DNA from: Lachnospiraceae bacterium
Lineage (GTDB): Bacteria; Bacillota; Clostridia; Lachnospirales; Lachnospiraceae
NCBI GenBank assembly: GCA_024404675.1
Contig: JAKSPO010000012.1
Location: forward strand, 1-56,493
Reading direction: 5' to 3'
DNA length: 56,493 nt
Shown: positions 1 to 56,493 of the stretch, piece after piece
Position numbering within the stretch: position 1 is the first letter of the stretch
Layout: the number at the start of each line of letters is the position of its first letter
Notes under the pieces: generated by a model
Seen by the model: the letters and a program-made list of their open reading frames with translations, nothing else
The model's database searches: none
Told to the model about the DNA's origin: nothing
Made by a program: the position numbers and the translations under genes

Positions 1-2
1 TG

Positions 3-866
3 GATGAACAGCAGATGCAGGACAACGACATCAGATTAAAGGATGCATATAGAAAAAATGAAGGGCTTTTAACATCAGGACAAATAGGAGATATTAGAGC
101 AAAGTATGGTATAAGCCAAAGCGATTTATGCATATTGTTAGGTTGGGGCGGTAAAACTATTACAAGATACGAAAGCCATCAAGTGCAGGATAAGGCACAT
201 GATACCATTCTTAAGAAAATAAATCAGGATCCAGAATGGTTTTTGTCGCTTTTAAATGGAGCGAAAGCGAATCTATCAGCAGAGTCTTATCAAAAATATT
301 TAGCGGCAGCAACTTCTTTATACGAGGAAGATCAAGATGCCTATCTCAGAAAGGCAATTGAAGCAAGCTATGCCAAGTTTCAGGGAAATCAAATGTTTCA
401 TGGCAACACAGATTTGTCATTAGATAAAGTTGTTGAGGTTATTAGATATTTTGCATCATCAATCAAAGTGACAAGTCTTTATAAGGTAAAATTAATGAAG
501 CTTATGTGGTATGCGGATGCTTTATCTTATAAAAGAAGAGGCTTTGCAATCACAGGATTAGTATATCAAGCACTTCCAATGGGAGCTGTTCCGGTGGGAC
601 ACAATTCCATAATTGACTTAAAGGATGTTCCTTGTGAAGAAGTAGATATGGGTGAGACAAATGCTTATCATTTTTCTTTGAGCGGGAAACAAACTTTTTC
701 CGAATTATCAGATGAAGAGAAAGATATTTTGGATGTAGTAATAGAGAAGCTTGGAAAGATGAGTAAGAATGAAATAATAAATTTTATGCATAAAGAGCAG
801 GCGTATGTTGAAACTGCACCGAGGGATATTATTCAGTTCAAATATGCTGAAAGCTTACAAATCTAA
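3..866 (+). CDS. Panacea (SocA/DUF4065) antitoxin-like protein with HTH; 5' end outside window
   Basis: The frame is open to the left edge, so the N-terminus is missing; the first visible Met is at 15. Numbered from that Met, residues about 20-70 form a helix-turn-helix of the YgiT/MqsA type (YGISQSDLCILLGWG, then a TRYE stretch), and about 130-270 form a Panacea domain (LMKLMWYADALSYKRRG core). Panacea proteins are known as antitoxins or adaptors in toxin-antitoxin and phage-related modules. In relatives with this HTH a YgiT-like zinc ribbon comes first, so I infer that it lies left of the window. The gene is AT-rich compared with the genes after 2 kb and sits beside phage and transposon scraps, which fits acquired DNA. 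No partner toxin is visible. Confidence 0.8.
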   Translation, partial: DEQQMQDNDIRLKDAYRKNEGLLTSGQIGDIRAKYGISQSDLCILLGWGGKTITRYESHQVQDKAHDTILKKINQDPEWFLSLLNGAKANLSAESYQKYLAAATSLYEEDQDAYLRKAIEASYAKFQGNQMFHGNTDLSLDKVVEVIRYFASSIKVTSLYKVKLMKLMWYADALSYKRRGFAITGLVYQALPMGAVPVGHNSIIDLKDVPCEEVDMGETNAYHFSLSGKQTFSELSDEEKDILDVVIEKLGKMSKNEIINFMHKEQAYVETAPRDIIQFKYAESLQI

Positions 867-948
867 ATAGAAAAATTGTTGATGCGAGGATCGTGTAGAG
901 ATACATGGTCCTTTTATTATGCAAAAAATTAAGGAAGGAGGGATTCTG

Positions 949-1203
949 ATGGCAGGAAGAAAACCAAAGCCTACAGCAGTTAAGAAGCTGGAAGGCAATC
1001 CAGGAAAGAGAAAATTGAATACGAAGGAGCCGGTTCCAGCAAAGGGAATGCCTGCTTGTCCTGACTGGTTAATGCCAGAAGCAAAGAAGGAATGGGAACG
1101 TTTAGCTGATGAATCAGATGGGTGTTCTTACAGAAGTTGACATGGCGGCGTTTGCTGCATATTGTCATTCTCATGCCAGATGGAAGGAAGCTCAGGAGCA
1201 TGA
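949..1203 (+). pseudogene. Phage terminase small subunit (P27 family), frameshifted and truncated
   Basis: It starts at ATG 949 behind a good AGGAGGG site. The first 55 residues (MAGRKPKPTAVKKLEGNPGK, then a CPDWL and a KKEWERLADE stretch) are typical of P27 small terminase subunits, which bind packaging sites on phage DNA. Near 1110 the matching frame shifts: MGVLTEVDMAAFAAYC continues the family sequence in another frame and stops resembling it at about 1203. That is roughly the first half of a protein of about 150 residues. It is a prophage remnant, broken by a small deletion and then by the junction with the transposase fragment that follows. Confidence 0.75.
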
Positions 1204-1441
1204 CAGAGGGTGTGTGGACTTTATCAAATGCACAAGAGATTTGTATAAAGATAAAAGGTTGTTAAGCTCTATATCAAAAATAGAGTTATTAACGCCTACG
1301 GTATTAGCTGCGAGTTCTTTTAACTGCAGAAACTGTTGAGGAGAGAATTTGCCTCTAGATAGAGAACGAAGTTTTTCATAAAATGCTGAATTCATACGAG
1401 CCATAGCAAGTACAATCCTCCAATGATCATCAGTTGATTTT
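1204..1441 (-). mobile_element. IS110-family transposase remnant (internal fragment)
   Basis: On the minus strand a frame reads from about 1441 to 1204 through DDHWRIVLAMARMNSAFYEK, FSPQQFLQLKELAANTVGV and FDIELNNLLSLYKSL. This resembles the central region of IS110-type DEDD transposases, between the DEDD domain and the Transposase_20 domain. Both ends of the enzyme are missing, and no insertion-sequence ends are visible. It abuts the terminase fragment, so this is a mosaic of two dead mobile genes. The family call is from memory of typical IS110 sequences and is only moderately sure. Confidence 0.5.
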
Positions 1442-1459
1442 CCTTGTTGCCCCCCTCCC

Positions 1460-1493
1460 CCCCCGGTGATGAAAAACCGGGGGCTTCTTTTTT
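1460..1493 (+). terminator. Rho-independent terminator
   Basis: A perfect 7-bp stem CCCCCGG (1460-1466) / CCGGGGG (1477-1483) has a 10-nt loop and is followed by CTTCTTTTTT. It lies inside an unusual run of C residues (about 1450-1464). Confidence 0.75.
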
Positions 1494-1579
1494 ATACACA
1501 ATGCGTTTTGTGTTTGAAACCGTTGTTCTTCAGTGAATGCGAACTAATTGTAAATATATTCGTGCTTCTCACGGGTCTC

Positions 1580-1861
1580 ATGCTTAAAAAGGAGCAGAGC
1601 GATTACGTAACCATAACAAGGGACGAAATCATCCTTACCGAGAGCGGCCGCGCCGAAAAGCTCGCGCTTTCGGACATCAGCACCTACCATCAGAACGCCG
1701 ATAATCAGACACTTACAATCACTCTCCGGGACGGCCGCAGCCTCTCGCTTATCAGCGAGAACAACGCTCTCGGCGGCCGCAACACCGACTCCGAGGACGC
1801 AGCCTTCTTCGCGAGCTACTGGGGCGAAATATTCCGTAACGCCGGAATCTCAGCGGAGTGA
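1580..1861 (+). CDS. Hypothetical protein, probable C-terminal fragment with PH-like fold
   Basis: I do not recognise this gene. The frame is open from 1466, but the compositionally coding part begins about ATG 1580 (MLKKEQSDYVTITRDEIIL) and runs 93 residues. Alternating short strands (DYVTITRDEIIL, TLTITLRDGRSLSLI) suggest a bacterial PH-like beta barrel of the sort found after N-terminal membrane helices. The in-frame sequence just before it (LIVNIFVLLTGLM) looks like the end of a membrane helix, so this may be the tail of a truncated membrane protein. There is no convincing ribosome site before 1580. Codon use is GC-rich, unlike the debris to its left. Confidence 0.4.
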   Translation: MLKKEQSDYVTITRDEIILTESGRAEKLALSDISTYHQNADNQTLTITLRDGRSLSLISENNALGGRNTDSEDAAFFASYWGEIFRNAGISAE

Positions 1862-1911
1862 GGTAAGGTCAGTTTCAGTGTGAGGGGAGAATATAACGGT
1901 ACATAAATCCA

Positions 1912-1952
1912 CCAGCCACTTTTTCGAAAGAAGGGGTGGCTGGTTTGCTTTC
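1912..1952 (+). terminator. Rho-independent terminator
   Basis: An 8-bp stem CCAGCCAC (1912-1919) / GTGGCTGG (1936-1943) is followed by TTTGCTTTC. It ends the fragment to its left and separates it from the helicase promoter. Confidence 0.7.
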
Positions 1953-2002
1953 AGAGCCGCCTTGTTTTTCAAAATTGTGTTCCAAATGGGGCGAAGGCGT
2001 GG

Positions 2003-2008
2003 TATAAT
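2003..2008 (+). promoter_or_regulatory. -10 element for the helicase-NUDIX operon
   Basis: A perfect TATAAT lies about 65 bp before the helicase start. The best -35 at 17-bp spacing is weak (TTCCAA, 1980-1985). Confidence 0.5.
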
Positions 2009-2074
2009 AAAGAGAATATTTATTGTTTCTAATGAGACACTAAGTGTAGAGTCTGCAATCGGAAGGAGAAAGCT

Positions 2075-5065
2075 TTGGAAGAGGTATACATTCAGGAAAT
2101 TGATCAAGGACTGAAGGCTGCGTATATAAACGGTAATCTTGCTGCAAATCCGGAGTATACGCCTAGCTTTGTATCGAATAACCCAGGCGTTGGCAAGAAG
2201 GTTATTTCGGCAATCGAAGATGAATTACAGCGTTGCGATCGGTTCCGAATCAGTGTCGCTTTCATCACGATGAGCGGAATCACGCCGTTGCTGCAGACCT
2301 TGAAGGAGCTGGAGAAAAAGGGAATTCGGGGTGAGATTCTTACGACAAATTATCTTGATTTCAGCGAGCCTCAGGCATTAGAAAAGCTAAACGAATTAAC
2401 GAACATTACTCTTCGCATGTATGATGTAAATGCGGCAAATACCGGCTTTCATTCCAAAGGCTATATCTTTCAAAAGAGCGAGATTTATCGGATTATTCTC
2501 GGTAGCTCGAATCTTACCAGCGCCGCGCTTACAAGTAATATAGAGTGGAATACAAAGCTTGTTTCGACCGAACAGGGCGAGATTGTGGGCGAAATTCTTC
2601 GCGAGTTTGAGAGCTTGTGGAACTCGGAATATACACTCGGCTTCGATGAGTTTTTCGAGATATATAAGACGCGATATGAGATTATCCGTCACCAGCGCGA
2701 GGAAGCGAAAAAGGACACGATGCCGTCCTTTGAAAAGTATCGCTTAAAGCCCAATTCCATGCAGGAAGAGTTTATTGTCAATCTCCGTCATATCATCGAC
2801 AAAGGGGAGAAAAGGGCGCTGCTGATTTCTGCGACCGGTACAGGAAAGACCTATGCGGCAGCATTTGCCATGAGAGAGCTTGGGTTTAAAAAGGTCCTCT
2901 TTATTGTGCATAGGGCTCAGTTAGCAAGACAGGCCAAGAAGTCCTTTGGAAGAGTTTTCAATGACGCTGTATCCATGGGAATTGTGGGCGATGGACAGCA
3001 TGAATATCATTGCGATTTTGTTTTTGCCATGGTTGAGACCTTGAGCAAGGAAGAGCATCTGTTCAAGTATGATAAGAAGGCATTTGACTGTATTATTCTT
3101 GATGAGGCACACCGGAGTACAGCCAATATCTATCAGAAGGTGATGGGCTACTTCGAGCCTAAGCTTTTTCTGGGTATGACGGCAACGCCTGACAGAAGGG
3201 ATGACTACCTCGAGGGACACAATGTATACGAGCTTTTTAATCACCGGATTGCGCATGAAATTCGCCTTCAGAAGGCGATGGAGGATGATCTGCTTTGTCC
3301 GTTCCATTACTTCGGAATAAGCGACATCGCGCTTATTAATGATGATCTTTTGAAGCAGAAAGCTATCAGTGAGAAAGCATTTAACCTGTTGACGAGCGAG
3401 GAGCGAGTAGATAAGGTCATTGAACAGGCTGAGTATTACGGCTTCAGCGGCGATCGTGTGAAGGGATTGATTTTTTGTAGTAGAACACGCGAATGTGAAA
3501 TTCTTTCGAATATGTTTAACGAACGCGGTTATCGGACGCTTGCGTTGAGCGGTGAAACGCCGCAAAAGGTTCGTGAGGTTGCTTTTGAAAGATTGGCGAT
3601 GAAGGAAGAGGATGCTACAGCGGAATTAACGCCGTTAGACTACATTTTTTCGGTAGATATTCTCAATGAGGGTGTTGATATTGTCGAAGTCAATCAGGTT
3701 ATTATGCTTCGCCCGACACAGTCGCCGATTGTATTCATTCAGCAGCTCGGCAGAGGTCTCCGAAAGGCGGAGGGTAAGGAATACATTGTTATTCTTGATT
3801 TCATCGGGAATTACAGCAATAATTTTATGATTCCGGTTGCATTGTCCGGAGATCGTTCCTATAACACCGATGTAATTCGGAGATACGTTATTAGTGGAAA
3901 TAGCACGATTCCCGGCGCTTCAACGGTTCATTTTGATGAGGTTTCAAGAGAGCGGATATTCCAGGCGATCGATTCAATTAAATCAGGTACCCTGAGGGCA
4001 TTGATTAAAGAGGGATATGCGAATTTGAAAAATCGACTTGGAAGAATTCCGAGACTGATTGACTTCTATGAGAATGACGAGATTGACCCGTTAGTCATAA
4101 TTCGTGAATATAAAACCTACTATTCCTTCGCTATGCAGATGGAGAAGAAGGATACTCTGTTCACGCTTACAGAGCAGGAAAAGCTTACACTTGAGTATCT
4201 GTCAAAAACCATTCTAAGCGGTGTTCGACCTGATGAGCTGGCCATCCTGCAAATGCTGTTTACAAACGATGAGATCACATACGATGACGTCATCAGACAA
4301 TGCAGGGAGCGGTACGGTTATGAGATGACGCCTAAGCGAATAAATGCTGCCTGTGAGGTTCTTGATGGTCGATTTGTAGGGAATGCGTCGGAGTTAGAGA
4401 AGTTTAGCCACATTTCGATTGTTAGCGACAATAAGCAGGGGTGTCTGAGGAGAATTCTCAGCTATCAGGAGCGGCTTTCGCACTCTGATTTCTATGACCA
4501 GGTTCGCGATATTGTTGCTGTTGGTCTGGCACGCTATACCGGCAAATACCAGGTGCCCTACAGGAAGGAGAATCCCTTCGTTCTATACGAAAAATATTCA
4601 AGAAGAGATGTCAGTCTTCTCATGGGAGCAGGCAAGGACATGTCATCCACAATGTTTGGAATGGCACATCTGAACGATGAGGCATTTATCTTTGTTACCT
4701 ATCACAAGGAGGAGAACACGGACGCAGACAAGCAGTATGTGGAAGGCAAGCCGGATTATGCGGATGAATTTGTCGATAGTGTAATATTCCGATGGGATTC
4801 CCAGATTGACAAGAAAATAGATGGCACTTATATGAAAAAGGTTTTGAATGCAAAGAGGAAGCATCTTTTCGTACAGAAGAACGACTCGGAGAATAACTTC
4901 TTCTACATGGGAGAATTTGATGTGCTTGATGTTTATGAGGACACCAAGATGAATAATAGTGGCGTTCTTAAGCCTATTTGCAAATTGAAGTTTAAGATGC
5001 GTACCGCGGTTCGCGAGGATTTGCTTCGGTATCTGAAGAGCGGCAGCGCCGGGGAGGTAGGTTGA
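2075..5065 (+). CDS. PLD-nuclease / superfamily 2 helicase / DUF3427 protein
   Basis: A 996-residue protein starts at TTG 2075, chosen because AAGGAGAA sits 6-12 nt upstream. Residues about 40-190 are an HKD/phospholipase-D-type nuclease domain with one H126-x-K128 motif and the following GSSNLTS. Residues about 230-600 are an SF2 helicase: Walker A ATGTGKT (253-259), DEAH (343-346), TATP, and motif VI QQLGRGLR (556-563). The rest is a DUF3427 region (YRKENPFVLYEKYSRRDV, then FVTYHK). Proteins of this build act on DNA and resemble restriction or defence helicases (inference). The stop codon is one base from the start of a NUDIX gene, so the two are co-translated. There is no sign of decay. 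Confidence 0.9.
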   Translation: MEEVYIQEIDQGLKAAYINGNLAANPEYTPSFVSNNPGVGKKVISAIEDELQRCDRFRISVAFITMSGITPLLQTLKELEKKGIRGEILTTNYLDFSEPQALEKLNELTNITLRMYDVNAANTGFHSKGYIFQKSEIYRIILGSSNLTSAALTSNIEWNTKLVSTEQGEIVGEILREFESLWNSEYTLGFDEFFEIYKTRYEIIRHQREEAKKDTMPSFEKYRLKPNSMQEEFIVNLRHIIDKGEKRALLISATGTGKTYAAAFAMRELGFKKVLFIVHRAQLARQAKKSFGRVFNDAVSMGIVGDGQHEYHCDFVFAMVETLSKEEHLFKYDKKAFDCIILDEAHRSTANIYQKVMGYFEPKLFLGMTATPDRRDDYLEGHNVYELFNHRIAHEIRLQKAMEDDLLCPFHYFGISDIALINDDLLKQKAISEKAFNLLTSEERVDKVIEQAEYYGFSGDRVKGLIFCSRTRECEILSNMFNERGYRTLALSGETPQKVREVAFERLAMKEEDATAELTPLDYIFSVDILNEGVDIVEVNQVIMLRPTQSPIVFIQQLGRGLRKAEGKEYIVILDFIGNYSNNFMIPVALSGDRSYNTDVIRRYVISGNSTIPGASTVHFDEVSRERIFQAIDSIKSGTLRALIKEGYANLKNRLGRIPRLIDFYENDEIDPLVIIREYKTYYSFAMQMEKKDTLFTLTEQEKLTLEYLSKTILSGVRPDELAILQMLFTNDEITYDDVIRQCRERYGYEMTPKRINAACEVLDGRFVGNASELEKFSHISIVSDNKQGCLRRILSYQERLSHSDFYDQVRDIVAVGLARYTGKYQVPYRKENPFVLYEKYSRRDVSLLMGAGKDMSSTMFGMAHLNDEAFIFVTYHKEENTDADKQYVEGKPDYADEFVDSVIFRWDSQIDKKIDGTYMKKVLNAKRKHLFVQKNDSENNFFYMGEFDVLDVYEDTKMNNSGVLKPICKLKFKMRTAVREDLLRYLKSGSAGEVG

Positions 5066-5066
5066 T

Positions 5067-5504
5067 ATGAAAACGATACGAGTTGTTGCGGCAGTTATCT
5101 GCGCCGTGAATGAGGAAGGACGCCAGATCATATTTGCCACGCAAAGGGGCTACGGAGAGTTCAAGGGCGGCTGGGAATTTCCCGGCGGAAAGATTGAGCC
5201 CGGGGAGACGCCGGAGGAGGCGCTTCGACGGGAGATCCGCGAGGAGCTCGAGACGGAGATTGCGGTCGGGGAGCTTATAGAGACGGTCGAATATGATTAT
5301 CCGTCGTTTCATCTGTTGATGGATTGCTTCTGGTGTGAGGTCGTAAGCGGCGATCTGATTCTGAAGGAAGCGGAGGAGGCGCGCTGGCTGACAGCGGAAA
5401 CGCTTGATGAGGTGGACTGGCTTCCTGCAGACAAGGGGCTTGTGGAGCGGCTCAGAGAGCTGCTGCAGGCGGCCGGGAACGAGAGCGTCGGAGGATTAAT
5501 ATGA
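5067..5504 (+). CDS. NUDIX hydrolase, (deoxy)nucleoside triphosphate pyrophosphohydrolase type
   Basis: A 145-residue MutT-like protein. The Nudix box runs from G41 through E47 to R55-E56 and E59-E60, with Glu in place of the usual final Gly, a common variant in this subgroup. Such enzymes hydrolyse NTPs or dNTPs, including oxidised or unusual nucleotides, to monophosphate and pyrophosphate. It starts one base after the helicase stop and overlaps the next gene by 4 nt (ATGA), so the helicase, NUDIX and ferredoxin genes form one transcript. The pairing with a DUF3427 helicase suggests a nucleotide-linked defence or repair role (inference). Confidence 0.9.
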   Translation: MKTIRVVAAVICAVNEEGRQIIFATQRGYGEFKGGWEFPGGKIEPGETPEEALRREIREELETEIAVGELIETVEYDYPSFHLLMDCFWCEVVSGDLILKEAEEARWLTAETLDEVDWLPADKGLVERLRELLQAAGNESVGGLI

Positions 5505-6238
5505 TTTTCTATTTTACCGGAACCGGTAATTCGTTAGCGGCAGCGAAGAAGCTGCTTGCGCCCGGGGAAGAGCTTGTGAATATGGCTACGGCAATCAAGG
5601 CGGAGCGGTATGATTACGAGGTGAGAGAAGGGGAGCCGGTAGGGATTGTGTTCCCGGTTTATTTCTATTCCCTGCCAATGGTTGTGATTGATTTTCTTGA
5701 CAGGCTGCAGCTTAAGGCTGCGACGTATCTTTATGCGGTGATTACCTGCGGCGGAGGAATCTCGCAGGCGGGTGCGGTTCTTAAGAAGAAGCTTTCCGGA
5801 AGAGGACTTCAGTTAGATTATGTGCGGGAGCTTCTGATGCCCGACAATTATATTCTGCTTTATCCTAATAAGGCCGAGGGAGTTGCGGAGTGCCTCAGTA
5901 AGGCGGACGAGAGCCTGAAGGCAATCCGTAACGATATCGAGAGCAGGCGGAAGCTAAGGATTGGAAAGAATACCTTAATCTCCGATACGATGGCAGCAGT
6001 ATACAGGCAGGCGCGGAAGACGAAGCGGTTCAATGTGCTTTCGAGCTGCATCGGCTGTGGGCTCTGCGAGAGGAACTGCCCGGAGGGCGTTATCAGTCTT
6101 GCAGGCGGCAGACCGGTCTGGACGAAGGAGAAGTGCACGCAGTGTCTCGCCTGCATCAATCGTTGCCCGGTTCGTGCGATTCAGTACGGCAAGAGAACGA
6201 AGAAGCAGGGCAGGTATGTGCATCCGGAGCTTAAGTGA
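5501..6238 (+). CDS. EFR1-type flavodoxin/ferredoxin fusion
   Basis: 245 residues. The N-terminal flavodoxin-like domain has the FMN phosphate loop TGTGNS (6-11). The C-terminus carries two 4Fe-4S motifs, C183-C186-C189...C193 and C212-C215-C218...C222, as in bacterial 2[4Fe-4S] ferredoxins. This is the EFR1 architecture common in Clostridia, a cytosolic electron carrier. It overlaps the NUDIX gene by 4 nt. A redox protein behind a helicase-NUDIX pair is not an obvious functional match and may simply be a shared transcript. Confidence 0.9.
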   Translation: MIFYFTGTGNSLAAAKKLLAPGEELVNMATAIKAERYDYEVREGEPVGIVFPVYFYSLPMVVIDFLDRLQLKAATYLYAVITCGGGISQAGAVLKKKLSGRGLQLDYVRELLMPDNYILLYPNKAEGVAECLSKADESLKAIRNDIESRRKLRIGKNTLISDTMAAVYRQARKTKRFNVLSSCIGCGLCERNCPEGVISLAGGRPVWTKEKCTQCLACINRCPVRAIQYGKRTKKQGRYVHPELK

Positions 6239-6266
6239 ATTGTTTGTGTATTTGGCTCGACCTTGC

Positions 6267-6294
6267 TTGACATTTGTCTTTGAAACAGTATAAT
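6267..6294 (+). promoter_or_regulatory. Consensus sigma-A promoter of the rubrerythrin fusion
   Basis: TTGACA (6267-6272), 16-bp spacer, TATAAT (6289-6294): both boxes are perfect. It leaves a leader of about 80 nt before the start at 6384. Confidence 0.85.
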
Positions 6295-6383
6295 TAAATA
6301 TTAAGAATGATTACTGTTTTAATCGTCGGACAGTTTTTTATGGCGAAAACCGCTCCGATATATGCGAAGAAAGGTGGAGTACT

Positions 6384-7565
6384 ATGGACAAGAAAGCAAT
6401 GTATAAGCTTAGCTACGGGCTTTTCGTTCTGACTGCCAGAGAAGGCGAGCAGGACAACGGGTGCATCATCAATACTGCCATTCAGGCAGCTTCGACACCC
6501 AATCAGGTAAGCATCTGCGTGAATAAGGCGAATTATACGCACGACATGATCATGCGAACAGGTGAATTCACCGTGTCGGTCATCAGCCAAAAGGCGACCT
6601 TTGAGCTGTTCCGCAGATTTGGCTTCCAGTCCGGACGCGATAATGACAAGTTCGTCGGCTATTCGCAGTATGCGCGCGGCGCGAACGGACTTCTGTATAT
6701 CACAGAGGGAACGAATGCGTATATTTCGGTTAAGGTTGCACAGTCGGTGGATCTTGGCTCGCATACGATGTTCGTCGGTGAAGTTACCGATATGGAGGTT
6801 CTGAGCGGTGAGCCCTCAGTGACCTATGAGTATTACATGAATAACATTAAGCCTAAGCCGCAGGAGGTTGGAAAGGATGCCAATGGGCAGACGATCTGGC
6901 GCTGCACGATCTGCGGTTATGAATATGTAGGTGAGGAGCTTCCGGAGGACTTCATCTGTCCGATTTGTAAGCATCCGGCAGCTGATTTTGAAAAGATTAT
7001 TAAGAAAGTTGAGGAAACGAAGAGTATGGCTAGTAAGTATGCAGGAACGAAGACCGAGAAGAATCTGAGAGAGGCATTTGCCGGTGAGTCTCAGGCAAGA
7101 AATAAGTACACGTATTTCGCATCCGTTGCTAAGAAGGCAGGCTATGAGCAGATTGCAGCACTGTTCCTTCAGACCGCAGAGAATGAGAAGGAGCATGCAA
7201 AGCTTTGGTTCAAGGCTCTTGGCGAGCTCGGGGATACCCCGACGAACCTTCTTCACGCTGCAGAGGGTGAGAACGCAGAGTGGACCGACATGTATGAGCG
7301 TATGGCGAAGGAGGCTGAGGAGGAAGGCTTTACCGAGCTTGCTGCACAGTTCCGCGGCGTTGGCGCAATCGAGAAGATGCATGAGGAGAGATATCGTGCA
7401 CTGCTTAAGAATGTTGAGGCTATGGAAGTATTCAAGAAGAGCGGTGTGACCATGTGGGAGTGCCGTAACTGCGGCCATGTTGTCGTAGGTCTTGAGGCTC
7501 CGGTTATATGCCCGGTATGCAATCATCCGCAGGCTTATTTTGAGGTTAGAAAAGAGAACTACTAA
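6384..7565 (+). CDS. Flavin reductase-rubredoxin-rubrerythrin-rubredoxin fusion
   Basis: One 393-residue chain joins two normally separate proteins. Residues 1-155 are a flavin-reductase-like FMN domain and 170-205 a rubredoxin (C174, C177, C192, C195); together these equal high-molecular-weight rubredoxin. Residues 215-345 are a rubrerythrin ferritin-like di-iron domain (E235, E267/E270-H271, E330, H333) and 357-390 a second rubredoxin (C360, C363, C376, C379). The likely role is NAD(P)H-driven reduction of peroxide or oxygen in the cytosol, with electrons passing flavin to rubredoxin to di-iron site in cis. M215 opens a stretch ([18 protein letters not shown]) typical of stand-alone rubrerythrin N-termini, so the fusion point is plain. 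The ribosome site is AAAGGTGGAG. Confidence 0.93.
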
Positions 7566-7570
7566 ATTTT

Positions 7571-7643
7571 GGTCTCTTGGGGACGGGGTTAGGGGCTCAT
7601 TTTCGTGAGAAAATGAGCCCCTAACCCCGTCCCCGTTGTCTCA
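7571..7643. repeat. REP-like repeat, head-to-head pair forming a 25-bp hairpin
   Basis: Two copies of the local G-rich repeat lie in inverted orientation. Their cores (7579-7603 and 7610-7634) are exact reverse complements over 25 bp around a 6-nt loop. It fills the space between the convergent rubrerythrin-fusion and AraC genes, beginning 5 nt after the stop. There is no T-run. It may still act as a transcript-end structure for both genes. Confidence 0.9.
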
Positions 7644-7655
7644 CCCTGAAGCGAA

Positions 7656-8486
7656 CTAGCGCCGCTCCGACGGGGAGATGCCGAAGCGCCTCTTGAAGAG
7701 CTTCGAGAGCTGAAATTCATCATAGAAGCCGTAGCTTAAGGCGATGTCGTGGAGGCTTCGCCCGGGCGCAATCGGGAGGAGGTCGTAAATCATGTCGAGC
7801 TTCTGAAACAGCTGATACCGATGGACCGACATGCCGGTCTGCGCCTTGAAGCGACCGGAAATCGTTCGCACACTGACGTGATAATTAGTCGCCAGCTCTT
7901 CCGGTGAGAGGAAGCGCTCGGGCTCGCAGTGAAAGCGGTGGATGATCTCGGAAACGAGCACATCCGTCTCGCCCTGCGCGGAGCCGGAAAGCGCAGAAAG
8001 GCGCAGTAATAGCGCCTCGAGGTAAAGGCTTGTGCGAAGCTTCTTCCCCGGTAGCTCGGCCCCCCAGAAGGCGTCGATGACCTGCTCGAAGCCGTGGTGA
8101 AGCTCGGGATGATCGGCGGACTCGAACAGCTTCGGGACTGAAAGATAGCTACCGGAAGCTTCTATATCCCCCGGAACGGACGGCGAATCCGAGGGCAGAT
8201 CGCCGGCCTCGTTTCGAAAATGAATGTACACATTTCTCATCATCGGCGTGCACCGCTCTGTGCTGTAGTGATGCTTCCCGGGCTCTAGAAGCAGCACGCT
8301 TCCGGGACGAAGATGATACACCGCCCCGTCCTCGATGATATCCCACTCGCCGGCCTGCATGTAAAGCAGGTCGTACTCATCCATCACGCGGTCCGGGTGC
8401 AGAATACCCTCGCGGCTGAAATTGTGGTTACAAAGGGTAACCTCCCTTCGATTGGTCAGGTTCAGTAATATGTGCTTATGTTCCAT
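7656..8486 (-). CDS. AraC-family transcriptional regulator
   Basis: 276 residues. The N-terminus is a cupin-like sensor domain (HLRPGSVLLLEPGKHHYS). The C-terminal 100 residues hold the two AraC helix-turn-helix units (LSPEELATNYHVSVRTISGR, then SLHDIALSYGFYDEFQLSKL). It is divergent from the GH127 glycosidase and very likely controls it in response to a sugar (inference from position and family). The start is set by AAAGGAG ten nt upstream. The intergenic region holds a -10 for this gene and an inverted repeat. Confidence 0.9.
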   Translation of the reverse strand: MEHKHILLNLTNRREVTLCNHNFSREGILHPDRVMDEYDLLYMQAGEWDIIEDGAVYHLRPGSVLLLEPGKHHYSTERCTPMMRNVYIHFRNEAGDLPSDSPSVPGDIEASGSYLSVPKLFESADHPELHHGFEQVIDAFWGAELPGKKLRTSLYLEALLLRLSALSGSAQGETDVLVSEIIHRFHCEPERFLSPEELATNYHVSVRTISGRFKAQTGMSVHRYQLFQKLDMIYDLLPIAPGRSLHDIALSYGFYDEFQLSKLFKRRFGISPSERR

Positions 8487-8507
8487 GGTTTACACTCCTT
8501 TTGCCGT

Positions 8508-8559
8508 ATTATACATGAAAATGTCGGAAAAATCCATTCCTGATTCACACATTTTCCGA
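8508..8559. promoter_or_regulatory. Divergent AraC/GH127 control region with inverted repeat
   Basis: On the minus strand TATAAT (8508-8513) is the -10 of the AraC gene. Just beyond it TCGGAAAA (8524-8531) and TTTTCCGA (8552-8559) form a perfect 8-bp inverted repeat with 20 bp between arms, a plausible AraC operator. On the plus strand TTCCTG-17-TAGGAT (8537-8565) is a weak promoter candidate for the glycosidase. Confidence 0.5.
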
Positions 8560-8608
8560 TAGGATAGAAGTATGTTAATAAATGTCTCTTGTCAGGAGGA
8601 GCAGAAGG

Positions 8609-11005
8609 ATGAGTGTGTTTGAAGGAATTGCCGATTTTTCCATGATGGATACGATGAATACGGATGCGCATTGCGTGAATGCGCTTCAGAAGGATGTGGA
8701 TTATCTGAAGGCATTTGACACAGACAGATTGCTTGCGGGCTTTCGCGAGACTGCAGGGCTTGATACGAAGGGCGCGAAGCGCTATGCGGGGTGGGAGTCG
8801 ACCTTGATCGGCGGCCACACGCTCGGGCATTATTTGACCGCAGCAGCGCAGGCGTGCGTGAACCCGGGCGTTTCGGAGGCGGATCGGACGCAGCTTCTTA
8901 GTATGGTGAAGACACTCATCGATGGGCTCTTAGCGTGTCAGCTTCATTCGCGTGGCAGGGAGAATTACCTCTTCGGCGCGGTTGTTCTTGACCCGGCCAA
9001 TGTGGAGCTTCAGTTTGACAACATCGAGAAGGATAAGACCAACATCATTACCGAGGCCTGGGTGCCGTGGTATACGCTTCACAAGCTTCTTGCGGGTGTG
9101 TTAGATGTGTTCCGGCTTACCGGTTACGAGAATGCGCTTTCGGTTGCAAGGCGAATCGGCGACTGGACCTACGAGAGGGCGATGGGCTGGGATGCGGCTA
9201 CGGCTGCACAGGTTATTCGCGTGGAGTACGGCGGGATGAATGAGGTTTTGTATGAGGTTTATGCGCTGACCGGGGAGGACAGATACGCCATCGCTGCACA
9301 TTTCTTCGATTCGGAAGCGCTCTTCGAGCGGATTCTTGCAGGCGGGGAGGATGCGCTTAACAATCATCATGCCAACACGACGATTCCGAAATTTATCGGT
9401 GCGCTCAGGCGCTACACGGCTTGCCATGGCCGATGCATCGGCGGGGAGATTGTGGACGCTTCGCGGTATTTTCTGTATGCGAAGAGCTTCTTTGAAATGG
9501 TTGTGGCGCGGCATACCTACGTGACCGGCGGCAACAGTGAATGGGAGCATTTCGGGCGAGACTTCGTGCTCGATCGGGAGCGGACGAACTGTAACTGCGA
9601 GACATGCAATGTTTATAATATGCTTAAGCTTGCCCGCACGCTTTTCTGCCTTACGGGCGATGCGATGTATGCGGAGTATTATGAGAATGCGTTCTACAAT
9701 ACAATCCTTTCTTCGCAGAATCCGGAGACGGGAATGACGACGTATTTTCAGCCGATGGCGACCGGGTATTTCAAGGTGTTCGGGCAGCGGTTTGACAAGT
9801 TCTGGTGCTGCACCGGAACGGGCATGGAGAATTTTACGAAGCTGAATGACAGCATCTATTTCCGAAACGATTCGTATGTATTCGTCAACCTGTACTTAGA
9901 TTCGCAGCTTACCTTGCGGGAGCAGGGCGGCAGGTTAACTATGCAGGCGTGCCTGCAGAAGTCGGATACGGTGCGGATTACGGTGGAGATGGAGGACGGT
10001 GCGGCATTGTCTAAGGGACTTGCTCTTCGAATTCCTGCATGGTGCGCGGAGGAGCCGGTGCTTACGGTGGACGGCGTGAAGACTTCCTATCAGGTGGACG
10101 GCGGCTATGCGCTTCTTCCTGCCGGGCTTGAAAGCGGCAGTGAGATCAGCTTTTCGCTTCCGATGAAGGTGCGTGTGTGCCCGCTTCCCGACAATGAGAG
10201 AAGTGTTGCATTTTGCTTTGGCCCGACGGTGCTTAGCGCGGATCTCGGGTGTGCGGATATGGCTACGACTACGACCGGAATGATGGTTACCATTCCTGCG
10301 GGGAAGGTCGGCGGGTACGATGATATCGTGCTTCCGAAGGACATCACACCGGAGATTTTTATGGCTGAGCCTGAACGCTTTTTGGTTCGTGTGCCGGAGT
10401 GCGAGGGTTTGGTCTTTCGACTTACGGTGAACGGACTCACATTTGCCCCGCATTTCAAAAGATATAAGGAGCGCTATGGAATCTATTTCAATGTGCGCAC
10501 CGAGGCTGAGCTTGCCGAGGTGAAGCGCGCGAGGGAGCTGGCGCTTACGGAGAAGCCCGAGGGTGTCGTCATCGATACGGTGCAGCCGGGGTATGGGCAG
10601 TATGAGAATGATGAGTTACATAGGATGTACGACTGGGGCGGTTCGGTCGGTTCGACGGAGCAGGGCACGAGCAGATATGCGAAGCCGGGCGGCTCGTTCA
10701 CGTATCATATGTGTGTGTCCGAGGCGGACAACAACTACCTGTCGCTGACTTTTTTGAAGGCGGACAGCGGGATGAGTATGAAGATTGCTTCGGGCGACGA
10801 GGTGTTCTTCGAGGAGGTGCTTTGCTACGAAGGGGCGGAGGATACGTTCGAGCTTCGTGTGAAGGTGCCGGAGTCGATCGTTAAGCTTGCTAAGACCGTG
10901 CAGGCGAACGGCGAGACGCACCGCGTGATCCCGCTTACCTTCAAGGGTAGCGAGGGGGCGCAGTCGGCGAGACTGTTCGGGTTTGTGTATATGATGAACT
11001 ATTGA
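8609..11005 (+). CDS. Glycoside hydrolase family 127 (beta-L-arabinofuranosidase type)
   Basis: 798 residues from ATG 8609, with AGGAGG nine nt upstream; an upstream GTG-type extension lacks such a site. GH127 enzymes remove beta-L-arabinofuranosyl units from plant glycans and use a Zn-bound cysteine nucleophile. The expected Glu-Cys-Cys-Cys site is intact: E331-T-C333 and C400-C401 (FWCCTGTGMEN), matching the spacing in HypBA1 (E338, C340, C417, C418). An alpha/alpha-barrel core is followed by beta-rich C-terminal domains. There is no signal peptide, so it acts on imported oligosaccharides in the cytosol. It is divergent from its probable AraC regulator. Confidence 0.93.
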   Translation: MSVFEGIADFSMMDTMNTDAHCVNALQKDVDYLKAFDTDRLLAGFRETAGLDTKGAKRYAGWESTLIGGHTLGHYLTAAAQACVNPGVSEADRTQLLSMVKTLIDGLLACQLHSRGRENYLFGAVVLDPANVELQFDNIEKDKTNIITEAWVPWYTLHKLLAGVLDVFRLTGYENALSVARRIGDWTYERAMGWDAATAAQVIRVEYGGMNEVLYEVYALTGEDRYAIAAHFFDSEALFERILAGGEDALNNHHANTTIPKFIGALRRYTACHGRCIGGEIVDASRYFLYAKSFFEMVVARHTYVTGGNSEWEHFGRDFVLDRERTNCNCETCNVYNMLKLARTLFCLTGDAMYAEYYENAFYNTILSSQNPETGMTTYFQPMATGYFKVFGQRFDKFWCCTGTGMENFTKLNDSIYFRNDSYVFVNLYLDSQLTLREQGGRLTMQACLQKSDTVRITVEMEDGAALSKGLALRIPAWCAEEPVLTVDGVKTSYQVDGGYALLPAGLESGSEISFSLPMKVRVCPLPDNERSVAFCFGPTVLSADLGCADMATTTTGMMVTIPAGKVGGYDDIVLPKDITPEIFMAEPERFLVRVPECEGLVFRLTVNGLTFAPHFKRYKERYGIYFNVRTEAELAEVKRARELALTEKPEGVVIDTVQPGYGQYENDELHRMYDWGGSVGSTEQGTSRYAKPGGSFTYHMCVSEADNNYLSLTFLKADSGMSMKIASGDEVFFEEVLCYEGAEDTFELRVKVPESIVKLAKTVQANGETHRVIPLTFKGSEGAQSARLFGFVYMMNY

Positions 11006-11009
11006 TTTT

Positions 11010-11096
11010 GGTCTCTTGGGGACGGGGTTAGGGGTTCATTTTTGGCAGCAGTAGAGCCCGGATGGTCCCTTGGGGACGGGGTTGTGGGTTCATTTT
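11010..11096 (+). repeat. REP-like doublet (BIME-like)
   Basis: Two direct copies, 11010-11043 and 11064-11096, each with a GTCYC-TTG-GGGAC mini-hairpin and a GGGGTTNGGGG tail. A spacer (GGCAGCAGTAGAGCCCGGAT) separates them. It starts 5 nt after the GH127 stop and ends 13 nt before the esterase start. Confidence 0.9.
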
Positions 11097-11109
11097 CAGG
11101 AGAGAATAG

Positions 11110-11985
11110 ATGCTACAAGCGATTTACAAGGATATTTTGAAGAAAAGGCAGTACTGGAAGGAATGGGAGGAGCAAAGGGACGCGAAGTTCGTGTTCCCTG
11201 ATTCCGTTCTGTACCTGCCAGATGTCAGAATCGGCGACGGCGAGTTTGATTGGGTGGATGTCTATCGCCCGAAGGAGTCAGGCGGGGCTTTGCCGGTTGC
11301 GGTCAATATTCACGGCGGCGGTTTGGTGATGGGAACGAAGCATCAGAACCTCGGGCTTTGCATGTTCCTTGCCGAGCGAGGGTTTCTGGTTCTGGCCGTT
11401 GAGTATCCGCTTGTTCCGGAGGTGACAGTGTATGAGCAGCTGCGTGTCATGGCCCGCGTGCTAGACCTACTTGGCACGGTGATTGCGGAGCATGGCGGCG
11501 ATCCGGGCAGGATTTCGCTGACCGGTGACAGTGCAGGGGCATTTCTCGCATTATACACGGCGGCAATACAAAAAAGCCGAGCCATATCGCAGGCGGCCGG
11601 TGTGGAACCGTGCACGCTTCCGATTCAAAGGCTCGGCCTTAGCAGTGGCCTTTTTTACAGCACGCGTGTGGAGTCGAACGGAATATTCCTTCTTCGAAAC
11701 AGCTTTTTCGGGAAGGGGTGGCGGAAACAGGATTTTGCGCAATATCTGAATCCGGAACATGAGGAGCTTCTTGAGGCTTTGCCGCCCTGCTTTTTGTCTA
11801 CCTCCGAGGGGGATTTTCTGAAATCGCATACGTTAAGATTTGCGAAAGCGCTTGCGAGGCATGGGAAGGAGCATGTGCTTTGGAAGGTGCCGGACAAGGT
11901 CGAGCACGCCTTCAATGCACTCTATCCCGAGTGGGAGGCAAGCCGGGCGACCAACGAGGCGATGATTTCGTTTCTTCGGGAGTAG
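11110..11985 (+). CDS. Alpha/beta hydrolase, HSL-type esterase
   Basis: 291 residues of the hormone-sensitive-lipase-like esterase family. The oxyanion motif H68-GGG, the nucleophile elbow GDSAG (S141) and a C-terminal H266 (VEHAF) are present, with the acidic residue somewhere before it. No signal peptide is seen, so a cytosolic carboxyl- or acetyl-esterase. Its place after the arabinofuranosidase suggests deacylation of decorated plant sugars (inference). The ribosome site AGGAGAG is the only sequence between the repeat doublet and the start. Confidence 0.88.
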   Translation: MLQAIYKDILKKRQYWKEWEEQRDAKFVFPDSVLYLPDVRIGDGEFDWVDVYRPKESGGALPVAVNIHGGGLVMGTKHQNLGLCMFLAERGFLVLAVEYPLVPEVTVYEQLRVMARVLDLLGTVIAEHGGDPGRISLTGDSAGAFLALYTAAIQKSRAISQAAGVEPCTLPIQRLGLSSGLFYSTRVESNGIFLLRNSFFGKGWRKQDFAQYLNPEHEELLEALPPCFLSTSEGDFLKSHTLRFAKALARHGKEHVLWKVPDKVEHAFNALYPEWEASRATNEAMISFLRE

Positions 11986-11994
11986 TGGCTGATT

Positions 11995-12083
11995 TTGGTC
12001 CCTTGGGGACGGGGTTGTGGGCTCATTTTTGGCAGCAGTAGAGCCCGAATGGTCCCTTGGGGACGGGGTTGAGGGCTCATTTT
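11995..12083 (+). repeat. REP-like doublet, left flank of the RAYT gene
   Basis: Copies at 11997-12030 and 12050-12083 carry the same spacer as the doublet at 11010. It lies 10 nt after the esterase stop and 24 nt from the end of the transposase gene. Confidence 0.9.
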
Positions 12084-12107
12084 CCGTGATGTGTTGACCG
12101 CGAGAAG

Positions 12108-12905
12108 TCATTCACGCGAGGTCCCCTGCGGCATTTTGCTTGCGATTCGTTTGATTGTTGACACCGAGACCGACATGAAGCGGGCGATTTGCCGCTGCGT
12201 CAGATGGGCGGCGAGGAGTACCTGAATACAACGGTTTCGTTCGGCTTTCGTCAGCTTTTCCGCGTCGGAGGTCGAGGCGAGCTGCGTGAGTGAGCGAAAC
12301 AGCTGCAGCGCTTGTTCGTCTGAAAGATAGTGCCGCACGGGCTGGTGAAGTTCGGGAATTGGTGGCTTGGTTCCGGAATCGGAATTGAAAGAAAAATATT
12401 GAAGTAAGAGGTCCTTTGATCCGGCTACGTGGTAGGAATACTGTGGGTTGATCAGAGGATTTTTTTCGCCGTAAAATGCGTTGAAGCTGCTCCAGCGATA
12501 TTCGGAAGCGAAGCGGCAGGCATTTGCGTTGACCGGATTGTTGTGGATGTAGGCGAGAGTCGCAAGATATTGTGCCACGGTTTCCACGGCGACACTATGA
12601 AAACGCTCCTGGAAGAGATGGCCGTAGCGGACGTATTTTCCGTTGTACCAGCGCACAAAACGGGTTCCGGTGCTTTGAAAATAAGAGGAAAGATGCTCGG
12701 CGGAAGCGCGAAGCAACAGGTGGATGTGGTTGTCCATCAGGCAATAAGCCAAAATATCAATTTCGTATTTCGATTTGGAGTCCGAGAGAATGTAGAGATA
12801 TTTCTGATAATCGGAGGGCTCTTCAAAGATGATGCGGCCGTTGATCGAACGAAGAATGATATGGTATATGCCGGTGGAACTGATAGTTCTAGGTTTTCTT
12901 GGCAT
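12108..12905 (-). CDS. REP-associated tyrosine transposase (RAYT, Y1_Tnp superfamily)
   Basis: 265 residues from ATG 12905, with AAGGAG 7 nt upstream; longer in-frame reading runs into the flanking repeat and is not used. The N-terminal 150 residues are a Y1 (HUH) transposase: GIYHIILRSINGR, the HUH pair in LMDNHIHLLLR, and a conserved LAYIHNNPVNAN after FQERFHSVAVE. The C-terminus (LTQRQIARFMSVSVSTIKR) is a helix-turn-helix seen in RAYTs of this group. RAYTs cut single-stranded DNA at cognate REP hairpins and are thought to spread them. Some 16 related repeat units lie within 15 kb, so this is the likely driver of that family. The catalytic Tyr cannot be assigned with certainty by eye. Confidence 0.88.
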   Translation of the reverse strand: MPRKPRTISSTGIYHIILRSINGRIIFEEPSDYQKYLYILSDSKSKYEIDILAYCLMDNHIHLLLRASAEHLSSYFQSTGTRFVRWYNGKYVRYGHLFQERFHSVAVETVAQYLATLAYIHNNPVNANACRFASEYRWSSFNAFYGEKNPLINPQYSYHVAGSKDLLLQYFSFNSDSGTKPPIPELHQPVRHYLSDEQALQLFRSLTQLASTSDAEKLTKAERNRCIQVLLAAHLTQRQIARFMSVSVSTIKRIASKMPQGTSRE

Positions 12906-12999
12906 AATACTCCTTAGATAATAGATTTCGAGACGATCTTTCGTAGAAAGATTGTATTCGAATTGTAATACGAACAGTCGGAAAATGCAAGCGTCTTTG

Positions 13000-13087
13000 G
13001 AAAATGAGCCCTTAACCCCGTCCCCAAGGGACCATCCGGGCTCTACTGCTGCCAAAAATGAGCCCCTAACCCCGTCCCCAAGAGACC
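13000..13087 (-). repeat. REP-like doublet, right flank of the RAYT gene
   Basis: Copies at 13000-13033 and 13054-13087 are inverted relative to the doublets at 11010 and 11995, with the same spacer in reverse complement. Confidence 0.9.
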
Positions 13088-13091
13088 AAAC

Positions 13092-13120
13092 TTGAAATCG
13101 GCCCCTGACTTTGGTATTAT
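13092..13120 (+). promoter_or_regulatory. Sigma-A promoter of the DMT transporter
   Basis: TTGAAA (13092-13097), 17-bp spacer, TATTAT (13115-13120). It begins 4 bp after the repeat doublet ends. Confidence 0.7.
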
Positions 13121-13186
13121 AGAGAGCAAAGAGTTTTTCATAGAAAGTGTGGCAAAGATTTGTCTTCAGATAAGAAACAGGAATTC

Positions 13187-14104
13187 ATGACGAAAACAGC
13201 AGTGGTCTGGGTCGGAGCACTGATTTGCAGCGCTCTCTGGGGCAGTGCGTTTCCGTGCATCAAGCTCGGCTATCGCATGACAGACATCGGCACAGCCGAT
13301 ACCGCAGCACAGATTCTCTACGCAGGATTGCGATTCACCCTTGCAGGTATTCTTGCAATCCTCATCGGCTCCGTCTCCGCAAGAAAGCTGTTGTATCCGA
13401 AGCGGACAGCGTACACTAAGGTTATCGTTCTGTCGTTGTTCCAGACTATCCTACAGTATTTCTTCTTCTATATCGGCCTCGCCCGCACCGACGGCACCAA
13501 GGCCTCTATTATAGAAGGCATGAATGTCTTCGTAGCAATCGCGGTTTCAGGACTGATTTTTCGGATGGAAAAGCTAACCGCCCGTAAGATTTTCGGCTCC
13601 ATCATCGGCTTTGTCGGCGTGATTCTGATTAATGTTTCCGGCAAGAGTCTTTCCGGCAGCATGACATTTACCGGCGAAGGATTTATCTTTCTGTCGACGG
13701 TTTCGTACGCATTTTCCTCAGTGATGCTAAAGGTGTATTCCAAAGAGGAGAACACGGTCATGCTGAGCGGCTGGCAATTTGTCTTCGGCGGCATCGTGAT
13801 GACCATCGGCGGACTGCTGATGGGCGGACGGATTCATACCTTCCGCGCGGACGGCATCCTGATGCTTTTATATCTTGCGTTCGTAAGCGCTGTAGCTTAC
13901 TCACTTTGGAGCGTGCTCCTCACCAACAATCCGATCTCGCGGGTTGCCGTCTTCGGTTTCATGAATCCGATGATCGGGTTCATTCTGTCGGCGGTGATGT
14001 TGAAGGAGTACGACGCCCTGCGCGCTACGGCATTTGTCTCGCTCGCCCTTGTGTGCCTTGGCATCTACATCGTTAACAAGGGGAAGCCGACTGAGCAGGC
14101 ATAG
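13187..14104 (+). CDS. EamA/DMT-family transporter
   Basis: A drug/metabolite-transporter superfamily permease of about 305 residues with two EamA repeats and about ten membrane helices (ALICSALWGSAFPCIKLGY opens the first). ATG 13187 places the first helix right at the N-terminus and has AGGA close upstream; an in-frame TTG at 13160 is the alternative start. The substrate cannot be told from sequence; relatives export amino acids or other metabolites. It has its own promoter and is followed 32 nt later by a GNAT gene. Confidence 0.88.
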   Translation: MTKTAVVWVGALICSALWGSAFPCIKLGYRMTDIGTADTAAQILYAGLRFTLAGILAILIGSVSARKLLYPKRTAYTKVIVLSLFQTILQYFFFYIGLARTDGTKASIIEGMNVFVAIAVSGLIFRMEKLTARKIFGSIIGFVGVILINVSGKSLSGSMTFTGEGFIFLSTVSYAFSSVMLKVYSKEENTVMLSGWQFVFGGIVMTIGGLLMGGRIHTFRADGILMLLYLAFVSAVAYSLWSVLLTNNPISRVAVFGFMNPMIGFILSAVMLKEYDALRATAFVSLALVCLGIYIVNKGKPTEQA

Positions 14105-14136
14105 ATCAAAACAATACCTTTCAGGGGGAGAATAAG

Positions 14137-14685
14137 ATGCATTTTGAAGAAAGAACCATCACGTTAAAGGACGGCAGAACCTGTCTGCTCGCACCGACCA
14201 CACCGGAGTATGCACAGGAAATGATTGATTTTCTGAAGCAGACTGCGGAGGAGACCCCGTTTCTGTTACGATATCCGGATGAGATTACCTATACGCTTGA
14301 TGAGGAGGCGGCAATTCTCGGTCGACTGTACGAGGAACCGCATTCGGTTATGATGCTTGCCATCGTAGACGGCAAAGTTGCCGGAAACTGCAGCATCGGC
14401 GGCGTCGGAAACAAGAGAAGAGTTTACCACAGATGCAGTCTTGCAATTGCGCTCAAGAAGGAATTCTGGGGCCTCGGAATCGGCACCGCGATGATTCAGT
14501 ATCTGACGGAGCTTGCAAAGCGCATCGGTTACGAGCGCATGGAGCTTGACTTTGTCGACGGAAACGATCAGGCTAAGGCCCTTTACGAAAAATGCGGTTT
14601 CGTCCTTGGCGGTCGCCGCATCAAAGCCATGAAATACGATGACGGGACCTATCGGGACGAGTTTTTCATGAGTAAGGAATTGTAA
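14137..14685 (+). CDS. GNAT-family N-acetyltransferase
   Basis: 182 residues with a clear GNAT core: the acetyl-CoA loop in EFWGLGIGTAMIQYL and the C-terminal ELDFVDGNDQAKALYEKCGF. The acceptor is unknown. The ribosome site is AGGGGGAG. It is probably co-transcribed with the DMT transporter upstream. Its end runs directly into the broken MATE gene. Confidence 0.88.
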   Translation: MHFEERTITLKDGRTCLLAPTTPEYAQEMIDFLKQTAEETPFLLRYPDEITYTLDEEAAILGRLYEEPHSVMMLAIVDGKVAGNCSIGGVGNKRRVYHRCSLAIALKKEFWGLGIGTAMIQYLTELAKRIGYERMELDFVDGNDQAKALYEKCGFVLGGRRIKAMKYDDGTYRDEFFMSKEL

Positions 14686-14687
14686 AA

Positions 14688-15743
14688 GCCGATTCGCCGT
14701 TAAAGCTTGTAATCCGCTTTGCATTTCCCTTGTTTTTAGGCATGCTTTTGCAGCAGTTTTATAACATCGTCGATACGATCATCGTGGGCCGAGAGCTTGG
14801 TGTCGAGGCGCTTGCGGGCGTTGGCTCCACCGGATCTCTGAATTTCATGGTAATCGGTTTTTGCACAGGACTCAGTAGCGGCTTTTCGATTCCGATTGCG
14901 CAGCAATTCGGTGCGAAGAATGAGCGTGAGCTTCGTAGATATGCAGCTAACAGCTTGTGGCTCTGGCTGATTTACTCAGCCATAATCACCGTGACGGTGT
15001 GCTCCTTCTGCGACGCGCTTCTTCGGCTGCGTCCCGGCGATGGAATCCCCTCGCTTCTTCATATGGCCGAGCTTAGCAGACTGGCTGTGCCGATGGGGCT
15101 TCAGACGGTGATTACCGCGGTCGGACTTCTGATTGTGCAGGGTGCGACAAATGGCCTCGGGACCAAGGTGGTCGCGGGCGTTTCGGCGGGACTTCGCATC
15201 AATAATTTTCTGCAGGCGCCGTTAGATGCGGTTGCCCAGACGATGACGCCTTATGCGGGGCAGAACCTGGGTGCAGGGAAGTCCCGGTGAATCCGACAGG
15301 GTGTCGGCGCGGCGCTTTTGTGTGGCTTTGTGCTGTCGGCGGTTTTGCTTGGCGTAGCGGTGCTTTTTGGCCGGGAGGCAGCGGCACTTTTCCTTACGGA
15401 GAATGACCCGATGGTTATCACCTACGCCTATGAAATTGCGACGGCGATGGCCTGGGGCTATGGCCTTCTTGTCATTTTGAACGTGCTTCGCTTCACGCTT
15501 CAGGGGATGGGATTTACCTTTCTTACCATCCTTTCCGGTGTGATGGAGATGGTGGGGCGCGGAGCTGCCGGATTGGTTCTGGAACCGATTTTCGGCTTTA
15601 ACGGCATTCGTTTTGCGCATCCGCTTGCCTGGCTGTTCGGAGATATTCTTTTGATTCCCGCATTTTTCTATTGCATAAGAAGGGTGCGAAGCCGTGAGAG
15701 TGTCGGCGGGGAATTGATTCGCTCGGAGGGGGATGCGATATGA
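14688..15743 (+). pseudogene. MATE-family efflux transporter, decayed
   Basis: MATE sequence begins right after the GNAT stop (SPLKLVIRFAFPLFLG, then LLQQFYNIVDTIIVGRELG) with no start codon left in that frame. About 90-100 residues are missing between CDALLRL and RLAVPMGLQ. A TGA at 15288-15290 then interrupts the conserved QNLGAGKSR-IRQG stretch in frame, most simply a CGA-to-TGA nonsense change. The C-terminal part continues in the same frame to 15743. The total is about 350 codons against a usual 450. With three independent lesions it is a pseudogene. Confidence 0.88.
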
Positions 15744-16111
15744 AGCTGAAAAATGTGCTTATCGTCGTTAACGATATCGAACGCTCGAAAAGGTTCTACC
15801 ATGACCTGTTCGGGCTAGACACGGTGCTTGATAATGATGGAAATATGATTCTGACGGAGGGGCTGGTTCTGCAGGAGCGAAAGTACTGGGAGCAGTTTCT
15901 CGGGCAGCAGATCGTTTCGAAAAATAATCACTGCGAGTTGTATTTTGAGGAACCGGATGTGGAGGCTTTCGTGGAGAAGCTTGAACGGTTGTATCCGGAA
16001 ACTGAGTTTGTGAATCCGCTGATGACACACAGCTGGGGGCAGTGTGTGGTGCGGTTTTATGATCCCGATGGGAATCTGATTGAGGTGGGAAGCCCGTTTT
16101 TGAACCCTTGA
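15740..16111 (+). CDS. VOC-family (glyoxalase/dioxygenase-like) protein
   Basis: 123 residues with the two beta-alpha-beta-beta-beta halves of the vicinal-oxygen-chelate fold (VNDIERSKRFYHDLFGL at the start, FYDPDGNLIEVG at the end). The substrate is unknown. The start overlaps the MATE remnant by ATGA. The last codons and the stop lie within a copy of the REP-like repeat, so the present C-terminus (FLNP) may be repeat-derived. Confidence 0.88.
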   Translation: MKLKNVLIVVNDIERSKRFYHDLFGLDTVLDNDGNMILTEGLVLQERKYWEQFLGQQIVSKNNHCELYFEEPDVEAFVEKLERLYPETEFVNPLMTHSWGQCVVRFYDPDGNLIEVGSPFLNP

Positions 16112-16224
16112 CCCCGTCCCCGATGGCTCACTTTTTTGAGCCCCTAACCCCGTCCCCGAGAGACCATTTTGGCCGTGGCAGCTGTCCAAAATGAGCCCCT
16201 AACCCCGTCCCCAAGAGACCAAAA
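16096..16224 (-). repeat. REP-like triplet
   Basis: Three minus-oriented copies: a diverged one at about 16097-16131, then 16133-16166 and 16187-16221. The triplet fills the whole gap between the VOC stop and the next ribosome site. The first copy belongs to a variant whose outer part reads GTGAGC..CGGGGAC on the minus strand. Confidence 0.88.
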
Positions 16225-16236
16225 GGAGGTTCCACC

Positions 16237-17613
16237 TTGAACGATACGAAGAAAGACAGATTTTACCGGAGAGCACTTGGTCTGACAGCGATTGGCGCTG
16301 CTTTGTTTGTGCTGCCGTTATTCTTCCTTCATCACCAGATTTTGTCCGGAGTTTTCGGTATCTGCGGACTTATTCTGATGATTTCCGGAGCAAGACTTGC
16401 GGCAAGCTGGAAGCAGGTGCTTGGCATCACAGGCATTTATTATCTTGCCTACATACTGCGATTCCTTACCGTATTTGGCTTTGGTTCTTTGATGCTTTCG
16501 TCGATTCCCTTGCTCCTTCTTTGGACGGTGATTTCGGGAAGTGGTTTCTTCATTGAGTTTGCCCTCGGCAGGGGGAAGCCGCACCTGTTTTTCGTGCTTC
16601 TGTTTCCCTTGACCTATACTGCTGCCAATCTGGTGTTCCTAACGACAAATATCGGCAACATCCAGAATATATGCAACTATGTGATCTGCATCCCCGGCAT
16701 CAGACAGAACCTGCGTTGGTTTTCGGAAACGGGGCTTACATTTGTTATTATGGTGATTGTGTCGTTCCTCGCATTTGTTCCGATTATGCGTGGGCGGATG
16801 CGTGTCGTGGCAGCAGGCATTGGAGTTTCGCTTTTCGTTTCACTTTTTGTTGCCGGCGGGCTGACTGCAAGTAGAGACGCGGAAGCGCCTGTGCTTAAGC
16901 TGAGGGTTGCGCTCGGGACACTGAACAAGGTGCCTTTTTATGGGGGAGAGGAGTCACAGCTTAGCGAAGATGAGCAGATGACATTGTTCTTCGAGCAGAT
17001 GCGGAAGGCATCCGAGGAGGGCGCGGACCTGGTCGTATTTCACGAGGAATATTATCTGATTGATGCCGAGCGTGAGGAGTTTATCCTTGAATATATCCGT
17101 GCCACTGTTACGCATTTTCAGATTCCTGTTCTGCTTCCGGTGGAGATTCGCTACAACGTGCCGAACCGAAAGGACGTGAACAAAGCGTACTTCTTCGACG
17201 CGAGCGGAAAGCTTTTGAATACTTATGTGAAGAACAATCTTGTTCCGATGGTCGAGGCCGGGGATTATGTTGACGGCCCTGAGCAGCCGGGAATCGTCAC
17301 CTGTGATTTTCACGGGCAGAGCGTCAAGATTGCGATTATCATTTGCTTTGATGTGAATGATTCCTATTACCTTCGAAAGATTCCGAAGGACACGCAGCTT
17401 CTGCTCGTGCCTTCCTGGGATTGGAATACGGTAAATGAGGAGCAACGACGGATGTCTGTTCGCGCGATAGAGGTAGATGCGACGATGTTAAAGCATACCT
17501 ATGAGGGCTTCTCTTATGTCGTGACGCCGCAGGGGCGCGTTGTGAAGGAGCTTGATAATCGAGGAGTCTATGAAAAGGTGCGGATGGTTACGGTTCCTAT
17601 CTACGGAAAATGA
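16237..17613 (+). CDS. Membrane carbon-nitrogen hydrolase (nitrilase superfamily, Lnt-like layout)
   Basis: 458 residues from TTG 16237, selected because AAAAGGAGG lies 8 nt upstream. The first 215 residues contain about seven membrane helices. The rest is a nitrilase-fold domain with a Glu-Lys-Cys triad at E270 (VVFHEEYYL), K332 (YVKNNLVPMVE) and C370 (IIICFDVND). The layout resembles apolipoprotein N-acyltransferase, but it is shorter and too far diverged for that call. An acyl- or amidotransferase at the outer membrane face is the most I would claim. The stop codon falls in the first bases of a repeat copy. Confidence 0.8.
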   Translation: MNDTKKDRFYRRALGLTAIGAALFVLPLFFLHHQILSGVFGICGLILMISGARLAASWKQVLGITGIYYLAYILRFLTVFGFGSLMLSSIPLLLLWTVISGSGFFIEFALGRGKPHLFFVLLFPLTYTAANLVFLTTNIGNIQNICNYVICIPGIRQNLRWFSETGLTFVIMVIVSFLAFVPIMRGRMRVVAAGIGVSLFVSLFVAGGLTASRDAEAPVLKLRVALGTLNKVPFYGGEESQLSEDEQMTLFFEQMRKASEEGADLVVFHEEYYLIDAEREEFILEYIRATVTHFQIPVLLPVEIRYNVPNRKDVNKAYFFDASGKLLNTYVKNNLVPMVEAGDYVDGPEQPGIVTCDFHGQSVKIAIIICFDVNDSYYLRKIPKDTQLLLVPSWDWNTVNEEQRRMSVRAIEVDATMLKHTYEGFSYVVTPQGRVVKELDNRGVYEKVRMVTVPIYGK

Positions 17614-17699
17614 CCCCCTAACCCCGTCCCCAAGAGACCATTCGGGGCTTTGCCAGGGCGCCCAAAATGAGCCCCTAACCCCGTCCCCAAGAGACCAAA
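17607..17699 (-). repeat. REP-like doublet
   Basis: Minus-oriented copies at 17607-17640 and 17663-17699 with a different spacer. The left end overlaps the stop of the hydrolase gene; the right end abuts the AAAAGGAG site of the next gene. Confidence 0.9.
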
Positions 17700-17710
17700 A
17701 GGAGCAACCT

Positions 17711-18349
17711 ATGAAACGAATAGAAACGAATGGCATTACCTGTTTAGAAATCCTAAGAGAGGGTGAAGCGTGGTATTGCGGCACCGATTATGCTTCGGGA
17801 GATTTGTACGAGGCAGAGGAGATTTATGCCGAGACCGGTACAGTTCGGCCAAATCGCCTGATTTTCGTGCATCACCCGGACGGAGCGGTTTACGAACCTG
17901 CTTTGCTAGAAGCCGGACAGTATTTCGGAAGGCCGGTTTTTGTGGCAGAGAAGATTTACATTTTGCTGGTTGATTTTCGAAAGAAGCTGATTCAGATTCT
18001 TGAATGTGACACCGCTACCGTAGAGGTCAGAAATACGATTGAGCAGCCGCTAACTTCGGTTAAGGACTGCTACAATCTGCGTCTTGCGGGCGATCCGCTT
18101 ATGATTACCAGACAAGGTGCGGAGGGCGGCTTCGAAATCATTTATCCCGCATACCGGGCTTATGAAACAGAGGCAAATGAGGCGTTTTTGTACCGGGAAG
18201 GCGAGCGACTGTATTTTTCGGTATGGTACGAGGACCCGGATTATCGCGAGGAAGTGATTGTGCGAGACATTGCTACCGGCGAGGTGGTAGAGAGGCTTCG
18301 GGGAAGTGTCTTTATCACACCAAGCGGCGAGGGCTGGGTGCTTGGGTAA
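17711..18349 (+). CDS. Conserved hypothetical protein, cytosolic
   Basis: 212 residues from ATG 17711, 8 nt after GGAG. A longer reading from 17552 merely translates the repeat doublet and is rejected. I do not recognise a family. The sequence is rich in acidic residues and short beta strands (IYILLVDFRKKLIQILEC), suggesting a beta-propeller- or beta-sandwich-like fold, with no signal peptide or membrane segment. It lies between two repeat doublets and keeps an intact frame and good codon use, so it is probably expressed with its neighbours. Confidence 0.6.
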   Translation: MKRIETNGITCLEILREGEAWYCGTDYASGDLYEAEEIYAETGTVRPNRLIFVHHPDGAVYEPALLEAGQYFGRPVFVAEKIYILLVDFRKKLIQILECDTATVEVRNTIEQPLTSVKDCYNLRLAGDPLMITRQGAEGGFEIIYPAYRAYETEANEAFLYREGERLYFSVWYEDPDYREEVIVRDIATGEVVERLRGSVFITPSGEGWVLG

Positions 18350-18438
18350 AATGAACCCCTAACCCCGTCCCCAAGAGACCATTCGGGCATCGGCAGGGCA
18401 CCAAAATGAACCCCTAACCCCGTCCCCAAGAGACCAAA
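18347..18438 (-). repeat. REP-like doublet
   Basis: Minus-oriented copies at 18347-18381 and 18402-18438. The first begins inside the stop of the preceding gene; the second ends at the AAAAGGAG of the next gene, the third such arrangement in 2.2 kb. Confidence 0.9.
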
Positions 18439-18448
18439 AGGAGCAAGT

Positions 18449-18865
18449 ATGTTAGAGAATTTTACGAAGAAATTTTGGAAGCGAAGCGGCATTATCATCC
18501 CGGTTATATTTATAGTTTTCTTTTTGATTGGCTTTGTCAGGGAATATAGCTATTATGAGAGATGGAAGGAGAGAATTGAAGCGGAGAAGAAGTCATCCCT
18601 TCAGATACTGACGGAGTACCATGAATCCTTCTTACAGCAGCACGGGAATCTCTCCACCGGCTATATTATAAAAAATAGCGCTATGACAGGCGCAGTGCAG
18701 GGAATTGTATATACCGCTTTGGTTTTATATGTGGTAGTATTGCTGACGTTTATGGTATCGAAGAACGAAAAGCTTCGTAAATTAGGCAGTATCCTTCTGA
18801 TGATTTCCCTTGCCTTTGTCCTGATGTGGCTATGGTTTACGAGGAATTTTCATTTCGAATTTTAA
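18449..18865 (+). CDS. Small membrane protein, unknown function
   Basis: 138 residues. Membrane helices lie at about 14-30 (IIIPVIFIVFFLIGFV), 84-103 (IVYTALVLYVVVLLTFMV) and 113-131 (LGSILLMISLAFVLMWLW), with a charged extracytoplasmic or cytosolic loop between the first two. No family was recognised. The ribosome site is AAAAGGAG at the edge of the repeat. Confidence 0.65.
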   Translation: MLENFTKKFWKRSGIIIPVIFIVFFLIGFVREYSYYERWKERIEAEKKSSLQILTEYHESFLQQHGNLSTGYIIKNSAMTGAVQGIVYTALVLYVVVLLTFMVSKNEKLRKLGSILLMISLAFVLMWLWFTRNFHFEF

Positions 18866-18912
18866 TTAGGAATCCCGCTTTTTGCGGAGTGAAGCTTACT
18901 TAGGGAGAAACT

Positions 18913-19893
18913 ATGATAACACTCAACGACTATCTGTATTCGGGCGATACTGTTCTTAAGATTCTGCATCGCTATATTGCCGATCTTTCGGACTGCGCCG
19001 AGAAGGAGCAGAGCCTGATAGACCGGGTACATTGCGATATTTTATGCCAGATTCGTGATATTCTGGAGCATAACGATTTCCTTACCGCCCAGTCCCATCG
19101 AATCAAAGAGCTTTATATGTATATGACGAAGCAGTATCCGCAGCTTGCATTTACCTTCCGCGGAAGAATCAAATCGTTAATTCGCGCGGAGGAGAAGATT
19201 AACGGCTACATCGTGGAATACATCAGCGATTATTATCTTGCAAACGGTCGATTCCCGAGCGAGGAGGAGGTCAGAAACCGTCTCCTTTGCTTCCGTGATA
19301 TCATCGCTTATCGAATCGTCATCTCCCTCCCGAAGTGTCATGTGGATGAGGACAAGGACGTGCACGAGCTCGAGATTGGCTACCTGTATGAGCTTGCCAA
19401 TATGATTCCAAACTTTCTCACGGAGAGAGGCTTCTCTCCGGTGCAATCCGGATTCTCCGGTGCGAATCGGTCCCGGAAGATGGAGGAGTGTGTGAGCCCC
19501 TTCTTCCGGGATTATATCGTGAACCCGAGACCGCAGGGCTACCAGTCTTTGCACATCACTCTTTATGATAACATCTCCCGCTGCTTCACGGAGGTCCAGC
19601 TCAGAACGAAGGAAATGGATGATAATGCAGAAATCGGCAGTGCCAACCATTTCGGCTACGAGAAGCGTCAGGAGGAGGACCGCAATCGGCGTGCAGGCGT
19701 CCCGGTCGGCGTATGCCGTTGCTACGACGAGGCCTGCGAGAGACTTCGGCTTCTGCAGGAAATCAACCTGGCAGCGTTAGATGTCAATATGTTCAAGGCC
19801 TTTGATAATTATCGAATCAACGACGGCTGTGGCTTGTTCCGCGGGCGATACATTCTCCCCTTCGAGCATTTGTCGAGATTCCAGAGTGACTGA
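18913..19893 (+). CDS. RelA/SpoT-domain protein (small alarmone synthetase-like)
   Basis: 326 residues. The central part (about 75-250) matches the (p)ppGpp synthetase fold: R83-G-R-I-K87-S, the D129..R134 motif (FRDIIAYRIVI), GYQSLH (209-214), and EVQLRTKEM (227-235) with a late H246. There is no HD hydrolase domain and no TGS/ACT region. It therefore belongs with synthetase-only proteins, which transfer pyrophosphate from ATP to GDP or GTP or, in some variants, modify other nucleotides. It has an extra 70 residues in front. In the last block Asp replaces the usual His after KEM. Function in stress signalling is an inference. Confidence 0.8.
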   Translation: MITLNDYLYSGDTVLKILHRYIADLSDCAEKEQSLIDRVHCDILCQIRDILEHNDFLTAQSHRIKELYMYMTKQYPQLAFTFRGRIKSLIRAEEKINGYIVEYISDYYLANGRFPSEEEVRNRLLCFRDIIAYRIVISLPKCHVDEDKDVHELEIGYLYELANMIPNFLTERGFSPVQSGFSGANRSRKMEECVSPFFRDYIVNPRPQGYQSLHITLYDNISRCFTEVQLRTKEMDDNAEIGSANHFGYEKRQEEDRNRRAGVPVGVCRCYDEACERLRLLQEINLAALDVNMFKAFDNYRINDGCGLFRGRYILPFEHLSRFQSD

Positions 19894-19921
19894 TTGACGC
19901 CCGGGAAGGAGAGAATGGAAA

Positions 19922-20713
19922 ATGCGTGTAAAAATGATATGCTGCGACCTTGACGGTACGCTTCTTACCTATGACCAGACCGCACTTTCGGAGCGTTTTC
20001 TTGACCTTGTAAGAAGGCTTCACAAAAAGGGAATTCTGTTCGTCCCGACAAGCGGGCGGCAGATTGTCAGTGTGATGACATTGTTTCGCCCGATCACGGA
20101 ATGCTGTCGGTATATCTGTTCAAACGGTGCGGTTCTCTGTGACAGCAACGGTGCAGTAACGGATAGAATCGTGATGCCTAAGGATGAGGTAGTTACCATT
20201 GCCAAAGCATTCTTTGAGCAGTGTAACGGGCGCAGTGAAGTGAATCTTGCGGGAGCGGAGCGATGCCATCTTATGTGCAGAGACCTTGGTATCGAGGAGC
20301 GGCTTCGTTACATCGGAAACGACTGTGAGAGAATCAGCTCCCCTTCGGAGGTGACGGACGGAATCGTGAAGGTTTCCGCATTTCTTCCCGACGGTGCTGA
20401 GCACTACATCGCGTATTTCAAGGAACGCTTCCCTATGTACGAGCCGGTTATTGCCGGGGATTACTGGATTGATATTATGAATGCGCACAAGGGGCTAGGC
20501 GTGCAGAATCTCTGTCGGTCTCTTAATATTCTGCCGGAGGAGGTCATGGCCTTCGGAGATAACTATAATGACGAAACGATGTTGGACCTGGTCGGCATCC
20601 CCTATATCATGGATACCGCACCGAAGGACCTTTTAGAAAAATATCCGAACCACACCGCTTCGGTAGAGGATACATTAGAAGCGCTTTATGAGCAGTTCGA
20701 GACACTGAATTAA
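19922..20713 (+). CDS. HAD-superfamily (Cof-type) phosphatase
   Basis: 263 residues. Motif I DLDGTLL near the N-terminus (CCDLDGTLLT), motif II in VPTSGRQ, and the C-terminal GDNYNDETML (motif IV) define a Cof-type IIB HAD hydrolase acting on sugar or cofactor phosphates in the cytosol. A GGAAGGAGAG site precedes the start. It is probably co-transcribed with the RelA/SpoT-like gene 28 nt upstream. Confidence 0.9.
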   Translation: MRVKMICCDLDGTLLTYDQTALSERFLDLVRRLHKKGILFVPTSGRQIVSVMTLFRPITECCRYICSNGAVLCDSNGAVTDRIVMPKDEVVTIAKAFFEQCNGRSEVNLAGAERCHLMCRDLGIEERLRYIGNDCERISSPSEVTDGIVKVSAFLPDGAEHYIAYFKERFPMYEPVIAGDYWIDIMNAHKGLGVQNLCRSLNILPEEVMAFGDNYNDETMLDLVGIPYIMDTAPKDLLEKYPNHTASVEDTLEALYEQFETLN

Positions 20714-20751
20714 TCCGGTGCTTATATTACAGTGGAATTGGAAGGGGGAAT

Positions 20752-21216
20752 ATGATGAGAAGATATACCATGCTTATTCTTTTGGTTCTGTTAAGCATCC
20801 TTTTTACAGGCTGCGACAATAGCTACGCGGAGAATGATTATGATAATGACGATAAGCTGACGGCTAAGGGGGATCAATGTAGCAAAGTCGGAGCCGTGCT
20901 CGAGAGCGTGAAGCACGGGTATTCCCTTAAGATGAAGAAATTCGACGGGCGGTACACACTTTGGTCCAAGTCACTTAAGCTGGATCGGGAGACCGACGTG
21001 GAGATTGAAATGTCTGCTTCTGCGGGCGTGATGAAGCTTGTCTACATTGACCGTCACGGCAACATTACAACGCTTGCGGAGCTTGATACGGCAGATGCGA
21101 AAAGCACTACCGTTACAAGCTCGGTTACCATGCCGAAAGGGAGAAATGCCATCAAGCTTGTCGGCTATGGTTGTGAGGATATTGTGCTGAAGCTTCTGCT
21201 ACCCGGGATTCAATGA
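20752..21216 (+). CDS. Small lipoprotein, unknown function
   Basis: 154 residues. A type II signal peptide (LILLVLLSILFTGC) ends in a clear lipobox with the Cys at about 21, so it is anchored outside the membrane. The mature part is beta-rich and resembles no family I can name. Two start codons lie in tandem at 20752 and 20755 behind GAAGGGGG. The next gene is also a lipoprotein, 42 nt downstream. Confidence 0.75.
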   Translation: MMRRYTMLILLVLLSILFTGCDNSYAENDYDNDDKLTAKGDQCSKVGAVLESVKHGYSLKMKKFDGRYTLWSKSLKLDRETDVEIEMSASAGVMKLVYIDRHGNITTLAELDTADAKSTTVTSSVTMPKGRNAIKLVGYGCEDIVLKLLLPGIQ

Positions 21217-21258
21217 GTGCAGAGCTTTTAATAAAGCAAAAAGGCGAGGGAGAATTTT

Positions 21259-23133
21259 ATGAGAAAAAAGTTTTTAACAGTAGCTGCTGTTGCACTGGCC
21301 ATATCTGTGATGGCTTGCGGCAAGCAGGCACAGAAGCCTGGGGAAGACGCGAACACCCCTACGGTGAGCATTGAGGTTACTTCTACGCCGACGCCTACAG
21401 ATATGGGGTTCATACCAACGAAGACCCCGACCGCTACGCCGACGCCGACACCCACACCGGACGAGAATTCCTGGGATGAGAACAATAACTGGCGGGATGC
21501 CGATGATAAGTCGAAATCGGAACTGAGACGCCTGCAGAAATTCCTGGAAGGCGAAAAATGCCGTTTCACTTCTCTTCCTGCCGAGGAAGCCTGGCCGGCG
21601 GAGTATGCGTGGAATTCAGCCATCGTAATCTATGCCCATGAGGGCGACAGCAATATGGATACGCTTTATATCCGAAGAGAGAAGGGTGGCACACAGACCA
21701 TCTACTTCTTCAACTACGGACCTGATGCGCAGTATGAGGAGTACCCGGGTGTCAAGGAGCTTCCGGAGCATGCTATGAATCGTTTGGGGGTATCGCTTAC
21801 GAAAGAAGAAAAGGAAGTAGTCACGGCACTGAACGCAAAGCACGGAACAGCTTATTTTCAGGGAAAGCAGGTCATCGGTCCTTACGCATCCTTTGACGAG
21901 GGAAGAATGCTTTACGTGGCGCAGCCGAACGGCTCATTTGTAAAGAAGGAAGCCGCACACTTGCAGCAGGACTTCTTCAACGCGTACGGACAGAATCATT
22001 TGGACTGGTTCACTGAGGTAGAAGATATCCTTCAAACGAAGGAATCGGAAGCATATCTGGCGAGCGGCTATAAGGCTTATAGATTAGAGGATTCTATGAA
22101 CCGGGATGCGCAGTGGCTGTTCGTAGATGATGAGAAGGATGCATACGCCGTATTCCGGGTAAATTCCTCGAAGATTATGGAAGAGGTGCATCGGCACGGC
22201 CATCTGATCAAAAGCTTTGACAATCAGATTACAGAAGGTGTCAATCAGTACAACCTTCCGGTATATCTGGAAGGGGAGTTGGTGGCAGAGATAAGTGTTA
22301 TCTATTCTTTCACCGAACAGAAGCCGGCGACGCAGTTTTATTTTTCGAAATCGGAAACAGCGGCAACCAGAGAGGCTAGAAAGCAGTATCTCTTCTCCGA
22401 TACCGATCCGTTAGAAATCTGGCAGGAGATCTGGCAGAAGTACGTGGAAGAGAAGGCTGCATATCAGAGTACCGTAGTGGTGCAAGACGGTGACAATTCG
22501 GAGAAGGTCGTGCGGACAGAAATCTACGATGAAGCCGGTCACAAGCTGGCGATGACCTATGCGGAAGACCCGGACTATCCTTCAGCGGAGGTTGCTTCAT
22601 ATACCGTCGTTTATGATGACGGTGCCGGCATCGGAAAGCTTATTGAATATGTTGACGGAAGGAAAGAATTCCGTCCTGACCGTCATTATGAGCATCTGTA
22701 CGGCTATGACAAGTCGAGATTCGTGCATTTACCGGAAGGTGGGTGCATGAGTTTTGTAGGTAAGCCGATCTTCGACGAGAAGGGCAGAGTGCTCGGCGAC
22801 ACGATGTCGGTGATTCATTATGGTGAGAAAAATCGTATCGTATCTATTGCCGTCGATGACGGTGTAACCGAGTATCGCTATGATGACAAGGGGCGCCTGT
22901 TATCCTATCACTTGGATTGTTGCATGCTTGAAAATTATCGTATTTACACCTATGACAAGGCAGGAAGAGTGCTTACGAAGACTGCGTATGAGATAGATCA
23001 TCTTGGGGAAGGCGTGCAGAGCGAATCGAATCGCTCCGTATGTACCTACAGCTATGATGCAGCTGGCAGAATCAGCAGCATCGCCTACGAGAACGGTCCG
23101 GTAGAATTGTACCGGAACGAAGACCTGAAATGA
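21259..23133 (+). CDS. Large lipoprotein with Thr-Pro linker and YD-type repeats
   Basis: 624 residues. The lipobox is SVMAC with Cys at about 20. A Thr/Pro-rich linker (TPTATPTPTPTPDEN) joins it to a globular middle domain. From about residue 400 there are repeated tyrosine-aspartate units (YDEAGHKL, YDDKGRLLSY, YDKAGRVLTK, YDAAGRISSI), the RHS/YD signature that forms beta-strand shells. The number of repeats is small and no toxin domain follows, so it is not a polymorphic toxin. A cell-surface binding role is possible. Confidence 0.8.
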   Translation: MRKKFLTVAAVALAISVMACGKQAQKPGEDANTPTVSIEVTSTPTPTDMGFIPTKTPTATPTPTPTPDENSWDENNNWRDADDKSKSELRRLQKFLEGEKCRFTSLPAEEAWPAEYAWNSAIVIYAHEGDSNMDTLYIRREKGGTQTIYFFNYGPDAQYEEYPGVKELPEHAMNRLGVSLTKEEKEVVTALNAKHGTAYFQGKQVIGPYASFDEGRMLYVAQPNGSFVKKEAAHLQQDFFNAYGQNHLDWFTEVEDILQTKESEAYLASGYKAYRLEDSMNRDAQWLFVDDEKDAYAVFRVNSSKIMEEVHRHGHLIKSFDNQITEGVNQYNLPVYLEGELVAEISVIYSFTEQKPATQFYFSKSETAATREARKQYLFSDTDPLEIWQEIWQKYVEEKAAYQSTVVVQDGDNSEKVVRTEIYDEAGHKLAMTYAEDPDYPSAEVASYTVVYDDGAGIGKLIEYVDGRKEFRPDRHYEHLYGYDKSRFVHLPEGGCMSFVGKPIFDEKGRVLGDTMSVIHYGEKNRIVSIAVDDGVTEYRYDDKGRLLSYHLDCCMLENYRIYTYDKAGRVLTKTAYEIDHLGEGVQSESNRSVCTYSYDAAGRISSIAYENGPVELYRNEDLK

Positions 23134-23164
23134 TGGTTGGATGTAACTAAATATTAAAACAAGA

Positions 23165-23209
23165 ACGGACCAATGGCGCAGCGCGTTGCTGAACCATTGG
23201 TCCGTTTTT
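23165..23209. terminator. Bidirectional Rho-independent terminator
   Basis: A perfect 12-bp stem ACGGACCAATGG (23165-23176) / CCATTGGTCCGT (23194-23205) with T5 on the right. The left flank is A-rich. It lies between the convergent lipoprotein and DtxR genes. Confidence 0.9.
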
Positions 23210-23269
23210 GTATATCGGCTTAAATAAAATGTCCGGCTGTTACCGAAACCACTTCGTTGTCTTACGGAA

Positions 23270-23650
23270 TCACTTCGTGAGGCAGTGCTTCTTCAAGAGG
23301 TCAAAGGTTTCGTCACTGATATCATGCTCGATGCGACAGGCATCCTCGATTGCCACATCCTTGCTGACGCCAAGTTTTATTAACCAGTTCGAAATTAACT
23401 CATGCTTCTCTAACACCTTCTCAGCCTTCTTACTTCCCTCTTCAGTCAGGCTAAGATAACCATCTTCATCCATCAGAACAAGCCCCTTCTCGCGAAGACC
23501 CTTCATGGCAATGCTCACGCTGGCCTTTGTGTAGCCAAGTTCACTGACGATGTCGATGGAACGAACTTTGGTGCGCTTCTTTGAAAGAAGCAGGATGGTT
23601 TCCAGGTAATCCTCGATGGATTCGTCTGATTTATGTCTGATATAGCTCAT
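23270..23650 (-). CDS. DtxR/MntR-family metal-dependent repressor
   Basis: 126 residues: a winged helix (SIDIVSELGYTKASVSIAMK) and a metal-binding dimerisation domain ending in DACRIEHDISDE, where Cys, Glu and His are usual ligands. The SH3-like third domain is absent, as in MntR. It is divergent from feoA-feoB and very likely represses them when ferrous iron is plentiful (inference from family and position). The start is set by GGGAGGT. It has its own promoter at 23674-23702. Confidence 0.92.
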   Translation of the reverse strand: MSYIRHKSDESIEDYLETILLLSKKRTKVRSIDIVSELGYTKASVSIAMKGLREKGLVLMDEDGYLSLTEEGSKKAEKVLEKHELISNWLIKLGVSKDVAIEDACRIEHDISDETFDLLKKHCLTK

Positions 23651-23673
23651 GGTTTACCTCCCTTCTCTCAAAC

Positions 23674-23702
23674 AATATAGCATGATTGGTTCATTAAGGC
23701 AA
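23674..23702 (-). promoter_or_regulatory. Promoter of the DtxR gene
   Basis: On the minus strand: TTGCCT (23702-23697), 17 bp, TATATT (23679-23674). Confidence 0.65.
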
Positions 23703-23773
23703 ACTATTTTTCAAAGGTGTGAGATGGGCGGAGGAGGGCATTTGCCGAGAAGAGAAAAAATACAGAATTAGTC

Positions 23774-23802
23774 TTGACAAACCGAGTTAGATATATTAAA
23801 CT
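23774..23802 (+). promoter_or_regulatory. Promoter of the feoAB operon
   Basis: TTGACA (23774-23779), 17-bp spacer, TAAACT (23797-23802). The -10 box lies inside the operator-like palindrome. Confidence 0.65.
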
Positions 23803-23826
23803 CAAAAGCGGTTAGAATAAACTAAC
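23784..23826. promoter_or_regulatory. Two operator-like palindromes, probable DtxR sites
   Basis: Site 1 (23784-23803) is a 20-bp imperfect palindrome with GAGTT / AACTC arms around ATATAT (16 of 20 positions symmetric), covering the spacer and -10. Site 2 (23811-23826) is a perfect GTTAG-N6-CTAAC repeat just after the -10. The TTAG...CTAA type fits DtxR-family boxes. Confidence 0.6.
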
Positions 23827-23880
23827 TGATAAGGCATGATGCAGCGGACAGAAAATGCGAGTCAGGAAAGGATGGTAGAA

Positions 23881-24102
23881 ATGTATTTGAGTGAGATTAA
23901 GCCGGGCAAGGATGTATTGGTGAAGAATATCGATTCCGACGACGAAGAACTGAAGAGCTTTCTGTTCTCTTTGGGTTGTTACAGCGGAGAACGGATTACG
24001 CTGGTGGCTTGCAGAAGAGGTGGCGTTACATTAGCGGTAAAGGATGCACGGTACAATATCGATACGGAGCTGGCGCGGAAGATCGAGATTTGTCATGTGT
24101 GA
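23881..24102 (+). CDS. feoA: FeoA, ferrous iron transport accessory protein
   Basis: 73 residues from ATG 23881, where MYLSEIKPGKDVLVKNI gives the usual FeoA N-terminus and AGGAAAGGA lies 8 nt upstream; an earlier ATG at 23836 would add an unlikely 15 residues. FeoA is a small SH3-fold cytosolic protein that interacts with FeoB. It is the first gene after the operator region, followed by feoB after 41 nt. Confidence 0.9.
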   Translation: MYLSEIKPGKDVLVKNIDSDDEELKSFLFSLGCYSGERITLVACRRGGVTLAVKDARYNIDTELARKIEICHV

Positions 24103-24143
24103 TTTCGGAGCGAGGCATCTATGCGGGAAAGGAGCAGAAGAAG

Positions 24144-26168
24144 ATGAGAATTGCATTAACAGGCAATCCGAACAGCGGAAAGACCACAATGTTCAACGCA
24201 TTGACCGGTCGAAGTGAGAAGATCGGCAACTGGGCCGGTGTTACGGTGGAACGAAAGGAGGGAGCAATCAGGAAGGCATACTATGAGGGGACGCAGGAGC
24301 TGATTGCGGTGGATCTGCCGGGCGCTTACTCGATGTCACCGTTCACCTCCGAGGAAAGCATCACAAGCACTTATGTGAAGAACGAGAGACCCGATGTGAT
24401 TATCAATATCGTGGATGCGACCAATCTGAGCCGAAGCCTGTTCTTTACGACACAGCTTTTGGAGCTTGGGATTCCGGTAGTAGTCGCACTGAATAAGTGT
24501 GATATCAACGAGAACCGGGGAACGAAGATCCGGGTTGACGACTTGGCAGAAAAGCTCGGCTGTCCGGTGATTGAAACGGTTTCAACCGAAGCACGCGGGT
24601 TGAAAAATGTTATAAAGACGGCGATTTCGGTAGTCGGGGCTAAGCAGGAGGCGCCTTATGTGCAGGGTGCGATCAATCTGAAGGATAAGGTGGCGGTGGA
24701 CGCGGCTGATCGCAAGCGGTTTGCATTTGTCAATCAAGTCGTTTCAGAGGTTGAGACGAGGAAGGTGCTTACTAAAGAAAGAAGCGCGAGTGATCTGTTG
24801 GATGAAAAGCTTACGCATCCAATCATCGGTCTTCTGGTTTTCGCAGTCGTCATGTTCTTAGTGTTTTACATCTCGCAGTCTACGGTTGGTACCTGGATCG
24901 CTGATTACCTTGTCGGCTGGATTGACAAGTTCAAGGAGTGGGTCGATGGAAAGCTTTCCAATGCGGCGCCGTTTCTCCGTGCACTGCTTGTCGATGGCAT
25001 CGTCGGCGGTGTCGGTGCAGTGGTGGGGTTCCTGCCGCTTGTAATGGTTATGTATTTTTTGATTGCCCTCTTAGAGGATTGCGGCTATATGGCTCGTGCG
25101 ACTGTTGTGCTTGATCCGATATTCAAGCGCGTCGGGCTTTCCGGCAGAAGCGTTATCCCGATGGTTATCGGTACCGGCTGTGGCATTCCTGCAATCATGG
25201 CATGTCGAACGATCAGAAACGAGCGGGAACGCAGGACGACAGCGATGCTTGCGACATTTATGCCCTGCGGTGCAAAGCTCCCGGTAATCGCCCTTTTTGC
25301 GGGTGCATTCTTCCCGGATGCTGTCTGGGTCGGACCGCTTATGTATTTCGTCGGAATCCTTTTGATTCTTCTTGGTGCTTTGCTTGTTAAGGCAATCTAT
25401 GGCATGAAATACAGACGATCCTTCTTCATCATCGAGCTACCTGATTATAAGGCTCCGAGTCTTAAGTTTGCTGCTCTTTCCATGCTTGAGCGCGGAAAGG
25501 CCTATATCATCAAGGCCGGCACAATCATCCTGGTATGTAACACCGTGGTACAGATTATGCAGTCCTTTACCCCTATGCTTCGTGTAGTGGAGGAGGGAAT
25601 GGAACATACCTCTATCCTTGCTACGATTGCAACACCGTTCTCGTACCTTTTGATTCCTGTTGTCGGTGTTGCAGCATGGCAGCTTGCCGCTGCGGCCATT
25701 ACCGGTTTCATCGCAAAGGAGAATGTGGTGGGAACCCTTGCTGTATGCTACGCAGTTACGAGCTTCATTGACACAGAGGAGCTTGCGCTCGTCGCAGGCG
25801 GCAGTGAGGTGGCAACGGTGATGGGAATCACAAAAGCCGCAGCACTTGCGTACCTGATGTTCAACCTTTTCACGCCGCCATGCTTTGCGGCAATCGGTGC
25901 GCTGAATGCTGAACTGAAGAGTGCAAAGTGGTTGTGGGGCGCAATCGGGTTGCAGCTTGCGACCGGATATAGTATCGGCTTTCTCGTATACCAGGTCGGT
26001 ACCCTTGTTACAAGCGGTAAGCTCGGCAACGGTTTCATCGGCGGACTTGTCGCAGTTATCGTATTTGCCCTGGTACTTGTCGCTATGATTGTCACCAACC
26101 GCACCCCCGAATGGTCCCTTGGGGACGGGGTTGAGGGCTCAAAAAGTGAGCTTCGGGGACGGGGTTAA
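24144..26168 (+). CDS. feoB: FeoB, ferrous iron transporter
   Basis: 674 residues from ATG 24144 behind AAAGGAGC. The N-terminal G domain has G1 GNPNSGKT (7-14), G3 DLPG (57-60) and G4 NKCD (117-120), then a GDI helical region and a polytopic membrane domain with the Gate repeats (GYMARATVVLDPIFKRVGL, then GTGCGIPAIMACRT). It imports Fe2+ with GTP hydrolysis. The last genuine membrane helix ends at about MIVTNR. The final 20 or so residues (PEWSLGDGVEGS...) are translated from two REP-like repeats, which also supply the stop codon. Confidence 0.95.
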   Translation: MRIALTGNPNSGKTTMFNALTGRSEKIGNWAGVTVERKEGAIRKAYYEGTQELIAVDLPGAYSMSPFTSEESITSTYVKNERPDVIINIVDATNLSRSLFFTTQLLELGIPVVVALNKCDINENRGTKIRVDDLAEKLGCPVIETVSTEARGLKNVIKTAISVVGAKQEAPYVQGAINLKDKVAVDAADRKRFAFVNQVVSEVETRKVLTKERSASDLLDEKLTHPIIGLLVFAVVMFLVFYISQSTVGTWIADYLVGWIDKFKEWVDGKLSNAAPFLRALLVDGIVGGVGAVVGFLPLVMVMYFLIALLEDCGYMARATVVLDPIFKRVGLSGRSVIPMVIGTGCGIPAIMACRTIRNERERRTTAMLATFMPCGAKLPVIALFAGAFFPDAVWVGPLMYFVGILLILLGALLVKAIYGMKYRRSFFIIELPDYKAPSLKFAALSMLERGKAYIIKAGTIILVCNTVVQIMQSFTPMLRVVEEGMEHTSILATIATPFSYLLIPVVGVAAWQLAAAAITGFIAKENVVGTLAVCYAVTSFIDTEELALVAGGSEVATVMGITKAAALAYLMFNLFTPPCFAAIGALNAELKSAKWLWGAIGLQLATGYSIGFLVYQVGTLVTSGKLGNGFIGGLVAVIVFALVLVAMIVTNRTPEWSLGDGVEGSKSELRGRG

Positions 26169-26178
26169 GGGCTCAAAA
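26112..26178 (+). repeat. REP-like doublet inside the feoB 3' end
   Basis: Plus-oriented copies at 26112-26142 and 26146-26178 (the second a variant starting GTGAGCTTCGGGGAC). The feoB stop codon (26166-26168) lies in the second copy. It is the only member of the family outside 7.5-18.5 kb. Confidence 0.88.
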
Positions 26179-26196
26179 CGGGGCAACCCGTTTTGA
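26173..26196. other. Perfect 10-bp hairpin with GCAA tetraloop
   Basis: TCAAAACGGG (26173-26182) pairs with CCCGTTTTGA (26187-26196) around GCAA. There is no T-run. It sits between feoB and the ribosome site of the small Cys-rich gene and could protect or separate the transcripts. Confidence 0.65.
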
Positions 26197-26217
26197 ACCG
26201 GAGAAAGGAGCAGGAAA

Positions 26218-26364
26218 ATGATCAATTATATTATCGGTGCGGTATTGGCTCTCCTGGTTGGTGCAGCCTGCGCCTACCTATGGAAGGCGAAGAAGAGTGG
26301 CCGAAAATGTGTCGGCTGCCCGTGTAACGGAACGTGCTGTAAACGAAAAAATATTGGAAGTTGA
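26218..26364 (+). CDS. FeoB-associated Cys-rich membrane protein
   Basis: A 48-residue gene: one N-terminal membrane helix (MINYIIGAVLALLVGAACAY) followed by a basic, cysteine-rich tail (CVGCPCNGTCCKRK). This is the layout of the small FeoB-associated proteins found after feoB in Firmicutes, probably binding iron or docking on FeoB at the inner face. AGAAAGGAG lies 7 nt upstream. It follows feoB by 49 nt. Confidence 0.9.
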   Translation: MINYIIGAVLALLVGAACAYLWKAKKSGRKCVGCPCNGTCCKRKNIGS

Positions 26365-26389
26365 AATATCCGGGGGGATTTGCTATAAT
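26361..26389 (+). promoter_or_regulatory. Promoter of the fluoride-riboswitch/antiporter transcript
   Basis: TTGAAA (26361-26366, overlapping the stop of the Cys-rich gene), 17-bp spacer ending TGC, TATAAT (26384-26389): strong, with an extended -10. The transcript would start near 26396, about 105 nt before the aptamer. That stretch holds two short overlapping frames (from 26393 and 26439) I would not call genes. A weaker TATGAT at 26493-26498 could start a shorter transcript. Confidence 0.7.
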
Positions 26390-26501
26390 CAGGATGTTGC
26401 CGGAGAAACTGCCCGGATGGCAGGCGGCGATTCAAAAATGAGCGCGGAATGGACGGTTATTGCCTGGCATCCGGCTCGCGCAATTGACAGTTTATGATTG
26501 A

Positions 26502-26597
26502 AGGGGAATGAGGTTCTCCCCAAGTATTATTACTTAAACCGCTTACAAAAAGCTGATGACTTCTGCAGAATACGCAGAAATTGTCGGCTTTTTCTTT
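26502..26597 (+). promoter_or_regulatory. Fluoride riboswitch (crcB motif)
   Basis: The 5' half matches the conserved GGxGAUGxxGUUCxCC block (GGGGAATGAGGTTCTCCCC, 26503-26521). The 3' half has the hallmark GCTGATGACTTCTGC (26552-26566). The antiporter gene starts 64 nt after the aptamer. Fluoride riboswitches are known to control fluoride exporters and CPA-type antiporters. Binding would prevent the terminator formed by the aptamer 3' strand and 26574-26592. Confidence 0.82.
26547..26597 (+). terminator. Riboswitch-controlled intrinsic terminator
   Basis: AAAAGC..GAC-TTCTGC (26547-26566) pairs with GCAGAA-..GTC-GGCTTTT (26574-26592), followed by TTTCTTTG. It shares the aptamer's 3' strand, so it is mutually exclusive with the ligand-bound form. 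Confidence 0.8.
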
Positions 26598-26629
26598 GCA
26601 AATGATTTCTGAAAGATTGGAGACGGAAC

Positions 26630-27850
26630 ATGTTATTAAGTATCTCACTGATTCTTTTAGTCGGAATGTCCGCAGGGGCAATCTGCCGAAAGCTCAAGCT
26701 GCCGAGTCTGATCGGCATGCTTGCAACGGGCATCGTACTCGGCCCGTACGTGCTCGACCTGCTAGATGCAAGCATACTCGGCGTTTCGGCGGAGCTGAGG
26801 AAGATTGCGCTTGTCATCATCCTTACAAGAGCCGGCCTGTCCTTCGATTTCTCGGGGCTAAGGAAGCTCGGCCGCCCCGCACTTCTTATGTGCTTCGTGC
26901 CGGCAAGCTTCGAGCTTCTCGGAATGCTTCTGTTAACGCCGCGATTGCTTGGACTTTCCCTTCTTGAAGTAGCGATCCTTGGTGCAGTGCTTGCGGCGGT
27001 TTCGCCTGCAGTCGTGGTGCCGCGAATGGTTAAGCTGATGGAAGAGGGCTACGGCACCGAGGCGGGGATCCCGCAGCTGATTCTGGCGGGAGCTTCGGTC
27101 GACGATGTGTATGTCATCGTTCTGTTCTCCACATTTGTAGGCATGATGAAGGGCGAAGGCGCTTCCGTTATGCGCTTTGTGAATATTCCGGTCTCCATCG
27201 TGCTCGGCATCGCCATCGGACTTCTTGTCGGGGTGGCGCTTGCGTTCTTCTTTCAGAAGGTGCACATTCGTGACACGGCAAAGGTGCTGATCATTCTAAG
27301 CATCTCGCTTCTGCTGGTCGTTTGGGAGGATAGCATGAAAACGGCCATCACCTTCTCCGCGCTGATTGCAATTATGTTCATCGGCGTAGGACTTCTGTGG
27401 CGCCGCGAGGTCGTTGCCAGACGCCTCTCCGCCAAATACGGGAAGCTCTGGGTGGCAGCAGAGGTGTTTCTGTTCGTCCTTGTCGGCGCGACGGTCAATA
27501 TCCAGTACCTCGGTAAGGTCGGCGGCAAAGCACTTCTGGTCATCGCAGGAGCACTCGTATTTCGTATGCTCGGCGTACTCGTCTGTCTGCTCGGAACGAA
27601 GCTTACCGCCGCAGAGCGGGCATTTGTCATGATGACCTATACCCCGAAGGCAACGGTCCAGGCAGCAATCGGCGGCGTTCCGTTAGCGCTCGGCTTTGCC
27701 TGCGGCGAGACGGTCCTTACGGTAGCGGTACTCGCAATCGTTCTAACGGCGCCGATCGGTGCATTTGCCATCGATCTGACGTATCAGAGACTCTTATGCA
27801 AGAAAGTAAGTGAAACTCAGGAAAATGAAGATACTACCGCTGTAGAATAG
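26630..27850 (+). CDS. Cation/proton antiporter (CPA superfamily)
   Basis: 406 residues with about 12 membrane helices, beginning LLSISLILLVGMSAGAICRK. The CPA core is visible, including the acidic DD in ILAGASVDDVYVIVLF, the ion-binding helix. The family exchanges Na+ or K+ for protons. Placement behind a fluoride riboswitch suggests that this member relieves fluoride stress, directly or by pH/ion balance. No crcB/fluc or CLC-F gene is nearby, so it may be the main responder. The ribosome site is GGAGACGG. Confidence 0.9.
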   Translation: MLLSISLILLVGMSAGAICRKLKLPSLIGMLATGIVLGPYVLDLLDASILGVSAELRKIALVIILTRAGLSFDFSGLRKLGRPALLMCFVPASFELLGMLLLTPRLLGLSLLEVAILGAVLAAVSPAVVVPRMVKLMEEGYGTEAGIPQLILAGASVDDVYVIVLFSTFVGMMKGEGASVMRFVNIPVSIVLGIAIGLLVGVALAFFFQKVHIRDTAKVLIILSISLLLVVWEDSMKTAITFSALIAIMFIGVGLLWRREVVARRLSAKYGKLWVAAEVFLFVLVGATVNIQYLGKVGGKALLVIAGALVFRMLGVLVCLLGTKLTAAERAFVMMTYTPKATVQAAIGGVPLALGFACGETVLTVAVLAIVLTAPIGAFAIDLTYQRLLCKKVSETQENEDTTAVE

Positions 27851-27923
27851 TGTGCAAAGCATCTTTAACAGCACACGCCTAAGACTACTTAAGACCACCA
27901 AGCAGCCCCTTAACGCTGTAGCT

Positions 27924-27952
27924 TTGACAGAAGATTAGCGCTATGGTATAGT
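27924..27952 (+). promoter_or_regulatory. Sigma-A promoter of the SseB-like gene
   Basis: TTGACA (27924-27929), 17 bp, TATAGT (27947-27952). Confidence 0.75.
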
Positions 27953-27999
27953 TAGGGAAGCTTTTACATACTAACGCTAACTTGGGAAAGGAGTTCGTA

Positions 28000-28422
28000 G
28001 TGAACGGAGCTTTGGAAAAGGACAAGAATCTTTTAGGAAATTTCAAAATTGAGGATGCCATTGCGGCTATGTATAAAAGCCTTACGGCGGAGCATCTCGT
28101 TAAGGCGCTTACGACCATCAGAGAGCGGATGCAGGAGGGCGGACATCTTGTGGTGGCTGTGAAGCCTGGAAACGAGCAGGGGTTGGAGCTTCGGACGGTA
28201 AGCACGCCTGATGGGCAGAACTGGTTCGCTGCATTTACCTGTATGGAAGAGGAGATTAAGAAGAAGCAGGAGTATGTGTCGGGCTTTACCGCAGAGATTG
28301 AAAAGCTCCTTACCCTGACGCTTAATTCGGAGGAGGTTGTCGGAATTATCGTGAACCCGTGGGAGAAGCCGCTTAAGCTTACGAAGGAGCATATTCGGCT
28401 GATTGTGGGCGGACAGGCCTGA
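28000..28422 (+). CDS. SseB-like N-terminal domain protein
   Basis: 140 residues from GTG 28000, 7 nt after AAAGGAG; an upstream in-frame TTG overlaps that site and is less likely. The C-terminal GIIVNPWEKPLKLTKEHIRL matches the signature of SseB-type domains (bacterial proteins linked to serine sensitivity or to type III/VII-like contexts). The function is unknown. It is monocistronic with its own promoter. Confidence 0.7.
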   Translation: MNGALEKDKNLLGNFKIEDAIAAMYKSLTAEHLVKALTTIRERMQEGGHLVVAVKPGNEQGLELRTVSTPDGQNWFAAFTCMEEEIKKKQEYVSGFTAEIEKLLTLTLNSEEVVGIIVNPWEKPLKLTKEHIRLIVGGQA

Positions 28423-28520
28423 GCGTACCGTACATTCCGCGAATATCTGAAGGGCTACTTCAAAAATATGTTTGACAAAAAGTACAGTCTGTGGTAAGTT
28501 ATTGCCATAAACAAGAGCAG

Positions 28521-28548
28521 AGACGTTCCTTAAGGGAGCGTCTTTTTG
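28521..28548 (+). terminator. Rho-independent terminator
   Basis: AGACGTTCC (28521-28529) pairs with GGAGCGTCT (28535-28543; one G-T) and runs into TTTTT. Confidence 0.75.
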
Positions 28549-28610
28549 TATTATTGATAGAATTCGATGATGCAAAGACTCCTGATGTATACTGAATCCG
28601 ATCTGGCAAA

Positions 28611-28646
28611 GGCGCTAATGTAGAAGAAACATGAGCGCTTTTTTAT
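28611..28646 (+). terminator. Rho-independent terminator
   Basis: GCGCT-a-ATGT pairs with ACAT-g-AGCGC, followed by TTTTTTATTTT. Confidence 0.75.
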
Positions 28647-28751
28647 TTTCCGAATCGTGAAAGCTGCTTCGCCTGCCCGGTAGAGGACGGGACCGCCTAG
28701 GAAGCGGAGGAATCGCTTTTGTTCGCAGTTCAAATAAGGAGGACGAAACCA

Positions 28752-30077
28752 ATGAAACAACAAGAACAACAGCTATTGCAGCACACAGACAAAATCAATG
28801 ACTTGTTGGCCCGCTACGGAGTAAAATTCGGAATCTATAAGAACAACACCTTTAAGGAACAGTTATTCCCCTTCGATTCCATACCAAGAATCATAGAACA
28901 CGCCGAATTTGAGATGCTCGAGCGAGGGTTGAAGCAGAGAGTTTTGGCCCTCAATCTGTTCCTTAAGGACATTTATTCGGAGAAGAAGATCGTGAAGGAC
29001 GGTGTGGTTCCCGAGGATTTCATCTTCGCATCCTCCGGCTATATGGCAGAGTGCGAGGGTGTGCTTCCGATGAAGGGAATCTATTCCCACATATCAGGAA
29101 TCGACCTTGTTAAAGGTAAGAACAACGAGTGGTATGTGCTCGAGGATAACTTAAGAGTTCCTTCCGGTGCATCCTATCCGATGATTGCAAGAGACCTTTG
29201 CCGAAAGAGCTCTCCGGAGACCTTCAGCAATACGAAGCTTCTTGATAACCGAAATTATGCAGAGCTTCTCAGAAAGACAATGGATAACGTAAATACAGGC
29301 GGACATACGGTTATTCTCACACCCGGCCGTTACAATGCGGCCTACTTCGAGCATTCCTATCTTGCAGAGAAGACGGGCGCGCATCTTGTAAGCGGCTCGG
29401 AGCTTTTCGTGGAAAATGACTGTCTCTATTTCATCGGTGCCGGCGGCGTGAAGGAAAGAGTCGGTGCGGTATACAGAAGAATCTCCGACGAATACCTCGA
29501 TCCGATGAATTTCAATCCGGAATCTCTGATCGGAATCCCGCACATTTACGATGTATTCCGTAAGGGCAACGTTGCACTTCTGAATGCACCAGGAAACGGT
29601 GTTGCGGACGATAAGGGTATCTATTATTTCGTTCCGAAGATGGTTAAGTACTACCTGAACGAAGAACCGGTGCTTCAGAATGCGCCGACGTATCTTCCGT
29701 TCTATGCGGAGGATATGGACTATGTTCTTAAGCATTTTGACGATTTGGTGCTTAAGGATGTTGCGGAGGCAGGCGGCTACGGTGTTGTATTCGGTAACAC
29801 GATGACCGCTAAGCAGAAGGAGGATTTCATCGCTCTTCTGAAAGCCGAGCCGAGACGCTTCATCGCGCAGGAGGTTATCGATTTCCAGGATCTGGACATT
29901 CTGGACGAGGGCAGAATCGTTCCGAGAAAGGCAGACTGGAGAGCCTTTGTACTGATGGCGGACGAACCGCTTGTCTGGGCCAGCGGCTTGACAAGATTCT
30001 CAAGAAATCCCGATTCATTTATTGTTAACTCATCACAAGGAGGAGGTTTCAAGGACACATGGGTATTATCTCAGTAG
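28752..30077 (+). CDS. Circularly permuted ATP-grasp protein (DUF404/DUF407 type)
   Basis: 441 residues from ATG 28752 behind AAGGAGGA. The sequence is that of the COG2308 group: YGVKFGIYKNNTFKEQLFPF, LEDNLRVPSGASYPM, a Gly-rich LKDVAEAGGYGVVFG loop, and the late FVLMADEPLVWASGLTRF. Circularly permuted ATP-grasp enzymes activate a carboxylate as acyl phosphate and join it to an amine. Family members sit with alpha-E and transglutaminase genes, as here, and are predicted amidoligases making peptide-like products; the product is unknown. Its end overlaps the alpha-E gene by 19 nt. Confidence 0.92.
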   Translation: MKQQEQQLLQHTDKINDLLARYGVKFGIYKNNTFKEQLFPFDSIPRIIEHAEFEMLERGLKQRVLALNLFLKDIYSEKKIVKDGVVPEDFIFASSGYMAECEGVLPMKGIYSHISGIDLVKGKNNEWYVLEDNLRVPSGASYPMIARDLCRKSSPETFSNTKLLDNRNYAELLRKTMDNVNTGGHTVILTPGRYNAAYFEHSYLAEKTGAHLVSGSELFVENDCLYFIGAGGVKERVGAVYRRISDEYLDPMNFNPESLIGIPHIYDVFRKGNVALLNAPGNGVADDKGIYYFVPKMVKYYLNEEPVLQNAPTYLPFYAEDMDYVLKHFDDLVLKDVAEAGGYGVVFGNTMTAKQKEDFIALLKAEPRRFIAQEVIDFQDLDILDEGRIVPRKADWRAFVLMADEPLVWASGLTRFSRNPDSFIVNSSQGGGFKDTWVLSQ

Positions 30078-30724
30078 AACAGGTTGACCACCTTTACTGG
30101 TTAGGCAGATACACGGAGCGCGTGTATACGACCTTGAAAATGTTTGCAAAAAGCTTTGATAAAATGATTGATTCCGCCGATGCGGTATATCCCGAGTACT
30201 GTGATGCTTTGGATATCCCGAATATTTACGAGTCAAAGGGCGATTTTCTCAGACGCTATCCTTTTGACGCAGGGATTGCGGATTCGATTATCAGTAACCT
30301 GAACCGTGCTTATGATAACGCAATCGTATTGCGTGAGACAATCGGTTCGGACGCACTTTCCTATATCCAGCTGTCTGTTTATGCGATGAGCAATGCAGCG
30401 AAGAGTGAGTCGCCGCTTATCGAGATTCAGCAGATTATGGACGACCTGCTTTCCTTCTGGGGAATCGTAGACGATCAGATCGACGACGAGCAGATTCGAA
30501 ACATTATCAAGGCGGGTAAGAGAATCGAGCGAATCGATTTATACGCAAGACTGGAGCTTGACAAATTCAAGCTTGAGCGTGAGCTTCATCGAATGATTCC
30601 GAGAGTGCTTCGAAGCGGTATTCGCTACAACGAGGCAGCGCTCAACAAGCTGAATACGCTTATCAATGATAATGCGATGGATTATGCCGGCATCATTTCA
30701 AGTGTTGAGACGATTGTGGCCTGA
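30059..30724 (+). CDS. Alpha-E domain protein (DUF403)
   Basis: 221 residues, almost entirely alpha-helical. The N-terminus VEQVDHLYWLGRYTERVYTT is the alpha-E signature. Usual members are nearer 300 residues, so this is a short version. Alpha-E proteins are the constant partners of the permuted ATP-grasp enzymes and may form a complex or scaffold; their reaction, if any, is not known. The start lies within the end of the ATP-grasp gene with AGGAGGAGG upstream, implying coupled translation. Confidence 0.9.
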   Translation: MGIISVEQVDHLYWLGRYTERVYTTLKMFAKSFDKMIDSADAVYPEYCDALDIPNIYESKGDFLRRYPFDAGIADSIISNLNRAYDNAIVLRETIGSDALSYIQLSVYAMSNAAKSESPLIEIQQIMDDLLSFWGIVDDQIDDEQIRNIIKAGKRIERIDLYARLELDKFKLERELHRMIPRVLRSGIRYNEAALNKLNTLINDNAMDYAGIISSVETIVA

Positions 30725-30756
30725 TCCCTTAAGAACATAGGTTAGAAGGTGAAAAT

Positions 30757-31551
30757 GTGGCTTTTTTGAATTATGAGTATCAAATGATAATCCGCTATTC
30801 CGAGCCGGTGGAGAAGTGCTATTTTACCATCAAATCCATTCCGGCGGACGATTTTAAGCAAAGGAGCATCTCCTATGCAATCAGCATGAGTCCGAACACG
30901 ACCTACTCCCTGGGAAGAGATTCCTTCGGCAATGCGCAGATCATCGGAAGCGTAGCCTTTCCGCACTCGGAGTATATCTATACCATCAAAGGAATGGTCG
31001 AGACGAACGAGTCTCCCGTGACCGGCGGCGTGAACGAGGCCTTGGTCGGTATGTATAAGTATCCGCACGGAAAATGTGTTCCCGGTCCGAAGCTTACCGC
31101 CTTTTCAAAATCTATCAAGGCGCTGGTAGAGGGTTGCGCATCCGACCGCGACCGCTGCCTTACAATCATGCGAGAGCTTAAAAAGGTTATGACGTACGAG
31201 AAAGGCTGTACGGAGGTGGGAACGAGCGCCGAGGAGGCATTTGCCGGCGGAAAGGGCGTGTGTCAGGATTTTTCTCATATTTTCATTACCATGCTTCGAA
31301 TATTCGGCATTCCTGCGAGATATGTCTGCGGCCTGATTGTCGGAGAGGGAGAGAGTCATGCCTGGGTGGAGGCCTGCATTGACGGAAGCTATGTGGCGTA
31401 CGACCCCACGCATAACATAGAAATTTCCGATGAATACATCAAGCTCGGTGTCGGGCGCGATGCAGTCGATTGTGCCATCAACCGCGGCGTCATGTGGGGC
31501 GGCGGTGCACAGACGCAGGAGATTAACGTTCTGGTAGACAAATATTACTAG
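30757..31551 (+). CDS. Transglutaminase-like cysteine protease/transferase
   Basis: 264 residues from GTG 30757 behind AGAAGGTG. The transglutaminase triad is intact: C169 (GGKGVCQDFSH), H201 (GESHAWVEA) and D216 (AYDPTHN). The N-terminal 110 residues form the beta-rich domain typical of bacterial transglutaminase-like proteins next to alpha-E genes. No signal peptide, so it is cytosolic. It would form or cut an isopeptide or amide bond on the ATP-grasp product (inference). Confidence 0.92.
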   Translation: MAFLNYEYQMIIRYSEPVEKCYFTIKSIPADDFKQRSISYAISMSPNTTYSLGRDSFGNAQIIGSVAFPHSEYIYTIKGMVETNESPVTGGVNEALVGMYKYPHGKCVPGPKLTAFSKSIKALVEGCASDRDRCLTIMRELKKVMTYEKGCTEVGTSAEEAFAGGKGVCQDFSHIFITMLRIFGIPARYVCGLIVGEGESHAWVEACIDGSYVAYDPTHNIEISDEYIKLGVGRDAVDCAINRGVMWGGGAQTQEINVLVDKYY

Positions 31552-31566
31552 TCGAGGAGAAGACAA

Positions 31567-32520
31567 ATGGTAGAAATCGTTACAATGGTCGGACTTCCGA
31601 TCGACGAAAAGCTGATGATCAAAAAGAATCGGATTGCACCTGCGGGCGCCGATCCGAAGGGGCTTAAGCGAATCAGCGTGGTAACGGGAATTCACGGCGA
31701 CGAGTTAGAGGGGCAGTATGTCTGCTACGAGCTGCAGCGGAGAATCAGCCTGGAAAAGGATAAGCTTACCGGAATTGTGGATATTTATCCGGCGATGAAT
31801 CCGCTCGGCATCGATTCCATTACCAGAGGTATTCCGGCATTTGACCTTGATATGAACCGTATCTTTCCCGGCAACAAGGACGGCAATATGACAGAGTATC
31901 TCGCAGCCGGTATCATCGATGATGTGCGCGGCTCCGATTGTGTGGTTGACATTCATGCGAGCAACATCTATCTGACGGAGATTCCGCAGATTCGAATCAA
32001 TGAGCTGCATGCCGAGCGTCTTGTGCCGCTCGCGAAGGCGGCAAATGTGGACTTTATCTGGGTTCACGGCGCAAGCACTGTTTTGGAATCCACCTTTGCA
32101 CACAGCCTCAATAGCATCGGAACGCCCGTGCTTGTTGTGGAAATGGGTGTAGGCATGCGACTTACCAAGGAATACGGCAACCAGATGGTAGACGGCATAT
32201 TCAGACTGATGCAGGAGCTTGGCATCTGGGGTGGGGAGACGATTCCCGTTCGGAAGCCGATGATTTCGCAGAACCCGTATGACGTCAGCTATCTGAATGC
32301 TTCGGCGAGCGGTCTTTTTGTGCCGAGCGTCAAGCATGGCGCGAGACTTGCGGAGGGCGAGCTGATCGGTCTGATTGTGGATCCACTCGAGGGACGGGTT
32401 CTCGATGAGGTCAGAGCGCCGCAGGCGGGACTTCTGTTTACGATAAGAGACTATCCGATTGTGGATGAGGGCTCTCTGATGGGAAGAATTCTGAAGGAGG
32501 AGGTCTGCCGGTATGCGTAA
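31567..32520 (+). CDS. Succinylglutamate desuccinylase/aspartoacylase-type metallohydrolase (M14-like)
   Basis: 317 residues. The zinc site of the AstE/AspA group is complete: H43-G-D-E46, H130 (VVDIHAS), and the catalytic Glu E192 (VLVVEMGVG). Substrate-binding MNRIFPG is also kept. The C-terminal 80 residues form a lipoyl-like beta domain (APQAGLLF). These enzymes hydrolyse N-acyl amino acids or peptides. The next gene is a diverged copy, overlapping by 8 nt. As part of the operon it may trim or release the amide product. Confidence 0.9.
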   Translation: MVEIVTMVGLPIDEKLMIKKNRIAPAGADPKGLKRISVVTGIHGDELEGQYVCYELQRRISLEKDKLTGIVDIYPAMNPLGIDSITRGIPAFDLDMNRIFPGNKDGNMTEYLAAGIIDDVRGSDCVVDIHASNIYLTEIPQIRINELHAERLVPLAKAANVDFIWVHGASTVLESTFAHSLNSIGTPVLVVEMGVGMRLTKEYGNQMVDGIFRLMQELGIWGGETIPVRKPMISQNPYDVSYLNASASGLFVPSVKHGARLAEGELIGLIVDPLEGRVLDEVRAPQAGLLFTIRDYPIVDEGSLMGRILKEEVCRYA

Positions 32521-33448
32521 GAAAATCATATATGAGATTAAGGGAATGTACCGGGATGATTTCAGAATCACGGGATATGAATTCGGACAGGGCGAGAAGT
32601 CTGTCTGCATCATCGGTAATTCCCGTGGCAATGAGGTACAGCAGACCTATTGCTGCGCACAGCTTGTCAAGAAGATGAAGCAGCTAGAGGAAGAGGGAAG
32701 AATCAAGGACGGACACAAGGTTCTGATCATTCCGTCCATCAACCCGTATTCCATGAATATTCAGAAGCGCTTCTGGCCGACCGATAATACTGACATCAAC
32801 AGAATGTTCCCGGGCTACGATCTGGGAGAAACCACGCAGCGAATCGCAGACGGTGTCTTCCGTGAGATTAAGGATTACGAATTCGGAATTCAGTTTACCT
32901 CCTTTTATATGCCCGGTGATTTTGTGCCGCATGTGCGATATATGAAGGAAGGCTTCACAACGGTGGAGGATGCGAAGAAATTCGGAATGAAGTATATTGT
33001 GGAAAGAGCCGTAAGACCGTATGACACGGCAACGCTGAATTATAACTGGCAGGTTTGGGACACTAAGGCATTTTCCTTATATACGAACACAACGACGCGA
33101 ATCAGTAAGACCGGAGCGGGGCAGGCGGTGATGGCAATCATGAACTTCATGGCCTGTAACGATATCATCAAATACAGCGCCATCAGCGAGAAGAAGAGCC
33201 GGATGTTTAATGATACCGAGCTCATCTCCGTAAGAACCGCGAAGTCCGGTTTTTATGAGCCGCTTGTTAAAGCAGGCGATAAGGTGGAGGCGGGAACACC
33301 GCTTGCGGATATCGTGAACCCTTACGACGGCAGCGTACTGGAGACACTTTACGCACCGGTGCCGGGCGTCATATTTTTCATTCACAATGAACCGCTTACT
33401 TATGCTAACACCGCAGTCATCAAGATTCTTGCGGACGATATGGATTGA
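32513..33448 (+). CDS. AstE/AspA-like paralogue lacking the zinc and catalytic residues
   Basis: 311 residues, clearly related to the preceding protein (INRMFPG and the C-terminal APVPGVIFFIH domain are shared). The metal site is gone: the HGDE motif reads R38-G-N-E41, the DIH motif reads QFT (T129), and the catalytic Glu region has no Glu (LYTNTTTR). The frame, codon use and ribosome context are intact, so it is a maintained protein rather than a pseudogene. It is probably a regulatory or substrate-binding partner of the active paralogue (inference). A strong terminator follows. Confidence 0.85.
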   Translation: MRKKIIYEIKGMYRDDFRITGYEFGQGEKSVCIIGNSRGNEVQQTYCCAQLVKKMKQLEEEGRIKDGHKVLIIPSINPYSMNIQKRFWPTDNTDINRMFPGYDLGETTQRIADGVFREIKDYEFGIQFTSFYMPGDFVPHVRYMKEGFTTVEDAKKFGMKYIVERAVRPYDTATLNYNWQVWDTKAFSLYTNTTTRISKTGAGQAVMAIMNFMACNDIIKYSAISEKKSRMFNDTELISVRTAKSGFYEPLVKAGDKVEAGTPLADIVNPYDGSVLETLYAPVPGVIFFIHNEPLTYANTAVIKILADDMD

Positions 33449-33478
33449 ACGACCAAATGCATATATACCCCTCATCAG

Positions 33479-33514
33479 AAAGGACCAATGCGAACAGCAA
33501 GCATTGGTCCTTTT
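33479..33514. terminator. Bidirectional terminator of the ATP-grasp operon
   Basis: A perfect 13-bp stem AAAGGACCAATGC (33479-33491) / GCATTGGTCCTTT (33501-33513), then T. It lies between convergent genes. Confidence 0.9.
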
Positions 33515-33550
33515 GCGTCTAATAAAATCAGTTTGTGGAGGCGTTTATGC

Positions 33551-34390
33551 CTAATGTATCCCGCCCGGGCTATTTTCGTATTTGGCGGTCAGGTCCTGTA
33601 GCTCCTGGTCGACCATAAGGGGCATGGAGTTCGGCAGAGTGATGTTTACGCCGTTCGCCTGCAGGAAACGGTAGCCGATCATAAAGGTGGCATCGTCAAA
33701 GCTTGTGAAGAAGCGCTGGTTGATTGCTTCGATGCACTGCTCGATTGTCGCAAAGCTTGCGATATCGAAGGAGGTGAAAACCTGGCGGTAGTAATTCAGA
33801 CAGAGCTGCTTCTGATAAGCAAAATCAGTAGAAATATCCTGAACGTTGAAGGCCTTCAGGAAGGCACGAAGCCATCCGCGCGGACCGGCGAACCAGCTGT
33901 TTACGGAGGTATAGGTCTGATCCATGGCAAGTAACTCCTCCTGCCACTCAACCGATTGGAACGAACCGGACACGATGCTTTCAATCTGCTGGGGTGTGAG
34001 AAAAAGATTGTATTTTTCGTTGAATTTTTCCACAATCTTTCTGCGTCCGGCTACCGTCTTCGGAAGTGTCGAAGCGACGATTGCCGGCATATTCGAATAT
34101 CGTGCGATGGATTGTGGCGCCGACTTTTTTGCGCGCATCTTCCCTACGATGGCAAGAATAAGATATACGGGAAGAGAGCAGAGCGTCAGTGCGGTAAGGA
34201 TAAGCATCTCGTCATAGAATGCGCTTCCTTCCCAGCCGGCAAGGTCGGCGGAAACACCTAAAACGGTACCGAGGATAATCAGACTCGGAAAGAAACGAAA
34301 TAACCGTTTGGAAAGCTTTCGCATGCGGCCTTCCTCCGGAAAGCGGGAGCCGATCATCCCGAGAATCGTATATATTAAAAAAGTCCACAT
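33551..34390 (-). CDS. Membrane protein of unknown function
   Basis: 279 residues from ATG 34390, with AAAGGA upstream; in-frame sequence above it is not supported. Hydrophobic helices lie at about 1-13 (MWTFLIYTILGMIG), 32-48 (FFPSLIILGTVLGVSADL) and 57-80 (MLILTALTLCSLPVYLILAIV). The remaining 190 residues are a cytosolic-looking helical region with no motif I recognise. Promoter TTGACA-17-TATGAT precedes it, so it is expressed alone and meets the ATP-grasp operon tail to tail. Confidence 0.65.
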   Translation of the reverse strand: MWTFLIYTILGMIGSRFPEEGRMRKLSKRLFRFFPSLIILGTVLGVSADLAGWEGSAFYDEMLILTALTLCSLPVYLILAIVGKMRAKKSAPQSIARYSNMPAIVASTLPKTVAGRRKIVEKFNEKYNLFLTPQQIESIVSGSFQSVEWQEELLAMDQTYTSVNSWFAGPRGWLRAFLKAFNVQDISTDFAYQKQLCLNYYRQVFTSFDIASFATIEQCIEAINQRFFTSFDDATFMIGYRFLQANGVNITLPNSMPLMVDQELQDLTAKYENSPGGIH

Positions 34391-34478
34391 AGGTATTGGT
34401 CCTTTACGTTTGATACTGAGGCGCCTGCGGGCATTCCTCATACTGCGCCTTACTGTGGCAGCAGACTGCGATAATGCA

Positions 34479-34507
34479 ATCATAAGATTTACACCTTGGA
34501 TTGTCAA
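34479..34507 (-). promoter_or_regulatory. Sigma-A promoter of the membrane-protein gene
   Basis: Minus strand: TTGACA (34507-34502), 17 bp, TATGAT (34484-34479); leader about 80 nt. Confidence 0.8.
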
Positions 34508-34546
34508 GAAAATAGATTTTCGCGGAAGCATCCAGCCTCGAATCCC

Positions 34547-34575
34547 TTGAAAGGAAAGCGCGTATTTGGTATGAT
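34547..34575 (+). promoter_or_regulatory. Sigma-A promoter of the nucleotidase-GNAT pair
   Basis: TTGAAA (34547-34552), 17 bp, TATGAT (34570-34575). It is divergent from the promoter at 34479-34507. Confidence 0.75.
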
Positions 34576-34615
34576 GAGAGGCAGGTAACAGAAACGGAAG
34601 GGAGGCCTTTTGTTT

Positions 34616-35233
34616 ATGAAAATCTACGTTGATTTTGATGATGTGCTCTGTGAGTCGGGACGCTTCTTCTCCGAGCTTGCAAAGGAGATGTTCGGGATTG
34701 ATGTGCCGTATCAGGAGGTGCAGTTTTTCAATCTTAAGAAAACCTTTGGGCTTGCGGACGCGCAGTATGAAGCACTGATGCAGACCGGGCATCTTCCGGA
34801 GAAGCTTCTTTCGTATGAGGAGACGCCCGGTGCATCGGAAACCATCAACCGTTGGGTGGATGCCGGCCACGAGGTGTCAATCATCACAGGGCGTCCGTTC
34901 GATGCCTATGAGCCCTCGAGAAGCTGGCTCGACGCACACGGACTTGCGCGCGTTCCGATGTTCTGTGTCGACAAATACGGCCGCGAGACCGGAAGTCACG
35001 GGAACAGCTACAATATGACGCTTGCGGAGCTGTACAAGCGCCGGTTTGACTTTGCGGTTGAGGACTCGCCGGCTGCCTTTACGCATGTGATGCATTTTCC
35101 GAATTGCAGGGTGGCGGTATATCACAGACCATGGAATGTGACGGCGGAATTCCCGAACGACAATTTTGTGAGATGTCATAGCTGGCAGGAGGTAGATCAT
35201 TATCTGACTACGCTATGCGGTGAGGAAGCGTAA
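34616..35233 (+). CDS. HAD-like 5'-nucleotidase (NT5C-type)
   Basis: 205 residues from ATG 34616, ten nt after GGAGG; an in-frame TTG at 34610 is too close to that site. Motif I is DFDDVLC near the N-terminus, motif II lies in IITGRPFDA and motif IV in FAVEDSPAAF. This fits the NT5C/pyrimidine deoxynucleotidase-like HAD group, which removes the 5' phosphate from nucleotides, though other small phosphates are possible. It is translationally coupled to the GNAT gene behind it. Confidence 0.8.
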   Translation: MKIYVDFDDVLCESGRFFSELAKEMFGIDVPYQEVQFFNLKKTFGLADAQYEALMQTGHLPEKLLSYEETPGASETINRWVDAGHEVSIITGRPFDAYEPSRSWLDAHGLARVPMFCVDKYGRETGSHGNSYNMTLAELYKRRFDFAVEDSPAAFTHVMHFPNCRVAVYHRPWNVTAEFPNDNFVRCHSWQEVDHYLTTLCGEEA

Positions 35234-35234
35234 A

Positions 35235-35675
35235 ATGTATGAGGTATTAAGAGCGGACAAGCTCTGGCAGCAGGCCGGGGCATATTATGTGCGAATCCAG
35301 GGCATGGGGAAGGCGCATCAGATCAGTCTTCGGGAGGAGTTTGATGAGCATGACGGTCCGGAGACAAAGTATATCGTTATTCTTGACGGTGTGACGCCGG
35401 TAGCGACCTGCAGAATCTATGAGCTAAGTAGCGGTGTGGTGATGCTCGGACGTCTGGTTGTCCTTCCGGAATATCGCGGGCAGGGACTCGGGCGAAGAAC
35501 AATTACGGAAGCGGAACAGTGGGCGGTCGAACTCGGATATCAGAAGGCGTGCCTTGAAAGCCGTGTGGAAAAGGTTTCTTTCTACGAGAAGCTCGGCTAT
35601 ACGGTAATGGACGAAACAGTCATCCACGGAGGCACGTTCGACTGTATTGCGATGTCTAAAATGCTTGTTGAATAA
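35235..35675 (+). CDS. GNAT-family N-acetyltransferase
   Basis: 146 residues from ATG 35235, one base after the nucleotidase stop; a GTG at 35220 is an alternative. The acetyl-CoA motif is GRLVVLPEYRGQGLGRR, followed by the C-terminal ESRVEKVSFYEKLGYTV, as in ElaA/YjcF-like acetyltransferases. The acceptor is unknown. Confidence 0.88.
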   Translation: MYEVLRADKLWQQAGAYYVRIQGMGKAHQISLREEFDEHDGPETKYIVILDGVTPVATCRIYELSSGVVMLGRLVVLPEYRGQGLGRRTITEAEQWAVELGYQKACLESRVEKVSFYEKLGYTVMDETVIHGGTFDCIAMSKMLVE

Positions 35676-35712
35676 AAACTAAACCACTTTTTATATTTTT
35701 GAAAAGAAACAC

Positions 35713-35746
35713 TTGACTTCTATATGATGATGTAGTATCATCATAT
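35713..35746 (+). promoter_or_regulatory. Promoter with overlapping perfect operator palindrome
   Basis: TTGACT (35713-35718), 17 bp, TATCAT (35736-35741). A perfect 10-bp inverted repeat, ATATGATGAT (35722-35731) / ATCATCATAT (35737-35746), covers the spacer and -10. A repressor bound here would block polymerase. Confidence 0.75.
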
Positions 35747-35803
35747 GTGTGGGATATACAGGGAGAATATACGGATAGAAGATTGTTAACGGGGTTAGTA
35801 TAG

Positions 35804-35853
35804 CACCTTGTATGATTCCGCGCGGGGATGATACAAGGTGTTATCGTTTTTTT
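35804..35853 (+). terminator. Leader terminator/attenuator before the zinc-ribbon gene
   Basis: CACCTTGTAT (35804-35813) pairs with ATACAAGGTG (35831-35840) around a partly paired GC-rich core, followed by TTATCGTTTTTTT. It ends 14 nt before the start codon, so the gene is read only by transcripts that pass it. Confidence 0.8.
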
Positions 35854-35866
35854 AGGAGGAAGAGGG

Positions 35867-36223
35867 ATGCATAATTACGATGTTTGGTTAAAGCGTTTTG
35901 CAGTAGTTGTTCTCGTTGTGAATTTTTTCAGCTTTGTCAATAGTCTGATAATGATATCCGAGTATGTAGGATCTGCTTTCGTTATTGTGATTGAGAGCAT
36001 GGTTAGTATCGTCATTATTCCTGCACTTCTTTATGGAGTCGGGATGATTCTTTCTTATGTGAAGGACCTTAAGGCTCGTGCTTCTTATATGGATCCTTCC
36101 TATCGCGAGGTGTCTTTAAAGGGAGCCGGAGATGAGGCTTATCCTGACTGGGCATGCTCCTGCGGCACAGTCAACGAGGGTGAGAGAAAGTTTTGCAAGG
36201 TCTGCGGCCAGAGTAGAAGATAA
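35867..36223 (+). CDS. Membrane protein with C-terminal zinc ribbon
   Basis: 118 residues from ATG 35867 behind AGGAGGAAG. Two membrane helices (FAVVVLVVNFFSFVNSLIMI and AFVIVIESMVSIVIIPALLY) are followed by a short linker and a C-terminal zinc ribbon (CSCGTVNEGERKFCKVCG). The function is unknown. The promoter has an operator palindrome and the leader ends in a terminator-like hairpin, so expression is probably conditional. Confidence 0.7.
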   Translation: MHNYDVWLKRFAVVVLVVNFFSFVNSLIMISEYVGSAFVIVIESMVSIVIIPALLYGVGMILSYVKDLKARASYMDPSYREVSLKGAGDEAYPDWACSCGTVNEGERKFCKVCGQSRR

Positions 36224-36244
36224 CTGTAATCTATAAGTGTTTAT

Positions 36245-36289
36245 AAGCCCTTCGGCATCGAGTGAAAGTTCGGTGCGGGAGGGCTTTTT
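36245..36289 (+). terminator. Rho-independent terminator
   Basis: AGCCCT..CGGCATCG pairs with CGGTGC..AGGGCT (imperfect, long stem) followed by TTTTTG. Confidence 0.8.
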
Positions 36290-36509
36290 GCTTGTGACGG
36301 CAGCGGGTTTATACTACCATGAAGGCAATGTATGCCTGTTTGAAGAGGAGATATAGCCGGGAATGCGGGGCGGCTTGTAAGGTGCAGGCGGTTTACAAAT
36401 CGGGCGGATGTGTAAACCGGTTACATTTGGAAATGGGTGGAGCACATAAGTGAATAGAATACAAATGGCATTTTCCCATAAAATACAGGGCTTTGGTGAC
36501 AATTGCTCC

Positions 36510-36560
36510 TTGACATTGCCACTTCGAAGCACTAAAATCTGTCTTAATATATATATTAAG
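36510..36560 (+). promoter_or_regulatory. Promoter and palindrome upstream of the ilv-leu operon
   Basis: TTGACA (36510-36515), 17 bp, TAAAAT (36533-36538). Four bases later is a perfect 18-bp palindrome CTTAATATATATATTAAG (36543-36560), at about the transcription start. A second TATAAT lies at 36572-36577 without a good -35. The rest of the 427-bp gap (36224-36650) shows no gene and no T-box motif. Confidence 0.7.
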
Positions 36561-36650
36561 CTATACTGGTATATAATGCGGTGGATTCGGTAGAATTCGG
36601 TTTGGCGTATTTCCCGCGATTAAGATATTTATAGGAGAGGAGCTTAGGCT

Positions 36651-37028
36651 ATGAGCAGTAAAGTTCAGACAAATGATGCACCCGCAGCAATCGGACCTTA
36701 CTCACAGGCAATTGTGACGGGCAACCTGGTTTTCACCTCCGGTCAGATAGCGCTTGATCCCGAAAGCGGCGCAATGGTCGGTAACGATGTTAAAGAGCAG
36801 ACAGACAGAGTCTGCAGAAACCTGAAAGCAGTCCTATGCGCAGCCGGCTCGAGCCTTGAGAATGTTGTCAAGACCGTATGCTTCCTTTCCGATATGGCTG
36901 ATTTTGCAGCCTTCAACGAGGTGTACGCACAATATTTTACTGAGAAACCCGCTCGCTCCTGTGTGGCTGTAAAGGCACTTCCGAAGGGCGCACTTGTTGA
37001 GATTGAAGCGGTGGCCTGGAAGGAGTAG
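36651..37028 (+). CDS. ridA: RidA-family enamine/imine deaminase
   Basis: 125 residues, the usual RidA length. The active-site Arg (R102 in KPARSCVAV) and Glu (E117 in ALVEIEAVA) match R105 and E120 of the E. coli enzyme. RidA removes reactive enamines such as 2-aminoacrylate that damage PLP enzymes, including the branched-chain aminotransferase. Being first in the leucine/isoleucine/valine operon fits that protective role. The leuA start follows after 5 nt, and the leuA ribosome site lies in the ridA end. Confidence 0.92.
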
Positions 37029-37033
37029 ATTAT

Positions 37034-38707
37034 ATGATGGATGCAACCAAATACCGCCCCGGGTATTATCCCGTAGACGCGCAATATAACAAATGGGTCA
37101 GAAACGACCATATCAATAAAGCGCCGATCTGGTGCAGTGTCGATATGCGCGACGGCAATCAGAGCCTTGTCATTCCGATGAGCCTTGAAGAGAAGCTAGA
37201 GTACTATAAGGTGCTCTTAGAGGTTGGCTTCAAGGAAATCGAGGTCGGCTTCCCGGCAGCAAGTGAAACAGAATATGAGTTTTTGAGAACGCTGATCGAT
37301 AACAATATGATTCCCGACGATGTTACCGTTCAGGTGCTGACACAGTGCCGTGAGCATATCATCCGTAAGACCTTCGACGCGTGCAAGGGCGCTCCGAGTG
37401 CAATCATTCATTTTTACAACTCGGTAAGTGTGGCACAGCGTGAGCAGGTGTTTAAGAAGACTAAAGAAGAGATTAAGGAAATCGCCGTAGAGGGCGCGAA
37501 GCTTGTGAAGAAGCTTGCCGCCGAGTATGAAGGTAATTTCCGTTTTGAATATTCGCCGGAGTCATTTACCGGCACCGAGCCGGATTACGCCTTGGAGGTA
37601 TGTAACGCAGTGCTCGATGTGCTTGAGCCGAGCGAGACCAACAATGTCATTATCAATCTGCCCGTTACGGTTGAAATGAGCCTCCCGCACGTGTATGCAT
37701 CTCAGGTAGAGTATATGTGCGAGAACCTGAAATATCGTGAATATGTTACCGTATCGCTTCATCCGCATAATGATCGCGGAACCGGTGTTGCGGATGCGGA
37801 GCTCGGTATTCTTGCAGGCGCTGATCGTATTGAGGGTACGCTTTTCGGAAACGGCGAGCGAACCGGTAATGTGGATATTATCACACTTGCAATGAATATG
37901 TATTCGCACGGCGTGGATCCGAAGCTTGATTTCTCGAATATGCCGAAGCTTGTCGAGGCATACGAGAAGAATACGAGAATGTCGGTATACGACAGAGCAC
38001 CTTATGCCGGTGCCCTTGTATTCGCAGCATTTTCCGGAAGCCATCAGGATGCAATCGCAAAGGGTACGAAGTACCGCCTGAAGAAGAAAATGCACGAGTG
38101 GACCGTACCGTACATTCCGATCGATCCGCAGGATATCGGACGTACGTACGATGCGGATGTCATCCGAGTCAACTCGCAGTCCGGAAAGGGCGGTATCGCT
38201 TATCTTCTGGAGCAGTCCTACGGCTATATTCTTCCCGCAAAGATGCGTGAGCATCTGAGCTATCTTTGCAAGGATATTTCCGATAAGGAGCATAGAGAGC
38301 TTAAGGCTGAGGATGTTCTGCAGATTTTCAGCGACCGCTATCTGAATAACAACTGTCCGATTTCGATTGCGGACTTCGACTTCGTCCGTGAGAACGATGT
38401 CGTGAAGATTGATATCACATTTGCCCGTGACGGTGTGGAGACCGAGCTTGAGGCAGAGGGTAACGGTTCTTTGAATGCTATCAGCAATGCTTTGAAGGCT
38501 TACACCGGTCGGGAATATATTCTGCAGGTGTTCACGCAGCACAGCATGCAGGGCGAGGGCGCAAGAAGTATCGCAGCCTCCTACATCGGTATCGAGAATG
38601 CCGAGGGCAAGCTTTTCTGGGGTGTCGGTACGCATACGGACGTTATTAAGGCTAATGCAAAGGCGCTTCTTTGTGCCTTCCACAATATGACTAAAGGAGA
38701 TAATTGA
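37034..38707 (+). CDS. leuA: 2-isopropylmalate synthase, type 2
   Basis: 557 residues; the long N-terminus ([18 protein letters not shown]) marks the LeuA type 2 group. It condenses acetyl-CoA with 2-oxoisovalerate, the first committed step to leucine. The catalytic/metal motif is D37-M-R-D40-G and the HxH pair is H243/H245 ([11 protein letters not shown]). The C-terminal LeuA dimer region, which gives leucine feedback, is present ([20 protein letters not shown]). Tandem ATGs stand at 37034 and 37037. LeuC follows after 1 nt. Confidence 0.95.
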
Positions 38708-38708
38708 T

Positions 38709-39968
38709 ATGGGAATGACCATGACACAGAAGATCCTCGCAGCACATGCGGGACTTGAGAGCGTGACGGCAGGACAGTTGATCAATGCGAAGCTTGATAT
38801 TGTGCTTGGAAACGACATTACAACTCCTGTTGCGGTCAATGAGTTCAAAAAGGCCGGATTTGATAAGGTTTTTGATAAGGACAGAGTGGCAATTGTTCTT
38901 GACCACTTCGTTCCCAATAAGGATATTAAGGCTGCGGAGCAGTCGAAGACCTGCCGTGAGTTTGCCTGCGAGCACTGCGTTAGCCACTTCTATGATGTCG
39001 GAAAGATGGGTATCGAGCATGCGCTTCTTCCCGAGCAGGGTGTAGTTACCGCCGGTGACTGCATCATCGGTGCGGACAGCCACACCTGTACCTACGGTGC
39101 CGTCGGTGCATTCTCAACCGGTGTCGGCAGTACGGATATGGCAGCAGGCATGGCTACCGGAATGGCATGGTTTAAGGTGCCCTCCGCTATTAAGTTTAAC
39201 CTCACAGGAAAGCTTCCCGCAAACTGCAGCGGTAAGGACGTGATTCTTTCCATCATCGGGCAGATCGGCGTGGACGGCGCGCTTTACAAGAGCATGGAAT
39301 TTGTCGGCGAGGGCGTGAAGACGCTTTCCATGGATGACAGACTTTGCATCTGCAACATGGCGATTGAGGCCGGCGCAAAGAATGGAATCTTCCCGGTGGA
39401 TGAGATTACCCTTTCTTATATGAACGGCAGATGTGAGCGTACCCCCAAGGTGTATGAGGCTGATGCCGATGCGGAATATGAGCAGACGATCGATATCGAT
39501 CTTAGCGCAATCGTTCCTACGGTTGCATGCCCGCATCTTCCTGAGAATACGCATCCGGCATGTGAGCTTCACGACATCAAGGTGGATCAGGTCGTAATCG
39601 GAAGCTGTACGAACGGCCGGCTTGAGGACATGGAAGTAACCTACAACGTATTGAAGGGCAAGAAGATTGCAGACGGAATCCGCTGCATCATTATTCCCGG
39701 AACGATGCAGATCTATCGTGAGTGCATCGAGCGTGGCTATCTCACCGCATTTATCGATGCCGGTGCAGTCGTTTCGACACCCACCTGCGGTCCCTGCCTC
39801 GGCGGATATATGGGAATTCTGGCTGCCGGCGAGCGTTGTATCGCAACGACGAACCGTAACTTCGTAGGTCGTATGGGTCATGTTGACAGTGAGGTATATC
39901 TTGCTTCTCCTCATACAGCCGCTGCAAGTGCTCTGACAGGCTACATCACAGAATATAAGGAGGCGTAA
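38709..39968 (+). CDS. leuC: 3-isopropylmalate dehydratase, large subunit
   Basis: 419 residues, the shorter archaeal/clostridial LeuC type. The 4Fe-4S ligands are C300 (VIGSCTNGR), C360 and C363 ([10 protein letters not shown]). With LeuD it isomerises 2- to 3-isopropylmalate. The homoaconitase-like subgroup cannot be excluded by sequence alone, but leuA, leuD and leuB on both sides settle the pathway. It is 2 nt from leuD. Confidence 0.95.
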
Positions 39969-39970
39969 GC

Positions 39971-40459
39971 ATGAATACGGAAGGTAAGGTTTTTAAGTAT
40001 CCCGACAATGTCGATACGGATGTAATCATTCCCGCGCGTTATCTGAATACTCCGAATGCGAAAGAGCTTGCGCTTCATTGCATGGAGGATATCGATACCG
40101 AGTTCGTTAAGAAGGTGGAGACCGGTGACGTTATGGTAGCCGGATGGAATTTCGGCTGCGGTTCGTCCCGTGAGCATGCACCGCTTGTTATTAAGACCTG
40201 CGGTACGGGTGTTGTTATTGCGAAGAGCTTCGCAAGAATTTTCTATCGTAATGCAATCAATATCGGTCTGCCGATTCTTGAGTGCGAGGAGGCAGCTGAG
40301 GAAATCAGCGCAGGCGATAAGGTAAATGTAAACTTTGACACCGGTGTGATCACCAATCTGACTACCGGCAAGACCTATAAGGCACAGCCGTTCCCGCCGT
40401 TTATTCAGAACATTATCAAAAACGGTGGCTTGCTGGCATCTCTTAAGGCGAATCAGTAG
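39971..40459 (+). CDS. leuD: 3-isopropylmalate dehydratase, small subunit
   Basis: 162 residues, typical for the small swivelling domain. The motif [14 protein letters not shown], with the conserved GSSREH loop, is intact. It forms the heterodimer with LeuC. AGGAGG at the end of leuC serves as its ribosome site. Confidence 0.95.
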
Positions 40460-40470
40460 GAGCGAATACT

Positions 40471-41562
40471 ATGAATATGAATATAGCAGTCATCAAGGGT
40501 GACGGTATCGGTCCCGAGGTTGTAACGGTAGCGATGAATGTCCTTGATGCGATATGTGAAAAGTTTGGTCATACAATCCACTATGAGCAGCTTCTCATGG
40601 GAGGATGCTCGATCGATGCGACCGGTGTTCCGCTTACGGATGAGGCGGTTTCTAAGGCAAAGGCCATGGATGCGGTGCTTCTTGGCTCCATCGGCGGCAA
40701 TACCTCTACTTCTCCGTGGTACAAGCTTCCGCCGAACTTAAGACCCGAGGCAGGTCTTCTGAAGATCCGTAAGGAGCTTGGCCTTTTTGCAAACCTTCGT
40801 CCGGCGAATCTCTATCCGCAGCTGAACGGCGCATGTCCTTTGAAGGAGGAGATTGCAAAGCGCGGCTTTGATATGATGATGATGCGTGAGCTTACCGGCG
40901 GCCTCTACTTCGGTGAGAGAAGAACCGAGGAGATTGACGGTGTTATGACCGCAATCGATACGCTTACCTACAATGAGAACGAGATTCGTCGTATCGCAAT
41001 CAAGGGCTTTGATATTGCGATGAAGCGTAGAAAGAAGGTCACAAGCGTCGATAAGGCTAACGTTCTGGATTCCTCGAGACTTTGGAGAAAGATCGTGAAC
41101 GAGGTGGCGCTTGATTATCCTGAGGTCACGCTTGAGCATATGCTTGTTGACAACTGCGCAATGCAGCTTGTAAAGGATCCGGCACAGTTCGACGTAGTAC
41201 TTACGGAGAATATGTTCGGTGACATCCTTTCGGACGAGGCTTCGATGATTACCGGTTCGATCGGTATGCTTGCTTCCGCATCGCTTAACGAGACGAAGTT
41301 CGGTATGTACGAGCCGAGCGGCGGTTCTGCACCGGATATCGCAGGACTTGATATCGCAAACCCGATTGCAACGGTTCTGTCCGCAGCAATGATGCTACGG
41401 TACACATTTGACCTTGACAGAGAAGCTGACGCTATCGAGCAGGCAGTGGTTTCATATCTGGACAAAGGATACCGTACCGGCGATATTATGAGTGAAGGCA
41501 TGAAGAAGGTTGGCTGCAGCGAATGTGGCCGGCTCATCATAGATTTTATTAAAAAGGAGTAA
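40471..41562 (+). CDS. leuB: 3-isopropylmalate dehydrogenase
   Basis: 363 residues with the N-terminal IAVIKGDGIGPEV, the substrate loop ELTGGLYFGERR, and the metal-binding DNCAMQLV and DILSDEASM stretches. It oxidises and decarboxylates 3-isopropylmalate with NAD+. The NAD-type signature EPSGGSAPDIAG is present. It lies 11 nt after leuD and 4 nt before ilvB. Confidence 0.95.
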   Translation: MNMNIAVIKGDGIGPEVVTVAMNVLDAICEKFGHTIHYEQLLMGGCSIDATGVPLTDEAVSKAKAMDAVLLGSIGGNTSTSPWYKLPPNLRPEAGLLKIRKELGLFANLRPANLYPQLNGACPLKEEIAKRGFDMMMMRELTGGLYFGERRTEEIDGVMTAIDTLTYNENEIRRIAIKGFDIAMKRRKKVTSVDKANVLDSSRLWRKIVNEVALDYPEVTLEHMLVDNCAMQLVKDPAQFDVVLTENMFGDILSDEASMITGSIGMLASASLNETKFGMYEPSGGSAPDIAGLDIANPIATVLSAAMMLRYTFDLDREADAIEQAVVSYLDKGYRTGDIMSEGMKKVGCSECGRLIIDFIKKE

Positions 41563-41566
41563 GAGA

Positions 41567-43234
41567 ATGATTCTTTCAGGTGCTGATATTATTGTCAGAG
41601 TTCTTATTGAACAGCAGGTTGAAACGGTCTTCGGTTATCCCGGCGGACAGGTTATCAATCTGTATGACAGCTTCTATAAATATCGGGACGAAATCAATCA
41701 CGTACTGACCGCACATGAGCAGGGTGCTTCCCATGCGGCAGACGGCTATGCCCGTTCAACCGGCAAGGTTGGCGTATGTATCGCAACCTCCGGCCCCGGC
41801 GCAACCAATCTGGTTACCGGTATTGCTACGGCTTATCTTGATTCGATTCCCATGGTTGCCATCACCGGCAACGTTCCTACGACACAGATCGGTACGGATA
41901 GCTTCCAGGAGATCGATATCACCGGTGTTACCCTCCCGATTACGAAGCATAACTATTTTGTAAGCTCCGTAGAAGAGCTTGCGGATACCATTCGTGAGGC
42001 CTTGTATCTTGCCAGATCCGGAAGACCCGGCCCGGTACTTGTAGACGTTCCGAAGGATGTCCAGGTCGCAAAATGCGAGTATACCCCGGCCGCACCCGTT
42101 GGCGCTGAGGAGCCGCAGGCAGCGAAGGATATTCGCATCGAAGAGGCTGCAGAGATCATCAATTCCGCAAAGGCGCCCTTCATCTATTTCGGCGGCGGTC
42201 TTATTAACTCCGGTGCGCAGGAGGAGATGCTTGCGCTTGCCGAGAAGCTTGATGCCCCGATCGGCTGCTCTTTGATGGGCCTTTCCGGCATTCCCACCGA
42301 TCATCCGAGATTCCTTGGTATGCAGGGTATGCACGGACATTATGCATGCTCCGTATCGATGCACCACGCAGATCTGATCATATCCCTCGGCGGTCGCTTT
42401 AATGACCGCGTTACCGGCAACAGAACCAAGTTCGCTGTCGGTGCGAAGATCGTTCACATTGATGTGGACGGCTCCGAGCTTTCTAAAAATGTTATTGCCG
42501 CTAAGGGCTTAAGAGGAGATATCAAGCTTACTCTTCAGAAGCTTCTGCCGCTTGTTGGTGAGAAGAAGAATCCCGAGTGGGCAGCTAAGGTTATGCAGTT
42601 CCGTGAGGAAGAGGCTGCTTCGATGGATAAGAGGGACGGCTTAACTCCTTATAATGCAATCAACGTGATGAATAAGCATCTTCGCAGCAATACCCCGGTT
42701 GCAACCGATGTCGGACAGCATCAGATGTGGGCTGCACAGTACACCAATCTGAAGACGAGCCGCAGATTCATTTCCTCCGGTGGTCTTGGTACGATGGGCT
42801 TTGGTATGGGTGCCGCAATCGGTGCTTCCTACGGAAGCGGAGAGAGAACCGTTTTGGTTACCGGCGACGGAAGCTTTGGTATGAATTTGAACGAGCTTGC
42901 GACCGCGGTGACCTACAATGTACCGCTTGTTATCCTTCTGTTCAACAACGGCGTACTCGGAATGGTAAGACAGTGGCAGACGCTTTTCTTTGATAAGCAC
43001 TATTCCAATACGATTCTTGACCGCAAGACGGATTTTGTAGCACTTGCGAAGGCATTTGGCGCAAACGGCGAGTCCGTTAAGTCAGTTGAGGAGCTTGATA
43101 AGGCATTTGAAAATGCATTCAAGGCTGAGGGCCCGTACCTCATCGACTGTGCAATCGAGAAGGATGAATTCGTTCTTCCGATGCTTCCTCCGGGCGGCAG
43201 CATGGATGATATTATTGTGAAGGTAGGTGACTGA
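41567..43234 (+). CDS. ilvB: Acetolactate synthase, large subunit
   Basis: 555 residues of the thiamine-diphosphate enzyme: the N-terminal GYPGGQVI, the cofactor-activating Glu E51 (TAHEQGASHAADG), the FAD/middle domain, and the TPP motif GDGSFGMNLNELATA ending in LLFNN. It forms acetolactate or acetohydroxybutyrate from pyruvate. It is co-translated with ilvN (1-nt gap). Confidence 0.96.
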   Translation: MILSGADIIVRVLIEQQVETVFGYPGGQVINLYDSFYKYRDEINHVLTAHEQGASHAADGYARSTGKVGVCIATSGPGATNLVTGIATAYLDSIPMVAITGNVPTTQIGTDSFQEIDITGVTLPITKHNYFVSSVEELADTIREALYLARSGRPGPVLVDVPKDVQVAKCEYTPAAPVGAEEPQAAKDIRIEEAAEIINSAKAPFIYFGGGLINSGAQEEMLALAEKLDAPIGCSLMGLSGIPTDHPRFLGMQGMHGHYACSVSMHHADLIISLGGRFNDRVTGNRTKFAVGAKIVHIDVDGSELSKNVIAAKGLRGDIKLTLQKLLPLVGEKKNPEWAAKVMQFREEEAASMDKRDGLTPYNAINVMNKHLRSNTPVATDVGQHQMWAAQYTNLKTSRRFISSGGLGTMGFGMGAAIGASYGSGERTVLVTGDGSFGMNLNELATAVTYNVPLVILLFNNGVLGMVRQWQTLFFDKHYSNTILDRKTDFVALAKAFGANGESVKSVEELDKAFENAFKAEGPYLIDCAIEKDEFVLPMLPPGGSMDDIIVKVGD

Positions 43235-43235
43235 T

Positions 43236-44781
<1,546 letters not shown>

Positions 44782-44800
44782 TTGATCATAACAGCATAGT

Positions 44801-44836
44801 AGCCTCTGGGGGCCTTCAAGGCTCCCGGGGCTTTTT
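44801..44836 (+). terminator. Internal terminator between ilvC and ilvD
   Basis: AGCCTCTGGGGGCCTT pairs with AAGGCTCCCGGGGCT (one bulge, two G-T pairs) and is followed by TTTTTG. Partial read-through would reduce ilvD relative to the upstream genes. Confidence 0.75.
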
Positions 44837-44870
44837 GTGCATATTTGAGGAGTATTTAAGGAGAGAGACA

Positions 44871-46526
44871 ATGAAGAGTGATGCTTTAAAGTTCGGCGTA
44901 CAGAACGCACCTCATAAGTCGCTTTATCATGCGCTTGGTCTTACTGAGGAAGAAATTGAGCGCCCCTTGATCGGTATTGTAAGTTCCTACAATGAGATCG
45001 TACCGGGCCACATGAATATTGATAAAATCGTAGATGCTGTTAAGCTTGGTGTAGCGATGGCCGGCGGTACCCCGATTGTATTTCCCGCAATCGCTGTTTG
45101 CGACGGTATTGCTATGGGACATATCGGTATGAAGTATTCTCTTGTGACAAGAGATCTGATTGCGGATTCCACCGAGGCTATGGCACTTGCGCACGGCTTT
45201 GACGGTCTCGTTATGGTTCCGAACTGTGATAAGAACGTACCCGGACTTCTGATGGCAGCAGCAAGAGTCAATATTCCGACTGTCTTCGTATCCGGCGGTC
45301 CGATGCTTGCAGGTAAGGTTGATGGTAAGAAGACCAGCCTTTCGAGCATGTTTGAGGCGGTAGGCGCTTATAATGCAGGCAAGATTGACGAGGAGAAGAT
45401 GAGAGAGTACGAGTGCAAGACCTGCCCGACCTGCGGTTCCTGCAGCGGTATGTATACGGCCAATTCCATGAACTGTCTTACCGAGGCACTCGGTATGGGA
45501 CTTCAGGGCAACGGTACGATTCCTGCCGTATATTCTTCCCGTATTGAGCTTGCAAAGCATGCCGGCATGGCAGTTATGGAGCTGGTTCGCAAGAATATCT
45601 GTCCGCGTGACATTATGACTAAGGAAGCGCTGATGAACGCCCTTACCGTTGATATGGCACTCGGCTGTTCCACTAACAGCATGCTGCATCTGCCTGCAAT
45701 CGCGCATGAGTGTGAGGTAGAGCTGAACCTTGATATTGCCAATGAAATCAGTGCGAAGACACCGAATCTGTGCCACCTTGCACCGGCAGGACGCACATAT
45801 ATGGAGGATCTGAACGAGGCAGGCGGTGTATACGCCGTTATGAACGAGCTTACCAAGAAGAATCTCTTAAATACAGATTGTATGACCGTAACCGGCAAGA
45901 CAATCGGCGAGAATATCGCCGGCTGTGTGAACCTTGATCCGGAGGTTATCAGACCGATTGACACCCCCTACAGTGTGACCGGCGGTATCGCTGTTCTGAA
46001 GGGCAACCTTGCTCCGGAGGGCAGTGTTGTGAAGCGTTCCGCAGTACTTCCCGAGATGCTTGTCCATGAAGGACCGGCACGTGTTTTCGACTCTGAGGAA
46101 GAGGCACAGGCAGCAATCAATGCAGGCGAGATTGTTCCCGGCAATGTCGTTGTCATCCGTTACGAGGGTCCGAAGGGAGGCCCCGGCATGAGAGAGATGC
46201 TGAACCCGACCTCCGCAATCATGGGTATGGGTCTTGGCAACAGTGTTGCATTGATTACCGACGGTCGTTTCAGCGGCGCTACGCGTGGTGCGTGCATCGG
46301 ACATGTAACGCCTGAGGCAGCCTCCGGCGGTATGATTGGTGTTGTAGAGGACGGCGATATCATCAGCATCAATATCCCGGAAAATACCATTACGCTGAAG
46401 GTTGATGAGCAGATTCTTGCAGAGCGTATGAAGTATTTTGTTCCGAAGCAGAAGCAGCTTTCCGGTTATCTGAAGCGCTATGCGGCACTCGTATCCGGTG
46501 GTGCATCGGGGGCGATTCTTAACTAA
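44871..46526 (+). CDS. ilvD: Dihydroxyacid dehydratase
   Basis: 551 residues from ATG 44871 behind AAGGAGAG. The Fe-S and metal residues are visible: C119-D120-K121 (NCDKNVPG) and C182-C185-C188-C191 ([17 protein letters not shown]). It dehydrates dihydroxy acids to the 2-oxo acids for valine and isoleucine. It completes the pathway apart from the aminotransferase and threonine deaminase, which are not in the window. The next gene starts 1 nt after its stop. Confidence 0.95.
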
Positions 46527-46527
46527 T

Positions 46528-47697
46528 ATGAACAGTATGAAATCAAAGCTTGAAACACTTTGTGTATTCAGGGATTTTCTTAAAGACCCAGTCATTGAAG
46601 GGCTGTGCCGTTACCTTGAGAAGCCGACCTGTGCCTCGTATTCGGCATTTACCGCGCTTCTCTATGAGTACGGACAAGGCGATCTCAGTACGTACATCAA
46701 GACGCTTTGCAGTAACAGCACCAACGTCTATGTAAGACTTGCCGGCATGGGGCAGAGCATTCCGCCTTATATGAAGGAGACACTTTTAGAGGAGCTTTCA
46801 ATCCTTGGCGAGTGCGCGGCGCTTACGAAGGAAACGCTTTGCGCTTTCCTTGATTACGAGGGCTTCCTTCCCTCTTTTCAGAGTGAACGGGTCGATCTGC
46901 AGGCATTTTACCTGGAGCGGATTGAGAATATCGGACGCTACGGCTACGGCATCTATGCGACGAATCACATGTTTTATGTAGATGAAGACGCGCACATCCG
47001 ACCGGTGCTGAATCCGGACGGAACAAGACTTTCGGAGCTTATGGATTATGAGCGGGAGCGTAAGATTGTTCTTGATAACACGAAGGCGCTACTGGCAGGA
47101 AAGCCTGCTGCCAATGTTTTGCTTACCGGTGACGCCGGTACCGGCAAATCCTCGACCGTGAAGGCGGTTGCCAACGAGCTGTATCCGCAGGGACTTCGTA
47201 TCATCGAGATCCGCAAGGACCAGCTGAAGGCAATTCCCAAGGTTTTAGACGAGCTGTCCGGGAATCCGCTGAAATTCGTTCTTTTCATCGACGACCTCTC
47301 GTTTCTGAAGGACGACGATAATTTCAATGCAATCAAGGCAGTTCTAGAGGGCTCTGTGACCGCGAAGGCGGCCAATGTGGTGATTTATGCGACAAGCAAT
47401 CGTCGTCACATTATCAAAGAAAAATTCTCCGATCGTGAGGGCGATGATATTCATCGTAACGACACGATGCAGGAGCTGGTATCGCTTTCCGAGCGCTTCG
47501 GTATCCAGGTTACCTTCTCGAAGCCGAACAAGGCAACGTATCTGAATATTGTGCATCATCTGGCAGAGGCAAAGGGTGTGCGCATGACGGATTCCGAGCT
47601 TGAGCTTCTTGCGGAGCGATTCGCTCTTGAGCGTGGAGGAAGGTCTGCAAGACTTGCTAACCAGTTTATCGACGGATTGCTGTCTGTTGAATCGTAG
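46528..47697 (+). CDS. DUF815 AAA-type ATPase
   Basis: 389 residues from ATG 46528. Walker A is GDAGTGKS (201-208; LLTGDAGTGKSSTVKAV) and Walker B LFIDDLSF. The family is DUF815, single-domain AAA proteins close to the AlfC/YifB-like ATPases, with no known substrate. The N-terminal 200 residues are helical. It is read with ilvD (1-nt gap), though no link to amino-acid synthesis is evident. A strong terminator follows. Confidence 0.88.
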   Translation: MNSMKSKLETLCVFRDFLKDPVIEGLCRYLEKPTCASYSAFTALLYEYGQGDLSTYIKTLCSNSTNVYVRLAGMGQSIPPYMKETLLEELSILGECAALTKETLCAFLDYEGFLPSFQSERVDLQAFYLERIENIGRYGYGIYATNHMFYVDEDAHIRPVLNPDGTRLSELMDYERERKIVLDNTKALLAGKPAANVLLTGDAGTGKSSTVKAVANELYPQGLRIIEIRKDQLKAIPKVLDELSGNPLKFVLFIDDLSFLKDDDNFNAIKAVLEGSVTAKAANVVIYATSNRRHIIKEKFSDREGDDIHRNDTMQELVSLSERFGIQVTFSKPNKATYLNIVHHLAEAKGVRMTDSELELLAERFALERGGRSARLANQFIDGLLSVES

Positions 47698-47714
47698 AAA
47701 TAATACGCAATAAA

Positions 47715-47759
47715 GAAAAGCCGAGGCGGTAACTTATGTTACTACCTCGGCTTCTTTTT
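47715..47759. terminator. Bidirectional terminator
   Basis: AAGCCGAGG (47718-47726) / CCTCGGCTT (47745-47753) with an inner GTAAC/GTTAC helix, then CTTTTT; the left side is A-rich. It separates the convergent DUF815 and lipoprotein genes. Confidence 0.9.
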
Positions 47760-47767
47760 GCCTTATC

Positions 47768-49057
47768 TTAATTGCAGTGCTCCGGGTTTAAATAGGAGTA
47801 GTGCAGAGCGGTGTGCGGCGTATCATCGTAATAGTTATAAAACAGATCAAACTCAACCGTTGTCCAAAGTGTACGGAAACGATAACCGAATTCCGGCTCT
47901 CCCTCCGGAATCACATGTCCGTATTGGTCTGTACGTAATTCGTAAAGGTAATATTCGTCAACGGCTCTTTCATACAGATCACGGCTGATATGGCCATACC
48001 CGCAGGTAAACTCATAGCGGATTCCGTATATCCGATCGCCAACAAGGAAGAAGGTACAGGGGAGACCATGGTAGTTGTAATCAAAGAAGCTATCGTAGGT
48101 GCCCCATTCCCATTCCTGCGGAGTCGGCAGTGTGTCGCCAAGAACCTTACCAAGCTCCTGATAGCTCATTCCAAGCAGAGCAAAATCAACGAAGAACATG
48201 TTGTCGGTATCTCGCTGAAGAGGAGTCTGAATCTTCGGCGGCTGTACCTTCGGTGACCAGGTCGTGGAAAAGTCCGGCCACTGGTTGTATTTTGCGACAT
48301 AGAAGATGGAATATGCACCGTTAACCTTGTCGATTCCAAGATATCCGCGGTGTTCCTTGCGGGTCACCGTGCTGTTAAGAATGATTACATAAGAAGCTGC
48401 GGTTTTTGAGGTCGTCGGAAGAAAACGTTCGCTGTCTTCAATCATGTCGAGCTCTAAGCCGACTTCATTGGTGGCAAAGCCTGTCCAGTTACGGGTAAGC
48501 CCCCAGAAGAAATGCAGAGAATCATACCACTGATAATAGAGTGATTCATCATAGGCATAAGCACTGTTATTCAAGGTTTTTACAAGGCTCGGGTATTTGC
48601 TTTCCAGGGCTTCGTAGCCTAAGTCAATATCATCAAGAAACGGCAGCAGTTGCTCCATCGGAACACCGATTTCTGCGGAAATCCTGGTGGCCGGCAGTGC
48701 GGACAGCTCCACATATTTCATAGCTCCCTGAAAATCGCCTGCTTCCAAGCGTTTGGCAAATGCCTTCGCAACCGCTTCCGCACTTGCACGGTCCTCAGGG
48801 ACGGCGGGCTTGGTCGGCTCCGGTGTGATATCGATGGGCTTGGTCGGCTCGGGTGTGATATCGACGGGCTTGGTCGGCTCGGGCGTTACATCCGTAGGCT
48901 TGTCGGTACCGGGCTTATCCTCCGGCTTGGTGACCTCATTTGAATGACTTGGTTCACGCTTCTGGCCCTTTTTAACCTCCTGCTCACCGCACGCAACGAG
49001 ACTTAACAGTAACGCTGTCGTAAGCAGGAAGGAGAGTATCCTTTTGATCGATTTCAT
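47768..49057 (-). CDS. Lipoprotein with Pro-Thr repeat linker, unknown function
   Basis: 429 residues from ATG 49057, with GGAGGT 7 nt upstream. The signal peptide ends in lipobox SLVAC. A charged linker contains three copies of a ten-residue unit (DITPEPTKPI and variants), then about 340 residues of a globular surface domain (DUF4878-like at its start, AEAVAKAFAKRLEAGDFQGA). The N-terminal part of that domain resembles NTF2-like lipoprotein domains, but I would not name a function. Confidence 0.75.
   Translation of the reverse strand: MKSIKRILSFLLTTALLLSLVACGEQEVKKGQKREPSHSNEVTKPEDKPGTDKPTDVTPEPTKPVDITPEPTKPIDITPEPTKPAVPEDRASAEAVAKAFAKRLEAGDFQGAMKYVELSALPATRISAEIGVPMEQLLPFLDDIDLGYEALESKYPSLVKTLNNSAYAYDESLYYQWYDSLHFFWGLTRNWTGFATNEVGLELDMIEDSERFLPTTSKTAASYVIILNSTVTRKEHRGYLGIDKVNGAYSIFYVAKYNQWPDFSTTWSPKVQPPKIQTPLQRDTDNMFFVDFALLGMSYQELGKVLGDTLPTPQEWEWGTYDSFFDYNYHGLPCTFFLVGDRIYGIRYEFTCGYGHISRDLYERAVDEYYLYELRTDQYGHVIPEGEPEFGYRFRTLWTTVEFDLFYNYYDDTPHTALHYSYLNPEHCN
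48808..48905 (-). repeat. 30-bp minisatellite in the lipoprotein linker
   Basis: About three tandem 30-bp units encode TPEPTKPxD(I/V) repeats in frame. Changes in copy number would lengthen or shorten the linker by ten residues. Confidence 0.8.
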
Positions 49058-49147
49058 AGAAAGACCTCCGAGCATTTTTTAATAATATTATATGATTAAC
49101 AGTGGTAAGAATCAACCCTTGAAAAGAAGAATCCGAAGGCGTTTTGC

Positions 49148-49176
49148 TTGTCTTAGAGGGCCTTCTGGTGTATAAT
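49148..49176 (+). promoter_or_regulatory. Sigma-A promoter of the DUF4240-like gene
   Basis: TTGTCT (49148-49153), 17 bp, TATAAT (49171-49176). Confidence 0.75.
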
Positions 49177-49219
49177 ATACGAATAGACTTTTACTCTTTG
49201 AACAGGCGGGATTTGGAAA

Positions 49220-49795
49220 ATGGATGTTCATTATTATGTGGTGGAAGACGGAAAGCGGGTATACTACCCGGGACCCGGAAAGCCCCCGATTTATATTCAG
49301 GCAATTTTCGATAACTGCAGCATGCCGGAGATGAATTTCTTCTTCATTCTGGGCGAATGCCTTGACTGGACGAAGCAGGGAGATGACGAGCAGGTCATCA
49401 AACCGCTAGTGGAGTTTCTGGCGCAGTACGGCGACCGTATCATATTTGCCTTTGATGACCGGATGGCGCAACTTCTGTATGAGCTTGATACGGAGGCGAT
49501 TGCTAAGAAGTCTATGGGAAAGAAGGGAATCTTCAGCGTAGACGGCTTTCTGTATGCTAGGTGCGCGGCGCTTGTTAACGGGCGCGGCTATTATAACGAG
49601 ATCAGGAAGGGTAAGAGAAGGCTGAATCCGGACCTTTGGTTTGAGGCGCTTCTCTATGTGCCTGCGAAGGCATGGGCGCTTCTGCACGGCACAACGGTTG
49701 AGGCGTACAGCGAGGCACATCGGACAACGGTAAGCTATGAAACCTACAGTAATCGGGAAGGGTGGAAGCCCGCTTCCGACGATTGCGCCAGGTAA
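49220..49795 (+). CDS. DUF4240-like hypothetical protein
   Basis: 191 residues. The central DGFLYARCAALVNGRGYYNE and FEALLYVPAKAWALL resemble the DUF4240 signature of small proteins with no known activity. No signal peptide or membrane helix. It starts behind a weak GGCGGG site, with a good promoter 44 nt upstream. It may be co-transcribed with the deformylase-like gene 42 nt downstream. Confidence 0.55.
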   Translation: MDVHYYVVEDGKRVYYPGPGKPPIYIQAIFDNCSMPEMNFFFILGECLDWTKQGDDEQVIKPLVEFLAQYGDRIIFAFDDRMAQLLYELDTEAIAKKSMGKKGIFSVDGFLYARCAALVNGRGYYNEIRKGKRRLNPDLWFEALLYVPAKAWALLHGTTVEAYSEAHRTTVSYETYSNREGWKPASDDCAR

Positions 49796-49837
49796 GGATA
49801 ATGGACGATTTAGTAATAACGAAAAGAGGAAGTAGAA

Positions 49838-50248
49838 ATGATCAAGCCTATCGTTCGTGATATGATGTTTCTTTCGATGAAAAGTGAGCCGGCAACCGTT
49901 TCTGACCGGCAGGTGGTGCAGGACCTTTTAGACACGCTTCGTGCCAATCTGGACCGATGTGTCGGCCTTGCCGCCAATATGATCGGCGTTCGCAAAAATA
50001 TTATTGTCGTTTCGGCCGGCATTCTGCAGTTTCCGATGATCAATGCAGTGATAACGAAGCGGTCGGGGGCATTTGCCACGGAGGAGGGCTGCCTGTCACT
50101 TGACGGGCTTCGGCCATGTACACGCTATCGCGAGATTGAGGTCGACTATCTTGACGGTAATTTTCAGAAGCAGCACAATCGTTACACCGGCTTTCTCGCC
50201 CAGATTATTCAGCATGAGCTGGACCATGTGGCGGGCGTGGTGATTTAG
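49838..50248 (+). CDS. Peptide deformylase-like protein, short variant
   Basis: 136 residues, shorter than the usual 150-180. The metal motifs are intact: EGCLS (E83-S87, Cys85) and HELDH (126-130). The first motif reads GLAANMIG (43-50), with M48 where classical deformylases have Gln, a residue that helps position the formyl group. This variant type occurs in Clostridia beside a normal deformylase elsewhere. It may deformylate a subset of substrates or have another amidase role. The ribosome site is AGAGGAAG. Confidence 0.85.
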   Translation: MIKPIVRDMMFLSMKSEPATVSDRQVVQDLLDTLRANLDRCVGLAANMIGVRKNIIVVSAGILQFPMINAVITKRSGAFATEEGCLSLDGLRPCTRYREIEVDYLDGNFQKQHNRYTGFLAQIIQHELDHVAGVVI

Positions 50249-50276
50249 ATGCGGATGCAAAACTAAAAAGGAAATG

Positions 50277-50322
50277 AGATGTGGCAGAGATGTTGGAAGA
50301 GACATTTTTGCCACATTTTTTC
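50277..50322 (+). terminator. Rho-independent terminator
   Basis: ATGTGGCA (50279-50286) pairs with TGCCACAT (50309-50316), followed by TTTTTT. It ends the transcript of the deformylase-like gene. The rest of the gap to 50530 holds no gene that I can support. Confidence 0.85.
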
Positions 50323-50537
50323 ATATATCATAGCATTATCTAAAAAAACGAACAAATTCCACACTATTTTGCTTTCGCCGACTCTATTCGTCGTTCTTCA
50401 CGATTACAGGTTCATAGGCAAAATCAATGGAGAATAAGTCAGTAGGAATCTATTCGAAATGCACTGCAAGTGTGGGCGAAAGGCATGACGGGTTATATGA
50501 CATAGGATGGGAATGAAACTTATCACAATCATTATAA

Positions 50538-50571
50538 TGTACCACAACTGGTACAAAAAGCGTGGTATAAT
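50538..50571 (+). promoter_or_regulatory. WYL gene promoter region with operator-like palindrome
   Basis: TGTACCA (50538-50544) and TGGTACA (50549-50555) form a perfect 7-bp inverted repeat over the -35 position of TATAAT (50566-50571). No good -35 box is seen, which suggests an activated or autoregulated promoter. Confidence 0.55.
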
Positions 50572-50623
50572 GTTGACATAGTAAAGAGGGCATGAGTCAC
50601 AGACGAGGGAAAGGGGATACACA

Positions 50624-51955
50624 ATGGCAGAGAATAATTCGCTACTTGGCTTAAAGATAATGGAGGTGCTTCGGAACAATTCGGATGCACAGCACACCTT
50701 GTCGCAGAAGGATATTATAGAACTCCTTGAGAAGCAGTATGATACGGTGGTTGACAGAAAGACAGTGAACCGTAACATGGAGATTCTGATAGCGTATGAT
50801 GAGATGAACGGGAATCATATCTGTTATGAAACCATAGAGCGTAAGAATGATTGTTCGGTTCGCAAAAACTTCTATTACGACAGCGATTTTACAGAAGGAG
50901 AGATGCAGGTTCTTCTCGACAGCGTTCTTTCCAATCGGAACATTTCGATGAAATACACCAATGAGCTGATTCAGAAGATTACCGGCAAGAATAACCGATT
51001 CTATAAGAATTATCTCAAGAACGTCAAGTATTATGACTCCTATTATAAAAGAGACCTGCCCGACCTGTTTTATAATGCCGAGATGATTAGCGAGGCAATT
51101 GAACGGAAGAAGAGTCTTATTCTGTGGGTCGGTATTTATAACGATAAGCTAGAGCTGCAGGAGGAGGGCGGACAGCACATCATCCCGATTCAGCTGTTCA
51201 TGTTTGAGCAGGAATACTATCTTCTGGGAATACATGACAGAATCCGCAAGGAAAAGCTTTCGGATGAAAGACTGTTGCGGGCACTACGGGCAATTCCTGT
51301 AGCGGATATTGTGAAGATTAAGATTCGCGAGAGAACGAACAGCGAGGCAGATGTGATGTTTCAGCGCATCAAGGATAAGATTGATTATTCTATGCTTCTG
51401 GAGCGATCACCCTATCTGGGGCAGGATTATTTTTTGTATCATGAAACGAGATACTTCCGCTTTGTCATTCCGAGACACCGTCTGCGGGCTGTGGTAGACC
51501 GGTTTGGTCATCAGGTTCATGTTAAAGCGGTGGAAGGCTCTGCTCTGACCAGGAGCGGTCACCCCGGCAGAAGGGAGACCGAGCTTGTCGTTGTCAGTGT
51601 GAATACGCCTCGAAGTGCCATGGCACGCTTCGTGCGCGAGAACCGAACCTGTGTCTTTGTTCTTAATGATATCGGAATGAACTTTAGCGCTCATGATGCA
51701 GAGGAGACATTCTTCTGGAGATATGCCGAGCGTGTTGCAGAGCATTTTCCGGAGTTACAGAGAAGAATCAGACATATTACCCAGTTTAATAGCATATGGA
51801 AATACACGAAGCCAATGGAAAGAAGTAACCTGAGTGCGGAGGAGAAGGATACGTTTCGGAAGCTTGTGGTGAAAATGCTTGACCCGGACAGGGAGCGGAA
51901 TTCCCCGGTTCATCGAAGGATGGAGGAAGATAACGAAAAACCCGCTCAGCCTTAA
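50624..51955 (+). CDS. WYL-domain transcriptional regulator
   Basis: 443 residues. An N-terminal winged helix (KIMEVLRNNSDAQHTLSQKD, with DRKTVNRNMEIL as recognition helix) is followed by a WYL ligand-binding domain (YNAEMISEAIERKKSLILWV, then YYLLGIHD) and a C-terminal extension. WYL regulators sense nucleic acids or metabolites and often control defence or DNA-damage genes. The palindrome in its own promoter suggests autoregulation. GAAAGGGG lies before the start. Its basic, extended C-terminus (after residue 320) matches no domain I can name. Confidence 0.85.
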   Translation: MAENNSLLGLKIMEVLRNNSDAQHTLSQKDIIELLEKQYDTVVDRKTVNRNMEILIAYDEMNGNHICYETIERKNDCSVRKNFYYDSDFTEGEMQVLLDSVLSNRNISMKYTNELIQKITGKNNRFYKNYLKNVKYYDSYYKRDLPDLFYNAEMISEAIERKKSLILWVGIYNDKLELQEEGGQHIIPIQLFMFEQEYYLLGIHDRIRKEKLSDERLLRALRAIPVADIVKIKIRERTNSEADVMFQRIKDKIDYSMLLERSPYLGQDYFLYHETRYFRFVIPRHRLRAVVDRFGHQVHVKAVEGSALTRSGHPGRRETELVVVSVNTPRSAMARFVRENRTCVFVLNDIGMNFSAHDAEETFFWRYAERVAEHFPELQRRIRHITQFNSIWKYTKPMERSNLSAEEKDTFRKLVVKMLDPDRERNSPVHRRMEEDNEKPAQP

Positions 51956-51961
51956 CCGGCA

Positions 51962-52076
51962 CGCGGTCGAAAGAGCAACTTGGAAAATCGTGCATTCGAC
52001 CGCGATTATGGGACAGAAATGTCCCGTTCCTTTGCGTAAAGTATAGATAGCATATAGGCTGCCGACAGCAGTCGGT
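51962..52076. other. Three tandem perfect hairpins in an intergenic region
   Basis: CGCGGTCGA (51962-51970) / TCGACCGCG (51996-52004); GGGACA-GAAA-TGTCCC (52010-52025); and GCCGAC-AGCA-GTCGGT (52061-52076). None is followed by a T-run. No gene lies here. It is the leader of the FtsH-like remnant. Confidence 0.6.
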
Positions 52077-52160
52077 GACCAATTGATCGGAGCCTGTGCG
52101 TGTTGCCGGAAGGTGTGATACGAAGAAGGCGTGCATAAGAAGAGCAAAGGAGAATAAAAA

Positions 52161-52554
52161 ATGAGTGCATTTGACAAAATCATCGGTTATGATACTATCA
52201 AGGATGAGTTACGGCAGATTTGTGATATGGTGAAGAACCCAGCGCTTTATAAAAGGCTCGGTGCGAAGCTCCCAAGAGGCGTGCTTCTGTACGGCGAACC
52301 GGGGCTCGGGAACGCATGGCCTTGGAATGATTGCCGTCAATCCGCGTGGCGATTCGGAGAGCTACGAGGAAAGACTTGAGCCGGTGATTAAAGCGGAACT
52401 GGAGCAGGCAATGTTTCGCACCAGAAACATCCTCATTAAGAACAGAGCGCTTCTCGAGCGTATGGCAGAGGAACTGATTGCGAAGGAAACGCTTCTGCAT
52501 TCCGATATTTGCCGTATCTGTGAGGAGGCAGGTATCGTACGCGTTACCCCGTAG
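52161..52554 (+). pseudogene. FtsH-like AAA+ protease, internal-deletion remnant
   Basis: The first 52 codons (FDKIIGYDTIKDELRQICDM, PRGVLLYGEPGLG) are the start of an FtsH-like AAA domain up to the Walker A loop. At about 52310 the frame jumps to the C-terminal end of the peptidase domain (YEERLEPVIKAELEQAMFRT, LLERMAEELIAKETLLHSDI), ending at 52554. More than a thousand bases of the middle are gone and the two parts are out of frame. The ribosome site (AAAGGAG) is still present. A fairly recent deletion. Confidence 0.85.
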
Positions 52555-52611
52555 GACAGTTACCGATAGACAAGCGCCATTGAGAATTCTTATTTTGCAA
52601 GGAGAAAATAT

Positions 52612-52953
52612 ATGAAGATTGGACCGTTTTTCTACATCAGAGGCCATCTGATTTACAATACCTGTACGTTGTCCGAGGGGCGTGTGCAGGCAGGGAAAAT
52701 CGATAACTCCTACGGCCATGACAGGCTGTTTGATGCTTATTTTGCCCGCGGAGATTATATTGATTATCCTCGCGGCCGTGTGGTTTACGACACGGAAGCA
52801 AAGCAGGCAATCATCTACATAGACCCTTGCATCAAGGAAGAAGAGGTCTTGAAGAAAATCGTCAAGGCATATGACATCGATTCTTATGTCGTGAAGCTCG
52901 ATGAGCATTATCGTTGCGCAAAATGTGTGGGGGAGCTTTGGGACGAGCCCTGA
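52612..52953 (+). CDS. Conserved hypothetical protein
   Basis: 113 residues behind AAGGAG. I recall relatives as small conserved proteins with the same ARGDYIDYPRGRVVYD and IIYIDPCI core but no function. A CAKC pair near the C-terminus could bind metal. No membrane segment. It lies 24 nt before the kinase fusion gene and is probably co-transcribed. Confidence 0.65.
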   Translation: MKIGPFFYIRGHLIYNTCTLSEGRVQAGKIDNSYGHDRLFDAYFARGDYIDYPRGRVVYDTEAKQAIIYIDPCIKEEEVLKKIVKAYDIDSYVVKLDEHYRCAKCVGELWDEP

Positions 52954-52977
52954 ACGAAGTTGAGTGAGGAGGAAATG

Positions 52978-54069
52978 ATGAATCGAATTATTGTGATAGG
53001 TTCTCCGGGAGCGGGGAAAAGCTTTTTTGCGAAGCAGCTGCAGGTACTTCTGCACTGCCCGCTATATCATATGGACAACCTTTACTGGCATGCGGACAAA
53101 TCGCATCTGACGCATGAAGCGCTGATGGAACGGCTTGAGGAGATTACACCGACGGAGCGGTGGATTATAGACGGTAATTACAATCGTACGCTTGCGTATC
53201 GAATGGAGCATGCAGACACGGTGTTCTTCCTTGATTACCCGGTGGAAGCCTGCCTGGAAGGAATTCGCCAAAGAGTCGGACAGCCAAGGACAGATATTCC
53301 TTGGGTGGAGGAGACGCTTGACCCGGAGTTTCTTTCGTTTGTGACACATTTTCCGGTCGATTCGAGACCGAATATTTTAGAGCTTCTTAAGAAATATCCG
53401 GACAAATTGGTGTATCGATTCGCCAATCGGGAGGAGGCCGATGCATTCCTGATATCCTGCTTTCCTAAGGAGATTGCCGAGGTCGCCGGGGAGACGGGAA
53501 TACGTCTGATTACGGATCATCATGTCAGCGGAGATCTGGTATATGCGCTTGGGACAGAGTATATTTTGAAAATTTCCGGTGAGGATGGCCGCCTTCTTAG
53601 AGAGCGGCAGGTCAATGACTTTCTGGAGGGCAAGGTGCCGGCATCGCGGACGGTTTCATACACGGTGCAAAACGGTGTTGAATTCTATCTTAAGAGCTGT
53701 GTTCCCGGTAAGAATCTGATTGAAGCCTGTATCGATCAGCCGACCTCGCTTGTATCGCTTCTTGCGGAGGCAATTAAGACCTATCATGCCATCGATACAA
53801 CGGATTGTCAGCTTCGAAATCCGGATTCGACAGGCGAATGCTTTGTTCACGGCGATTGCTGCCTGCCGAATATACTGGTAAAGGACGGTGCGATAAGCGG
53901 CTTTATCGATACGGAGGCATCGGGTCTTGGAGATCCGTGGATTGATTATGCCTGGGCAATCTGGTCACTGGAGTATAACCTTGGGACAAGTGACTACACA
54001 CCGCTCCTTCTTGCGGCGCTCGGCATCTCGTATGACGAGGAAAAATATGTAAAATACACGTCAATTTGA
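52978..54069 (+). CDS. P-loop kinase fused to aminoglycoside-phosphotransferase-like kinase
   Basis: 363 residues from ATG 52978, 5 nt after AGGAGG. Residues 1-160 are an adenylate-kinase-like P-loop protein of the topology-modulation type (GSPGAGKS at 8-15; HMDNLYW; WIIDGNYNRT). Residues 165-363 are a small APH/choline-kinase fold: K198 in ILKIS, the catalytic loop HGDCCLPN (291-298; D293, N298), and the metal site IDTEASGLGD (D311). Each half exists alone elsewhere. The fusion suggests that one small molecule is phosphorylated twice or that one half regulates the other (inference). An antibiotic-resistance role is possible but not shown. Confidence 0.85.
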   Translation: MNRIIVIGSPGAGKSFFAKQLQVLLHCPLYHMDNLYWHADKSHLTHEALMERLEEITPTERWIIDGNYNRTLAYRMEHADTVFFLDYPVEACLEGIRQRVGQPRTDIPWVEETLDPEFLSFVTHFPVDSRPNILELLKKYPDKLVYRFANREEADAFLISCFPKEIAEVAGETGIRLITDHHVSGDLVYALGTEYILKISGEDGRLLRERQVNDFLEGKVPASRTVSYTVQNGVEFYLKSCVPGKNLIEACIDQPTSLVSLLAEAIKTYHAIDTTDCQLRNPDSTGECFVHGDCCLPNILVKDGAISGFIDTEASGLGDPWIDYAWAIWSLEYNLGTSDYTPLLLAALGISYDEEKYVKYTSI

Positions 54070-54082
54070 CGCAGCAGAAAGC

Positions 54083-54128
54083 AATCGGACGAAGAGGAAT
54101 CCTTTGTGTTTCCATTCGTCCGATTTTG
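54083..54128 (+). terminator. Rho-independent terminator
   Basis: A perfect 11-bp stem AATCGGACGAA (54083-54093) / TTCGTCCGATT (54115-54125), followed by TTGTG. Confidence 0.75.
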
Positions 54129-54168
54129 TGTTACAATGAGAGGAAAATACGAGGGTTTCGGAGGTAAT

Positions 54169-54387
54169 ATGAAAAAAGTGTTGTTAACAATTGGTATCAC
54201 ACTGGTTGTTTTGGGTGTCATCGCACTTCTGTGGGCACTGATCAACGGATATATGCTGAATCATGTTATGGACGGCAGTGCGGATTTATACGAACGGCTT
54301 CGCAACCGGATGCGGATTTCGATGCTAGTGGGAATTGCTGCCGAGCTAGTCGGTATCGTATGTCTGGTGCTTCGTCTTAAGAAGTAG
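54169..54387 (+). CDS. Small two-helix membrane protein
   Basis: 72 residues from ATG 54169, with GGAGGT 6 nt upstream. Two membrane helices (VLLTIGITLVVLGVIALLWA and SMLVGIAAELVGIVCLVLRL) flank a short polar loop. No family was recognised. It stands alone between a terminator and the flavodoxin gene. Confidence 0.6.
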   Translation: MKKVLLTIGITLVVLGVIALLWALINGYMLNHVMDGSADLYERLRNRMRISMLVGIAAELVGIVCLVLRLKK

Positions 54388-54435
54388 GGGGAGCGGTAAG
54401 AAACAGGATTTTGGCTTATATGTTGGAGGGAAGAG

Positions 54436-54981
54436 ATGAATATTTTGGTTATTAACTGCAGTCCTGTTCGGGATGGGGCTACGGCTGAGATTGTAAGGCT
54501 TGTGAAGGAGTTCACGGAGGAGGGCAATACCGTAAGAGCTGTTTGCATCGATGATTATGAGATTCATCTTTGCAAGGGGTGCAGGGCCTGCCATAAGACA
54601 GCGGCGTGCTTTCAATCGGATGATGTGAACAAGCTGATGGAATTATATGACTGGGCGGATCGCATCGTATCGGTTTCGCCGTCTTACTGGGCAGATATCC
54701 CCGGTCAGTTTAAGGTTTTCATTGATCGCTGTACCCCGTGGTGCAATACGCATGAGCCGCATGCAACGCTTCGTCCCGGCAAGAAGGGATATGCTATTGC
54801 ACTTCGAACCGGCCCGGGAATGCCGGAATGTGAGCGGATCATCGGCAGTATTGAGCATTTCTACGGCCATCTGGAGATTGCGGCAAGCGGCAGGCTCGGT
54901 CTTTGCAGCGTGGAATATCGAGAAGATGTTGCCTCAAGGCGTGAGCAGATCCGCAGCTTCTGCGAGAGCATTAAGCAGTAA
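54436..54981 (+). CDS. Flavodoxin-family NADPH-dependent FMN reductase
   Basis: 181 residues. The N-terminal MNILVINCSPVRDGATAEIV is the phosphate-binding loop of the NADPH-dependent FMN reductase/iron-sulphur flavoprotein group; a CKGCRACHKTAAC stretch follows, as in ISF-like flavoproteins. PSYWADIPGQFKVFIDR is the usual flavin-side motif. It is a cytosolic electron-transfer or quinone/nitro-reductase-like enzyme. The ribosome site is GGAGGGAAG. Confidence 0.88.
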   Translation: MNILVINCSPVRDGATAEIVRLVKEFTEEGNTVRAVCIDDYEIHLCKGCRACHKTAACFQSDDVNKLMELYDWADRIVSVSPSYWADIPGQFKVFIDRCTPWCNTHEPHATLRPGKKGYAIALRTGPGMPECERIIGSIEHFYGHLEIAASGRLGLCSVEYREDVASRREQIRSFCESIKQ

Positions 54982-55037
54982 CGGATGCGATTCGTTATAG
55001 AGAATCTGTTGGGAATCAATGATGAAGGTATTTTGCG

Positions 55038-55060
55038 AATCAATATGATTGATTTTTTTA
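55038..55060 (+). terminator. Weak Rho-independent terminator
   Basis: AATCAAT (55038-55044) pairs with ATTGATT (55048-55054) around ATG, followed by TTTTTTATT. AT-rich but well placed after the flavodoxin gene. Confidence 0.55.
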
Positions 55061-55133
55061 TTGGATGCTAATAGTCTTAATAGATGATTTGTTTTGATAA
55101 TGCTGGCTACTCAGGTTGAAGGGGAAAGATTGA

Positions 55134-55706
55134 ATGGATTATCTTAAATTGATACAAGATGTTAATAACGTGGCACATCCTACTATAAAAGCCCTACATA
55201 TATCAAGATTTATAGTTTCGGGATTAAAAAGCGGGGAGCTTTCACTTTATGAGGCGTTTCTTTTAAACTCTGAGGCAATCAAATTTGAAAGATTGAGTTA
55301 TATACAACCAGCATGGACTAAGCAAGTTATCATTTCTAATTGTATAAAGATATTAAATCAAAAACTATTAGCAACACTGTTTAAAGATAGAGCTAATGAA
55401 AAGTTGATGTATGAACTAGGTATAGAAGCATATGATTTATGTGTAGAAAAACGAAATCATTATATTATGAATCGATACCTTGAATTTTTAAATATTCAGC
55501 CGAATAGTTCAGAGTTGATTGAGGCATTATCTATTGTCAGAGAAACTTATAGTAAGTTAAGTGATTCCAATGGTCCTTACCATGTTGAATATTTCCCATA
55601 CGAATATTGTAAGTTTGAAAATATGTTAAATAGCGACAAGATGGAACTTTTAACTACTAATGTTTCAACTTTGGTTAACGATGTTTTGAACGGATTAGAA
55701 GAGTGA
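55134..55706 (+). CDS. AT-rich hypothetical protein, accessory
   Basis: 190 residues from ATG 55134 behind AAGGGGAAAG. No family recognised: mostly helical, no signal peptide or membrane segment. Its A+T content and A/T-ending codons are very different from the genes before 55 kb, a sign of transfer. Size and context would allow an immunity-type protein, but nothing in the sequence proves it. Confidence 0.6.
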   Translation: MDYLKLIQDVNNVAHPTIKALHISRFIVSGLKSGELSLYEAFLLNSEAIKFERLSYIQPAWTKQVIISNCIKILNQKLLATLFKDRANEKLMYELGIEAYDLCVEKRNHYIMNRYLEFLNIQPNSSELIEALSIVRETYSKLSDSNGPYHVEYFPYEYCKFENMLNSDKMELLTTNVSTLVNDVLNGLEE

Positions 55707-55764
55707 TTATATTTTGATAATTCGGTCTGGTATAGACATATAAAAATTAATGGAGACGAGATAA

Positions 55765-56107
55765 ATGACGGGGTATATGAAAGAAATGCGTAAACTTGTT
55801 GGTCATAGGACAATTATTCAATGTGCCGCAAGTATAATTTGTGTTGACGCGGATAATAACATTTTGCTGGGCAGACGTTCGGATAATCATATGCTTGGAT
55901 ACGCTGGTGGCTCTGTTGAAATTGATGAGCATGTTGAAGATTGTGCCAGAAGGGAATTGTTTGAGGAAATGGGAAGGTATTCCTAAATCAGTCGATGGTG
56001 AAATGACAGATTTGAAGTTCTATCCGCCTGCAGAAATTGTTCTTAATGAAGTGTCACCACCTATAAGGCATGTTATAGATTCATTTATACATAAGATATC
56101 GATATAA
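55765..56107 (+). pseudogene. NUDIX hydrolase with internal deletion and frameshift
   Basis: The N-terminal half is a good NUDIX protein (TIIQCAASIICVDADNNILL, then a Nudix box GGSVEIDEHVEDCARRELFE with EEMG). At about 55980 the frame ends, and the family C-terminus (EMTDLKFYPPAEIVLNEVSP, IRHVIDSF) continues in another frame to 56107. About 50-60 residues between are missing, so the gene is broken. Confidence 0.8.
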
Positions 56108-56149
56108 CATTCTGATCATGTGAACTATGTTTTTAGGTAAGGAAATGCT

Positions 56150-56250
56150 TATGCAATAAGCGACACCATCAATTATATTGAAGAACATTTATCGGATGCA
56201 ACCAGTTGTTGTAAATCCCGGATTTTTACTTCGCGAGGCGGACGGGTGCA
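56150..56250 (+). pseudogene. AraC-family regulator scrap
   Basis: A frame reading AISDTINYIEEHLSDA matches the start of an AraC helix-turn-helix domain and then loses similarity. With no start or remainder, it is a fragment. The DNA from 56250 to 56374 shows nothing more that I can name. Confidence 0.4.
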
Positions 56251-56374
56251 AGGATATGACTATTGGACAGTCAGAAGCATTTTATAGATACAAGATAACA
56301 CGGCTGTAGAGAAGGCTTTGCAGGTCGGAGGGATTATTTGAAATTCTGCTGTTCCTATCGAAAGGAATTCTTTT

Positions 56375-56493
56375 ATGAATGCTAAAAAATCCAGAAAATT
56401 AATAAAAATTATTAAGAGAATAGGAATTGGTCTTGCTATTGCTCTATTTTTGTTTGTTGTTAGTACATTTATTAATCATAAGATTCAGTCTTC
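56375..56493 (+). CDS. Start of a membrane-anchored protein, cut by window edge
   Basis: ATG 56375 behind AAAGGAA. The 39 visible residues are a basic N-terminus and one membrane helix (IGIGLAIALFLFVVSTFINH). This type of start is common in membrane-anchored alpha/beta hydrolases of Clostridia, but the catalytic part is outside the window. Confidence 0.55.
   Translation, partial: MNAKKSRKLIKIIKRIGIGLAIALFLFVVSTFINHKIQS

Follow-up and report, generated by a model that had tools for sequence, protein, structure and literature searches.

Architecture of the five-gene operon

What might be made, and then taken apart, by an operon that places an ATP-grasp ligase beside two AspA-type proteins, one of them without a zinc site? 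We studied this question at a Lachnospiraceae locus within a window of 56,493 nucleotides, the term used here for the whole stretch of DNA analyzed. Five genes occupy positions 28752–33448 on the plus strand, where the first-pass annotation had placed them, and Pfam matches agree with the identities that it had assigned. These comprise a CP-ATP-grasp ligase of 441 aa (28752–30077; PF14403, E 8.8e-132, profile positions 1–373 of 374), a short Alpha-E protein of 221 aa (30059–30724; PF04168, E 4.6e-19), a transglutaminase-like cysteine enzyme of 264 aa with a GTG start (30757–31551; PF01841, E 3.8e-21 and PF08379, E 3.2e-9), an AstE/AspA-type zinc amidohydrolase of 317 aa, here named Asp1 (31567–32520; PF24827, E 7.2e-24), and a zinc-site-less AspA paralog of 311 aa, Asp2 (32513–33448; PF24827, E 5.2e-10).

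Upstream, a plus-strand terminator-like hairpin with 12 pairs, a 3-nt loop and a T-rich tail (28519–28545) lies between an SseB-domain gene and the operon. Directly 3′ of Asp2, inspection by eye revealed a perfect 10-bp inverted repeat on the plus strand with a 9-nt loop, followed by TTTT (33482–33514). This repeat likely marks the end of the transcript; it lay outside the range of our terminator scan, which allowed loops of 3–8 nt. Promoter and terminator scans gave no signal above shuffled sequences (two terminator-like matches versus a shuffle mean of 4.5), and no Rfam match near the operon start exceeded the gathering score for a regulatory RNA.

Conservation and distribution of the cassette

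Gene order was compared in the best-scoring 80 of at least 554 confirmed relatives, and conservation statements based on them apply to the closer members of the family. Sampling of the more remote ones covered loci L004–L007, L010, L011 and L100–L103 and a search of 200 genomes of the family. Among the best 80 of at least 554, 68 loci contained all five genes in the same order, 12 were cut by a contig end and none differed, which argues against a chance arrangement; the order was thus kept in every locus long enough to show five genes. An AspA pair unassociated with the other three genes outside this strain, named by the first-pass annotation as the observation that would overturn its proposal, did not turn up in this context search.

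Beyond this set, four genomes from other families show the five-gene order as well, and the block as a whole recurs across many gut bacteria. In a phylum sample of 398 genomes, Asp2 was detected in six of the nine genomes containing this ATP-grasp and Alpha-E combination, and the remaining genomes of that sample yielded no comparable Asp2 match. Within its own family, 30 of 200 genomes carry the cassette and the loci include cultured isolates, which leaves it open to testing. Invariance counts given below exclude copies with N or under the length limit; the open reading frames kept were 67 of 71 for the ligase, 63 of 65 for Alpha-E, 58 of 60 for the transglutaminase, 71 of 72 for Asp1 and 80 of 80 for Asp2. 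The Alpha-E gene is split over two frames in L072 and L086, as is the ligase gene in L079.

With regard to mobile elements, an Asp2 relative was not found in viral_contigs, and Asp2 queries against plasmids returned, among the matches listed (5 of 79 and 12 of 486 records), distant proteins only, of the AspA/DoeB type where named. ATP-grasp homologs were present on 117 plasmid records, all below 60% identity, and in the three plasmid regions examined no AspA gene adjoined the ATP-grasp set. None of the five proteins matched an anti-phage defense model in PADLOC at E 0.001.

Ligase, Alpha-E and transglutaminase-like proteins

The ligase matches PF14403 over its full length (440 bits versus a cut-off of 32). 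Its best solved relative is PDB 3n6x (3.4e-131), titled putative glutathionylspermidine synthase, and 247 positions are at least 98% invariant across the window copy and 67 complete relatives from the best 80 of at least 554. The Alpha-E gene overlaps the ligase gene, an overlap repeated in 66 of the 68 complete loci of that set. Its product scores above the PF04168 cut-off (69.7 versus 20.8 bits), and the ER motifs E20-R21 and E157-R158 are invariant in 63 of 63 copies from the best 80 of at least 554. Only positions 6–169 of the 294 in the profile are covered, placing the protein outside the full-length form, and an alignment of five short-type copies with six long ones showed that the C-terminal part is missing. 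Neither this truncation nor the wide recurrence of the cassette had been part of the first-pass annotation. The transglutaminase-like enzyme matches PDB 3isr (4.6e-28), and its triad C169/H201/D216, previously described as intact, is indeed invariant in all 58 complete copies from the best 80 of at least 554.

Asp1 and its zinc-less paralog

Asp1 carries H43, E46, H130 and E192 in 71 of 71 complete copies from the best 80 of at least 554; judging by the family, we take the first three to be zinc ligands and E192 to be the general base. It also has R87, N97 and R98, and its solved relatives include PDB 2qj8 (2.9e-20) and DoeB (6twm, 1.4e-10). In Asp2, a profile alignment places R38, Q127 and Y190 where the two zinc His residues and the general-base Glu would stand, a replacement found in all 80 copies of the best 80 of at least 554. 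These residues set Asp2 apart from AstE/AspA enzymes with zinc ligands and general base, and its earlier description as an inactive paralog is right as far as sequence tells; the outlying copy in L006 keeps the second His. E41, R86, N96 and R97 are retained, and Asp2 would still possess its ligand pocket.

Could Asp2 be a pseudogene in decay or a neutral passenger, associated with the cassette by simple inheritance in one lineage? The lost catalytic site would fit such an account, as would the labels of the loci, 38 of the best 80 of at least 554 being Lachnospiraceae and most others related Clostridia. However, 92 Asp2 positions are at least 98% invariant across these 80 copies and that of the window, and dN/dS over 30 common pairs, with copies containing stops or N left out, is 0.052 versus 0.068 for Asp1. 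Because the replacements recur in all 80 copies and dN/dS is this low, the gene is, by its substitution pattern, not decaying. Furthermore, a distant order has the pair together with ligases of another lineage, and flanking genes vary between many loci, which renders the passenger account hardly tenable. In the tree, a branch with 100/100 support separates Asp1 from Asp2, and each side contains copies from both cassette types. A single clade for the ligases of both types was rejected (AU P = 0.001); the AspA pair therefore goes with two different ligase lineages.

Two apparent fusions were discarded as clues. An Asp2-methyltransferase fusion was seen in L006 only, Asp2 frames in the best 80 of at least 554 loci being no longer than 340 aa. 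In L016, an apparent 605-aa fusion of transglutaminase and Asp1 arises from a run of N and is an artifact.

Comparison with the Anbu operon and other systems

The Anbu operon, reportedly described by Valas and Bourne in 2008 and by Iyer et al. in 2009, is said to consist of ATP-grasp, Alpha-E, transglutaminase and Anbu genes. The operon studied here begins with the same three families, in matching order on one strand, and ends with a hydrolase, which upholds the link to this set drawn in the first-pass annotation. A Paracoccus plasmid likewise carries ATP-grasp, Alpha-E, transglutaminase and PF00227 proteins in that order. In contrast, our operon combines an AspA-type enzyme with a zinc-less paralog, has no proteasome-like gene among its five and encodes an Alpha-E protein without the C-terminal part as well as a shorter ligase (441 aa versus 483–497 aa in L008, L010, L011 and L012). 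PF00227 had no match in the genome of the window, in line with the earlier view that the AspA pair replaces the usual proteasome-like peptidase, or in any of the 19 same-family cassette genomes searched (that of the window and 18 others, from 30 found).

Long-type cassettes, represented by L010 and L011 and belonging to a nine-genome order of another class, match the present operon in its five families and their order but have a full-length Alpha-E and a longer ligase. The Asp1/Asp2 tandem is present in six of the nine genomes; all five genes were read in L010 and L011, and the tandem only in four more. Long-type Asp2 keeps His/Glu/His in six of six copies, with Leu at the catalytic Glu position, and all six tandem genomes encode an unlinked PF00227 protein. 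The series from active Asp1 through a zinc-bearing, base-less Asp2 to a zinc-less, conserved Asp2 would represent an enzyme turned non-catalytic partner.

Asp1 shares zinc-site and base residues with the DoeB/AspA/AstE amidohydrolases (PDB 6twm, 2qj8 and 3cdx) but scores far under the DoeB equivalog cut-off (54.6 versus 402.7 bits) and is paired with a dead paralog. Glutathionylspermidine synthetase/amidase joins an ATP-grasp amide ligase to a papain-like amide hydrolase; as an analogy it would differ in its ATP-grasp family and in that the proteins are separate here.

Evidence on nitrogen derives from distant canonical operons: in the available portions of the sources, the canonical set is NtrC-dependent in Burkholderia (PMC5491218) and, in marine metagenomes, falls into a group with domains of urea metabolism (PMC3597751), and Anbu is raised under nitrogen limitation (PMC5666114, PMC6376114). 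The same partial texts report phosphate release from ATP by the ATP-grasp enzyme of the Yersinia Anbu operon, pull-downs without a complex among Anbu operon proteins (both PMC6376114) and dispensability of these proteins without stress (PMC5666114).

Neighboring genes in relatives

Some relatives add genes for a FUSC-HAD membrane protein, isocitrate dehydrogenase/citrate synthase or a C26 hydrolase; most loci have no such neighbor, and the 80 are relatives of one another. Counted by short sequence motifs in the best 80 of at least 554, same-strand FUSC/ArAE genes were present in the fetched flanks of 18 loci (seven upstream, 11 downstream), 16 of them within 3 kb, a threshold set after seeing the data; C26 and citrate synthase or isocitrate dehydrogenase genes lay within this distance in 10 and eight loci. 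Similarity clusters, at any distance, comprised 20 loci for FUSC, 10 for C26, 13 for cytidylate-kinase-like and 15 and 16 for amino-acid ABC transporter genes. Pfam was run on two FUSC-type, two C26-type, one cytidylate-kinase-like, one citrate synthase and one isocitrate dehydrogenase protein, identifying FUSC_2/ArAE_1 fused to a HAD domain in the two checked of the 18 FUSC-type genes. Short frames were seen for the FUSC-type genes of L058 and L060 and the C26-type gene of L017.

In the window, no FUSC, C26, citrate synthase or isocitrate dehydrogenase gene lies beside the cassette. Its genome has a 56%-identical FUSC-HAD gene on another contig, adjoining an isocitrate dehydrogenase gene. Across the family, FUSC-HAD relatives were present in 10 of the 30 genomes with the cassette and in 15 of the remaining 170 (Fisher P = 0.0009). 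Leaving out the query’s own genome gave 9 of 29 (P = 0.0025). Only three of the 10 genomes having both carried the gene on the contig of the cassette. The earlier conclusion, drawn from the lack of a transporter gene in the operon, that the product is probably intracellular is weakened by the FUSC genes of relatives.

Genome-wide, the C26 association is weak. C26 relatives at E 1e-15 were found in 15 of 30 cassette genomes versus 9 of 20 cassette-negative ones, the latter being the first 20 listed without a cassette match in the family search. At 230 bits or more, a threshold also set after seeing the data, the counts were 8 of 30 versus 1 of 20 (P = 0.067), with none of the eight on the contig of the cassette. 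Genome G001 has one C26 relative, 38% identical and ~4.4 kb from its cassette. A C26 hydrolase as an obligate part is ruled out, given the motif in only 10 of the best 80 of at least 554 loci and no relative in the window’s genome at E 1e-15.

Proposed function and alternatives

The protein families suggest that the product is amide-linked. We tentatively favor as possible, somewhat short of probable, that the operon is a discrete module making and then trimming a small amide, most likely a glutamate-type conjugate, linked to nitrogen economy and not to protein tagging. The ATP-grasp enzyme, assisted by Alpha-E, would activate a carboxylate as an acyl phosphate and join it to an amine; the transglutaminase-like enzyme would transfer or remove the acyl group at such an amide bond. 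Asp1 would hydrolyze an N-acyl amino-acid-type amide, releasing the amino acid, and Asp2 may bind the same carboxylate-bearing ligand uncut, serving Asp1 as a partner or a regulatory subunit, with the pair taking the hydrolase place that belongs to Anbu in published operons. The substrates of characterized AspA/AstE enzymes are small N-acyl amino acids, suggesting that the operon makes a small molecule, with a conjugate of glutamate or a closely related amino acid the likeliest.

Alternatively, proteins could be the substrate, the ligase and transglutaminase adding a small group or a peptide that Asp1 and Asp2 then remove. This seems unlikely: the family of Asp1 consists of small N-acyl amino-acid hydrolases (2qj8, DoeB 6twm), not proteases. 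In most loci, moreover, the genes stand too close for a modifier gene between them, the gaps having medians of 29, 41.5 and 4.5 nt across 68 of the best 80 of at least 554. Yet proteins are frequent substrates of the transglutaminase fold. Protein tagging is put forward for the canonical Anbu operon in the available portion of PMC6376114. The same gaps leave most loci no room for a precursor gene, and wider between-gene gaps (L085, L086 and L090–L092) hold no open stretch above 104 codons, so that a RiPP-like peptide cluster is very improbable, even though ATP-grasp ligases and transglutaminase-fold proteins are found in such clusters and a transglutaminase-fold lasso B2 model reached 14.7 bits, below its cut-off of 33.

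Rather doubtful, too, is nitrogen scavenging analogous to the Puu pathway, in which exogenous amines would be acylated or glutamylated and ammonia or an amino acid then released through the transglutaminase-like enzyme and Asp1. PuuD-type C26 genes near 10 of the best 80 of at least 554 cassettes, amino-acid ABC transporter genes in some flanks and NtrC control of the canonical set (available portion of PMC5491218) are consistent with it. However, the conserved unit includes neither the oxidase nor the aminotransferase that a Puu-like route would use, C26 was not seen in 70 of those 80 fetched loci, many with short flanks, or in the window’s genome at E 1e-15, and the exporter-like FUSC gene fits export, not uptake.

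An improbable extension of the small-amide module would make it the form, in gut bacteria, of an ancient pathway represented in proteobacteria by the Anbu operon. It would build a glutamate-derived amide, whose level would be sensed by Asp2, a one-time enzyme that now binds the ligand without zinc and controls Asp1, and which FUSC-HAD would export into the host gut; if true, the Anbu operon would be a metabolite pathway, not a protein-tagging system. For the module itself, the well-defined small-molecule chemistry of the AspA family, here in the place of the peptidase, focuses the list of candidates on N-acyl amino-acid-type amides and makes a direct assay possible.

A five-gene cassette with an AspA pair

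The operon predicted in the first-pass annotation was recovered in full at 28752–33448 on the plus strand, with overlapping or short junctions throughout. In order, it encodes a circularly permuted (CP) ATP-grasp ligase (441 aa), an Alpha-E protein (221 aa), a transglutaminase-like enzyme (264 aa), the AstE/AspA-type zinc hydrolase Asp1 (317 aa) and its paralogue Asp2 (311 aa), all on the plus strand and all matching Pfam above the curated cut-off; an NCBIfam search of the cassette proteins gave no match above cut-off. The ligase and Alpha-E genes overlap, a junction that is identical in 66 of the 68 complete relatives described below. The Alpha-E match is confined to positions 6–169 of the 294-position profile; the C-terminal part is missing but both ER motifs are retained, a form referred to here as the short cassette type.

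When a genome collection was scanned with an alignment of the final gene alone (Asp2), at least 554 relatives were confirmed, of which the best 80 were analyzed. The proposed tie between the AspA pair and the other three genes extends beyond the window’s strain, as the order departs in none of these 80 loci. Five complete genes in identical order and orientation were present in 68, and the remaining 12 end at a contig edge and match as far as the sequence reaches. Record titles assign 38 of the best 80 to Lachnospiraceae and the majority of the rest to related Clostridia, and many mention gut or rumen samples; isolates include Eubacterium plexicaudatum ASF492 and a Butyrivibrio sp. A few are titled Bacteroides sp., Treponema sp. 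or Bacillus sp., which may represent misnamed bins.

Within the window’s family, the ligase was detected in 30 of 200 genomes, some matches being fragments only, and was missing from the one same-genus genome in this sample; the distribution is patchy, not rare. Alpha-E occurred in 4 of 196 genomes of a class sample, including the window’s own, and in 9 of 398 of a phylum sample, where exactly these nine also gave a full-profile ATP-grasp match. Six of the nine contain Asp2 (E 6.5e-40 or better), while the best match in the other 389 reached E 2.5e-15. The class and phylum samples contributed four more short-type loci outside the family, with the five genes ordered alike and different flanks.

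Relationship to the Anbu operon

The cassette is a variant of the known Anbu-type set. The published operon comprises ATP-grasp, Alpha-E, transglutaminase and the proteasome-like (PF00227) protein Anbu in conserved order; according to PMC6376114 (also PMC5666114), its ATP-grasp member liberates phosphate from ATP, peptidase activity of Anbu was not found, interaction among the operon proteins was not detected and hypotheses on the operon’s role are unconfirmed. A Paracoccus plasmid has the genes in this order, ending with a PF00227 protein. Consistent with the earlier suggestion that an AspA pair takes the place of this peptidase, the cassette carries Asp1 and Asp2, and a PF00227 search gave no match in the window’s genome or in 18 further genomes of the family that carry the cassette. 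Of the four short-type genomes from other families, G001 and G436 encode an unlinked PF00227 protein, G142 has a match under the cut-off and G076 none. Such proteins were also present in all six long-type genomes with AspA and all three without it, encoded well away from the cassette or on a separate contig. The unlinked proteins, mostly of HslV-like length (frames of 184–206 aa, one of 324), are probably HslV. Among the matches listed, searches of the open-access literature showed no description of the AspA variant; a mention in Iyer et al. 2009 is possible.

Two cassette types share the AspA pair

The long type with an AspA pair is represented by loci L010 and L011, which belong to an order of a different class. 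Here the ligase is longer and Alpha-E is full-length, with transglutaminase, Asp1 and Asp2 also encoded; the Asp1/Asp2 tandem was found in six of nine genomes of this order. Loci L008 and L012 exemplify the long type without AspA, and an Asp2 search of genomes G217, G361 and G409 gave no match at E 0.001. In L012 (6561–8462, minus strand), Alpha-E and transglutaminase apparently form one 633-aa fusion protein, which suggests physical cooperation of both proteins.

An unrooted Asp protein tree (n = 18), calculated with no outgroup and with a program warning on long branches, split Asp1 from Asp2 at a 100/100 branch, with both cassette types on each side. This topology fits a single duplication predating the separation of the cassette types. 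In the ligase tree (n = 14), a 100/100 branch separated the short type from all other ligases, and a clade uniting short-type with long AspA-type ligases was rejected (AU p 0.001). Together, the two trees therefore place the AspA pair with two ligase lineages, either via ancient linkage and losses or via transfer.

Asp2 as a conserved paralogue

Profile alignment matched Asp1 H43, E46, H130 and E192 with Asp2 R38, E41, Q127 and Y190, and Asp1 R87, N97 and R98 with Asp2 R86, N96 and R97; we take the catalytic roles of these residues from the AspA/AstE family. All seven Asp2 states are kept in 80 of 80 copies. The inactivity predicted for this paralogue is thus backed by replacement of both zinc His residues and of the base Glu in every one of the 80. 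In L006, an outlying copy, the residue aligned with Q127 is His. Long-type Asp2 retains His/Glu/His in six of six cases and carries Leu within the base-Glu motif, which suggests that the base was lost first and the zinc site after. Asp2 is strongly constrained, with a median dN/dS over 30 common pairs of 0.052 (ligase 0.037, Alpha-E 0.066, Asp1 0.068, transglutaminase 0.099). Judged by its residues, it is a conserved, putative non-enzyme. In L006 (3669–5204, minus strand), from a genome of another family, Asp2 and a SAM-dependent methyltransferase domain (PF08241) form a single protein; this could point to a methylated product or be a one-off fusion.

Neighbouring genes and proposed function

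Recurrent same-strand neighbours of the 80 loci were called by short sequence motifs. A FUSC type accompanied 18 loci, lying upstream in 7 and downstream in 11, and within 3 kb in 16. A Peptidase_C26-type hydrolase (C26) was upstream of 3 loci and downstream of 7 (10 in total), 8 had citrate synthase or isocitrate dehydrogenase within 3 kb and 5 a cytidylate-kinase-like gene. Pfam analysis of examples identified FUSC_2/ArAE_1 fused to a HAD domain (FUSC-HAD; n = 2), Peptidase_C26 (2), Cytidylate_kin2 (1), citrate synthase (1) and isocitrate dehydrogenase (1). Some arrays combine several: cassette, citrate synthase, isocitrate dehydrogenase and FUSC-HAD in L014; C26 (a short frame), cassette, isocitrate dehydrogenase and FUSC-HAD in L017; and, upstream of the cassette in L105, a cytidylate-kinase-like gene, amino-acid ABC transporter genes and FUSC-HAD, partly named by eye. 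When presence is mapped onto an Asp2 tree for these 80 loci, FUSC requires 11 changes, C26 7 and the citrate synthase/isocitrate dehydrogenase genes 6; therefore, neighbours were gained and lost often.

Across the 200 family genomes, FUSC-HAD relatives occurred in 10 of 30 cassette carriers versus 15 of 170 genomes lacking it (p 0.0009); leaving out the query genome gave 9 of 29 carriers (p 0.0025). They were found sharing the cassette’s contig in three of the ten genomes with both. The genome-wide association of C26 is weaker: 15 of 30 versus 9 of 20 at E 1e-15, and 8 of 30 versus 1 of 20 at ≥230 bits (p 0.067), with none of the eight on the cassette’s contig. On another contig of the window’s genome, a FUSC-HAD gene (56% identical) adjoins an isocitrate dehydrogenase gene named by eye. 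This exporter-like fusion adjoins isocitrate dehydrogenase in several genomes; frames lie at L013:9933–11225, L050:3960–5270 and L104:6032–7357, with the fusion confirmed by Pfam in L013 and L050.

The sequences themselves show the gene families and their order, how well these are conserved, which catalytic residues are kept or lost, and the constraint. Beyond this, a pathway can be proposed in which the ligase with Alpha-E would activate a carboxylate and form an amide, the transglutaminase-like enzyme would perform acyl transfer or hydrolysis, Asp1 would hydrolyze an N-acyl amino acid and Asp2 would have a binding or regulatory role. Indirect evidence makes a link to glutamate or nitrogen the best-supported guess: it comes from the neighbouring genes and from reports of nitrogen control over the canonical set, which is NtrC/sigma54-dependent in Burkholderia cenocepacia (PMC5491218). 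In marine metagenomes, the canonical set groups with urea-metabolism domains (PMC3597751). The AspA-type cassette opens small-molecule assays on what such operons make.

Flanking elements in the window

A scan placed a terminator-like hairpin 5′ of the operon (28519–28545), such hairpins being no more numerous than in shuffled sequence, and directly 3′ of it a hairpin with 10 perfectly paired bp and a TTTT behind it was read by eye (33482–33514). Beyond the latter, a long open frame on the minus strand (33551–34870, start uncertain) gave only sub-threshold Pfam matches. Upstream, a fluoride riboswitch (RF01734; 26495–26572, plus strand; 49.4 bits versus a gathering threshold of 34) directly precedes an Na+/H+-exchanger-family gene (26630–27850), and the two likely constitute a fluoride efflux unit.
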